A DNA stretch of 58,099 nt from Ectocarpus siliculosus (lineage: Eukaryota; Sar; Phaeophyceae; Ectocarpales; Ectocarpaceae), in the NCBI GenBank assembly GCA_000310025.1, contig FN648422.1, forward strand, positions 62,630 through 120,728, in the 5' to 3' direction. The notes below the pieces were generated by a model. That model was not told the origin of the DNA. It saw only the letters and a program-made list of their open reading frames with translations, and ran no database searches. Shown in pieces: positions 1-58,099 of the stretch (position 1 is the first letter of the stretch; each line of letters starts with the position of its first letter). The translations under genes and the position numbers were made by a program.

Positions 1-1612
1 CTCCAATCTACCAGCGCCGAGACACCCACCCTTCAAACCAGAACCAACCTTTCATACGTTCAAAACGATTCAAACCCGTACGGGCATGGTTGGGCGTGAA
101 TGCGCGTCGCATTTCAAAACAAACCATTCTCGCACGCTTCGTGCACAACGAGAGAAGAAGAAGACGTGCCTCAAAAGAAGCCTGCCATGTGCGTGCGTAC
201 ATTCATTCCCTACCATCCGTCTCGCGGTTGAACAGTATGCATGCATGCATGCTGTTGTAAGAAAAAGCCAACACATGCAATCACCGCCCCTAACACGATC
301 ACTTACGGATCGTTTTAGGCTACATTCATTCCAGGCGTCGTTCGCCGTCAAGAACTCAGACAAACACACAACATCCAGAAATACTACCAAAAATAACGCC
401 ATCGATAGCAACAATTCCAAATTGCGTGCTCTATTCGCTTGGTTGTCCGCATGTGACTCGACGACGCCTGTAGTTGACGGAGAACTGCCGTCACCCCTAC
501 TTCAAAACTAACCGTACTTTCCTACAAATGGAAGCACATGTCACACATTGACAAGCCTCCGACAAGCTGCTCGGAGCACTCTCCCAATGGCACATGTATA
601 AACTAAGGGCGGTGCATACGTTTAAAAGGAGGAGTGAACATGGATACGTACGTGTAAAGCCCTAGCGCTAGCGACAAGACGTGTATTCGAAGACGCAGCT
701 TTGAAACACGCCAGCGACTCAAATCGAACAGAAAGCGGCGGCACGAGAACACCATCCATGCGACGTATCCTAGGATGCACTCGGCCTCTAACCGCACCAA
801 CAGGGAGGTACATATGTTGCTTGAACTTGAACTTGAATACATATTAGTATACACACAACAACGTACCAGGAATACAACTGCGTTCTCTTCCAAGAATAGA
901 AAAATCGCCCGAAAACAATCGGTCCAGGCAAAAGGGACCAGAAAATGTCGCAAAATTCCAACGCAACCTACTAAACGCACGCCATATTGGTGTGCTGAAG
1001 ACAGAAGAATTGACAACGTCAAAGCCAAAACTGGCTCAGTTCGGCACGCCACCGTCCGAATCGGCCCATCGTATATAAATAATGCATACAAGGACCTAAT
1101 CCTTCGCTCTCGGAAACGACTGAGGCGACCCTCGCTTCCAGCCGATCCACCCAGGTGGCTCTTTCGTTATTTCAAGAATAACAGGTACCGGTAAGCTGCA
1201 GAGAGCGCAAGGCTACCAATACGGAACCCACGGCAGCAGTCGCCAGAGCCAAGCAAGTGCATTCATTCAATGAACCTCCAACAAAACAAAGGTACGGCGG
1301 GGGCGCGAGACGCCGCCTTTGGTAGGTACTCCCCGCAGACGTTGTGTCGCCGACACCCCCGTATCCCCACCCTACGTGGACATGCTGCTCTCGTGACGAC
1401 ACGCGCTCTCTGTGTGCTGCGCCGCTGCTCCAAGCCACGAACATACGACTATGCCCAAGCGCATGCAGCAGCACATGAAATGGTCACACCCAGGTTCTCT
1501 CGAAAAAACGTTAAAATAAACAAAAAAATATGCTGCTACGGTGTCTGATCGCCATTCCCCAACCTCAACTCCTCTACTTCGTCGCCCCTCCCCCCTCCCC
1601 ACCGACGAAGCC
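1..1612. other. 3' flank of gene A, no gene seen
   Basis: I see no convincing coding exon here on either strand. The open frames are short, have unremarkable composition and lack splice-site support. The stretch lies directly downstream of the gene A stop codon and probably holds its 3' untranslated region plus spacer. Long 3' untranslated regions are normal in brown algae (established), but the transcript end cannot be placed from sequence. Confidence 0.5.
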
Positions 1613-2283
1613 TCAATCATCCGCATTCGCTTCCTGAACAAGCGCCAACGCCTCGGCGACTAGAGCTTGTACCTCCTCCGCCTCCCGTTCTGCGTCCCCT
1701 TCCTCCTGCTCATCGTCCTCCTTCCAGGTCAAGATGCTCCTGGCAGACCGAAACACCCCGGGCGTCGCGGCGTCGCCGCCGCTGCCTCGCGAGGACGCGT
1801 ACTCGTTGGTCCCTGTTGCTGCAGCAGCTTCCCCCCCCGCGAGATCGTAGACCCCATACCGGTGCAAAGCCCCCGTGTCCGCCCCGGAGGATGACTCGCC
1901 TGAGAAGCTACCGAAGCTTTCCTCCGAGTGTTCTTGCTCCACTGCTGCTGTTCCACCCTCTCCGACAAAGTCTTGCATGGGCTCTTCATGGCCGGCAGCC
2001 ATGGGGGTCATCGCAAAGACTTCGCCAATGCTGGCGGCGTTAGGCGTCCTCGGCGTGGGGCTCGCCGCCGCCATCCAGTCCTTTCCCCCCCCCATGTCGG
2101 CCTCCTCACCCACGTCGATGATACTCTCGTCGCTGTTGTCGGCGTCGTTGTACACCTCAGGAGGCTTCCCGACCGCCTCATTGATGAAAACGGTGTCGTC
2201 CATAGCGCCACCAGCTTCGGTGGTCTCCGGTGTAGCCACTACGTTCGGAGAAACAGCCTCAGCCAAGCCAACGCCAGCGCTCC
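1613..2283 (-). other. Gene A terminal exon, acidic C-terminus
   Basis: The open frame ends in a stop at 1613. After a TACAG acceptor it encodes an acidic, Gly/Ala/Ser-rich region that ends in an E/A/D-rich helix (EREAEEVQALVAEALALVQ) and ADD-stop. The acceptor is in phase 0 while the best donor of the preceding exon is phase 1. Either a small exon lies in 2284-2917 or one boundary is wrong. Confidence 0.5.
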
Positions 2284-5200
2284 CCTGTACAACAGCAAGG
2301 TCGTCCCGAGGCAGCGCGGACGTGAAAGCAAGAGGGTGAAACACGGCAAAACGGTCGCGTTCCCCACATTAAAACCAACGGGGGTTCGACCATAGAGAGA
2401 CGGTGTGAGGAGGGGGGGCATGGGTGAGCATCGGCGCGGTGCTAGCAGACGATTTGGAACGCGCGCTGGGATTCAGTGTTTGTGGACACTGCGCGTTTGA
2501 AAACGACGCAGGGTCCAAAGAATGTGCAAAAAATGTGCAGCATGACATCAATCGGCAAGCGGATCGAGATGCAGGTCGTCCGTGGCGTTGCAGCACGTGA
2601 GTCGATGGCCGTCCGAGCGGGTGTAGTTGGGCAAGGGAGCGGCTATGTACTTCGGAAGAAGAAAACTGGCGACTCAAGGAGGAAGCCAAGAGCAAGTCTG
2701 CTCTCTCTGCGGGCAGGGAGGAGGCCGCGAGCAGTGTACGCTATAGTAACACTTCACAACGATGTTACGACACAACATTCGCGTACCCCACCAAACGCGC
2801 TGAGACGGCAAATCGCTAAAACAAGTCGAACTGCGGCGTTGTTGCCCCCCCCCCCCCCCTACGACAGACCACCAAGACAAAGGCCGCGGCAAAATTCATG
2901 CGTGTCATCTGGTTTACCTTCTAGCACAGACGGTGTTCCCCAGGCGGTCGTTGTCGCAGCCCCTGCATCCCTCCGCGACGCTGCATTCGCCGCCGCCGCC
3001 GCCGCCTGCTCCGCGGCCTTTTCTGCCCTAACGGCAGCTTCTGCTGCCTTCGCCGCTGCATCCTCAGCGGCCGCGTCTGCCTCCGCCGCCGCCGTCGCCG
3101 CCGCCATCGCTGCTAGGGCAGCCTCGGACGCTTGGGCTTGGGCATCTATTGGCCCGTCGGACTGGTAGGACACCACCTCTGCCGTCGGGTTGGTGTGGCT
3201 AGGCCCGTTTTGCTGATGCTGCTTCGGACAAAAAACAGAAAGCGTGACGTCCGTAGCCGTCAGCACGAGAAAAGAGGTGCAGACGTGCAGCATCATTTGA
3301 TCTTGCGCGGAATTTGCCCCCTGGCGTAAACTCAGGCTCCCGGCCTCCGGCGTTTTTGCCCTGATTTCATGCGCGAGAGCACGACACGACTCTCACTGGA
3401 AAATACCAAGTAATTAAATATTTGAGAGACAGGTAACGTTGGCAGTGCAATCGCACGCGGCTGCACTACACGACAAGCCCACCCACACTACCATTCTCAA
3501 GAGATGCACACGTAGAAACATCGTCTTGAAAGGTACGACTCCGACCACAAAACAGAGTTCAACCACACAAACGTGGTCATACCAAAACTGCAATCTCTTC
3601 GCATGGCGGACATGGGTTCTTCAAAGAAAGTGCATCCTTATTGGCACCCCCAATCTGCCCCTGTGGACCTCCAATCGTTCCTCGCATGTTCCCAAGGATG
3701 GGACGTAACAAAAACCATCAAGCAACACCCCTACATATCCGCGCGCTAAACAGCCGGTCGCCCCGGCGGTCTAGTTGGTATCCTCGAAACCTTCTAGAGG
3801 TCAGGTCAGGGGTTCGAATCCCGGCGTAAGCGAGCTTTTCGTGAAAAGTGGTTTTTTCTCTCGCTTCCGCTCCTGGCCTAGTGGATAGCGCTAGTTCCTG
3901 TGTACACAGAGGGAAGAGAGTGCTGAACTTTTCTCGCATTAAAAATCGAAGGCAAAGTACCGCAGGAGGGGACGGTAGAGAGGGGCCCTTCTGTGTGACT
4001 ACGGGTTGGAGTAAACGGCACTAGTGCTGTGAGCGCTGATTGGAATTGAAGAAAAAAAAAAACAAAAAAAAACATGTGTCGACAAAAACATGTGTCGACA
4101 CAAATGATCTGTTCCGCCGTTCAAACCACATCCTAAGTCACCGCTGCCGCTAAATTTGTGGTGGGGTCTGCTGTCGGATAAACTGATATGGTATGGGGGA
4201 AAGGCCTGAGATTAGACCACGAGCAGGGTCGTTCACAGCTGGTGGCTCCTTTGGGCTCACAACACTCACATCACTTACCGCTCCTCGTGAAGGGGTCTTC
4301 GATGGCGTCGCTGCTGCGCCCCTGACTGCCGTTCCCTGCCCCGCCGCCGCCGCACGCGCTAGCTCTTCCTCGACCGCTTGCTCGTCAGCTGCCTCGGCTT
4401 GTGCTTCCACCACCGCCGCGTGGGCCTCCGCCGCCGCCTCCGCTTGGGCGTCCGCCACAAAGGCGGCGACCCGCGACGATCCGAAGGACGACCCCATCTC
4501 CCACCCAGCACCGATCGAGCTGTCCCCGCTGCTGACCACGCTGTGGGAAGCGGCCTTGATGTCGGCTGTGCTCGGGGTCACCGCCGGAGAGACCTCGGTG
4601 ACCGGGGTGTTGGCGGCTCCGAGGATAGCCGGGATGATGCGGCCCCCTTTCTTGCCGACGGCGAGGGCGTTAATGCCGCTGCTGCCCATCGGTGACGGCA
4701 GGCCGTCCACTCCGGCAGGAGACTCGAGCTGCCACGCGAACTGCCCCTCGTCCATCGGGGAACCGCTCGTCTTCCCCGCCTTCGAAGCATCGCCACGCGC
4801 GGTGAACTCCGGCGTGCAGTCTCTCAGGGCGCGATCAGGCGTGGCCACCGGGGTCGCCCACCCCGCATCGCCGCCGCCGCCGCCGCCGCCGGGGTGTCCG
4901 CCCTTGGACATGTCTTCCGGCGCAGCAGCGCGCGTCGACTTCTTCGTCGGGATCGCTGTCCCGAAGGACCCGCGATCGGGCGTGGCGACGGGGGTGGCCC
5001 ACGTCGCAGCCCTCACCTTCAAGGCGGGGCCTGAAGGGTTGGTCACGCCCTTGACCGTCCCAGGAGGCTTCGGAGTCGTGAGCGCGTGACCAGCGTTGGG
5101 AATCCCGGGCGGCGAGGGCGCCAGCATCGAAGGACCAGCAGCCTTAGGAGTGTCGGGGCCAAGCGTCGGAGGATCCGCCCTGGACCTCCCAGGCGTCGCA

Positions 5201-8200
5201 CTTAACCCAAACGAAGAAGAAGGACCCCCTACGCCCTTCGGCGTTAACGCCTCGAAGACATCGACCACCTTGCTCACGCGCGGGCCTCTGGGAGACTTTG
5301 CCATCGGCGTCGTCGCCGGATTCAGCCCGCGGCTAGCTCCACGGAGCGGGGTGCGTCGCGGAGTGGTCCCTTGGGCCTTGGGGGGAAGGCGGAGCGCCGC
5401 CGCCGCTGCCGCCGACTCTCGCTGCTCGGGCCCACAGGGGGCTTCGCCAAGGTCGCCGCCATGCTTGGGGGCAGCCGCGAAATCGGGCCCCTGATCTACC
5501 GTCGGCGCGGAAGGTGGTCCTCGGCGAGTCTTGGCAGGGGTTACCGAAGCGACCGTAACAATGGTGGGTTTCCCGGTAACAATGGTGGGTCTTCCCCCTT
5601 TAAGAGGCGTGTTTCCGCCCGCTTGCGGCCCGGTGACGTCCGTCCTGCCGTGCGACGCTTGTGGCGGAGAGTCTCCAGATCCAGATGGACTTATCGGACC
5701 CGACTTTCCCACGTTGCTCGGAGAGGCGGAGAGAAGCCACGAGTAGTCGCTCTGCTTCCTTGCTCCGCCCAGCCGCCTCGCGCTGAGGGCTGGCTTGGGG
5801 ACCTCGCACTCCGGCTCGGACACGACCATGCCCGGCCTCTTGACCACCGGCAGCTTGCTGGTGACTACTTCGGCCTGCTCGAAGGCCTTAGCCGAGATGC
5901 CGTCCACCGACTGAGGCGAGAACGCGGGGGCCTCTCCTGCCCCCGGCGCACGCGGCGTTGCCGCGCCAACGTCCTCGGGTTCCTCGACCTTCTCCCCCGT
6001 GCTTTCCTCTCCGGCCACGCTTCCCTCGCCGGCCTCCGTCGCCGCCACGAAGGCCGCCGCCTCCGCAGACTTCCGACTGCTGAAGCTGTCTCGCGTGGAC
6101 ACCATCCAGTCCTCCAGGGGCGCGGGGGCGGCGGCCTCGGGCTCGGGATCGCCGGCTACTGCCGCCTCCGCCATCTTCTTCTCCGCTTCCGCGGCGTTCA
6201 CGGGGCCTGGCGACTGCTGTCCGATCAGGGTCGGGGCGCCGGCCGGCTTCTGCCTGGTCCAAGCCGGCGACTTGATCCCGTTCCTATCCCACCTCCCGCT
6301 CCCGCTGCCCGGCCTCTTGACCGAGATGCCGTCCTTCTTGTCCGCGCCCTTAGCGGCGGCTGCGGCCAGCTCCGCCACAACCTCCGCGTCGGCAAACATG
6401 CCTCCACCTTCCTCCTCCTCTTCCCCGCCCCCGCGCGCCGATCCGTAGCCCCCGTTGCTGCTGCCCCCTCCCAGGCTCGCGAACTTGGAACTTCCCCCGG
6501 TGCTGTTGAACTTGCCGCTACTGCCCCCGGTGCTGTGGAACTTGCCGCTACCGCCGCCGGTGCTGTTGAACTTGCCGCTACCGCCCCCGGTGCTGTTGAA
6601 CTTGCCGCTGCCGCCCCCGGTGCTGTGGAACTGAGCCCCGTTCGCCATAGCCGATATCATCGGGTTTCTCGTGACGACCTCGGTGCTCTCCTCGTGCACA
6701 GGGGAAAGAGCTCCCAGTTCCGCCAACCCTGACACAGACGCTCCGCCATTGCTGCTACCCCTTCCACTGCTGGCAAAGAGGTCACCATTCATACCGCCGC
6801 CGCCGCCCCCAGTAGTGTCTCTGTCGACGACACCTCCACCATGCGCGGCATCGCTTGTACCGCTCCCGGCCACCGTAGCAGCCTCAACGCCTTTGACTCG
6901 ATTCTTGCGACGCTTGCAGCAGCAGCACAAGACCGCACCCAGCGCAACCACCGCTAGCGCCGCTGTGGGTATGACCGAGCGGGGAGGGGAGGGGGGGGGG
7001 GGGGTCTCGCGGATCGTCTAGGCACATGGCAGCATAGACAGAAAGCGCAGTGAACACACCAAAAGAAGGCCTGGTACAGTAGAGCACGACAGCTACGACA
7101 AGAGCCGTGGCCACACTTTTCATTGCTTCTCCTGACACTCTGAGCTGTGCGTCGTGTACATGATCGGTAGTAAGCTACACTACACATATCGAGGGCGCTC
7201 TAGAAATGCCACACAAAGATCGGTGGTCGTCTGTGCACTTCCCAAAAAGTCGACGCTTAAAACCCAACGCCTCCGTACTTTCAAGGCAGACGAAACAAAA
7301 AATTGCAACCACGAAAACACCCAAGGCCAACAACATACAAGGAAGCACGCACCTGCAACCGCGACGATTACGATGATCCAGTTGAACGAGTCATCGTCAC
7401 CGGTTTCAGCGGCGGCAGCCACCTCTGTGTCACCGTCATCTTCTGCAGCAGTGTCGCTCGAGACGGCTGCTGCCACGATCTCAAAAGTCTCGCTCTCGCC
7501 GTAGCTGCTAACCTCCTCGACCCTATCGCCGACGAGAAAGGAGTAAGCACTGCCGGACTCGAGCCTGGGGGGAGGAGGCGGCAACAACAAAAAAACGAAT
7601 TGAAAGAGGTGGGTCAGACGGGAAGAAAAATACGCAAAAAAATACGGGGGTGCTCCGCTGCATCGCGTTCTACCGCTCCTGTTCACGTGTTCGGGGTGTG
7701 AATGGGGGCAGCAAGGGCGCGCGAGATATACATAGCAACAATCCACGACAAGCGCAATTCATGATGAGCTCGGCGCCCTCATGAGGACCCGGATACTGAC
7801 AAAATCATTGGCGGCCCAAGCAACCCGAAGGGTGTGTGTGAGACGGAAAAGCCGGCCGAGTCAATTCAATCGTGCGGCGTCAACACAACCCGTTCTTACC
7901 GCCAACACAAGCCAAAAATGGGCGCCATGTCTGCTGCGCAGCACGTGACTATCAACCCGCCGCTGCTACACGACAAGAAGAAACACGGCCGCAACGAACA
8001 CCAAGCATCGTGCCAGGGCAACAACAACATGGCCAATACTACTGCGGATACGTGGTGTAAAGTAGGCTTTGTTAAAGTTTCTTACCCGTCAGGCAGCGTG
8101 ACGACAAGGAAGCCATTCGGGGCCAAGCACCCTCCGTCGCAGAGCTGATCGCCCACCTGGCGCGACGGCAGGACACGACGAGCGCGACAAGAAAAAAACA

Positions 8201-8581
8201 TCGTGCATGTTCAAGTCAGCGTTGCCGCTATTATGGGACAAAGGGGGGTAAAACACCATGATCAGGGTGCAGCCGGCATGCTATCGTTATGAGCATGCTG
8301 TGATTCGTGGAAACAATACTATCGTTGCACAATAAAGAAGCATACGCACGAGCTGTGTCCAAAACTTCCACAACCAAAAATTACGACGCACATTCCACAC
8401 ATTTCATTGTGTCCTCAAAATGCAACATACAGCAGTAGTGCCCAAAGGCTCACAAAACGCAATGCTTCAGACACTGCTTACCGGGTTACCGTCGTTGAGC
8501 AAGGTGATATCGAAATATGAGCTGTCCAGAGAAGCTTCCCACTCCACCGTAACATCGTCGCCAGCCGTAAACACGTCACCG
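1613..8581 (-). CDS. Gene A: Kre9/KNH-like single-pass membrane protein with a long cytoplasmic tail
   Basis: Exons read on the minus strand: 8581-8482, 8156-8086, 7564-7353, 6962-4279, 3212-2918 and about 2283-1613 (stop). The first four junctions have GT-AG ends and matching phases (2 into the first exon, then 0, 2, 1). The first three exons make a Kre9/KNH-type Ig-like domain, with cues GDVFTAGDDVTVEW, DITLLNDGNP, QLCDGGC, TLPDG and SGSAYSFLVGD. A membrane helix (WIIVIVAVA joined to AALAVVALG) spans the 7353/6962 junction and is followed by CCCCKRRKNR, which implies a cytoplasmic tail of about 1,200 residues. The tail is disordered, rich in Ser/Thr-Pro, Gly and Ala, and ends in Ala-rich coiled-coil stretches and an acidic end. 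The domain family is linked to cell-wall glucan assembly and surface proteins in fungi (known); a wall-facing role here is inference. The signal-peptide exon upstream of 8581 was not found. The 6962-4279 exon also has an in-frame stop at 4150 if not spliced, but a perfect GTAAGT donor precedes it. The 2918/2283 junction is out of phase, so a small exon may be missing. Confidence 0.72.
2918..3212 (-). other. Gene A Ala-rich coiled-coil exon
   Basis: The exon opens after a CAG acceptor in phase 0, matching the phase-0 donor at 4278. It encodes a short polar start (NPTAEVVSYQSDGP) followed by an Ala/Glu/Lys-rich helix of about 60 residues (AAEDAAAKAAEAAVRAEKAA and similar). The donor is GAAG followed by GTAAAC. 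Gene B has an Ala-rich exon in the same relative place (23049-22546), which supports joining this exon to gene A and not to a separate gene. Confidence 0.6.
3760..3831 (+). tRNA. tRNA-like sequence (A and B boxes), probably the head of a SINE
   Basis: It has a D-arm/A-box (GGTCTAGTTGGTA) and a T-arm/B-box (GGGGTTCGAATCCC) at normal tRNA spacing. The anticodon arm is two bases too long, the T stem pairs only partly, and the 5' and 3' ends do not form a seven-base acceptor stem. It is therefore not a convincing functional tRNA. No anticodon is assigned. Confidence 0.45.
3760..4095 (+). mobile_element. Putative tRNA-derived SINE in a gene A intron
   Basis: A tRNA-like head (3760-3831) is followed by about 210 bases of body with a second A-box-like motif (GGCCTAGTGGATAGCG near 3877). 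It ends in an A-rich tail from about 4050 and a duplicated ACATGTGTCGACA. Head, body and A-tail is the classic SINE order. It lies wholly inside the intron between gene A exons 6962-4279 and 3212-2918, antisense to the gene. No target-site duplication was identified. Confidence 0.5.
4279..6962 (-). other. Gene A large tail exon: end of membrane helix plus disordered SP/TP-rich cytoplasmic region
   Basis: One exon of about 894 codons. It opens with the second half of the membrane helix and a CCCC then KRRKNR stop-transfer patch, consistent with palmitoylated cysteines at the inner leaflet (inference). It then runs through Gly/Ser repeats, many Ser-Pro and Thr-Pro sites (for example TPRRTPLRG, SPRGPR, and WATPVATPDR twice) and an Ala/Glu coiled-coil stretch near the end. 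The density of S/T-P sites suggests a target of proline-directed kinases. The exon ends at GCG followed by GTAAGTGATG, a strong donor, in phase 0. An unspliced reading would instead stop at 4150. Confidence 0.7.
6480..6640 (-). repeat. Coding tandem repeat in gene A, 10-residue unit
   Basis: About five to six copies of a 30-base unit encode G-K-F-(N/H)-S-T-G-G-(G/S)-S, just after the membrane-proximal part of the tail. Copies differ mainly by N/H and G/S exchanges. Such arrays change copy number easily and probably act as a flexible spacer. Confidence 0.85.
7353..8581 (-). other. Gene A extracellular Kre9/KNH-like domain (three exons)
   Basis: The domain is split over 8581-8482 (33 codons), 8156-8086 and 7564-7353. 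The pattern is an opening G-D-x-F-T-A-G, a V-x-V-E-W strand, D-I-T-L-L-N-D-G-N, a Cys pair in LCDGGC, then TLPDG and Y-S-F-L-V-G-D, ending in ESETFEI. That is the expected strand order of the Kre9/KNH N-terminal domain family. Both exon 8581-8482 and exon 28029-27924 of gene B start with a single C after CAG, at the same point of the domain. This makes the two genes paralogues. Confidence 0.75.
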
Positions 8582-9590
8582 CTGTTTTTGATTGGTTCAT
8601 CGAAATCGCGGGGGGGGTACGGGGTACGGGAGAGCAGGCGTGCGGAGCCCCTCGTCAGGATTGATGGTTGCGAGTGGATGACATATGCGTTGGTTATATT
8701 AGTACTTGAATTCAAAGAAGAAACCTTTATGTTAAGTACGTTCCACGTCTAGACAAAAATCGTGGGACGAGACTTGGACGGCGTGTACACAGGCACGAAG
8801 CAGATCGATGTGCATATACAGTAATCCGTACAAACTCAAGCAAAGAACAACTACCAACTTCGAGCAAGCGAAAATACGAAAATACCCATCAAACAAATCT
8901 TCGCGGGTGCCATACAGAGGCAATAGTGTGTGTTGCGTTTAATTTTACAATATGCAACTTCAATGTTGGTTCGGGAGACGACATACACAAAGGCTTGCCC
9001 GTTTTCCAGATGGAATGGTGTTGTGGCTTCCTGTCGTCAGTGTACACGCCATGGATGGGTCTTGCGCCGCCAAGTACTTGTAGTTGGCGGCGGAGCCCGA
9101 TTACGGGAGTGTCGGCATTACGAGACCAAGTCGTCAAGGATAGGATACGACAGAATTGTTTCCCACACGCCTCACTCCGTGTGTGTTATTATCCCATTTA
9201 AGCAAGCCCCGAAAAAAATGCAGTTCACGTTACGGTTATATCCCAGGGTTATTATATTATCCCATTTAAGGGGGGGAAGAAGAGAATTTTGATGTTGACG
9301 AATTTTGAAAACAAACGCAAGAGGTCCAGAAATTGTACAACAGACATACAAGACCAGTCGGGAGGCATCGCGAAAAACAGCAAACTTGTAGTTGATTCTC
9401 GCACAGGGCGGCAGTAGAGGCTGCTCAAAACATTCATTTCACGCGTCTACCTCCACAGGCTTCCTTTGAAATCAAGATAAAAATTCGCTCCATTCTAAAT
9501 TCAAGTCAAAGGAGCCAAAACGGAAGGCGCTCAAATAAGGTCAGTTTTGAGGGTTAGGTTAGGCATGCTCTATTGTCAGCCAGTGAGCAG
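8582..9590. other. Upstream or first intron of gene A, no exon recognised
   Basis: The first exon of gene A (signal peptide plus the start of the Kre9 domain, ending in phase 2) should lie at or beyond this stretch on the minus strand. I could not find it. Two similar snippets of the form ATTATCCCATTTAAG occur near 9190 and 9255. An AAAATGCAGTT-ACGTTA word at about 9217 recurs at about 10096, on the other side of the hairpin below. Confidence 0.4.
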
Positions 9591-9591
9591 G

Positions 9592-9990
9592 ACATCATGA
9601 AGAGGGGTCGTGCTTGCTGGCACGTTCAGGTTTGCTACTGGAGCTGAAATATCGAAGGTTGCAGCAGCCTTTGAAAACAGTCCGAAATCTGCGCCGGAAC
9701 CAAGCGGCATCCAATATTTGTCACAGCCATGCTCGCCGTCACCGACCCCAATCTCCTGAGCTACGGGTTTACAGCAGTAGCTGATGCCACTAGCTACTGC
9801 TGACACCCCAGGGGTTTACGGTCCGTGGCGGTGAGCATCGCTGTGACAAATGTTGGATGCCGCTTGGTTCCGGCGCAGATTTCGGACTGTTTTCAGCGGC
9901 TGCTGCGACCTTCGATATTTCCGCTCCAGTAGCAAACCTGAACGTGCCAGCAAGCACGAGGCCTCTTCATGGTGTCCTCTCTACTGATGA
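9592..9990. repeat. Long inverted repeat (about 400 bp hairpin)
   Basis: Arms of about 150 bases, roughly 9592-9750 and 9821-9990, are reverse complements at about 90 percent by eye. The centre is itself partly palindromic around CAGCAGTAGCTGATGCCA. Both arms read outward as the same protein fragment (PLGSGADFGLFS, then FDISAPVANLNVPAS), so a coding piece seems to have been captured and duplicated head to head. No terminal transposase signal is seen. Confidence 0.8.
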
Positions 9991-11349
9991 CAATAGAATG
10001 CCTACAAGTAACCTAAACCCGGCGCGAAGGTTGTTTTCTTTCGTGCATAGGGGAAAAGAGCCAGAGTCAAAACCGCTGTTCTTCCCCCGAAAAAAATGCA
10101 GTTTACGTTAGGGTATAGCGACGCCGCCAGCGCCGTGAAACACGCGTACATCGCTCACCGGTCTCAAATACTACGGTAGCACGGCGACAGTACTACTGTT
10201 ATTCGAGGACAGAAGAAGCACATTGAATGTACATGGTTGTGTGTGTTTATGTGCATTGCTAGCATTGACCGCGCGATGCATAACCGCCTGCTGACTCGTA
10301 GCGCGTGTGTCCGTACATATTTACCCATATGTATCTATTCTGGGGCCAGTCGAATGGTTGAAATCGGAAATACGGGGGAGACGAACATACCGTAGTTTGT
10401 GACCCTGTCATTAGACGTGTTCATCTCATTTATTACGGTGCTGGCTGTTTCCCTCTATGGCAGGTAAATGCTTCCAACGGTTATACGCTCGCGGGTTGGG
10501 AGTTTCGCAGCTGGTCAAACAAGTAAATACACTGCACGCGTGCATCCCAACACAGAAGGCTGTGGCCACGAGTCGAAAGGGGCAAGTAGCGTCAACAGCA
10601 GTCAACAGCAGTCAACAACATAAATAACACAACCCAAACAAGCGCAACGAGAAGAAGCACCATCATCGACAGACCCAAACAGCGTATTTGCCCGCCTCCA
10701 GCGTTGCTTTGCGAAAAGTTGTAAGCTTGTTGGTGGGGGTGATTATAATTCAGATTCCGGATCATACGTGATGTATGTGCTCAATCTACAGCAGTACACA
10801 CACCACTACTCGTGTGTAACGAGAACATGACATGACGCATTCATCTTCATCTTTGTACGTGTCTCTCGCTCGGGTATCCAGCCCTGCCGTTGTGACCGCT
10901 GCTGTAGGGTATAGACTACAGCAGCAACACTGCCTGCCTACACGCCGGCGCATACATACTGCAACACATCAACAGAAAATCTATGCCACCGCCGCTGAGC
11001 CAAAGGCGGCGGCCAAGGAGAGGCAGAGAGAGCGGGAGGGGGAGGGCGCCAGCCAACGAGAAAGAGCGGCCAAAGAGGAAAAACAGCAGTCCAGGTCCCA
11101 TATCGTGCACCATCAAGCCATAAAAACCAAATATGTGATACAACTTGCGCTGCAGAGGCGAAAAGAAAGACTAGACTACAGCTGTAGAAACGACTTGCTC
11201 GATTCAAACAACCACGGACGGTCGAAGGCATATCATACAACCTTCTTCCCGTGTACCTTTCGGGGCTTGTGACGATGAGGAAGCTGTCCTGGGCGGCGCT
11301 GAGCCAAACGTCTGCGGGCACGGCGGTGCAGAGAGACCAAGAGGGAGGG

Positions 11350-11406
<57 letters not shown>

Positions 11407-11592
11407 GAATGGACAAGGCAAGCTGCTGATGAGAGGCGTGCTCCTGGTTTGGGGCTCAGTAAATTGTTTGTCGGCGCTTCTGTACAATATGATCCGGCGA
11501 TTGATGGCGACACCGCGACCAGGCGACCCGTCCAACGAGAGATAGATATACTGGTGGACACCTTGCTTGAACTTTCTACCCTCACCCTCACC
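9991..11592. other. Gene-free stretch
   Basis: No supported exon was found. A GA/GACA microsatellite occurs at 11352-11409, and several TACAGCAGTA-type words are present. Long open frames across the microsatellite are repeat artefacts. Confidence 0.5.
11352..11409 (+). repeat. (GA)n followed by (GACA)n microsatellite
   Basis: About 19 GA units are followed by about five GACA units. The repeat creates spurious open frames (ERERER in one direction, SLSLSL in the other). Confidence 0.95.
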
Positions 11593-11649
11593 ATGGACGA
11601 GCACCACGCTCAAGAGGAGCAGAACGCGGGGAGACATGACGATCAAATG
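11593..11649 (+). CDS. Possible first coding exon of the TPR-glycosyltransferase gene
   Basis: An ATG in a good context (CACCATGG) opens 19 codons (MDEHHAQEEQNAGRHDDQM) that end exactly at GTATGA, in phase 0. It lies upstream on the same strand as the TPR-glycosyltransferase exons. Assignment to that gene is a guess, since nearly 5 kb of repeat-rich sequence separates them. It could also be chance. Confidence 0.25.
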
Positions 11650-12911
11650 GTATGAATGTTGCTCTCGCCCTTTTGCCCTCTCTGTCCTCCTCTCCCGTTA
11701 ACTCTCTGCGGCTAGGATCCGCGGCTCCAACCCCGCCCCTGCGGCTTTGCGCGCTCTCCCTGCGTACCAGAGAGTTACCCACAGCTACAGGGATGTAGGC
11801 GGAGCCCGCAATTGGGAAGCGACTCGCGTGCTCGGAGGCAGAGATAGGAGAGCGGGGGAGCCGAGGAGCCGAAGGCCGAAGGAAGGGTGTGTCGTGTGTA
11901 CATTTCAGCTCTCTAAAACCAAGTGATTACCAAACAATGGAACTATTTTTAAAATTAAAAATTGAAAAAAAAAAAAAACTAAAAGCTGCCCTTGGCACAG
12001 GGACGACACACCAGCCGTACGCGTGTCTAGGACGGACGGTCGTCGTTTCTGCAGCCGCGTGATGTCTGCAGGCTGCTCGAATTGAGTTCTCAGGGTTGCT
12101 GTTCAACCAATCGCTGTGCGGAAGCTGCGTGATCCATGATGCTACGCTAGTTTTCGGTGTAGAGTCAAGCAAACTACAGAAGAAGCAGTACCAGCGCTAA
12201 ATACAGGTGCTACCGCTTCCGCTTAGTTGTCAACACTTAGACCTGCACGTGCGACCACCGTCGTAGGCGAGAGAGGCCATATGGAGGGGAGCACCGAGGG
12301 ACGACAAATTTTCATGGTGGCGTGCCTCGCACAAAAGGCGAAGAAATATGCGATGGCAAGAACCGCATGGGAACAGTATTTGGCAATCAGGTGAAAAATT
12401 ACGATGAGATCAACCCTTGATGGAAGAACTCGGCGATAGACTTGTTTTGTCGATACTGACTGCTGTCGTGTGTAGGGGTAGGCATACACAGCAGTAAGCT
12501 GTTGTTTACTGCTGTAGACTGCTAAGAGCAGTACATTTACTGGTACATCTTTGCAGCTGTTGTACTCCAGTAGTACACGACCCTGGGTTCCAAAAGACAC
12601 ACGAACGTATATGTCGCCCATGCCATGCTGTCACGCGCGTGGAGCAGAAGTGTATCCGTTGTTAGAGCAAACAATGGGTATGCTATGTACAAGTACATAT
12701 AGGCTACTTCTGTAGTCTGTTAGTCTACGGCTGTACACTCGTCGCCCCTGGTACTGCTGTAGACTACTGTAGGTACATGCTCCTGTGCACTCCCGCCGTG
12801 GTGGCTGGTTACCGTCCAAGAAAAATACCGTGGTGGCCACCTAATAATAGACTACTGCTGTATTGCAGTGGAGTTTCACACGGGAATGATGCTGAGGCGT
12901 GGAAAAATCGT

Positions 12912-14606
12912 TAAGGCCGCGGTGGAGGGGCATATCTCCTCTTCAGCAAACCAGGAAACGCCTGCATATCTTGGTCTTTCCAAGTCTAACCCCTCTACGA
13001 ATCTACCGTCGCAGATAGATGTCGCTTGTGTACAGTCTTATAGCTCAGGTTGTAGTCCTTGTGATACACTACTGATTGGCGATTAGCCACCATTTTGGCG
13101 CCGCGATTTTGCAAAGGCTCCTTTTGTCTTCGAGATCGGTGAGCTACAGAAGTACAACCAGGATTGAAGCTGCTGTCTATTCGGCGATCTTCGAACGCTT
13201 CAAGCAAACAGGGTGACTGCGAATCAGCGCCTACATGTATGTGTGGGACCGTGAACTTCAGCGCAGCTCTTCGCTCACACATCTTATTCGTCGCTACACA
13301 ATGTAGGCGACTTGAATGCCTGGGGTCAACCTCGGACCTCACAGCAGCTTCAATGATCCCGCTTGTAGCTCACCGCGATAGAAGGATCCTTTGGAGAATC
13401 GCGGACCGCAAATCGGTAGTGTATCACAAGGGTTACATATCTGAGCTCAATACGTTTGTAACATTTGACAGTTTCGGAACAAAAAAAAACTGAAATAAGG
13501 AAATATATTTTGAGTTAAGCCATCGTTCTGAGGATCGTTCCTGACAGTCTCGCCAGAACCCAAGATAAGGGAAAAATAATCAGATTTAACAGCGGAGGGA
13601 GGCTGGTTTTGTGGAAAATTTTGCCAACTTTTCGATTTAGCAGCTTTCTTTGAAATAACACATCAGGCACCACACACAACACATCATCAGGCGCCACCCA
13701 CACGCACACACACAGTCTGCAAGAGCATGTCCAGCGGCCGCCCACATAAAACCCAGTGCCCAGCGCAAATGCCCTGGAGTTGGCGCGCCACCAACACAGA
13801 AAGGGGGAGGCTGCACGGTCAGAAAACCAAGTTGGGGTTGGTTGTTGCGCGGCTTTAGGTCAGCAACAACACGCGCCCGTCACACACAGAGGTTGAGGCA
13901 AGGGGGAGAAAGAGCGCCGGAACGAACCGCAGCAACCGACGACGTAGAGGAGGTGGCAGAACCGCCAGCAAAGGGCAGAGAGGAGGAAGAGCACGCTGCT
14001 GTTGCCTCCTGGTGACGCGCCGCAAGAAAGAGTATTCTCTGCTTCTACTTGAGAGAGCGTGTTTGACTTCGATGTGCCCCCGCCCCAAAAAAAATCACCC
14101 TCCTCTCCCCAACGCTTGAAATGCGATACACAGCACTTCGTACAGGGCTGCCGGGCATTATGTGTACTTCCTGTCGCTGTTCTGGTGCGGGTTCGTGTGC
14201 TGGGGTTAAGGGGGCAACACAGACACGCATGCACGCACATTCAACAGCAGTGGGAGCGCTGTGATCAGGGTGTAGCTGTCACGCAGCGCACCACAAAAAA
14301 CAGCAGTACCTGCGAACAGGGGAAGTTGGTTGGGTGACTGTCGTCCCACAGCCAATCACATGCAGCCGCCTTAAATCGAAAAATATTCGCCTGCAGGAAG
14401 TTTCCAGGAAATTTTCTTATCTCAAAATCTGCTTCCTTATCTCAGCAAATTTGGAGCCCCAGTCCGAAACTGTGAATTGTACACAAGCGACATCTGCAGG
14501 CGGTTAATGTGCGATGGTACAGCAGACTTGTGAATGGCAAGATATGCAGGCGTGCCCTGGTTTGCTGAAGAAAAGATCTGCCAACTCCACCGCGGCCTTG
14601 ACGAGC
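12912..14606. repeat. Inverted repeat pair, left copy interrupted by a second element
   Basis: The sequence at 12912-13043 reappears in reverse complement at 14475-14606 (AAGGCCGCGGTGGAG, CTTCAGCAAACCAGG, CGCCTGCATATCTTG, TGTCGCTTGTGTACA). The next part of the right copy (14390-14475: CAGTTTCGGA, ATAAGGAA, ATTTTGAG) matches 13465-13520 on the left. The left copy is therefore split by an insertion at about 13040-13465. Confidence 0.75.
13037..13465. mobile_element. Non-autonomous inverted-repeat element nested in an older repeat
   Basis: Inward-facing ends share CTCAGGTTGTAGTCCTTGTG-type sequence. The left part around 13045-13110 and the right part around 13360-13450 are reverse complements through TAGTGTATCACAAGG and ATTGGCGATTAG-like words. 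It is about 430 bp, encodes nothing recognisable and interrupts the repeat described at 12912-14606. Exact ends are uncertain by a few bases. Confidence 0.65.
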
Positions 14607-15825
14607 ACATTCCTGACAGTTTTAATGCACAGATTCATTATAATCGACCAATAGAACACGTGGAACGTATGTAGAACACGGACTCCTCGGTAGCAGTTCA
14701 GGACCTTGTGTGATGTGTGTGATCAATTCGGGCATGTCGCTGCTGCATGCTACCGGTTCAAGCGATAATGGCATTGCCACCATCATCAGGGGTTTCGCAT
14801 GTAAAATATCGGCAGCGGATTCTCGTGTAGCCGTTTTATTTGGAAGATAGAGTGCCAAAGAAGACGTCAAATTGCTGTTGAGTCAACGGCAGATCGCCGT
14901 TGACCGCAACTTACAAAACAACACAGGCCAGCATTCGACAATCCGCCAGTCGTTCTTGTTTCTCGCACGGTTCCAAAAATCAGTTGACGTAGAATTTAGA
15001 CTACATTCGGTCCTCTTTCTTTCAAAGGTGTTTACTTTTCTCGGTTCTGGCTCAAGGGCCTGTTTCAACGTTAAGAGTGGCGCCCACATTGTAGGGGCCC
15101 TGAAAAAACCACAGTGGGGGCGGAGGGGCGTACTCATACTTGTATATTGCATGTCGCAGCTGTTAGGACCATTGACCACGCGCCCTCGTCGAGAGGACGG
15201 AACATTATTCCCACAGAACCGATCGCAATGGCCAGTCGTTAGTCGTTCCTTCCTACGTTGCCAAATTTGGCTCAACAATGTTTGCCCTATCCTGTCTAGG
15301 TCGCTTCTCTCCTGCTTCTCGCACGTCATGTACCCCAGAGCAGCTATCGTATTCTCCTTTCTGCTCCATGCGTCAAACTTCTCTTTGTAGCGTCCTTGCT
15401 CAGTCATGTACTTTTCTCTCCTTTCCGTAACATGGATATTCCGCAAGTACATAAAACCTTCGCACTCGGAGCCGGTTCGCAATCGAACTTGTCGTCGTCT
15501 TCGCCTACCTTCCTTGATCTCGGTCTGACTACGTTCTCGAAGGTCAATGTCCTCAGCCCTAACTTCGAGCTCCATTTTTTCCCTCCGTCCAGTGTTCCAT
15601 GGAAGTACTCCTTGAACCTTATCCCTTCGTTATTTATCTAAACCCTCCGTTTCCCCCCTACTTTATTTCGTAGATTCAGGCCTTCTTTCCCTCAAAAGCA
15701 CGTTACACCTCCTCCTTGTACTGTACTTATTGGAAGGTACATATGCCATCGTCATTCGGTCCTGGGCTAACATAGTTCCCATACTCGACCCCACCCTCCG
15801 CGGAAAAAAAGCGGAGTTACACTAA

Positions 15826-16056
15826 GGGCCGTTTTAAACGCGGCGATTTTTCCAAAATTTTTCCTTCCAAAAACACACGGAACGGCGATTTGCGGCGCCC
15901 ACACAACATTTTTCTTTTTGGAAAGTTTGGAAATTTGGAAAGAAGTAGGGGCCGAAAAAAATGGAATGGTTCGTTCCAAATATTTGGAACCTTTCCAATT
16001 TTTTTTTTTGAAATTTTGAAATTTGGAGCGAAATAGCGCTGCGTTTAAAACGGCCC
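15826..16056. mobile_element. MITE with 16 bp perfect terminal repeats and TAA target duplication
   Basis: Both ends read inward as GGGCCGTTTTAAACGC without mismatch, flanked on each side by TAA (15823-15825 and 16057-16059). The 231 bp interior is AT-rich and partly palindromic, with no reading frame. A three-base TAA/TTA duplication is characteristic of PIF/Harbinger elements (established), so it is probably mobilised by such a transposase. Confidence 0.85.
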
Positions 16057-16386
16057 TAAGGGTCGACAAAATGTCACAGCGGAACAACAGATACGGTCGA
16101 ATACCAGCTCACTGGCATGCAGAAAGTATGCCCCGAGAGCCGCCGGGAGAACGAATTGTAGGCCTGACAGCCACCGAGACCTCTTCCGCCCCATCATGGC
16201 AATTAGCAGTGACACCAGCTTGTGTGCAGGTTGTAGTTGGTGGCCCCTACCTGCTGCTGCTGCTGCTGCCTCTGTCGTTTGCACCCATGCCTCACGACAC
16301 GCCGTATTCTGAACAGGGTTGAAAAAGCAGCAGTGGACCGGTTACACGTACCCAACCTGTGTCACCGCGCCGGAATCTTTCACCAG

Positions 16387-18573
16387 GCCGTTCGATCCCA
16401 AGGCGTACTACAATCATGGCGTTTGCATTGATTCCTTGGGGGAAAAGGAAGCGGCGCTCTCTAGCTTCGAGAAAGCTTTCGAGCTGCAACCGAGCTTGGC
16501 AGATGCTGGAGCGAACGCGGCCGGCCTGCTCATTCAAACTGACGAAGCCGAGCGCGCCTGCACCCTCTGTTACCTCGTGAGTTTCTCGGGAGAGGGTTGT
16601 TACCATAGTCACACACGTTCCGCCACTTGTGCGATAGATAACCTTGTGCTAGCATATGATGATGCACTGTTGTTGCAGCCAAGCTGTCATATGCTTTGGC
16701 CGGCCCCTTAATTGAGCTAGAAAGAAACTGACAAGCTTGGCCGTTTGACCGGTTGACTTACGGCAGGCACTTGACGGGAACCCCGACTGCGCAGCCGCGT
16801 TGTACAATCTGAACACGGCTCTGCGAATGGCCGGGCGACCCAGGGAAGCGATCGCCTTGTCGTGGAGATGGATCCGGGAACGGCTTCCCGCGGGCACCCC
16901 GAGTTACGCCTCGGCAGTTTCCTTGGAAACCCTGGCCGCTGCATCCAGTAGCAACAGCGAAGACGGACCTAATCCTCACCCTTCTGCTGTTGCAACGACG
17001 AGAGCGGAGCTGCCAATTTTTTGTGGCTCGATGGGGGGCTTCGAATCGGAGGTCGGAAAGAGAATGGTCTGCATTGAAGATTGCTCTGCTGAAGGTTCGG
17101 CAGCCAAAGAACAAGACGCGGACGGAGCGAGTTGTGTCACGGTTGTGTGCATTCGGTGGGGGCCCAAGTACGGGCCGGAATACGTGGAGAGACTGGCCGC
17201 GGGTGTACGACGAAACTTGCGGAGGGACCACCGCTTCGTGTGCTACACTGATGATGTGGAAGCGCTTAGCGAGATGCCTGGGGTGGTGGCAAGGCCGCTC
17301 GGTTCGGCTAGGTGTGGGGAATGGCGAGGGTGGTGGCACAAGGCGTTCCTGTTCTCGAGGTGAATTCGGGTGGCGTTGTGACGAGCGACATACATCCGCG
17401 GTACCAACGAGTGCCCGCAGTATTTTCACGAGGGGCAAATAGGTGACGACAGGATACGTCGATTCTAGGTTTCCAGCCCCCGCTTTGGTGGCACACGATA
17501 GCCGTAAGGATCATAGGATCGGTCTCCTTGTTCGCTCAACTGCCTTGCTGCCCCTCACTCTTCGCATCATTGCCAGAATCACCCCGAGGTGCCGCGCATC
17601 CAAGGTACATTTGTTTTTCAAATGTGGAAATATAGACGTTTTGATTTTCGGTTGCGTGAGTGAGTGTATTCTTCGACCCTGACTAAACCCTGGGACATGT
17701 TGCCGACACAGGGAGACGACATTGGCTGGACGCGTTGTGTACATCGACCTCGACACGGTTATCGCCGGCTCTTTGGATGAAATCGCCGGCTATGCTGGCC
17801 CTTTTGCCGTCCTTTCTGCGGAGGGGATGGCAAACGAGCGCCGTCCAGGGGGTTTGAACAGCTCGGTCATGTCTTGGGATGCTGGTAGGGAAGTGAATAC
17901 CGTCCAACCAGTGCACGACCTGCTGAAAGAGGCATATGCGGTGGTGAGTATGCCAAATCAACCTCGTCGTCGTTGTTCCGCATTACAATCCGTTCCGGGC
18001 CGCCCAGTCCCTCCAAACAGCCGTACCGGTCCACCTGCCTTGGATGTCATCTGTTGTCACCTGTCAACACCCCAAAACAGGGTACTATCTTGGACGAAGA
18101 AACGGGGACCCGGAACAATCATCACAACTGCTGTCTTCAACATTTTTCTTGTGTCTATCTGCAGCGTCTGGGCGGAAATATGACTCTTTTTGTAAGAACA
18201 AGAACGTGGGCCACGACTCTGCGAGAGTTCATATGTGCCATGCCTGCGTACCAGCACCATTTTCCACCCGCAACCCTGTTGCCCTTCAATCACATAGGTA
18301 ACCGCGTGCGTGCACAAGTTTGACCACTGGCTGGAAATGGCGGTGCCTTCAGCAAGAACCTTGCAACGCGCTTTCCCGGATCAGATCGTCGAGTACACCT
18401 CTTTGCGGTTGGCAGCGGCGGCGGGGGTAAAAGCTGCCGAAGCTGGCAATTTCCTGCTGCCACAACTGCCCCAGGGCGCTCGAATAGTGTGTTTCCCCCT
18501 CCAGCCCAAGCCTCATAACGTCACGGAAGACTGGTTGCGACATATGTGGTTGGGGGAACAGGCCATCGGGTAG
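16387..18573 (+). CDS. TPR-glycosyltransferase fusion protein
   Basis: Exons: about 16387-16576, 16767-17359, 17712-17943 and 18298-18573 (stop). All junctions are GT-AG with matching phases 0, 2 and 0. The first part carries tetratricopeptide repeats (DPKAYYNHGVCIDSLGEKEA, SSFEKAFELQPS, then NPDCAAALYNLNTALRMAGR). A low-complexity linker leads to a glycosyltransferase-like domain: VTVVCIRWGPKYGPEYVERL, RFVCYTDD, WWHKAFLFS, then YIDLDTVIAGSLDEI with a D-x-D metal/nucleotide-sugar motif, GGLNSSVMSWDAG, HKFDHWLEMAVP, and a C-terminal GARIVCFPLQPKPH. Bacterial putative glycosyltransferases share this motif order (known); donor and acceptor are unknown. TPR repeats suggest protein-protein contacts, perhaps in a Golgi or cytosolic complex (inference). 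The true start is not settled: no ATG precedes the TPR exon in frame, so upstream exons exist. No signal peptide was seen. Confidence 0.8.
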
Positions 18574-20886
18574 GAACGTACAGGATGGTGCTCTTCTTGA
18601 AAATATGTAGCGTATCTGCTGTACTTGGTAGTTTGAAAATCACTCTGAACGTAGAGAGTTGGGAGCAATGACGCAAAATCGGAGAATACAAGTTTTTTTA
18701 AGCCGACCGTTGTTGTTCACATTTGACGGTCGAACGCCCTATACTATCTAGTCACACCTCTTCCGTGGAACTGCTACTGCTAGCCTTCAAAAGTGAAGGC
18801 GAGCACTGCAGGCTGGTGCGTCAAACACAATATGCAAGATAGATGTGGTGGACTGGCGCCCACAATGAGACGAAAACACACACGCACACGCCCAGCACGG
18901 TCGATGCTAACCATTCAAATAGGCCAAACACACACACACCTGTGCCACATGCATAGTTCGCAACCTTTACGGGAGACGTGATATTGGCGCCGCATTCAGC
19001 GTGCACGATCAGCGTTTCTCGATCGCCAGTATTCCAGTGTCACCAGGTAGCTCCAAATACCCTAGAGCCTCCCCAATACAATCACCAACTCCGGCCCATC
19101 GGCAGATGCAAGAACCATCGCGCTTTCCACACCGGTGTAATGTCGGGCACGACCTCTGCATGCTTGCATATCGCATGTCGACCGCAAACTCAGCATATAT
19201 GCTCAGAGGTGCGCCTGTCCTGTCTCATCCAAGAACAAGACCTTTCCTAACCCATCCCACCCCGCGCAGGGCGCAGGCCAATACCATCCAATCAAATCTG
19301 TCACGAGAGAACTCTTTCAATCCCATCAACACATATGGTACACATTTTCCACCCCAACCCATCACCACCCACGAGAGACTAATCCCACCTCGTCAAAAAG
19401 TGACGGCAAGTTCTAAAAACTCCGCCTGCGCCAGCCTGTCTAGTACCATCCCACACAAGCGACCACAAGCAAAAACCTGCAAAAAGATTGTGGACCTCAA
19501 CCGAGAACGGAGGCTACTCCCAGCTTGTCATACATACATACATACGCTGTTCGTTATACATATACCAAGCTCAAAGCGGCGGCGGCAGCAGCTGCAGCAG
19601 TAAATACGAAACACGAGTCACCGACGGCTGACCTAAGAGTCGACGGCGGTGTGCGCTAGATTACTATCGCGCCAGAGTACACAAATCTACGGAACTACGG
19701 GACCAAACAATGCGAGCCTTGTACACCATACGTGCACCTACTTGTATTCTACACGGGTAACATCCTGTTCTGGCTCACCCGTCAACTTCAACTAGACAAC
19801 TGAATTCCACATTTTCCGACCCTACCGGATCCGCCTTCCGAAAAATAAAAAATTTGCAGCGCTCGTCAACGCCACATATAACACGTATACAGGGTACGAC
19901 AGGAAAGACAAGGTTTCATAACACGGGGTTTGAAAAGGACAGCTAACTAGGGAGCCCCCGGCAGCCCCGAACTAGCTGCTCTTGATCGACCGGCACGCCC
20001 AACGCCTTCCAAAAATACATCGTGCCGACGATCACACATCAACAACAGGACGTTACTAGAATCTACTGCATCCACCGTACTATGTTCGCACGTTCAGCAC
20101 CCATCAGCTCTCTGCTACCGAATAGTCCAAATCAAATTTCGTGGAACCTAAGCGAACAAGTGGAACGAAGAAACGTGACTGACAAAAACACCACCCAACC
20201 AAATTACATGTACCGAGGTCTCTCCCAAAAGACGCCCGACTTGGATTTTTTTTTCAGTAGAAGAAAACACAACAGCGAAACACCCCACAACACACGCAGC
20301 GACAGAGATACGCCATCAAAACTCTGGTAATACATGATGGCGCATGTTTACCACCCCACACAGGAAAAAATAAACTCCTGGATTCTACCTGTGACGGAAA
20401 CATAGTGGGTCGCACGAGATCAAATAGATCGGGGCGACATTCCTCGCCGTCCGGGCAATACATAAAAAAAAAAATAATATACTCACATGAGCGTGCCCAA
20501 TACCCACCCAACCTCTCGGAAGCGTACCTACCATCGAGGGAATTAGAGCGTGCACACCATGTCATAAAAGCGAAAAAAAAAACTCGCGCTACAAACAAAC
20601 TAGGAGCACCAGAATAGTACAGCCCTCCTATGTTGGGCCAGGCTACCCGCACGCTAGCTTCCTCGTCTTTTCGGGCTAAACAAAAGTGGCACACGCTCAC
20701 GGCGGCAGAAGAGCCATCAAATCGACAAACTTGACGTTTTAAACGGCAAAAAAGAAACAAGCACCACATTTCTTGAGTAGTTTGACGGCTCGCCAGAACG
20801 CACCGGCTTTCTTGGGATTGAGTGTGTTCAAGCCCCGAAGCCATTTCCCAAACCCCGAATCAATCGTCCTGTTGTGCCTCGTCTGA
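18574..20886. other. Convergent 3' flanks of the glycosyltransferase gene and gene B
   Basis: This lies between two stop codons facing each other. No exon-like reading frame with splice signals was seen. The long frame at 19001-19603 has biased composition (Pro/Thr/Ser/Arg) and no recognisable motif. The stretch most likely holds the two 3' untranslated regions. Confidence 0.55.
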
Positions 20887-21777
20887 CTACGGGAGATCTG
20901 CCCTTGGGCTGCCCGACTCGGACGCATTTGCCATCATCACCATCGTCCCTGCGGGCGCGTGGACTCCCTTTGTGGTTTTGTGGCCAGGGGAAGATCGCCT
21001 TTTGACCGCGGACCTTCCGCGTTCAGAGCTCCTTCCGCGATCTTCGGCTGGGCGCCCCCGCTTGGGGGTTCCTTTCATTTCGGCTTCGGCGACTTTGCCA
21101 TCCTGCTCCCGTTGCCCTGAAGCGATGTCCGCAGTGTTATCGCGTCCGTACGGGGTACCTGACTTCCCGGCCGCAGCAGCCGTAGTATTGTCAAAGACAG
21201 AGTAATCCGAATCCTCAGCATAATCGCTTGTGCCGCTCTGGCTGTACTGCTTCACGAACGCCCTCCGCTTTTTGGCGAGCTGCTCCGGGTCGCTGGGTAC
21301 CGCGGGCACGGGCCCCGCGAGGGCAGGGGAAAGGTTTCGGTCGCCACCAACGGCGAGACCGTCCTCGTTGGTACTCCCGCCAGCGGTGTCCGGCCCCCTC
21401 ACCTGATTCTTGACCCAACTATTGTCGGGTTTGCCAATGCTGCTGTTCGAACGACCCATCAAGGCCAGAGCCTCTTTGGCATTGGCCGAGGATTGCTCCG
21501 CCCTAGCCTTGACCTCTTCCTCGTCGGCCTGGGACCAGCCCCGAGCAAGGCCTCGTGCATACGGCGACCTTCCCCGAGGAAGGGCAGGGCTGCCCCGGCC
21601 CGTCTTACCGGTGCTACCGGCGCTCTCGCTCCTACCGCTGAAGACCTTGATCTTTTCGCGAACAGACGAGCCCTCGACCTCGCCGCCCGCCGAAGACGTT
21701 GATCGCGGAGACATCACCACCTCCTGATCCTCATCGGAGTCATTGGCGATCATCTCCGCGTCGGCCTCAGCTTCCGC
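20887..21777 (-). other. Gene B terminal exon
   Basis: It joins in phase 0 (QAALE to AEAEADAEMIANDSDED). It is acidic at first, then Gly/Ser/Arg-rich, with KKRRAFVKQYSQSG and a basic KRGRPAEDRGRSSERGRS stretch that could act as a nuclear-type or nucleic-acid-binding basic patch. It ends SPRADLP-stop. No catalytic domain is recognised. Confidence 0.65.
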
Positions 21778-24700
21778 CTGACTCCAAGTGGTTTTTTGAG
21801 AGAAAACAATCGAAAGAGAATGCAAGTTGGTATTCCCACCGACCACAGGTACCGTTCGGCGCGTTAAAAAAAGAAACAAATGAGTTCCAAGTTCCGTAAA
21901 GAAATATTGCAAATACCAGGAGGCACTTGTGACATTAATTGGCAAAAAAATAAGGATGGCCAGTCTTGTTATATCGATCCAACCCACGTTTCGCCCAACA
22001 AACTAACACGCAGAGAGAGAGGCAATGATGAAAACAGACGTAAAATAGACCACTTGCAACAGGACCCGCCGCACCAAAAAAATTGCTCTGGGCGGAGGGG
22101 AGGTTCTGTGGGGGATATGTTCAAAAAATCATAACTTTTTGCCCCGGGATCGGATTTTCATAAAACAATTTGCGTTGGATAGCTGACGAGCTGAAGTTTT
22201 TTCTGCAATTTTTGTTTATTTGTTTTGGAAACGAGGCACAAAGATAATGTTATTCTTAAACGAAAATCAACCCTTTCCCCCGAACTAAATTTATATTTTC
22301 TCGAACAGCCTGGGTTATTCAACAAAAACCCAAGATATTCGTCCCCCCGTTTTCCAAAAAACAAGGCAAAAATCACCAAAAAAACTTCAGCTCGTCAGCT
22401 ATCCAACGCAATTTATTTTATGAAAATCCGATTCCGGGGCAAAAAGTTATGATTTCTTGAAAATATCCCCCACAGAACCTCCCCTCCGCCCAGAGCATTT
22501 TTTTTGGTGCGGCGGGTCCTGTTGCAAGTGGTCTATAACACCCACCTCCAACGCCGCCTGTGCTGCTAGATCCGCCGCTCGCGACGCCATCGCGGCGGCG
22601 GCCAGCGCCCTCTCGGCCGAGAGCTGTGCATCCCTCGCCGCCTTTCTGGCGCTAACCGCACGCGTGCCAGGCGAAAGCCCGAAGTTCCCGGGCTTGCCGG
22701 ACGATCCGGCGGAAGTAACAGACCGCCTAGCGCTTCCGAAAGCGCCGAACAGACCGGGGCGGGCGGACCTGGAGCTCCTGATGCTTTGGAAAGAGCTAGG
22801 GGAGGGGCCGTCGGGGATGCCGATCGACAGCTGCGAGGTGAAGTTATTAGCGTCGCGGGGGCCGTAAGAAGGGGGAGGGGGGCGGTCATCAGGGGAGCCA
22901 TTGCGGCCTGCGCCGCCGTCCATAGCGTCGCCGTAGGACGGCGGCAGGGAGGACGCCTTGCGGACGCGGATCTTGCTCTTGTTCCTGAGGTGAGTGGACC
23001 GTAGTTCTTCCCAGCTCACGTCTGACGGAAATTCTTGGCCGATATCAGCCTTTGAAATGGCCGGAGGGCGGAGGGAAGGAGGATAGCAGGAAAGAAGCCG
23101 AGGGTGGGGGTGAGGTAGTGTAACGAAGTGAATTGCAACGGGAGTGCAAACGGAAGGTGCTGTCAGGAGTAGCGCGAGAGCATATGTGGTTGAAATCAAC
23201 ATCATAATCCAGTGTTAATATTGCGAAGAACAACGTACTGCGTGTGACGGTCCTTGGTTTGGTTTTGAGAAAAAATGAACCTTATGAAACAAGCCTCGAG
23301 ACTATTTCGCGCTGAAGTAAAGTTCCCATTAACCAACTAAACATGGAAAGTCCTTTTCCGATGTTGCAACGGACTACAAGGGGCGCTGCGGACAGGTTGC
23401 ATCACAGGGCCGGCTACCAGGTTTCAACGAGAGGCCAACCGACACCCCCAGAACTTCCACATTGTACACTGGCTCTAATTGTTCGACCATCGTTAACACT
23501 CGCTCTAGTCGAGGATGAGCGCCGTGAGCCAACAAGAAAGAACATGCAAAAAAAAAAAACAAGATGAGGCATCTCCACGAAGACAGACCGCATTTTGGCG
23601 CCCTTACCTACACTTGGTTATCGCTGCCGCGGCAAGTTGGTTTTCGGTTCAATGCTGATTCCTGCCCGATAGCGTCCGTAAACCCAACGTGGGGACGTTC
23701 ATAGAGCCCAGAAACAAAACGGGCTTTGGCTATGGGAAACGCTGAAGGTACCTCAACCAAGATATTGCACTGAGCCAACCTGCCAAAATTTGCGCCTACC
23801 AACAATTCGAAATCCGAAACGCACCATTCCATTCCTGTAGGTCTGACGGGAAGGTGTGGCAGATTTGCTCCTCGCGTTGTCTTCCAAGTCGTACTGACCC
23901 TTGCTGTCCAGCCTGCCCGACTTCGATGTGTCGTGCATCGACTTCGACCTCCGTGAGTTGGCCATCGACAGGCGCTGACTCCTTCGACCCCGTTCAATCG
24001 TGCCCACCGCGGGCATCATGCCGTCATGCTCCCAACGTGAGGCATCGACATCCTCTTCCACCGTCTCGTGGCGTGCCGAATCCTGCGAATGATCATCCGC
24101 GCGGCCCTCGGACTTGCTGCGGCGCATACCGAGGACGAAAGGAGAACGAGAAAGCCTTCCATCTGGGCTGATGCCGCTGGAACGCCTGCGGCCTGGCGTC
24201 ACTGACAACTGGCGTTCGCCGCGGTCAAACCCGTCGCCCCTGGGGGGTCCTCGCGAGCGTCCGACGCTCCTGGACCTGGAAACAAAAGCTCTGGGGGATC
24301 TTCCACCGTCGTAGCCCTCATCAACCGAGTGCTCGTACATGTGGCGCCCACGGAGGTCGTCTCTACCGTTAGACGTGGTCTGGCGGGGGGTCCTGAAACT
24401 TCCAGACCTTCCTGGGGTGTACGCGCCCTCTGCCGCGGGCGAACGTGAGGTGGCGGAGACCTGGCCTGGGCTAGACCTGTACATGCGGGGCCCCTCGGAG
24501 CGGCCCCGTGACAGCGAGCGGCCGCGCTGGTTCTCGCCCATGGCTATGCATCTCCCGGGGCTGGGGTGGGTTTGACTCGACGGCCCATCCGTTCCAGCGG
24601 GGCTGGCGCCGTACGACGTTATACCGCCGTCGGTCGATCGCGACGCCGAGCGCCCCTTGAGAGGGTTGCCCATGCTGAAGCCGCGTCCCTCTGAAGTGTT

Positions 24701-27700
24701 GAAGTCGTTCGATCTGCCGGGGGTCGTGCGGCCGAGCACGCCACCTAGCTCGAGGTCGTGGGCTTCATCCGCGGTCTTCATTTTCTCGGCGCTGCGGCGA
24801 CGGCACATGATGAAGCAAACCGCTAATAGAGCGGCAATAATGGCGACGCCTAGCGGAAGGGGTGGAAGCAAAAGATAGCAGCACGCAGGCCGAGGGGGAA
24901 GGGACGCGGGACGGCGCTGGTGTCTTAAAAAAGGGGCGCGGGTACGGATAGGGGAAAATACGGCAGTCGCCACGGCAACACGTGATAAACGCCGGTCGCC
25001 CTGGCGTGATCAAGTTGGTGCCCTAGCCTAAGTGTCCTAGCGGCGAGGTTCAGAAGTCGTCGACGACGTGTTACATCCGCATCCCGCAATAACACTGCGA
25101 CAGAGGTAATCAGATGCGGTTGATCGCAACTACCCTTGAGGAAGGAATGGATCAAGCCTTACGCGGCTCCAAAACGAAGGCAATGCAACGCAAACGAGTC
25201 GTTGTTGTGACCTCCCATCGAGGCTCTTCGTTAATGCAGCCAAGACCGAAAAAAAAGGGATGCGGGAGACAACAAATATCAAACATCAGCAGTTCTCGCC
25301 CCGCTCTCGCGTCGGGCTTAGGGCCCGTTATCTACATTCCCCGCCCGTCGGGGCCCTTCGCCGCGATGTCCCCCCCCCGCGGCGAGAGGGGTTAGCGCCT
25401 ACAAAAACGCACGGTTTTGAGCCTCCCCGCGAAGCTTGCGGAGACAAAAACAAATCTACAAAGTTGTCAATCGTCCAGCGAAGGACGCTCGCTGCTATCC
25501 GACGTGCGGAAGACGCTCCACAGCAGTGGTTGGGCAACGCGCGCGTTTCACACCACACCGGCTACAACAGGTATTCGGGACACGAGCAAAGCAGCAGCCG
25601 TGCGGGTACAAAAGTGGAAGTCTGCCGTCTGCCAGGAGTAACGCGGATACAAAGATGGTTGGTTTAAATCAACATCAGCATCGAGGGTATCGCGAAGAAC
25701 AACTTACTCCATGTGACGGCCCTTGGCTTTGAGAAAACATGGATCGTCGTCAACAAGCCCCGAGACTACTTCGCGCTAAGAGCAAGCTCCTACCCGCACC
25801 GAGCATCATAACGGAGCATAAAAACGCCACAAGGCCCCGCGACTGGAATGCTCACCGCAGACTCCGGCCACGATGAGCAAAGCCAAGCTCATGTCCCCGA
25901 CCCCCGTTCCTCCGGCCTCATCTTGGTACTCTGGTACCTCGACGGAGGAAGGGGTGCTTTGTGCCTCCAGGAGTTCGAAGAACGAGCTCCGTCCCGAAAC
26001 GGATGAATTTCGGTCCGTGACTTCGACGAAATAGCCAAGTCCAGGTTCTTCGCTGCACGACGAGGACAAACACCAGAGACCGCGCGAAGCAAAAGATGGT
26101 CGTTAGAATAACAAAGGTAATATAATGATGGGAGGGAAGGGGAAGGGGGAGGGGGGGCAAGGTGGGGAGCGGGCAAGAAAAACGGAAAGGCTCTGCACGG
26201 AGTCGGCGAACAGAGTTCGTCAAGGGCAACGTTGCCACGCCGTTGTGATACTGAGCACCAAGCTAAATAGTTGTCGTCATCCATAGCAGTGGGCACGCAT
26301 GCCGCGTAGACCGATACAAGTATCAGCAGGCAGAAAAACCAGCACATTGTCGGTTTAAGATTACAACTTTGTGAGCCCAGAAATTCGAGGCCCGAAGAAG
26401 TATGCATGAGGAGAGTGCGTCACACTCTACCCTTTTTTCGGGCACACCAGCCGGGGTCACACTCGGTACCACATGATTAGTTCCCAGCCCTTCGACAGTA
26501 GCAGACAACAGCAACAACCACCCACACACATTTTCTGCACTCACTTGGCTGATATTCTCACCAACACCGAGCCATCGGCGACGTTGCAACCTGCCGACTC
26601 GCTGCACCAAGCAGCCACCTAGCGGGTGGGGGGAGGAGAGAGAACGGCAGAGATAGGGTAAAATCATTACATAATTTAGCAAGAGAACGAACTGGTGTGG
26701 ACACAGGCATGCGTTCTGCCATTAGTGTGCTCTTTTGGTTATGTTGAAGATAGCAACATGTTTGACTCGGCGATTTGTTGGCAACACCTTGCCCGCTCTC
26801 TATGTAGTACTTTAAAGCAGAGGACACCGGTAGCCGCGCCCACCCACGCCTTCTGCAGCAATAGCAACACAACAGCTGTGGAACGTGCAAAACTGCAGCA
26901 AGAAAAGCTTCAAACCTGCGGAGCGGGCCCACACATACCGAACCCATGTCCATGCTTACGCCACCGCACAACATATGTGTAAAGTGGATAGGGACCCTGG
27001 TTCCCAATGACTACAGTATCCGAGTGCATCGATGTGGAGCGTATGCGTAGGTTATGTTGTGTCGTTCGTATCAACGCTACAATACCTGTCGATTTTTTTC
27101 TCAAGTCAGGATTTTCTATGAACCCATGTACCCCTATATTCAACTCTCTCAGAATGATAATCGGTGAATGTGACGTGATGAAGTAGTGTGTACGGCGTGC
27201 GGCACCCAAACTACGCAAAACGTGCACCACTCGACAATGTTTTCGTGTTTGCAGTCAGCAGCATGAGCAGACAACACTTCGACAAAAACTATGCGAGAGC
27301 TGTGTTGCACATGTATGATTGTCAGCAGAAACAGAGAGGGCTGGGAACAACAGCAGTATGCACACAATGCGCCAAGGCTACCACTCGACAACGGACGTCA
27401 TGGAAACAATCATAACCTTACCAGCCGTTACATAAGCTGCACCGACAGCGACACCGTCGTGTTCCCGACGTGATGCGACAACACAAGTGCTGATCTGCCG
27501 TCCAATGTTCGCGACAGCCAGTCCATGAATCATCCTCTTGATACATGATAAAAAGTTCCGGCAGACCATGGACCTCGGAGTGCCTTACCCTTGGTATGCA
27601 TGCCTATATCCCTGTGCACAAGAAAAGGTTCTACTGTAGAAACAAGTGGTTTGCTTCGATTTTTACTCGTCTAACGAACGACCAGCAGAAAATGTAGCAT

Positions 27701-28747
27701 AGCTGCTGATACTGCTGTACAATCAACAAGTCAGGCAGAGTCACACAGGAACGCATCCTTTGAAAATTCAATGCAAAAAGACTCCAGCACATCCCGTTCG
27801 ACTGTGGTGGGTCATGTCTCGAACGGGGTATTGTAGTCTTGCTGTGTTTGTATTGATTTTTCCTAAAAATGAAGACACGAAAAGCGGCTGCTGTACCTCT
27901 CTCCTACATTACATTACCCCCACCTGATTGGCTCCTTTGAAGAGGTCGATGTCGTACGGGCCAACCACAGTCTCTCCCGTAGTCGTGAACTCAACCAAAA
28001 TGGGTTCTCCGCCGTAGATGGTATCATCGCTGGGTGCATGCACAGGAGAGGGGGGTGGGAGGAGGGCAGCAGAAGCCACGAGACAGCCGTTGGAAACAAG
28101 CCAGCACGGCTCTGGAAGTGGGGAAATCTCGAAAAGAGAACACCGATGTTATCGTAGATATACTGCTGCGAAACGAGAAATCACACGGTGGCACGCACCC
28201 ACTGGAAAAATCAATGAAAGCATCATGTCTTCCTTTCCAGCCCTTACATAACACTCGGGGTATTGCTTGCCTCTTCCTGTGGAGTTCTGCGCAGAAGGTA
28301 TTGGTTTTCGACTTTACGGACTTTGGGAAGTGTTGTGACAGCTTCTGGAGAAAACGACAAGCGTGGCCAAAGCCGCTAAGACACCCCGACAGAATACGCA
28401 CACAGCGCACAACACTATTTATGCAAATGATGTACGCATCACGACAAACAAGCGAGTGGGGAAAAAGCGCACGTTGTCGCCCCGCAAAAGAAGACTGCAG
28501 CAGTATGCATACGCAGGGGCAATCACAGACCTCCTCCCTTGCACCGGTTAAAAACAAAAAACACGACTGCTGTACCACAGCTGGCCATAAAAGTCGAAGA
28601 GTCTGTTAGTAAATAGACTAGAAGTACAGTAAGTCTTCTCAACCTGGTCGGGGAGGTGACGGTGATGGTCTCTTCGGCTTGGGCCTCGACAATGGCAGCT
28701 CCTTCCACCAGGCACCCTACCGCTGCTGCTGTTGCCCACGCCGCCAC
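20887..28747 (-). CDS. Gene B: Kre9/KNH-like single-pass membrane protein, paralogue of gene A
   Basis: Exons read on the minus strand: about 28747-28644, 28029-27924, about 26262-26212, 26052-25856, 24849-23825, 23049-22546 and 21777-20887 (stop). The first exon gives a hydrophobic leader ending AQAEE, then TITVTSPT; the next gives DDTIYGGEPILVEFTTTGE and DIDLFKGANQ; then NGVATLPLTNS; then GLGYFVEVTDRNSS and a Ser/Glu stalk. These make one Kre9/KNH-like domain. A membrane helix spans the 25856/24849 junction (LALLIVAGVCG, then VAIIAALLAVCFIM) and is followed by CRRRS. The tail is Arg/Ser-rich (RSRSVGRSRG and others), then Pro/Ser, then an Ala-rich coiled coil, then an acidic/basic end. The order and intron phases mirror gene A. 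Unsettled points: no in-frame ATG is present in the first exon (only GTG; a stop lies just upstream), so a short ATG exon is missing; the donor after NGVATLPLTNS is one base out of phase; and the 23825/23049 junction could instead separate two genes. A wall-sensing role is inference. Confidence 0.7.
22048..22533. mobile_element. MITE with about 155 bp terminal inverted repeats in a gene B intron
   Basis: Left and right ends read inward as GACCACTTGCAACAGGACCC and continue as near-perfect reverse complements for about 155 bases (22048-22205 and 22376-22533). Both sides are flanked by TA (22046-22047 and 22534-22535). The interior is AT-rich with no reading frame. TA duplication is typical of Tc1/mariner-like and related elements. 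It lies inside the intron 22545-21778 and abuts the 22546 donor closely. Confidence 0.85.
22546..23049 (-). other. Gene B Pro/Ser and Ala-rich coiled-coil exon
   Basis: Acceptor TTTCAAAG, then ADIGQEFPSDVSWEELR, a Pro-rich PPPPSYG segment, and an Ala-rich helix (ARKAARDAQLSAERALAAAA and onward) ending QAALE before GTGGGT. It is exactly 168 codons in phase 0 at both ends. It corresponds to gene A exon 3212-2918. Confidence 0.65.
23160..23340. repeat. Intron duplication, copy 1
   Basis: This segment resembles 25632-25800 in the same orientation (ATCAACATCA, GCGAAGAACAAC-TACT, TGTGACGG-CCTTGG, GAGACTA-TTCGCGCT). Both copies lie in introns of gene B about 2.47 kb apart. In this copy a minus-strand frame reads as a signal-peptide-like MMLISTTYALALLLTAPSVC; the other copy has a stop at the equivalent site. 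Confidence 0.7.
23825..24849 (-). other. Gene B Arg/Ser-rich cytoplasmic tail exon
   Basis: After the second half of the membrane helix and CRRRS, the 341 codons are dominated by Arg, Ser and Gly with many R-x-x-S basophilic-kinase-like sites (GRSASRS, GRSLSRGRS, RRSKSEGR, RRSKSMHD). The composition differs sharply from the S/T-P-rich tail of gene A, although position and architecture match. The exon ends AATGGAATG before GTGCGT, in phase 0. Confidence 0.65.
25632..25800. repeat. Intron duplication, copy 2
   Basis: Partner of 23160-23340; see that entry. It lies in the intron between gene B exons 26052-25856 and 24849-23825. The equivalent of the leader-like frame is broken by a TAA. Confidence 0.7.
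25856..28029 (-). other. Gene B extracellular Kre9/KNH-like domain and stalk
   Basis: Exon 28029-27924 (35 codons after one base) aligns with gene A exon 8581-8482. Exon 26262-26212 carries NGVATLPLTNS, matching NGFLVVTLPDG of gene A. Exon 26052-25856 carries GLGYFVEVTD, matching SAYSFLVGD, then a Ser/Glu-rich stalk (STPSSVEVPEYQDE) before the membrane. The LCDGGC cysteine pair of gene A has no clear counterpart in gene B. Confidence 0.65.
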
Positions 28748-28775
28748 GACGAGCAGAGGATCAATCCAACGGACG

Positions 28776-31054
28776 ATACGGGGAGGGGAGCAAGATCAAA
28801 CAAGGCACCGGCAACACACCCGATCGCACTTCAAACTTTAAGTAACACTTACCTGAAAAACAATCAAAGGGGCGTGATTTGCCGCTTCTCGCCCTCTAGG
28901 TGTGTGTCGCTTTGGTCACTCTGGCCACTGGTCCGGCGAGAGTACCTACATGGCTAATAACTGAACACGGCTCGATTTTCCGTCGTTGCATTTTTTTCAA
29001 AAGTTTAAAGTGGACAAACAAAAAAGCGACTCTTTGAAGCTAACCGCGGCTGTTCAGATACACCTTGCACAAACAGGAAAAATATTTACGAGCTCTTGGC
29101 ATCTTGGCATGGGCACATTCTTCAGAGGGGTATGCAGAGGGTAGGGTGCGTTTCCCGGACGGTCAGCCGCAGACCACGATACGTCATATGGATTTCGAGG
29201 AAGGCGTCGCGGACAGAGATTGTCGGACTATTTATGGAGTAGCCGCCGGCCCTCTCTGAACTGCTTGACTGTTGATGGGGGTTTCTGCACTGGACCTGAA
29301 ATCTTCTAGTGAATTGCTCGTGTCCAGTCGACAGCAGTCAGTCAGTCAGCAGTCGACAACAAACGGGACTGGGGCGTGTTACCTGTGGGGAACAATCAAT
29401 CACCAAGGAAGTACAGGATTGAGCGGCTGATGCTTGGTGTGCGAATAGACACGACCCTCACCTAGCAATATTGACCCCCAATTCAGATTTCGCCCCTTCC
29501 TTGTTGTGCGAAGGGTTTTCCTGCTGCCCTCCACATTGGGCTCCGACGCCATGTCCCACAAGGTCATGAGGAAGCGAACAGGGGCGCCAGATTGTCGTGC
29601 TCCTTGCAGATTGCTCGTCTGTCCGCGGCGGCAATGCCCTCTGGAGACAAAGGGTGAGCCTCGCTTCGGGGATGGGTGCTTGTTCGGGTTGTCGGTGGAG
29701 GTTGGCGGCCCACCGCAGCAGAGAGGGGAGCCAAGGGAGGGAGACGCTGCGTCGTGTGGCGGACTGCTGTTCTGTGTTGTGCCACCTCTAGCGAGGGGGG
29801 GGGCACCGCAAAATGTTTGGAACAGTAAACGATGGTACAACGAAATCGTACAACCCCGACAGTTCCCGCCAACGATCATCTCTCTGCTCTGTCTGCTGTG
29901 TGCATGCGGCAACATGAACGAACACGAAGTAGCGCCGCACTGCTCGAAGCATCCGCTGGTGCCGACTCTCGTACGTTGTACCAGCTTACTCATGCCCGGG
30001 GCAAAGGAGGCAGCAAGGTGAATGCAATATCCCCAACCTACCAACGTCCCCCGGTAAGCGTCGGAGCAGTAGACTACTGCTGCTGCTGTAGTATCTTGCA
30101 TCGAGGTAAAACCACCGAAGACCTTCAATTTTTATGCCTCTCGTCCCAGCCAGTAGAGATGTTAGGGTTACAGTAGGTCATGGCTTACGTGTGTATGGTA
30201 CCACTGTAGACTCACCGAGAAACGAGAACAGGGTGGCATCACAGACGTCCTAAAATGTACACTCCGCAAGACCTTTGCTTTGCCGCGTCAAGCATCAACG
30301 CCGCATGCGGAAAGAGCGGCGCTACTTTCCCTCCTCGTCTGCCGTTGGTGAGCTGTGCCGCGGTACTAATATTTACAACTGAACTGCTGTTGTTTGTTGT
30401 AATGGCCAGGTGTAACCACTGTAGACTAACAGCAGGATACAGCAGTATAGTAGCAGACTACCGGTACACAAGGTAGGCGGTGTGCAGATGGAAGTGGGGC
30501 AGATGAAGGAACAAGAGTGCGCAACCCCCCGTCATCCTTGGTGTGAATATGGAACAACATGCATGATGTGAGAAAAGATACGCGTTGACAAACCTTGCGG
30601 CTTAAGGGTGCTTCTTAGGGTTACAGTATTGTTAACGCAACGACGAAATCGTTCTTTTTAAAACGGAACGGTTGAAAGAAAACCCCGACTTTTTTTTGCT
30701 TGTTCTTTTCGTGATGTCATAAAAAAAAACACGTTTCCTTCCCTGAATACACGCTTTGCTCGGCACACAACAGGTTGACATGGTATTGCTCACCATAGAG
30801 CAGCGATAAAAGCGCAATACGCAGCACCCGGCACAGAGGACAACACACTTAGAAAGATCCCGTCCACCGGGCCTGCTGTTTTCAGTTTTTAGCAACAACA
30901 GGCGCACGGCAGAGTGTCGCAACCTGGGTGTTGCTTGCGATTTCTTCAGTTTGCCAGCTCATTTTTCACGGTTGCGACTCCCATCTTTGACCACCACCTA
31001 CCCAAAGGTAGACGAGCTCAACAATCATAGGGCGGCAGCCGCGCTGACGGCCAG
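28776..31054. other. Gene-free stretch upstream of gene B
   Basis: It should contain the promoter and any short ATG exon of gene B. A tandem acceptor-donor (TTTTTCAGGTAAGTG on the minus strand near 28855) is the only splice-like signal I noticed. No TATA-type promoter is convincing. The open frame at 29400-30128 is not recognisable. Confidence 0.4.
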
Positions 31055-31170
31055 CATCATATAGATGGCCAATCCGAAAGAATTAGCGTGTTGGAGGCCC
31101 TGTTGCTCTACTGCTGGTGACGCCGTGGATTGATGTTGATGTGTCCGACCAAAAACAGATCATCTCGCCG
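31055..31170 (+). repeat. Direct repeat, copy 1
   Basis: About 115 bases similar to 31279-31390 (ATCATATAGA, CCGAA-GAAT-AGCG, TTGGAGG-C-TG). It appears to be an old local duplication and is non-coding. Confidence 0.6.
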
Positions 31171-31278
31171 CAATTTTTCCAACGGCATTTTGGTGAGGTG
31201 GCACACGTCTCTCACACACCTTATTGAGCAGCACCCAAGCACCCAATACCCACGAAGCAGCACGGCGCCGGGAGATGG

Positions 31279-31390
31279 TATCATATAGACAGCCGAACCG
31301 AAGGAATCAGCGCTTTGGAGGTCTTGGTGGTGCTGCTGTACTCGTTCTACTGTTTCCGTGTTTGCTATGTGTGATCGAAAAAAATTCCCC
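31279..31390 (+). repeat. Direct repeat, copy 2
   Basis: Partner of 31055-31170. It falls inside an unremarkable open frame (31224-31601) that I do not call a gene. Confidence 0.6.
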
Positions 31391-31732
31391 AGCACCAACA
31401 GCAGCAGTTGAAGACGAGAGCACCACGCAATGTCTAGTTTTGGACCAAGAACGGACTGAACGCCGCTTCTGCCGCTTGTCCATCTCCACAACAGACCTGG
31501 ACGTGAGTCTGGCAGGTCTTTCTAGCGTTCTCAGTGATGTTACAGCGCCTGCGGTGCGCTTGTCCGATGCTTCTGTCAAAAACACGAATTCGTTTAAGTA
31601 GCAAGCCCCAAAAAAACCGGGCTCCTTCTTTTCACGCTTTCGTTCAAAAACGCCTCCATATGTGTTCAAGAAAAAACGGTTTCGTTTTTTTTTTCGTGTT
31701 TTATTGGTCGATAAGAAGTTAAGCGTGAAAAG

Positions 31733-31804
31733 GTTCTCCAGAAAGTATTTGCCTACAGACAAGTATTTGGGCAGGTTCTCAAGAAAGTATTTGCCTGCCA
31801 GACA
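31733..31804 (+). repeat. Short two-copy tandem repeat
   Basis: Two copies of about 35 bases share AGGTTCTC-AGAAAGTATTTG and CCT-C-AGAC. They immediately precede the transposon at 31817. Confidence 0.8.
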
Positions 31805-31816
31805 ACTACCAAAATA

Positions 31817-33239
31817 CAGTAGCGGCTACGGATTTAAGAGAGAGGAATTGGCGTGTACCAATAACAATCGATTTAAGAGAAATTTCCTTTTGCAGCTGGG
31901 ATTTTTCTCTTAAATCGAACAATGTGGAAACCACGTGGACACACACACCCACACAGCTGCAGACACCATGCCCTGCGTGGCGGGCAGTCGCTGCACGGCT
32001 GTCCCCGATCACACGCCAGGCCCGCCGGCGTTCACAAACCACCAATGTAGAGGAGTCTGCAGGCAGTACCTCCATGGCACCTGTGGTGTGGTGGACCCTC
32101 AGGGCACCTCCGAGATGCATCGCATCTGCCACAACTGCCTTTCCTCCCGTGAGCGCATGACTTCAGGCTGTAGAGGACAACGTGGAGGTAGCCGAAGCGA
32201 TCGTTACAGAGATGGTAGAGGACCTCTGTGATGAGAATTTGGTGGCCATGGATCTTTCCTCTGACGACGAGGACGACGACCTGGTTGAGCTACGCCAATC
32301 GGGACAGTCGGCGGCGGCAGCGGCCCCGGCTCCGCCGCCGTACGCGAATGTAGCAAATCATTTTGGTGAACTTGAGGATACTGCCGAGAAGTGCCGCATG
32401 TCCGAAGTGTCTTTTCACCTCCGCAAGGCTAAGCTAGCGTGGATGAGTGCCTACGGTTCGAGGGAAACCAAGCAGACGTGCATGAGCGACTTCCTTTGAC
32501 GGTTGCAGCGCAGATCGTGTTCAGGCTGACAGGTCGCCAGGGTAGCGTTGGTTTCTTGGGTTTGTGTTATTTGTACGGCGAGTGATGTTTTGATATTGTG
32601 AAGCTGTTTTTTGTTCGTTGACTCGTGTTTTTGTCGGGGGTTCAAATCGATGGGATGAGAGGTATGAGGGTGTTACATATGTTGAGGGTACGGTGGGAGG
32701 AAGGTGCAGTGTGTAAACGGGTGCGTCGTTCTTGAGTGCTGGTGCATTCGTCGCCTCGTGTTGTCCTTCTAGAAGAGGTGCAACTATGAAACCCAGCTAT
32801 AAAACAACTCAACCAAAACCTTTTACGTGTCCACGTGCAAAAATGTGCATCGCATCACACGACGATGATTTATTTTTCCAGAACGCAGATCCACCAAAAG
32901 CGTACAACGTACAGCAGTGCTTGGGTCCACGTGCTTGCCAACCAAGAGAATGAGCGGTGTTTGGAGGTAGCCCGACGTGGTAACGCTAGCTGCGCAAGTG
33001 ACATGCATGATACGCTCTCTTTATGACCTATTTTGGCATTCGAGTGTAGTCAGTGCGCGAGAGCCCCTGTTTCACGACCTTCAGTTTTGTCTACGATATA
33101 AGAGAGAATTCTCTTAAAGTGAGATTCTGTTTAAGAAAATTCTCTCTTATATCGTAGCCAACACGATATAACAGAAAGCCGGATTTAAGAGAGTGAAATT
33201 GGCTTGTACCGACCCTCTCTTAAACCGTAGCCGCTACTG
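31817..33239 (+). mobile_element. DNA transposon with TA target duplication and a zinc-finger frame
   Basis: The ends are perfect inverted repeats (CAGTAGCGGCTACG inward from each side), flanked by TA at 31815-31816 and 33240-33241. Subterminal copies of TTTAAGAGAG and of an AAGAGAGAATTCTCTTA-type palindrome fill both flanks. Inside is a Cys/His-rich reading frame (next entry). No DDE transposase motif was found, so it may be non-autonomous or may encode an unrecognised enzyme. Confidence 0.8.
31968..32499 (+). pseudogene. Transposon zinc-finger protein, frame-disrupted
   Basis: The frame from 31968 encodes a compact Cys/His module: MPCVAGSRC, then H-x-C-x3-C-x3-LHGTCG, about ten residues, then EMHRICHNC. 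About 30 bases later the sensible reading moves to another frame, opening at about 32159 and ending in a stop at 32499. That frame gives an acidic helix (VEVAEAIVTEMVEDL), SSDDEDDD, a Pro/Ala linker and a basic end (SFHLRKAKLAWMSAYGS). No intron can join the two frames: the GT-AG pair between them is 18 bases. It may therefore be a decayed gene, two overlapping genes or a sequencing indel. It probably binds DNA, by analogy with other transposon zinc fingers (inference). Confidence 0.55.
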
Positions 33240-33241
33240 TA

Positions 33242-35844
33242 ATGTATTTGTACAGGATGTGAACTTGTTCACCATCCGATCCCGTCACGGCGCGTGGCCC
33301 GTTCCATCCTGTCCCACAGCGGTGTACCTGTGTTGTGTTACTGTGACAGCAACTCGACGAGTATCGTAGCGTTGCCTGTCTGAAGCTGTCAAGTATTTTA
33401 GCGGTTAATAAAAAAGTCGAGAGCGCACACAGCGACCGCTCGTTCACCGAGCACGACCGATAGCTCGCCGAAAATAAACGTATCGTTTGACATCCTCGTC
33501 GTCGTGGACTACCATTATTTAGCTGTAAATATTGATGAAGGGAACATTTGACTTTTATTACAGTCTACCTTTCTTTCTTCGCCTCAAGGTTTGCCATGCC
33601 AACGGGATTCGGTGACGGTTCACCTTCGAGCTAAGTAAGGTAGTAGCTCGTTTCTGTCAGGACAGTACGAACTCGTGACGACGTGTTACAAAAAATGTCA
33701 TGGACAACTGATCGACCAACAAATCCATCCACGGCCGAAAGCCGAAAGGTTGGGATTTCAGTAGTGCGAGAAAAGGATGAAGATGGCATTTCGGTAGCTT
33801 TCATTTGGGAGTGACGAAGGAGGGGGGAACGCAACGGGAAAGGGAAGAAAAGACAGGGATGAAAACGATGACTGAGAGGAAAGATGGATGGCGTGGAAGA
33901 AAGCAAGACAAGAGTTTCGAGCCAGTGGGAATATCGGAATATTGGCGACAAGAGGTGGCGGTGAATGCAGGGAGGATGATGAGAGCACCCCCAGACGAAT
34001 GCGCGTTCAAAGTAGCAGCCTCCGCAAACATGCTTTTTTTCCTTCATAACATTGCCTCCCCCTCACGGGGTCCCAGATGATGGCCTTGAAAAACCTTTCG
34101 TCTTTTCAACCGCGTTGAGACTCATGTCATGTCTTTTCCGTTGGTCGGCCGGTTAGAAATCACTCAATTTGAACGCTGCGCTGCACAGAAACTGCCACCA
34201 TTCCAACTTGACGAGGCGAGCGGCAAGAACTTCGGTGTAGGGGCCATTTTGGTCACGCGAGGTCACCACCAGAATAGAATGGCCAAGAATTTCGTGAGCG
34301 TACAGAAAATCAGTCTCGAATTTTGTCACAACTTTTCTGCCACATCACAAAAAAAATGGAATGCTGAACCTCTACCCGCGACTGAGGCCCCAATTTGAAC
34401 TTGGGGAACAACTACAAACCGAATGAATGTATCACCGCTCTACGACAGACGCCGTTCAATTGGTCAGTCTGTTACGCGGTCGACGCAACGCACGACACCG
34501 TACACGAAAAGAGCATGAAATCCATCGACGGATGTGTACCACAAGCAAATGCTTCTAGTTGTTGATGTTGTCTTCACACCAAAACCCGATCTGGTTTCTG
34601 CTAAAAACTCGCTCCGGTCTCCGCTCAGTACCTTTTAACACCCGTCCCAGTCCAACTGACGCGAACGCCTGTCGTAATTACAAGGCAAAAAGAGGGTACG
34701 CAATTGCATAACAAAGAAACAAGGACCCAAAATCACCGCAAGACGCGATAAGTGGTGAAAACGGGAAAAAGCGAACACGATATGAGAAAAAAAACTGACC
34801 GCGCACACTGGACGAAAAATAAATATGGAGATGGCGTGAGGATAAGGATTTTGGCCTAATATGAAATTAATCTTACTGTCAAGCAAATCTTTTGTAATCC
34901 CTCATCCTCCTCTCTCGTTACATGACGCCACCAACTACGTTCAGAAGGGAGGACGCTGTCGTTGACAATCAACCGCAGTTACCAACGTAAAAATCGAACC
35001 CGCCTTATATAGGAACTAGCTCTGTATGGAATACAGATAAGTAACGAACAAGTTCTTCGTGGGCGGCATTGGACGCTAATACCGCTTACAAAAAACAACA
35101 CCAAATGTACGGCACCTGGAAAATGTAACGACCGCCCACGTAGTACACCGGTCTACTCTATCGCACGCCACAGAACGTACGGCATTATTACACCTTCGAC
35201 CTCTTAAGAAAAAAACTGCTGTGCTGTACGGATGTCTTCGACGGCAGGAAACACGAGCCTCACCGGACGTGGTAATTCTACGCTGCCAAGCATACACTCG
35301 CCTCGCGACAATACAAACGAGCCTCAATCAATCATCAACAAGATTATATCGTAAGCTAACCAGTGCCGCCCAATGTGCAAGATCAGCCCGCGGCTCCGCA
35401 ATGCAACACCTTTGCGGGCATGCATCCGTCATCATCGTCACATCTGCTTTAAAACCACCATAAGAAACTCTTCCCCCGTGTTGACCCGTTAGAATATATA
35501 ACCTTCCACCAGGGATGCTGCCGAACTGGGCACACGCACCACCAGCGGCTGCTGCTGTATTCATGAGAGTTGAACAGGTTTCGAAGCAGCCAAGCATGGT
35601 TTTCTCAGCAAGCGAGAAGCCGTGCTTCGCAAAGTAACAATCACCACAGAGGTCACATGGCGCACCATATAGCGGCTGCCTTCGTACAGAAGCGAGCCTT
35701 TCATCAAGCGATTTCATACTTACCTCCACAAACTACAGGGCGTCGAGCAGCCCCCACTACAGCGCCCCTTGCGATCACAAACGCTGCTCGCAACCAAAAA
35801 ACGCGGCACGTGTTGTTCCTGCAAAAAGAAAAAGGCAGGACGAC
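33242..35844. other. Gene-free stretch, includes the 3' flank of the beta-helix gene
   Basis: No exon with splice support on either strand. The 3' part (35200-35844) probably holds the 3' untranslated region of the minus-strand beta-helix gene. Confidence 0.5.
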
Positions 35845-38800
35845 CTAGTCGGTAGACGGTTGAGATCCATCCGCGAGTGTCGCTCCGTTCTCGAGGTCGA
35901 ACGCCACACCGTCGGGGAGTTCGTTGCCCGTCACAAGGGTCTCGGTCGAGTCGTCGAAGCGGAGAGTGTCGATGCCGGAGAACTTGTTGTCGAGGATCAT
36001 GGTGTTGTCCGACTCTTTGACCGCAATTCCCTTTTCCTCTCCAGGGTCGGAGATGGTGTTGTTCCTGATAACGTTCAAGCGCGGGCGTCCGTCCCAGTCC
36101 GCCGAGGCCTGCGAAAGAGAAGAAAAGGGCGTGCGACGAGCGGAGGAACGGATGACCCGAGGAGAAATTACCTATCGCGGCACCAAAACGGAGTAAAACA
36201 CGCTACAGCATTAGGGTTGCACATACTGACAGCGAACTGAGAGCACTGCCGCGGGAAGCGGAAGATGCAGTTCGTCTCGGCAACCCATACCCATGTGCTG
36301 CCGACGTAGAGAATACCCCAGACGACTACGGACTACAAGGTGCGATACAAGAAGAACATGTTACGTGGAGGGACGCAAGAAGAAGAAAGCCGTGCCCCAG
36401 ATCTAAACACGGGGGGGGAGAGCCCAAAACGATTATTTAGGGTCCGCACCTCTGCCTCGTCGCTGCCGCGGTAGAAGAACACCCCGTAGCGAGTTGAGTC
36501 GGACATGACGTTGTCGTACACGTCGCATTCCTCAGCACCCAGGCTCAAGCGAATGCCGTACTTTCCTCCCTGAGGTCGTGCGATTGTACGTAGTTCCACG
36601 TGCATTTATTGAGTGTGATCGGCATCCAGAACGGATGTCAGCATAAGTGACGCCTTCGAATCGGCCAAACCTCATTCCAACTAACTTGCCTACGGACTGT
36701 CCCGCACATTGGAACCTCTCATTTAGATCTCTAAATCCTGAGGTTCCAACCTTCAAAGTGGAACTTCGCAGTATATGTTGTTCCCAAGCCAAGAACCTTG
36801 TGAAGTAGGATTTTGTGCCCAATCGTGCATTCTTGTACGCCAAACAAAGAATCCATGTCCAGAACATGTCGATCCAACACACAGAGAAGCACCAAGTCTA
36901 AAAACCTGGCTATTCCGTTGCGTACGGGACAGAGATATTTTTCCCACCCTCAATAACAGTGTGTAACATTAGGAGCAGACACTTCATCTAAGGGTCGAAA
37001 GTACGACGTGTAGCGTGTGGACACGCTCGTCTGAGCGTCTTCGTGCACGCGGGAGGGATGGGGGTTGTTCGACTACTAAGGCAAAGGTGGCCAGTTTCCC
37101 ATGCAGTGGAAGCTCCCACTTCTGCCCCCCCCTACGCAGGACAGCTACCCCAGCGAAAAGTTAATGGCCGCCGGAGCTAGTAGGGCCCAGCAGTCGTCCT
37201 GTCACATCTGCGCCGTCTCTTTCCCGACTCGGCAGTACACGAAACGTCAACCTGAATCGGTTTTGACCATTGCTCACTTACCTCCATGACGTTGCCGTAG
37301 ACCTGAACGCCGGTGCTCTCCACGATGCCGAAGTCTCCCTCAAGGTTACGCCTGCAGACGTTGTCGTACGCCTCCGCGTAGTCGGTGGACCGGTGGAAGA
37401 AGATGCCCGCACGAGCGTTGTCCTCTACCACGTTGTCGTGGACCACCGCACTGTGCGACCGCGCAGGCAGAGAGGGGGACAAAATGATGAAGAGTGACTA
37501 CGATATTTCATCACTCTGCCAGATTGCTGTTGTCATGGGTATTTTGATTATGTACCATCGTCAACCAGCGGCTCAGAGAATCCTCGCTTCTAGATATGCG
37601 TGGTGCCTGCTTGCATGCGTCATGTTTTCGAGGGGATTACTGCTGTACTCCCGAGATCAGAGCGGCAATCAGTCACTCCTGTTTTTGCGATAGCAACAAG
37701 TTTCTTCTCGGTTTTCCCGCCACCCTGACTACATGTACCAGCCACTCTTGAAGTGAAATGTACCGGATAGATGAAAAATGTAAATATTCGTGGTTGGTCC
37801 AGGATTCCTGTACATCTGCAACTCTTTATCGCTCCACAGAAGCCGTACGCAAAGCACAAGCGCAACACTTCGAGCGGGGGGGGCGCAAACGCCAGACAGT
37901 TACTTACCGTTCGCAGCGCTTGCTGAACTCGATGCCGTGCCATCCGTTGTCGTGAACCTGTCAGGTAGCCCGACACAAACGTATCACGTGTCAGCTAACT
38001 GTGTACGGTAGGTCTATGTATAATTTCGGCGTAGGATTCACAAACCGCAGACGCGCCCTCTCGATGTGTGCCAATCGATAGTCAATAGGACCAAGTCAAC
38101 GATGCAGGGGAGCCCCCGAGAGACTTCGTCTCCAATTACCAAGAGCAGTGGAAACCGGCACCAGGACATGGTGTGAGATGCGGGCGATGGGCGACAGATA
38201 ATGTCCCATCTTCAGAGCATGATTTGCCTTGAGGGCGTGTTCACGGAGACCAATCTATGCTGCCCAGAGGCTGGTTACGGGAGATTTTGCCGGTAAGAGC
38301 CTCAACAGAAAAGGTCCACCACTATTTCTTGGAAGCACGCTCGATTCGGCACTGCACAACCTTTGCGATACCGCGACACGTGGTCCAAGAATCAGCTTCC
38401 ATTATTCCACGGCAAGCGCGACATACATCAGACTTGAGGCCATTTTCTCTCACGTGGTTTTCGCTGATCGTCATTCCGTCGCTGTTGTCCTGCGGGTTCA
38501 TCCCGTTGAGGTAGTTGTCGTAAATCTGACATGAGTACCGAACGTCACCGAATCGCGGAGTAGGGGTTGAAGCGGGTCACAGGTTGCCGAAAACAAAGCT
38601 ACACGAGACTAGCGGCAGCATTGTGGAGCGCTACTTGTGTTGTGTACTACTTGTGTTGTGCTACATATCACCCGTGACGTAGTAGCATCGACACGAAGAT
38701 CACAGAAACGACAAGGCAGCAGCCAAATACCTCGTTGTCGGTCTCTCGTGTAGCAGCATTGTGGAGCACTACTTGTGTTGTGCTACATATCACTCGTGAC

Positions 38801-41800
38801 GTAGTAGCATCAACACGAAGAACACAAAAACGTCGAGGCAGCAGCCAAGTACCTCGTTGTCGGTCCAGTTCGAGTCGCCCTTCATTCCGTAGCAGTCTGC
38901 AGGCCATGCACCAGAGGATGGGATAATGCGGGTTGTAGGCGAAGCATCGGTGCGTCACATTAGGAAGGACGGGGCCCAAACCATCGCACCAAGCAGCGAA
39001 TCGACTTAACGTCAACCCATGATTGTGGTGGTTTGTGAGAGGGAGCAAGTGCTGCGGGCAGAGACTTGAGGAAACGACATATATCTCAACAAGCCGCTGC
39101 AAACCATTACTTTGGCGGAAAAAAGCAATGGGCGAAACCAATAGGGCACTGGCGTACCGAAGCGATGGATACCTACATGAAGGGTTTTAGATGTTCCGAT
39201 TCCGGAGCCTGCGGCTATTGACCCAGCATCAACAGCGCATTTCTGCCAAAATCGCGCCGGCCGACCTACACCAAAAACAGCGGAAAACAGCAACCGCTTC
39301 CGTTTGATGACTCACATGCGCCAATGTAGTTGTCGTGGATGCTGTTGCGCTTGAGGCCCCCGTATACTCCGACCCTGTCGAAGATACCCAGGTCTCCTCC
39401 ATAACGGTCGTCATACCCCTGGACCTTCCAAAGGAGGCCGTAGTCCGAATCTGAGGCGGTATGTAGAGGGGAGAACGTGCCAGGTACGGAAGTGCTCACT
39501 AATGCTCTCGGGTGCTTCACGCGCAAAAAAAATTGCCATGATCTACGTTGCTGTCGCCCAATATCCAAACCCTCGATAAGTATATCCATTCCACGTCTAA
39601 CGTGCCGCGTGAAGGCAAGACGCGCAAACGGCGTAGGATGTACAGGTGGACAGGGGGGATAACTCACAAAGAGCCTGCGCATCAACTCGGACAGTACTTG
39701 GAGGAATCCCGTTCGACATCAGCGTCGCGTGCAACAGAGTGCACAGCGCACGGAACGTCAACATTATTGCGTAGATTGTCGCCGAGAGAGAGGCGAACCG
39801 GGCTACAACAAACCCTGATCTCTAACGGTCACTCAGCGGGCCTTACACCGCTTTTTATGGCAGCACAATGCTGCAAAAAACGCTGCATTTCTGCAACTTT
39901 TCTTGCAGCTTTGCTAATGTACGCTCAGTATGGGAGCTAAAAATTGCACGAAGAGTTCTGCAACTTTTTTCCGGGGCGAAAAGCTGCAATCTGGCCGAAA
40001 CGTTTTTATTGCAGCTTTTGTCGAGTCGGGAAGGGGCAAGAAAAGCTGCACGGCGGAAACTATACCAGTTCACGTCAAGCTGCTACCGCACACATAGACC
40101 CTCTCCGGCATCGATTGTGGGAGGGCTGTAATCACCGATTTCTCGACGAATACTGAACGAGTTGCCTCATGAATGGTATCTGGAAGGAGGTGATGCCATG
40201 GGCTGTTGGGCAATGCCAAGGTTTGGGGCCGTGAGGTGCCGAATGCGCCGGGAAAAGTTAATGCTGTGCACAACCGTCAACGGCCGCGAGCGGTTAGTTC
40301 AAGCTCGATGTTTCTGACCGCCACGGGTTTGGTTATCCACCGATAACTTTCCGAAGGAGGAAGCAATAGCAAGGTCGCTCGGTGGGAGGTAGCTCTCTGC
40401 TCCATCTTTCATGCCCAAGGTTTGATGCCATGGGGTACCGTGCGCATGGGGAAAAAAGTTTTGATCGACCCCAAAGTACTGACGTCAGAGATCAGTTGAT
40501 TCAAGTTCGCAGGGATTGTGTTCGCATCGTTTGGTTTTCCAGCGATAACTTTTCGAAGGAGAAGGCAACAGCAACAGCAATGTCACCCCGAGGGAGCTAG
40601 CTCTACCCAGCATCTTTCTGGTACCAGGTTAGATGCCTTGGGTTATCGTAAGTGTGGAGAAAAAGGTTGCAACTACACTCTCCCGCGCGCTTTGACCGGT
40701 CCTTTCGCGGTGCAATATGAAAGGCGCGTGCCTTCTTCTCCATTGCTAAAAAAAAAAATATCACGCCTCCGCATTCCGCCAGTCCCGTGCACAAAACTTT
40801 CTTAGTCCCACAAGTAACGCGCATCAAACGTTCCATTGACAAAGTTTGGAAGAAAAGCTGCAGGAAAAGTTTGCAGCTTTTCTTGCAACATTGTACTGCC
40901 ATCTTAGTCCCACAAGTAACGCGCATCAAACGTTCCATTGACAGAGTTTGGAAGAAAAGCTGCAGGAAAAGTTTGCAGCTTTTCTTGCAACATTGTACTG
41001 CCATAAAAAGCGGGGTTAAAGGCCCTCCTGATCCTTCCCTCCGTTCAACAATGTGGTGGTAAACGATGAAGCGCGGAAGGGTAAAACGCCACACATCACG
41101 ATGCGTACCGATGTCGTTGTGGTAGTCCCCCTCGTTCCCCAAGAAGGATATCTCCGAATCCTCGACGTCCATCCTTGAAGTGTAGACGATGGTTTGCGCC
41201 CCGTTCTCCCCGCTCAGGGCTGCGATGTAAGCCCTGCCCTCGAGCCTCTCATCCGGGCCGCCGAGGGAGGCATCCCACGACGTGATGGCGGTGTCGAGGA
41301 TGGAGAGCTTCCCATGCCAAGCTATGATGGGCGCAGAGGAAGTTGTGTCGCTCTGGGCATGGGGTCGCGAAGAGCAAAGACAGACGCGATGATGCCGCCG
41401 TCAACCGGGGGTGGTGCATATGGTGAGGCATGGCGTGGAGGAATTGGGCGGAGGGAAGCATGTGTTGCGGGTTTCTTTTAAGGCCCGTCACTCTAACACA
41501 CGTAGTGGCAGAGCGGCAAACACTGTGTGACTCTCAAACGGCGTCAACGTGAAACGTTCCCAGGTGGTGTAAGACACCAGTGTGTGCCAGGTGGGTTCCC
41601 GCGTTCGTAGCAGGGTCGGACTACCGGCAACTCGAACCTTCAGTTTCAGAAGAGAAACAGCCGCATCCGGGGAAGAAGCCTTGGACGCCCCGTGAATCTC
41701 GAGGATGGAGCCATCGCGAAGCCAAATCTTGTTGTTCAGCGTGTACTCCGTGCCATCTTTCGACACCGTATCCGGCAGGACGAGCCTGATCTGCTCCAAC

Positions 41801-41812
41801 GTCACGCGGCAC
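35845..41812 (-). CDS. Mannuronan C5-epimerase-family parallel beta-helix protein, catalytic motif degenerate
   Basis: Nine exons on the minus strand: 41812-41638, 41352-41109, 39450-39316, 38896-38853, 38525-38454, 37957-37908, 37450-37282, 36569-36450 and 36108-35845 (stop). Every junction is GT-AG and every phase agrees (0, 1, 1, 0, 0, 2, 0, 0). This gives about 420 residues plus an unknown N-terminus. Family cues are CRVTLEQI, GTEYTLNNKIWLRDGSILEI, IIAWHGKLSILDTAITSWDA, DSDYGLLWKV, a series of beta-helix rungs rich in H-D-N and Y-D-N, NGWHGIEFSKRCE and AGIFFHRSTDYAEAYDN. Related enzymes convert mannuronate to guluronate in alginate, in the wall or secretory path (known). The usual Y-G-F-D-P-H catalytic stretch reads N-G-M-N-P-Q here, so activity is doubtful. 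The first exon starts in phase 2 and needs an upstream exon with a signal peptide. Candidates are an ATG frame at 42118 and the secreted-protein exon at 47607-47402, whose end phase fits. Confidence 0.85.
39838..41025. mobile_element. 1.2 kb inverted-repeat element in an intron of the beta-helix gene
   Basis: Both ends read inward as GGGCCTT-A-ACC-CGCTTTTTATGGCAG and then CACAATG/TACAATG with TGCAA, about 36 bases with a few mismatches. The interior is full of GCTGCA/TGCAGC words (AAAAGCTGCA, GCAGCTTTT) and contains two perfect-length 102 bp tandem units. It lies within the intron 41108-39451. No coding capacity and no clear target duplication were found. Confidence 0.7.
40801..41004 (+). repeat. 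Tandem duplication, 2 x 102 bp
   Basis: Units 40801-40902 and 40903-41004 are nearly identical (one difference noticed, ACAAAG versus ACAGAG). Each ends in TTGCAACATTGTACTGCCAT, which is also part of the element's terminal repeat. The outer end has thus been duplicated. Confidence 0.95.
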
Positions 41813-44800
41813 CTTTGGTTTCGGTTACCAGGGAACGGGAACACGCGGGGAAGCCGAGTCAAACGTGGTTGCATTTTGTGAAGCAAGTCAGCAACAAAAA
41901 ATGCCCATATGCCAATGCGGACCGTGTACACAAAGCGCACACAAGAGTAAATACAAAACAATTACGTGTTGCCATCAAGCAGCAATTTGCGTGCTACTAG
42001 AGAGCTTTAGGACCGGCGTCCGCTGCGGGGCGGAGAACGGAGTGGGGGCTGGGACGGGGACACCGATGTCCTGCGGCAGAGGGACCATGCCACCTCTGGC
42101 GGCAACGGCGCGTACCATAACAAGCTAAATAATAATGAACGCAGTTTCTCCACATGAAGTACCACAGGCGTGGAGAAGTCAAATCAACAAAGCAGCGCCG
42201 ACGAGCCCCTTGGGTGAAGTTGCTCTTGGGGAAGCATTGTGAAGAGGCTCAGGACCACCTTCCATGTTTGAAATTTCGCCAGTAGTTGGGCTCGTCTGAT
42301 GGGCGCTATAGGACGCCGATGATCTCAGCTTGTGTGCCCACCGTCCGCTTCGGTGGAAGAAGCACAGCGTCCCTCAGATATTCCACCTCCAAGTCCGTGT
42401 GTTCAACCAGAAAGTGCCTGCAAGTCACTGCTGTGTCATGTACCCCTTGTACACTCACGAACACAGACTACGAAACAACCGTGGGAAACTGGAAATAGCG
42501 CCTGCAGAGTAAGACGGATGTATCCAGAGTAATATATACTCCGTATCTGCTTTGGTTCGTTGAGCTTCCCTTGGCTCTTCGAGCCAAAAGTCAAGAGAAC
42601 ATCAGCTGTGTGAGCTGTTGAGCTTGGGAAACACATGCCAACCTGTATTCATTGTCATCTTGCATGACTCCTTTGACTACACCGTTCTCTCGGGATCAGC
42701 CCACTCCGGATGGATAATTTGGTATGCATGTAACAACTATTGAGTGTGCGGTTTCAGTCGCCCACGTAGATCCAGGGTGGCACCAGGCAGCTGGTAGTGC
42801 GCCCACCGCATGCCCGGGCGTTTTGTGGCCAAAGCCGGAACTTTCTCGTGATACGCAAGGCTCCTCACAAAAAAACAGAGTTGCACAAAGGAGATGGCGT
42901 TTCGCGCAGAACAAAACGAAAAAACATGAATCTAGAGTACGCGATTTGCACAAAGCAGCTTTGTACCGGGGAGACGAAAAAAAAAACGCAAAACCATCGT
43001 TTTAATACTTCAGTAGTAAATAACGTTTTGCGCCGTAGATTGAAAAATTGAAATGTGCCAAATCCAAGCCTCTACATACAAGTTTTTGCAGCTTGAGAAC
43101 ACCCGGTGCACCAGCTACATATTAGCGTTCAATCCGTTTGTTGATCGGACATACACACGTGGAGAACGGCGGCGGCGCGTCAGAGGACCCGGAAGATACG
43201 TCATATTGGCCAAATGTCGGGCTGCTGCATGCATCTACACACAGTTCACAATGACACCTCTAGAATCGTTTCTGGTGGTCTGCTGCTGCTGTCGAGTCAT
43301 GCGACGCAACTCACAACCCATATCGGTAGGGAGTTTCGAGCAGTGTGGGGTTGCTCGTGGCGTGCTGTACTGTCGGCAACGGAAGCACACGTTGCCGCAC
43401 TGGTTCACCAAAAAAAAAAAATTCGGCAGGAAGAATGTGCTGAAATCGCAAAAACTCCAACCACCTCGACCTCTCACGCTACAAGGCCTAAACTGATAAG
43501 CGGCACAGTTTGATCGACGGGGTTGCTCAAGCTGGTATGATTTCTCCGAAAATATTAAGTAGAGGTTTGTGTCTCCTGAGGCTAAGCGCCAGAGGGAACA
43601 ATTGAGCTTGTACCGCTGCCGGCGGGGGCACCGACCGGGACTATTTACCTAGCAGTTTGTCCTGTGAGAAATACAAGGATACGTATGGTTAGGGGGGGGG
43701 GGGGTGTACTCATAGTCGTGCATGCCGTAGTCGTTTGACCATTGACCTCGCATCCCTACAAAGCCGGGACGGAGCACGCCGGGTTCTCACCGGACCAGGC
43801 TCTCACATCACCAAGCGCGAAGCGCCGTGAGGTATTTGGCGAGTCGCATGAAGGGTGAGCTGCATCCTGCTAAGGGTGTTCGGCATCTTGTGCTTACTTC
43901 CTTGCGTACGGATGACAGCTACGTATGACTTAATTTATTTTCTGGTGCTTTCACTTCCAGAGACAGTTGTAAGCACTGTGTAACTGCCTCGAGGAAGCTT
44001 GACCATTTTAACACAACGAGGTGCGATCATCCCCCGTTGCGCGGAGTGAGGTTTCTCGACCCCGCACAACATGATCTACTCGACCACCATTATGGTTACC
44101 GCCAAAAAAAAAAAACGAGGTAAAAAAAAAAAACGGTAACCTGGTTGCCGAGTTCACGAAGTGAATTGGCTTGTTTTACAACGTCGTTGCCAAGCGACGA
44201 AAACCCAACCCCGATGGCAAACACCGGGGGGGGGGGTTAGGGGGGAAACACCATCGCGGAGCCGCCGGGACACAGGGACAGTGGACGGCGAGGAGCCTTG
44301 CATAGCCTTCAGACAACCAATGACAACAACAGATTAGATCCAGGATCCGACCGCTTGGCGTCAGAAGAACTCCGATAAATCTATTTGTCGTTAGTACACA
44401 CCCACGAAAGCGGGCCCTTCTCGGAAGAATGCCATGTGTAGACTACAGAGTTTTTAAGTTGGCGCCCGCACTTGAGAATTTGGGAGTTCAGGCTCAAAAC
44501 ACGACTTGGACATCAGAACACGTGCTCAGTCAAGAAGCCTATGTTAAAACCTACATGGACGTTGTTGGGGTATAGAGAAAATAAGAAGCGAGCCTCGGCC
44601 GAAATAGGTGGTCCGCACTACCGAATACGACATAAGATAACACACACTCTGGGACCGATTTTCAAAGCTCGATTACTCCACGACCAAGAGGGTGCATGAA
44701 CGAAACGATACGTTTCCGGAGAGCTCTCGACCAGACGGCTTCAACGCCGCCGTTCTCGGCGCTGCGTCTCTTTCTGCTGTTGATAAATCAAACATTGGAA

Positions 44801-45133
44801 ATCGGTCCAGGGGGTGTGTTATCTTGTGTCATATACGGTAACTAACTGCTCTATGATCGTCTTTTTACGGAAAAGGCTGTACGTACGCACCCGGCTTCTC
44901 ACTGACATGGTAGGCAGGGACGTGGGCTACCGCCCTGACAAAAAACGGAACATGAGCATCAGCAACTCTGCTCAGTTAGAGCTGATCAACTTGGCGGGAA
45001 ACGGTAAAAGCAACGGTCTCCTTGTGACAACGCTGCGTGCTTCTGTTACTGTTAAGCCCTAGCCGCGGTAGCAGTACATACAATTTTATTATTCCAACTT
45101 GAGCGTGTAGAGACGAGCGGAATGGCCTAGACT

Positions 45134-45260
45134 ATCTGTCGTTGACTTTTATTGGCTTGCAGACTGCGGACCCTTCGGGTCCATTTTATTTTCGTAGCTT
45201 TTCTTGGGTAAGTTAGCCCGTGACCACGGGAATCGACCTCGTCAAGCGTTGAACAGGTAC
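45134..45260 (+). repeat. Direct repeat, copy 1
   Basis: Matches 45987-46105 (ATCTGTCGTTGA, GACTTGC-GGACCC-TCGGG, GGTAAGTTA-CC, TGACCACGGGAATCGACC). Non-coding. A hairpin element lies between the two copies. Confidence 0.8.
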
Positions 45261-45298
45261 AAGGTGGGCCAGCCAAGAAGCCAACAAAATGGTTAGAA

Positions 45299-45556
45299 GC
45301 GATTTCCGAGCCGGTTTTTACGACCTAGAACCTTCAATTTTGATATGTGATTGGAAACGGTCTAACAAATTCCCCCGAGGGAGGTGCGTTTTTTTTTTTT
45401 GGTGAGCTATCCCTATATTCAATAACTGAGAATCCCAATGTAGGGGTTTTTGTGGCTAAAAAAAAAAGCACCTCCCTCGGGGGCATTTGTAAGACCGTTT
45501 CCAATCACATATCAACATGTCAGGTTCTAGTTCGTAAAAACCGGCTCGGAAATCGC
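45299..45556. mobile_element. Foldback element, about 100 bp arms
   Basis: The ends read inward as GCGATTTCCGAGCCGG and continue as reverse complements for about 100 bases (CACCTCCCTCGGGGG near the centre), leaving a loop of about 60 bases. The whole is 258 bp. There is no reading frame. No target duplication is clear. Confidence 0.85.
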
Positions 45557-45986
45557 GATATCCTCACTTTCGCTTAGTATCTTGGGTGTTGTATAGGATA
45601 TTTTACAAGGCCATAACTTTTGATGCAAGATGACCTGAGCCTTATAACTACCATCATTGTTCTCGCAATGCTCCCAGGTAAGTGCACACCAATTTTCGGC
45701 TTGATCTGCAAAACTTTTTTTATACTGATTTCAGTACCTGAACCATCCCCCACTACATTTATTTTCTCTTCTCCTTACGGTTTCCATTTTTCTTTTTTTT
45801 TTCTCCTTTTTTCTTTTTTTTTCTCTCTTTTTCTGTGCCAGATGGCCTGGTCTCTGCTTGCGTTGTGAAGTACCAAGATTGAACCAAGGGGGTGTACCTC
45901 TTTCTCTCCGGCCCATGATAGATAGTGACTGCTAATCTCAGTTGATACCTCGCATAGCGCGAAGAGGGAGTGGAGGATTCCAGAAT

Positions 45987-46105
45987 ATCTGTCGTTGATT
46001 TCTATTGACTTGCGGACCCCTCGGGGCCAGTTTATTTGAGTGTACCTTTTTAGGGTAAGTTAACCTGTGACCACGGGAATCGACCGCGTCGAGTGTTGGA
46101 TCAGT
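45987..46105 (+). repeat. Direct repeat, copy 2
   Basis: Partner of 45134-45260; see that entry. Confidence 0.8.
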
Positions 46106-46160
46106 ACGGACATACGAAGGTACTGGGTAGAGAGAGATCGGAACGGTTTTTAATGTGAAG

Positions 46161-46190
46161 ACAACAACAACAACAACAACAACAACAACA
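46161..46190 (+). repeat. (ACA)n microsatellite, copy 1
   Basis: Ten ACA units preceded by GGTACTGGGTAGAGAGAGATCGGAACGGTTTTTA-like sequence. A second array with the same type of leader lies at 46432-46458, so leader and array were duplicated together. Confidence 0.95.
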
Positions 46191-46431
46191 CCGCCAATTG
46201 AGCACTCAATACCCAAATCAACTCAGATTCGAAAAATTCTGGCACCGGCGCATCCTCCATTGTCTTCAAAGTGTAGCCACAAAATTTCAAGCCTAAACTC
46301 GTGGAATTGGCAGCGTGAGACGCGAAACAACGAAAGTGAGCTTCTTGGCTGGCCCAGCTTGTATCATACAGCAGTAGTGCGGACAGAAGAAGGTACTGGG
46401 CAGAGAGGACGGAACGGTTCTTACTATAAAA

Positions 46432-46458
46432 ACAACAACAACAACAACAACAACAACA
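46432..46458 (+). repeat. (ACA)n microsatellite, copy 2
   Basis: About nine units, with a preceding GGTACTGGGCAGAGAGGACG leader matching the one before 46161. Confidence 0.95.
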
Positions 46459-47401
46459 CCAAGTAGCACCAGCTGTGACATGTGGCACCTGCCGGTCGTG
46501 AGGGTGAGGGTCTGCCACAAGTGTTCAAAAAATGTGGAGCATATCCAGCACATTCTTTCAGGTTTCCACCATTGCACCACATATACCAAAGTACTGGCTG
46601 TATACTTGGGAACTGCACCCCTTTGCACCCTCCATCCGAACAATTTGGAACACAGGCACGCAAGGGATCAGGGCGGTAGCGCCTTCCACAGGACTATCTC
46701 AGAAAATAGTAGTTCTCAGCATGGGATGTACTACACGCACGGGAGAAAAGTGTATCTATGTAAATAGTTTGGCTGCTGTAGAGCCCCAAAATGATCATGA
46801 AGGACGGGGCATTTCGGCAGGAGGCTGCCAAAATCCGCAGGGTTACCCCGTTCGAGGCTGTTGGCACGAACTCAACTTGAGCCGGAAAAAGGCGGGATAC
46901 CGTAGATGGAGCGCATTGGCCAAGAAAAAGAGGGGGGGCAAAACCTCGACAGCTCCCATGTATCGCCTCGCCGGCATCTATCTTCTAAATCGCACCAACG
47001 TATTTTGCATACCAGCCAGGAGGTTTGAGACCCGTTGGACACAAGCATACGTCTGGTTGACCTCATGACCGCCACGCAAATACAAATTACAGGCTGTACG
47101 AGGAGACCATAGTGACTTGACTGCATACGAATGGGTAGTCTTCTGTTTGTGTTTTTATTATTCCTTAATACAGACAGCCGTCGGACAAGAAAATGTCGTG
47201 CCGTCAGCTGCCTTTTGCATGGTGGTGGGTTTTGGGTGTTTTCGTGTCTTGTGTTTGCTTTGCGATTCCCAACAACTGCTGTCATTGACACCATGCGTGG
47301 TTGGCTGTGCCCTATATTGCACTCGCTCTGCTCGCATCTTTCTCCTTACTTCGTCTGCTATTATTTGTCCTCTCACTCGCCGTCTAATCTCTCGCCCTCA
47401 C

Positions 47402-47607
47402 CTCCAACCTCGAATTTGAATCACGTCGTCGATGAACTGGATTGCCGTATCTGCGCAGTCATTGGGGGTGTCGCACACCCCCGAGTACTCCCCCTCGTTG
47501 CACATAGTCGATCCCCAGCAGTTGAAGTCTCTGCAGGCAGCGGTGGCGCCGAAGCATAGCGCTGCCACTGCTGTCGTCAGAAGCGATTTGACCCTGGTGC
47601 CGCCCAT
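47402..47607 (-). CDS. First exon of a cysteine-rich secreted protein
   Basis: Starting at 47607 the frame gives a typical signal peptide (MGGTRVKSLLTTAVAALCFG, then ATAACR) followed by a mature part with six cysteines in about 35 residues (CRDFNCWGSTMCNEGE, then VCDTPNDCADTAI) and QFIDDVIQIRGW. The frame runs into GTGAGG at 47401, a good donor, in phase 2. The short mature region could be a small secreted or wall peptide domain. The phase and strand would allow splicing to the beta-helix gene (41812, phase 2), which lacks a signal peptide, but that would need a 5.6 kb intron. It may equally be a separate gene. I do not recognise the domain. Confidence 0.5.
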
Positions 47608-48508
47608 CGTGCGCAGATTTGGGGTATCGTTGTCGGCCTTTGTGACAGGATCGTGCTCAGGGTACACCTGTACACACACCGCACGTCTGTCTCTGCTGTG
47701 CGCGGATGCTGCTGTATATCTTTCTCTCTCGTCGCCTCAGAACGGCAGTCGAGGGTCTTCCCGGGTGAATGAGTGGGATGCGACAACCGACAAAACGGGG
47801 CGGGTTCCGCTCTCACAAACCTCAAACTGTAAAGAGCCGTTTGGGGCAGCTTGGGGAGAGACATAATCAACCCGGCCTCGCGGAAGCATATTCTAGCGAT
47901 TCTTAGATTCTTAGAACCTCCGATCTACGATCTACGATCTACGATAATACGCTATCTCCGAAATCTCCCAACCCGACAGACACGACAGCACGACAGACGA
48001 CAGACCAGTTAGTTGCACGTTGACTCGGAACGGGGTCTCGCCGCTTTCGTCCGCGTTGCTGCTGCAGCAGGGTGTGCGCGTGCATTTCCCGGCGTTCCGA
48101 TCGACCCAAGAGCAAGGATCGGGCCGTCCATGCCATCCACAACTGAACCGGTGGGCGTCCCCTCTGCTGCTTCAGCGAAAATTTTGGTAAGGAAAAGAGA
48201 GCACGAGGAACACCACGCCCGCGACCTGATGTGGTAATTATGTACATGTAGTGCCGCTCGCATAGGTAACGAGTTCCTAGGTCGGTAGACCCGAGTTGTG
48301 CCTTCCACAAACAAACCATTGCTTACCTGCTCTGGAAAGCCGACCACATGTATTGTAGAGGCTCAGTTCCCGTCCGTCCCAGGTTTTACGATAAAATGTG
48401 GCACATTCGTATATTGTGCGACTGCTGTGGACGTTGGGTACGGCGCGGTCAGTTTGGTACCTCTGTACAGCAGTACCAGCGTTTACCATCTGGTTTGCGC
48501 TACAGCTG
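47608..48508. other. No gene seen
   Basis: Presumed upstream region of the cysteine-rich secreted protein exon. No promoter motif stands out. A tandem of CGATCTA words occurs at 47920-47945. Confidence 0.4.
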
Positions 48509-48510
48509 TA

Positions 48511-49478
48511 GGTGGCCCGATATAGTGGCATATAGGGGCAAGACCAAATGATGCCCCTCGGTTCAGTGCCACTATTCGATATAGTGGCACTATTGCCACT
48601 ATTGCAATGTCAATACATAGTGGCATTATTACCACTATCGAATGAGAAGCTGCGAAGTTCACGACATCGACAGCGGTTCATTGTATCTACCCTCACATGC
48701 GCTGTTACATGCGGGTAATTTCGTGTATTGCTGCACTCCTCGTGGTTGAGCACTTGTGTGCAGCAGTTTCCGCATGAAACACATGAAATGACACTTGGTT
48801 ATCCAAGGGTCGCCGAGCCTTCTGCGGTCAAAACCTATTCATTTTTAAGTGCAGGCAGACCCCCGAAACCACGCCCAAACGTACTAAAATACTGTAGGAG
48901 GCACATCATATATGTTTTGTCCGGCGGGCTATGTAACATGGGGTTCAGAAGAAATGACAACTGAAGCAACAAAGCTTCTTCTTTTTCGCGGCGGCGCCAT
49001 CTCCGACAAGTCCCGAGTTGGGGGAGGCACGCTTAGGCTGATTCGAAGAGTCGGGTGTCTTTTGCTTCTTGGCGATGCACGGGTTGCAGACGCGGTGTAT
49101 TTCTCTGCCGCCCTCCTCCTCTGGTTCACCACACATACCATGAAGCCGGCCACCGCAGCCGAGCGACATGTGTGCCCGTCTTTCTCTCCCAGTGGTCGGT
49201 GTGGGAGTTTAGACAGTTCTAGGTCCGCGCAGGCTGGCATGATACGTGTGGCGCCCACTGCTGAGGGTGGTGCGGGCAGGTGTGGTCCAGCAGTAGTGGG
49301 GGCCCGCTGTTTGGAATTGCCACTATTGGGTGTGTGAGATGGCCAATATGCCACTATTGAGGGCCCCGTCCTCAACGGTGGGAAAGTGCCACAATGCCGG
49401 GTTGAGATTTTGCCAGGAGATTTTTATGCCACTGTATCGGGCATTTCTCTATTCAGGTTGCCACTATAAAGGGCCACC
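48511..49478 (-). mobile_element. DNA transposon with TA target duplication and the same type of zinc finger
   Basis: The ends are inverted repeats (GGTGGCCC, two differing bases, then TATAGTGGCA; 18 of 20 identical), flanked by TA at 48509-48510 and 49479-49480. Many TGCCACTAT/ATAGTGGCA words in both orientations lie next to both ends, as expected for transposase-binding subterminal repeats. The minus strand carries a Cys/His reading frame (next entry). No transposase domain was seen. Confidence 0.75.
48945..49240 (-). pseudogene. Transposon zinc-finger protein, frame-disrupted
   Basis: From an ATG at 49240 one frame gives MPACADLELSKLPHRPLG and then GHTCRS. Near 49170 the sensible reading moves to another frame: GCGGRLHGMCG, about ten acidic residues, REIHRVCNPCIAKKQK, and a basic end (AAAKKKK), with the stop at 48945. 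Put together, the Cys/His order matches the frame at 31968-32499 in the other transposon. The break suggests a decayed copy. Confidence 0.55.
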
Positions 49479-49480
49479 TA

Positions 49481-52400
49481 TGTACCTCTTTTCACGCGTG
49501 GGCCTTCTTGCCAGGAACGCGCGGTGTGGTGTTCGATCGTGGTCGTTACGTACTTCCGCCTCAATTTTCGGCAGCGGGCTAGCGACTTCTGGCACCAAGC
49601 TTCCGCTGCCGAGCATAAGGTAAGGCATGCTACAATACTGCTGTGCTGTTTAGGCTGGTCTACATATATATGTTCTCTGTACGCCTAGGTTCGTCAGACA
49701 TCCACGCCGGGAGGTGGCACAACCATGCATGTGTGCACTCTAGGACTATCCGAAAAGTCAAAGCTTTCGGTGGTCGCCAGCAAACATGTTGCTTTGTTAA
49801 AGGAGTGTTTGCTCAAGTTGGACGTTCTCGGTTTTCAGGAGCGCCCGTCAGGGTTGAACTGCTGCTCTGTTTTCGCTGGCCCTCATCGTGACGGTGCTGG
49901 GCGTGGATGCAGTTCACCCATGAAACCCTGGATCGGTCCACACCCCTTGAGGCAGCCTATCATCGAGCTTGACCAAAGATGCAGGCTTTGCCGATCTGGT
50001 TACACACGTACCCACGTTTCTGACGCTCGCTGTCCAACACCGCCGACCCGACCACAGGGTCTCTTCGTGAGCGTGGTAACCCTCATTTTGATCCTCTACG
50101 TGCTCTGCATAGTGGCGCCGATGAACGCAGGTGTGGTTCGTTGGATGTAGTCGATAGGCGGAAGTGGCACGACAGCCATACGGCGGTGTTCGCTTACCGG
50201 TATGTAGGACATGCAATGGACTTGTCCATCTGTGGGCTGTTTGATCGCCCTGGAAACGTACTCGCCTACGTACATAGTCTCCCGATATCGAGCGTACTCC
50301 GGAGGGACCCGCAGTATTTGTCGTGCAATCTCCCGGATGTCGAATACCAAAAAACGTCGTGATATATTTAGTTATATAAAAGTGCGTCATTCTGGACGGT
50401 CGGGTGGAATATGCCCCGGAGAACGTACCCCGCCCATCTCGCCTCCTCTCGGGGCGAAATTATTTTCATGAATTTATTTCATACGCCCAGGACATTCCGC
50501 AAGGTTTTAGCTGCCCGCCGCGACCCTTTGCGCAACCGAGACCAACACTGGTTCATTTTTGTGTTGTTCTACTGCCCTATTTGGCATATCTGCTGTTTTT
50601 GTTGTTGCACTGCTTGGTCATGCACCCCACCAGTGGCTGAGTGGGATACACACTGGCGTGGAGGTTCCAATGGGAGAAGAACATCAGGTCCTACTCGCGT
50701 ACGATAGCGTATCGATTGCGGTTCGTACTATCGCGAAACAACTGCAGTGCTGCTTTGTGAAATCGCGTACCGCAAGGAGCGACTACGACTACGGCGAGAG
50801 AACCCGTGCCGTCGTGTCTAAGTATGTGCGGTGGAGCGGGGCCTTCAAACCCTTGTGTACAGAAGTCCGCAACAAGGGACACCGGCAGGGAGGACCAGGC
50901 CTAGCGAGTCGCCTGGCCGTTGTTGTCTCTCTTGTGTTTTAGTCGCGGGTGTGAATGCCCGCAGAGCGGAGAACGAACGCTCTGTGCCGCAAACACATAC
51001 GCGTTTACCATAGGGAGAGCTCACACCTTGATCGCTGGCGTGTCTTGGCTACACCACGAGGGATCCCGAGGTTAGGTCATGCTTTTACTGCTGCAGTCGA
51101 GCCCGGCACGTTCATGAATCGCGAATATCTTGTGTGTACATGCATACGAGGAAAGTCGAATAGAGTACATGTGGTTTTTGTGGATTGGGAGCTGACTCGT
51201 GACTGCAATAGGCAGAAGTATCCAAAAACGAGATTCTACGAGCGAGGAGGATAGGAGATAACTTGTTACCGCGTAATTTGGGGTGGTGAAGTAGTTCGAA
51301 CGACTAGCTAGGTGGGGTACAGGCGGGCGCGCGAGTAGATGTCTCTCGTTCCCAGTAATGGTAACTTCGTTTTGTGGAAGGCGAGTTTTTTACCCGCAAC
51401 GCGTGTGCCAGGGACGGAGTTAGGTTGCAATCGACGGTACGCCCCTACTGTACCTATTCTGTCTTCAGGATTTGCACGCTGTGAGCTGCTCGCTTCTTCA
51501 GTCATTCTTGTGTGGTATTTGGTGCATCTGCGTGTGGCTTCAGCCATTTGCGTCGGCGGTTCGTGGATTGAGCACTGCCTACTCCTACGTATGTACAGCA
51601 GTATACCTCGCTACCGAAAGTTAAAGTTCCGTTCCTCTCCGTGAGAGATGAACAGTTTCATTCATGTTCAAAACTCCTGTCCTCTTGTTCTACGTATTAT
51701 GCGTATATACATCTTCCTTTTTGTGTATCCGTTTGTGCTCGTTTCTTTGGTGGATCAAAGAGAGTGAAGCACTAAGAAAGAGAGTCAGTTGGAGCATGCG
51801 ACCTACATTGTTTTGACCACACACTGTGTTCCGTTGTCGCACCTTCGTCCATTCATAGTCCACTTTTCGTTTCAAGAACCGTTTGTTTTCATTTATTTGT
51901 AAAGCTGAGGGGGGGGGGGCGTTTTCTGCGGCTTTCCCGAGATCACTCGGGTGCAGCAGCACAAAACAAAATGCTAGTGAACATGCTTGCTGTTCTCGCT
52001 CGCGTCTCACACACACACGTAGATATCTGACTGATATTTCAGCAATAAATCGCCACACAGAGGAACGTTGTTCGTCCTTCATTATTATATGTTTGTGGGC
52101 GGAAGACACGCTGAAGAAGAAGTGAATTGCTCCAGCGGAAGAATGCTCGTGGTCAGCAGTTTCATGTCTGTATGTCTGTTGAAGGTTTTCCCTCCTTCAA
52201 TCGAGCTGTGCCGACCGTCTTCGTGCTGAAATGAAGTCCATCGTAGGTACCAGCAGCGGCCGTCGGCTATTAAATGCAACATATCCATGTAATAAGTAAA
52301 ACGGTCCAGTTCGACCGTAGATAAATCATTTTTACCCCGAGGGCCGCCTAACCGGCCCTGATAAAACAAAATCAGCTTTCTTTTTTTTTTTCACTATATT

Positions 52401-53565
52401 TTCGGATCACTTTTTTTTCTCTGAGACGTTCCATGATTTTTCAAACACGCTGGTTAGAGGGCGGACACCAACAAACAGAGGTGGACTCCTACGTCTGATC
52501 CCTCCCTCATACCGGCGGCGGGGGACACGCCGATCAGCGAAGGTGCTGACACCTCCTCACACAGCTGGTTTCCTCGGACGGGATCAACACGCACACACCG
52601 TTAGACACCCCACTCTGGTGCAAGTGTATTCCACGCCAGAAAGGGCAACTCGACAAAGCTGAGGAAGGGACAGACGCCGGAGACCACCACGGGAGAGGGA
52701 GGGGAGCGTTCCCCACGCGGGGGACAGCACGCAACCCAAGCTCTGAGGTACACGACAGCCTGGTGCCTCGCTAGCTCTGGATCTGCGTGCCAACGTGCCT
52801 GTACTGCTGTCCTTGATACCTCTCGATTGCCGACCACGGCACGCCGCGTTTTGCCGAAGAGGGAAGGAAGAGAGAGAGAGAGATAGAGAGAGAGGTGAAA
52901 GGTCAGCTCACACGAGCTTTACTCGCTTTTTGCGGTGCCCTCTTCTCTTTAGCCGCACCAGCCGGCACCGGCCGGGGGGCAGCGGCACAGGTCTCTCACG
53001 CCAAGGGCTAGGCTAGGGCTTGGAGGGAGCCGCAAGGATGGAGCCAACTGATGTGCCGGGCGCCACAGGGGGCAGGGAAGAAGACGCGTTCGGCTTCCCA
53101 TCACGAAGACAGGCAAGTCAAGCCCTCCTGCCTACAATCTACCTCTGCTTTTGGCCTTTCGGTCTGGTACACACAGCAGCGGGATGGATATGACACCGGA
53201 ACGTGTGTGCTGTGACCCATAAGCCCGCACCCTTGTGCGAAATCAAACAGCGACTTGTGTCTCTCGTAAGCTCGACCGCAGCATCAGCTTGCGATTCTTG
53301 CGTTTAGGCTTGAGTTTCCTGACGCTCCGAAATTAGGTTGCTGCTGTCGACACACACGCCAGCAACGCCATCCCCATTCATGCATCCTCGTCCTGAGTGT
53401 ATACTAAAATGACGACATCATACGCCGTCTCTTTGTTGGCTGATTCCCGCACGTCAGTCGCAGTAGATTACGTAGGCAAATTCGTGTCCCCCGCGGGTTG
53501 AGATACAGCAGGGCAGCTTACCGCGGTATATTGGTTGCCTTGAATCTCCTTGCCTCGGCACACAG
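49481..53565. other. Gene-free stretch with microsatellite
   Basis: No supported exon. A GA-rich microsatellite lies at about 52868-52897. A short ATG frame at 53038 (MEPTDVPGATGGREEDAFGF, then PSRRQ) ends at a GCAAGT that could be a rare GC donor. It is kept only as a possibility for the gene at 53566-55539. Confidence 0.4.
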
Positions 53566-55539
53566 GCGTTTTTCATTATTCCGCCGCCGGGCCTTCAGGC
53601 GCGGCTATTGCAGTCCATGTATTGACCACCGCCGTCAAGTATTCGGTACGCCGCTGCGGCCAGAGCCTGCTGCTCCAAGTCTGTTTCTTCGCAAGCAACG
53701 AGCGGCAGAATGACCCTGTGGCAACGTTGTTAAGTTTGTGTCGGGAATCAGCAGTCCGCCAGACTTGCGTGTCAAGCGCTGCAAGCATGTCGTCGGGAAC
53801 GCGTTGTTCTGTCCGCTGTTGTGGCCAGCTAAGGGGGGCAGTTTCTCACACCTCCGGACCGACGACACGAGAGGATCAGGATGGATGAAAAGATACACAA
53901 ACTGCCGAAGTTTGCTACACAGATATTTTTCTTGAACGGTTCTCCCCCTCGTCTCTCTCTCTCTCCCCTCCCCCTGCTGTCCTCCCCCGCAAGTTTGATG
54001 AGAGAATAAGTATATTGAGACCAGGAAGAGGCTACAAAAGGCTCTCCACCAACCTTTTCCTCTTGCATGCATATATATTGTGTGGGCCGTCTCTTGTGTG
54101 TGGTACTCTGTAAATAGTGTTTTTTCCTGCTGGCAACAATCTCGCCCAACATCGCTCTCGAGCAGGGTTCAAGCAAGCCTTCCCACCGGCGGACCGTGTC
54201 ATCCCCGGTGGTTCACGACTTCCTTCGAGACAGCATCTACTCTTCTTCGGGCCCCTTTGGAGCACTCGGCGACTCGAGCAACGGTCTCTTTTCCCCCAGG
54301 TGTGGGCGTGTGATGCGTGATGGTGAACGGCTGTTATATAATAGTTACGTTTTGTCAGAATTTTTGGGTCCCTGTGTCCCCTTCCCACCATTGTAGTTAT
54401 TCCTAGTAATAGTATTGAATGTAACATCTGCCGGCTGATCTTTAGGGGTTGGGTTCCAGAGCTATAATGTGGCCTGGCGGGAGTCCTGCACTGCAGCGGT
54501 CCCGTCAACGAGTACATCTGCACCAATCGTGTGTGGTCCAGATCTCGGTCCGACTTTGTAACTGGCGCTCATCTGCGGAACATATCTACCATATCTATTG
54601 TGCTCCTGTACAAAGTACAAGTGAAATTCCTTCGGTGATTTTTGAGGGACGCTTCCGAATTTTCTTTGCATTGATTGCAACAGCAGTATAAGGTAGACTG
54701 CAGGTAGACTGCAGCAGCAGTGTAGCTGGCATACAGCAGTAGACGCGGAACAATCAAATATTATTATGGGGGGTGTTCGATTTAATAAATTGGTTTTTGG
54801 TTTTGGGCAGGCAATATAGAGTAAAGCAGTCGTCGAGCACGGGGAAAGAAAGAGAGAGATGGAGATTAGATGTCGTGCCTCGGGTGGGAACTGCGAGCCA
54901 TGATTGACGGATGGTATGAACCACTTGCGTGTTGAGGCATGCCCCTGTGACAAGATAACGGTTAAACCATACAAATACCTCCAAAATGTACTGTAGAATG
55001 CAACAGATACTTTTTCCCACTATAGTACATACCTGACGGGGCACTAAATAGTACAGCAGTGTAGTCGTTCATTCGCTCACGATGGCTTCGACCGCTGACA
55101 GTCGACCGACTCCACCCATTGTGGCATTCAACTGATCTTCCGACCAGGAAACCGAAATTGCCGAAAAATGGAGACGCAGTAGATTGCTTCTTGCGTTTGT
55201 CGCGCTCTCTCGAGTCATGCCTTGCCCACAGAGCAACGACCGCTCGATTGGCGTAACTTGCCGCCGAAAAGTTTTGGGTGAAACAGAAGGAAGTTACCTA
55301 TGGTCTGGGACGTCCGTGGTATCCACGTCTTCTAGTGCCAACCTCAAGGTCCAAATGTGTGCGCATAGTATACCGTAATAATCTTGCCGCTGACGGCGCC
55401 TCGCGTTCTTGTTTGCGCCCATCCGCGTGCCCCCCGTTTTCACCGCGAACGTTCCCAGATTGGCGGTCGGATCGAAAGGCCACCACAGGGAAAGTGCAAG
55501 TGGCGACTACCTGACCGTCTCTACCGAAGCTGGGGATAC
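53566..55539 (+). CDS. Possible internal exons of an unrecognised plus-strand gene
   Basis: Three segments have good acceptors and donors and chain without a phase conflict: 53566-53645 (VFHYSAAGPSGAAIAVHVLT), 54166-54299 (SSPVVHDFLRDSIYSSSGPF, then GALGDSSNGLFSP) and 55459-55539 (LAVGSKGHHRESASGDYLTV, then STEAGD). Phases are 1 into the first, then 0, then 2, then 2 out. The reading is Ser/Gly-rich with no recognisable domain. Neither a start nor a terminal exon is identified. The individual exons could be chance, and transcript data would decide. Confidence 0.3.
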
Positions 55540-57870
55540 GTGAGTTACTTGTCCACTCTCCACTCCAGTCTGTAATAGCTGCAGTCGGCGCTCTTAACGA
55601 GCGCCTTCCATCGGTTTGTAAATGATATGTGTGCATGATATTGGTACCACTACTGCTGTAGAGCGTGGTTGTCAGGCAAAATTTCCGTCACGTTTTATGG
55701 CAACATGGCAACCCCAACCGATAAGCACGACTTTTTTTTTTGTCGTGCTGGTGGTGGAGCGAGATCTGGTCCGTAATTTCTAATTTCTGTGGTGGTATGT
55801 TCATCTTTATCTATGAGATTGGCTTCGAAGCGAGACTCTCTCCATGATTTCCCTCCTGCATCCAGGACTTGCTTGGGTTCGCTTTCGCTTGTTTCTCGTC
55901 ATCGCTACGCATGTTGAGTATGTACTGCTGTAATGCTGTATGGTACTCGCCAATAGTTCGTCTGCGCTCAGCGGGCATGAATCGCAACGCAGGATTCCTT
56001 CCCACGTTGAAACTCCGCCTCGAAACCCTGGCACCCACATCCGGCCACTCCACCGTCGGTCCGGACGCGCGACTGGCGGTGCAGTCGCCTGTTGTGGGGA
56101 CCCGTCTCTCGAGGGGGAGTTTTAGGGTGGGGAGTAATCCTACAGCAGTCCGTTGCGCGTCGTGCGCCCGGAGCACAATTGTACTTGGAGGACGTGCGCA
56201 GCCCGGACGGCAGCTGAGTACATACATACAGATACTTCCCAGCAGTAGTACCGGTAGACCATGCTGTTTTTTCCTCAGGCGAAGATGTGCGTGCCCACGG
56301 CAGTCGTTTCCTCTTGCGCATGTTACATTTCTCTCTTTTTTTGTTTATTTGGTTTTCTTGTTGGGCCCTACTGGATGATAGGTCCGACCAGTCCGACGCT
56401 TGCGAGGCCACTTTTTTTTTCTGCGAACAGCTATTTCTATTTAGATGCCCCCGGAAAAGCTTGAGGAGGCGTGTGCCCGCGAAGGAAAAACACATGCTTT
56501 CGAGGGCGTGTAAAATGTGTTGGAGGCTGTCCATGAGTGCCTCCATTCGTGCACGATAGATATTTGGCCGTGTCCACAGCCATCACAGCAACGCAGCACT
56601 ACATTACAAGCCGACGCTTTTGCGCTCGAGTTTTTATCATCGAGGGATGTGTGACAAGTTGCTCCCGCGCAACTCGTGCTCATTCCGTGAAGATAGGGAT
56701 AGATGCAAGCGTTAGCGTTTGTTGTCTTATTGTCTTGTTGTCGGCATCCCCCCCCGACGAGACAAAGAGAGAGAGGCGTGATTGCTGCACTTGTGTCTGT
56801 ATCGAGAGAGAGAGAGAGAGAGAGCGAGAGCGAGGCTGTCTCCTACCTCCTACCGGTGTACCCGGTAACCGGGTGAGAGCAAGAGAGACGTTGACAACAG
56901 CAGTAAACGATTGTGAATTTTGGCCACTTTCACCTCCTTGCTAGATACCAAACAAGAGATGGGAATCCCCCCACTCTATTGTGGAGTTCGTTTTCCACCC
57001 CCCGATGTCGCTTTTTACGTCCACCAAGTCTTTGGCCTGTTTTTTTTTTTTTTATGATGGAAAAGGAACCAGTGGGCTAAGTAGAAGGTCGTGGTGCTTT
57101 TCCCGCACATTTCTTTCGTGGCGGCGTTCAATACTGTTACGTACATCGTTGTGCGCGAACTTCAGCGTTTACAGTCAAATACCGTAGCGGGCAGCGAACT
57201 GCTGCCAACAGTATATTACGAGCGACGCGGAGGCCTTACAAGTACATATATCTGGACGACCCGAAGTAATATTTCTATGATAGTATTAAGTCGCACTTTC
57301 TTTCCAGTCTGGTGTTGCCAGCGGCTAAGCGCTTGCCGCAAGATGTTCGATGACAAGACAAGCCTCTCGGGCCGTGTTTTCCCGCGCACAAAGCTTGTGC
57401 GCTACCTACTCGAGTTGACAGCAACAAAAACGTCCGCCGTCGACGCTTGGATACATGACAGTAGTGGCATCAGCACAAGCGGCAGTATGAGGCACCTTCG
57501 CACTGCTTGTAGGCACAACAGCCAGTGAGAGGCTCGCTCGCGTGTTTTCACGCCGCCGCAAGCGCATTCACGGCTTCCCCTGAGCCGCTTGACGGCTGAC
57601 CACACAGAGTGAAGCCATGCTCGCCTTCTCTGCCGGCAAGTCGTGCTCTTCCCTGCTGTACTTTCTCTCTATTCTCTCTCTCCCTGCTGTGCTGTGTCGA
57701 TAGCGGAGCGCGCGAACAAAGATGTCAGGAACCATTTCGGTTCGGTTTGTGGATCGGTATACGCCGCAGAGGGCATCTCTCATTTATGTCCAGTGTGCAT
57801 ACATAGATACCTTGTCCCGTGGCCTCGAAAAATTTCCCGTTTATGTGTTCTGTGCAAATACTGCATGTGA
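55540..57870. other. No supported gene, inverted repeat and GA microsatellite
   Basis: Apart from the inverted repeat at 55991-56146 and a GA array at about 56804-56828, nothing is supported. The long frame at 57091-57528 contains a good acceptor (TCTTTCCAG at 57307) but no recognisable protein. Confidence 0.4.
55991..56146. repeat. Imperfect inverted repeat
   Basis: GGATTCCTTCCCAC, GAAACTCC and CCTCGA on the left mirror GGATTACTCCCCAC, AAAACTCC and CCTCGA on the right. Arms are about 45 bases with a spacer of about 65. Both strands read a similar short peptide (LPTLKL), a result of the palindrome and not evidence of coding. Confidence 0.6.
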
Positions 57871-57871
57871 G

Positions 57872-57971
57872 ATGTCGCCGGGGAGCACCACTATGGAGAC
57901 CGTTCCGAAGAACAGAAAGGAAATCGCACCCGCCACTCGGGGGGTACACGACCCGGAACACATGCTGGAGC

Positions 57972-58005
<34 letters not shown>

Positions 58006-58010
58006 TCCTT
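57872..58010 (+). CDS. Possible truncated N-terminus at the window edge
   Basis: The ATG at 57872 opens MSPGSTTMETVPKNRKEIAP and then ATRGVHDPEHMLEH before running into a poly-C tract that would read as poly-Pro. The composition is compatible with a real N-terminus, but the following sequence is unreliable and no splice or homology support exists. Confidence 0.2.
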
Positions 58011-58099
58011 TCCGCCCCCCCCCGGGGGGGGGTTTTTTTTTCCCCGCCCCCTCGGCCTCCTTTTGGGGAAAAAAAAAAAGGGGTTTTTTTAAAAAACCC
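57967..58099. other. Low-quality contig end
   Basis: The last 130 bases are blocks of homopolymers (a C run of over 30, then G, T, C, A, G, T and A blocks) with almost no complexity. This is typical of unreliable base calls at a contig edge, not of genomic sequence. Confidence 0.85.

Follow-up and report, generated by a model that had tools for sequence, protein, structure and literature searches.

The window analysed here is a stretch of 58,099 nt (contig C64, positions 62630-120728), and its minus strand carries, at 41812-35845, a homologue of the brown-algal mannuronan C5-epimerases (ManC5-Es) spliced from nine exons (Table 1). Exons were placed with a home-made splice-aware aligner, using a single-exon paralogue on contig C16 as the query. 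No stop interrupts the frame between 41812 and the TAG at 35847-35845, and it is open over 421 codons; at the 5′ end of the gene the stretch from 41748 to 41812 was added on the basis of the open frame and an AG acceptor. Eight internal introns are supported and seven of them are GT-AG. For the eighth, the aligner took a GC donor and ended the exon at 36456; an alternative GT donor lies 6 nt downstream, at 36449, and gives a junction that reads ...SDEAE|ASAD. The original prediction that frame and splice sites are intact is thus borne out, the eighth intron having a GT donor available.

Table 1. Exons and associated features of the ManC5-E homologue in the window
Feature	Coordinates	Strand	Basis
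Candidate signal-peptide exon, MATRNCFVFTLVCALCTRSALAYGHF...	41896..41975	-	Hydrophobicity scan of upstream ATG-started frames
Putative intron, 83 nt, weak GT donor	41895-41813	-	Joins candidate signal-peptide exon to exon 41638..41812
N-terminal beta-helix exon, CRVTLEQIRLVL...SLLKLK	41638..41812	-	Spliced alignment from 41748
Exon, SDTTSSAPIIAWHGKLSILDTAITSWD...RMDVEDSEISFLG...NDI	41109..41352	-	Spliced alignment
Exon, SDYGLLWKVQGY...SIHDNYIGA	39316..39450	-	Spliced alignment
Exon, YCYGMKGDSNWTDNE	38853..38896	-	Spliced alignment, family comparison
Catalytic-site exon, IYDNYLNGMNPQDNSDGMTISENH	38454..38525	-	Spliced alignment, phmmer, family comparison, frame scan
Exon, VHDNGWHGIEFSKRCE	37908..37957	-	Spliced alignment; carries conserved His and Lys
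Exon, RAVVHDNVVEDNARAGIFFHRSTDYAEAYDN...NVME	37282..37450	-	Spliced alignment, family comparison
Exon, GGKYGIRLSLGAEECDVYDN...YRGSDEAE	36450..36569	-	Spliced alignment; GT donor at 36449 preferred
Last exon, ASADWDGRPRLN...ADGSQPSTD, and TAG	35845..36108	-	Spliced alignment

Upstream of the aligned exons, MATRNCFVFTLVCALCTRSALAYG, beginning at 41975 on the minus strand, is a candidate signal peptide with a predicted splice to the next exon. The hydrophobicity scan returned four candidates in 4.8 kb, one of the three others being more hydrophobic than the one at 41975, and a chance occurrence is possible. On this reading the gene product would probably enter the secretory pathway. Third-position GC content (GC3) of the gene is 0.81 versus an intron GC content of 0.52, and the 19 paralogue models described below range in GC3 from 0.59 to 0.92. 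Some introns contain rearranged DNA. Between exons 41352-41109 and 39450-39316, the intron harbours what looks like a DNA transposon (39845-41016), with inverted ends of 43 nt that are 88% complementary and 1086 nt apart; within it, 102 nt are duplicated in tandem at 40800-41003. A direct duplication at 38638-38865 (122-nt spacing, 91% identical) occupies part of the intron that precedes the catalytic exon and also sequence before that intron; it repeats the end and donor of exon 38896-38853 and may thereby supply a second donor. Elsewhere in the window, a 955-aa open frame at 4153-7017 on the minus strand occupies a stretch of about 64% GC and has no Pfam match.

Searching the whole genome (189 Mb, 492 contigs) revealed at least 19 further ManC5-E loci, to which the window gene is related. 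This family, together with genes rich in introns, points to a brown alga or a close sister as the source. A profile of 18 of the 19 other copies, from which the fragmentary C368 and the window gene were left out, matched at 310 bits over profile positions 35-414 of 414. Right-handed beta-helix repeats (PF13229) scored 71.5 bits on an early gene model against a cut-off of 25.9, and TIGR03804 scored 44.3 bits against 19.45. The NCBIfam AlgG equivalog model, with a cut-off of 700 bits, gave 42.7 bits; the DPHD-bearing copy C181b reaches just 64.7 and the model is hence not diagnostic. Intron positions also connect the gene to its paralogues, since 3 of its 8 introns match in position and phase, one of them in C368 alone. 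The intron 3′ of exon 41638..41812 is common to C26a and C14, and that 3′ of exon 38853..38896, in phase 0, is common to C33a, C33b and C475. The catalytic motif YG(F/I)DPH(D/E), also tried as a mark of membership, is absent, and NGMNPQD stands in its place.

The catalytic-site exon reads NGMNPQDNSD where the family has YGFDPHDDSD, and spliced alignment returned exactly the boundaries, 38525-38454, that the original prediction had given. In a phmmer search against PDB chains, NGMNPQD aligned without gaps to YGIDPHD of Pseudomonas syringae AlgG (4NK6, 4OZY), a beta-helix epimerase that can be aligned with the window gene over the catalytic rungs. AlgG residues were numbered from Tyr314, a position named in PMC4444821, by counting onward in the printed sequence (317, 319, 339, 345); on this numbering the Tyr, Asp and His at AlgG positions 314, 317 and 319 are replaced by Asn, Asn and Gln, in agreement with the three substitutions predicted. 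Asn aligns with the Tyr that serves as general acid, Gln with the His that is the catalytic base, and a second Asn with the active-site Asp, while the Gly, Pro, next Asp and Ser of the motif are retained. His230 and Lys236 of the protein model align with AlgG His339 and Arg345, and both positions are conserved; Lys is likewise found in the other algal copies in place of AlgG Arg345, which we take to be a charge neutraliser. Other changes near the site are Ile to Glu (HGIE) and His to Met (YGM), the Met of exon 38853..38896 replacing the His of a YGH present in most family copies. A six-protein algal profile, window gene included, matched AlgG with E ~2e-29 and AlgE4 with E 1.6e-9. The motif was in register with both, the alignment by which the prediction was to be checked, and Azotobacter AlgE4 has YGFDPH at this same position. 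A true motif in another exon had been named as the finding that would undo the prediction. Six-frame scanning of 35501-42300 revealed no DPH, a motif split by an intron being invisible to such a scan, and NGMNPQD was the sole motif-like exon match in the gene.

Published work on characterised enzymes indicates what these substitutions might do. AlgG is reported to use an arginine, and to have the His of DPHD as base and a water molecule, held by Tyr314, as a possible donor (PMC4444821). For AlgE7, PMC8824271 reports about 0.5% activity for Y149A, Y149F and Y149H, a similar level for H154Y and near-detection-limit activity for H154F, and also that D152N is more active than D152E. Single Tyr or His mutants of AlgE7 are thus nearly dead, whereas in the window gene both residues have been changed naturally. 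Since acid and base are both replaced by amides, epimerisation is very unlikely, and the protein is likely to be dead as an epimerase, judging by its residues.

Across the relatives recovered, the motif is otherwise constant. DPHD is present in all 19 other loci of the genome among the matches listed, and the preceding Tyr is visible in 18 of the 19 models. The remaining model, C368, starts past the Tyr position, and the bases upstream of it lack an in-frame Tyr; an exon may be missing. Relatives fetched from other records, a set biased by the fact that one of the two fetch patterns contained the motif, comprise 10 bacterial loci and 1 viral contig and keep YGFDPH(D/E) in 11 of 11 cases (YGFDPHD in 10, YGFDPHE in the viral contig). 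Together, the 19 loci and 11 relatives indicate that loss of the motif is derived, the window gene descending, by this comparison, from a motif-bearing ancestor.

The original prediction had described the surroundings of the active site as intact; a change confined to that site is not supported, as the gene is divergent throughout. Identity to the 19 paralogue models is 32-40%, and of 65 family-invariant columns, defined from 15 of the 19 paralogues (leaving out the near-identical copies C181b, C13b and C25 and the fragment C368), 17 are lost and 48 kept. C16, the next most divergent copy, keeps 65 of 82 invariant columns and a complete YGFDPHD. Invariant columns are changed in 4 of 8 cases within the motif versus 13 of 57 elsewhere (Fisher p=0.19), and we dropped active-site-specific loss as a statistical claim on this result. 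By count the losses are not concentrated in the motif, yet it is the chemical residues that are hit and the structural ones that are spared. In a tree from which C368, L054, L055 and L056 were left out, the window gene falls outside the remaining algal copies, a position that is weakly supported (65), and its branch, at 1.33 substitutions/site, is the longest of any copy in the genome. Given this weak support and the introns shared with paralogues, descent within the algal family is preferred, and a separate horizontal transfer was rejected. A viral origin or viral orthologue was also rejected: tblastn with the protein of the window gene as query found nothing in phages. Viral contigs scanned with this protein contained no relative; when a family alignment of four sequences served as query, one distant contig came up, the one with YGFDPHE.

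Constraint on the gene was assessed over 352 codons with a codon model in which the window gene and 14 of the 19 paralogues (C181b, C13a, C13b, C25 and C368 left out) made up 15 taxa. Fixing omega=1 on the window branch gave lnL -13351.5 versus -13316.4, a fit worse by about 35 units; for each omega the length of the window branch alone was re-optimised, with the remaining parameters fixed at an earlier fit. Because dS is saturated, this result says only that omega was below 1 on average over the branch. An omega estimate for the branch was dropped, its length being at the bound and the likelihood climbing towards small omega. We also simulated an unselected copy of 401 codons, with indels assumed at 10% of substitutions. 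At 5% neutral divergence the frame survived with a frequency of 0.18 when only stops were counted and 0.005 when stops and frameshifts were counted. Function lost only recently, with less than a few per cent of neutral divergence since, may be compatible with the intact frame. The prediction of a maintained and not a decaying gene stands on the open frame, splice sites, GC3 and rejection of omega=1; for recent time it is unproven, dS being saturated.

Based on these results, we give about an even chance to the reading that the gene encodes a brown-algal pseudo-epimerase, a ManC5-E expected to attach to mannuronan or alginate but not to epimerise it. The protein would enter the secretory pathway and fold as an AlgG-like right-handed beta-helix in which much of the polyuronate groove is kept: within the motif its Gly, Pro, Asp and Ser, and elsewhere the Lys/Arg of SKRC and the Arg of HRS. 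Amide substitutes keep hydrogen bonding and would be compatible with a groove that still binds. With neither abstraction of H-5 nor reprotonation at C-5, mannuronan or alginate would be bound and left unepimerised. Alginate binding is a plausible leading function, and the product might be an alginate-binding protein or a regulator. Its most likely use would be in occupying or escorting alginate chains, whether in competing with or recruiting epimerases encoded by DPHD-bearing copies or in protecting the chains from lyases. We regard as somewhat doubtful the more specific proposal of an old ManC5-E lineage that abandoned catalysis but has been retained, its product being a secreted protein of one domain, alginate-binding or epimerase-regulating.

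Other explanations account for parts of the same evidence. If function had been lost recently, the gene could be drifting with its frame intact by chance. Its branch, the longest of the genome's copies, and its 17 lost invariant residues would fit such a history, as would the partly decayed appearance of other copies (C25 lacks part of a conserved exon), several paralogue models being short because the fetched stretch or local alignment ended. The open frame and usable splice sites speak against drift, however, as do GC3 (0.81 versus 0.52 in introns) and rejection of a neutral branch, and a neutral frame rarely outlasts about 5% divergence, whereas a lineage with 32-40% identity to its paralogues is old. 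Drift is on this basis rather unlikely, and maintenance by selection is likely. That same age and divergence, the new residues near the site (Glu of HGIE, Met of YGM) and the retained His230 and Lys236 would also suit an enzyme that is still active, either on another uronan or with other residues doing the chemistry. Acid and base are nevertheless Asn and Gln, and the alignment offers no evident compensating pair, which makes an active enzyme unlikely as well. It is highly improbable that an assembly or gene-model error conceals a true YGFDPHD exon. The duplication in the intron before the catalytic exon indicates that the area has been rearranged, but six frames of 35501-42300 contain no unsplit DPH, the changed codons share a single open exon bounded by splice sites of its own, and among the matches listed the locus has no second copy in the genome.

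Alginate is a main sugar polymer of the cell wall and is stiffened by the epimerase family. If the window gene, described here as a proposed pseudo-epimerase at even odds, is maintained without DPHD, part of the ManC5-E family may act by binding and not by catalysis, and counts based on the motif could overlook such members; an epimerase that is naturally dead would also be a candidate alginate probe. The gene resembles other brown-algal ManC5-Es in family homology, some introns and the SKRC and HRS blocks. It differs in having NPQD, without the Tyr, where a survey reports DPHD in all and takes it as the mark of genuine epimerases (PMC11468063). It would be an exception to that statement. The same source gives an average of about 27 ManC5-E genes per brown-algal genome and 11 in Schizocladia ischiensis. 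In AlgE enzymes, non-catalytic alginate binding belongs to separate R-modules, according to PMC12269086. Judging by titles and abstract openings, none of the reports we found describes an algal ManC5-E lacking DPHD or a pseudo-epimerase branch in this family, and none of the papers searched combines mannuronan C5-epimerase with pseudoenzyme.

Several other loci have features of their own. L003 (G000:C16:4274441-4275202) is an intronless ManC5-E with a 782-aa open frame and intact DPHD, in which SKRC is changed to SKYC and HRS to HFV and GC3 is low (0.59). Its tail is rich in Ser/Thr and ends in a hydrophobic stretch; the locus may be a retrocopy whose product carries a membrane or GPI-type anchor. 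L037, L038, L039, L040 and L041 (contigs C181, C13 and C25) are closely similar and apparently recent duplicates. Among these, the C25 model is missing a portion of a conserved exon, the end of the C13b model is divergent, and some of the duplicates may be decaying. Among the fetched relatives, the top scores against the algal profile belong to L046 and L047 (an unclassified MAG and a Verrucomicrobiales MAG; 40% identity), whose open frames match the profile twice; the survey names Actinobacteria, at about 30%, as the closest bacterial representatives (PMC11468063). Finally, L055 (CALJNA010000114.1, labelled as a Granulosicoccaceae MAG) contains GQYSYGHQGGVWTNNKMHHNIQYGFDPHDDSDDL followed by a stop, resembling an exon and the start of an intron, with 51% identity to the algal query, and appears to be algal DNA that ended up in a bacterial bin.
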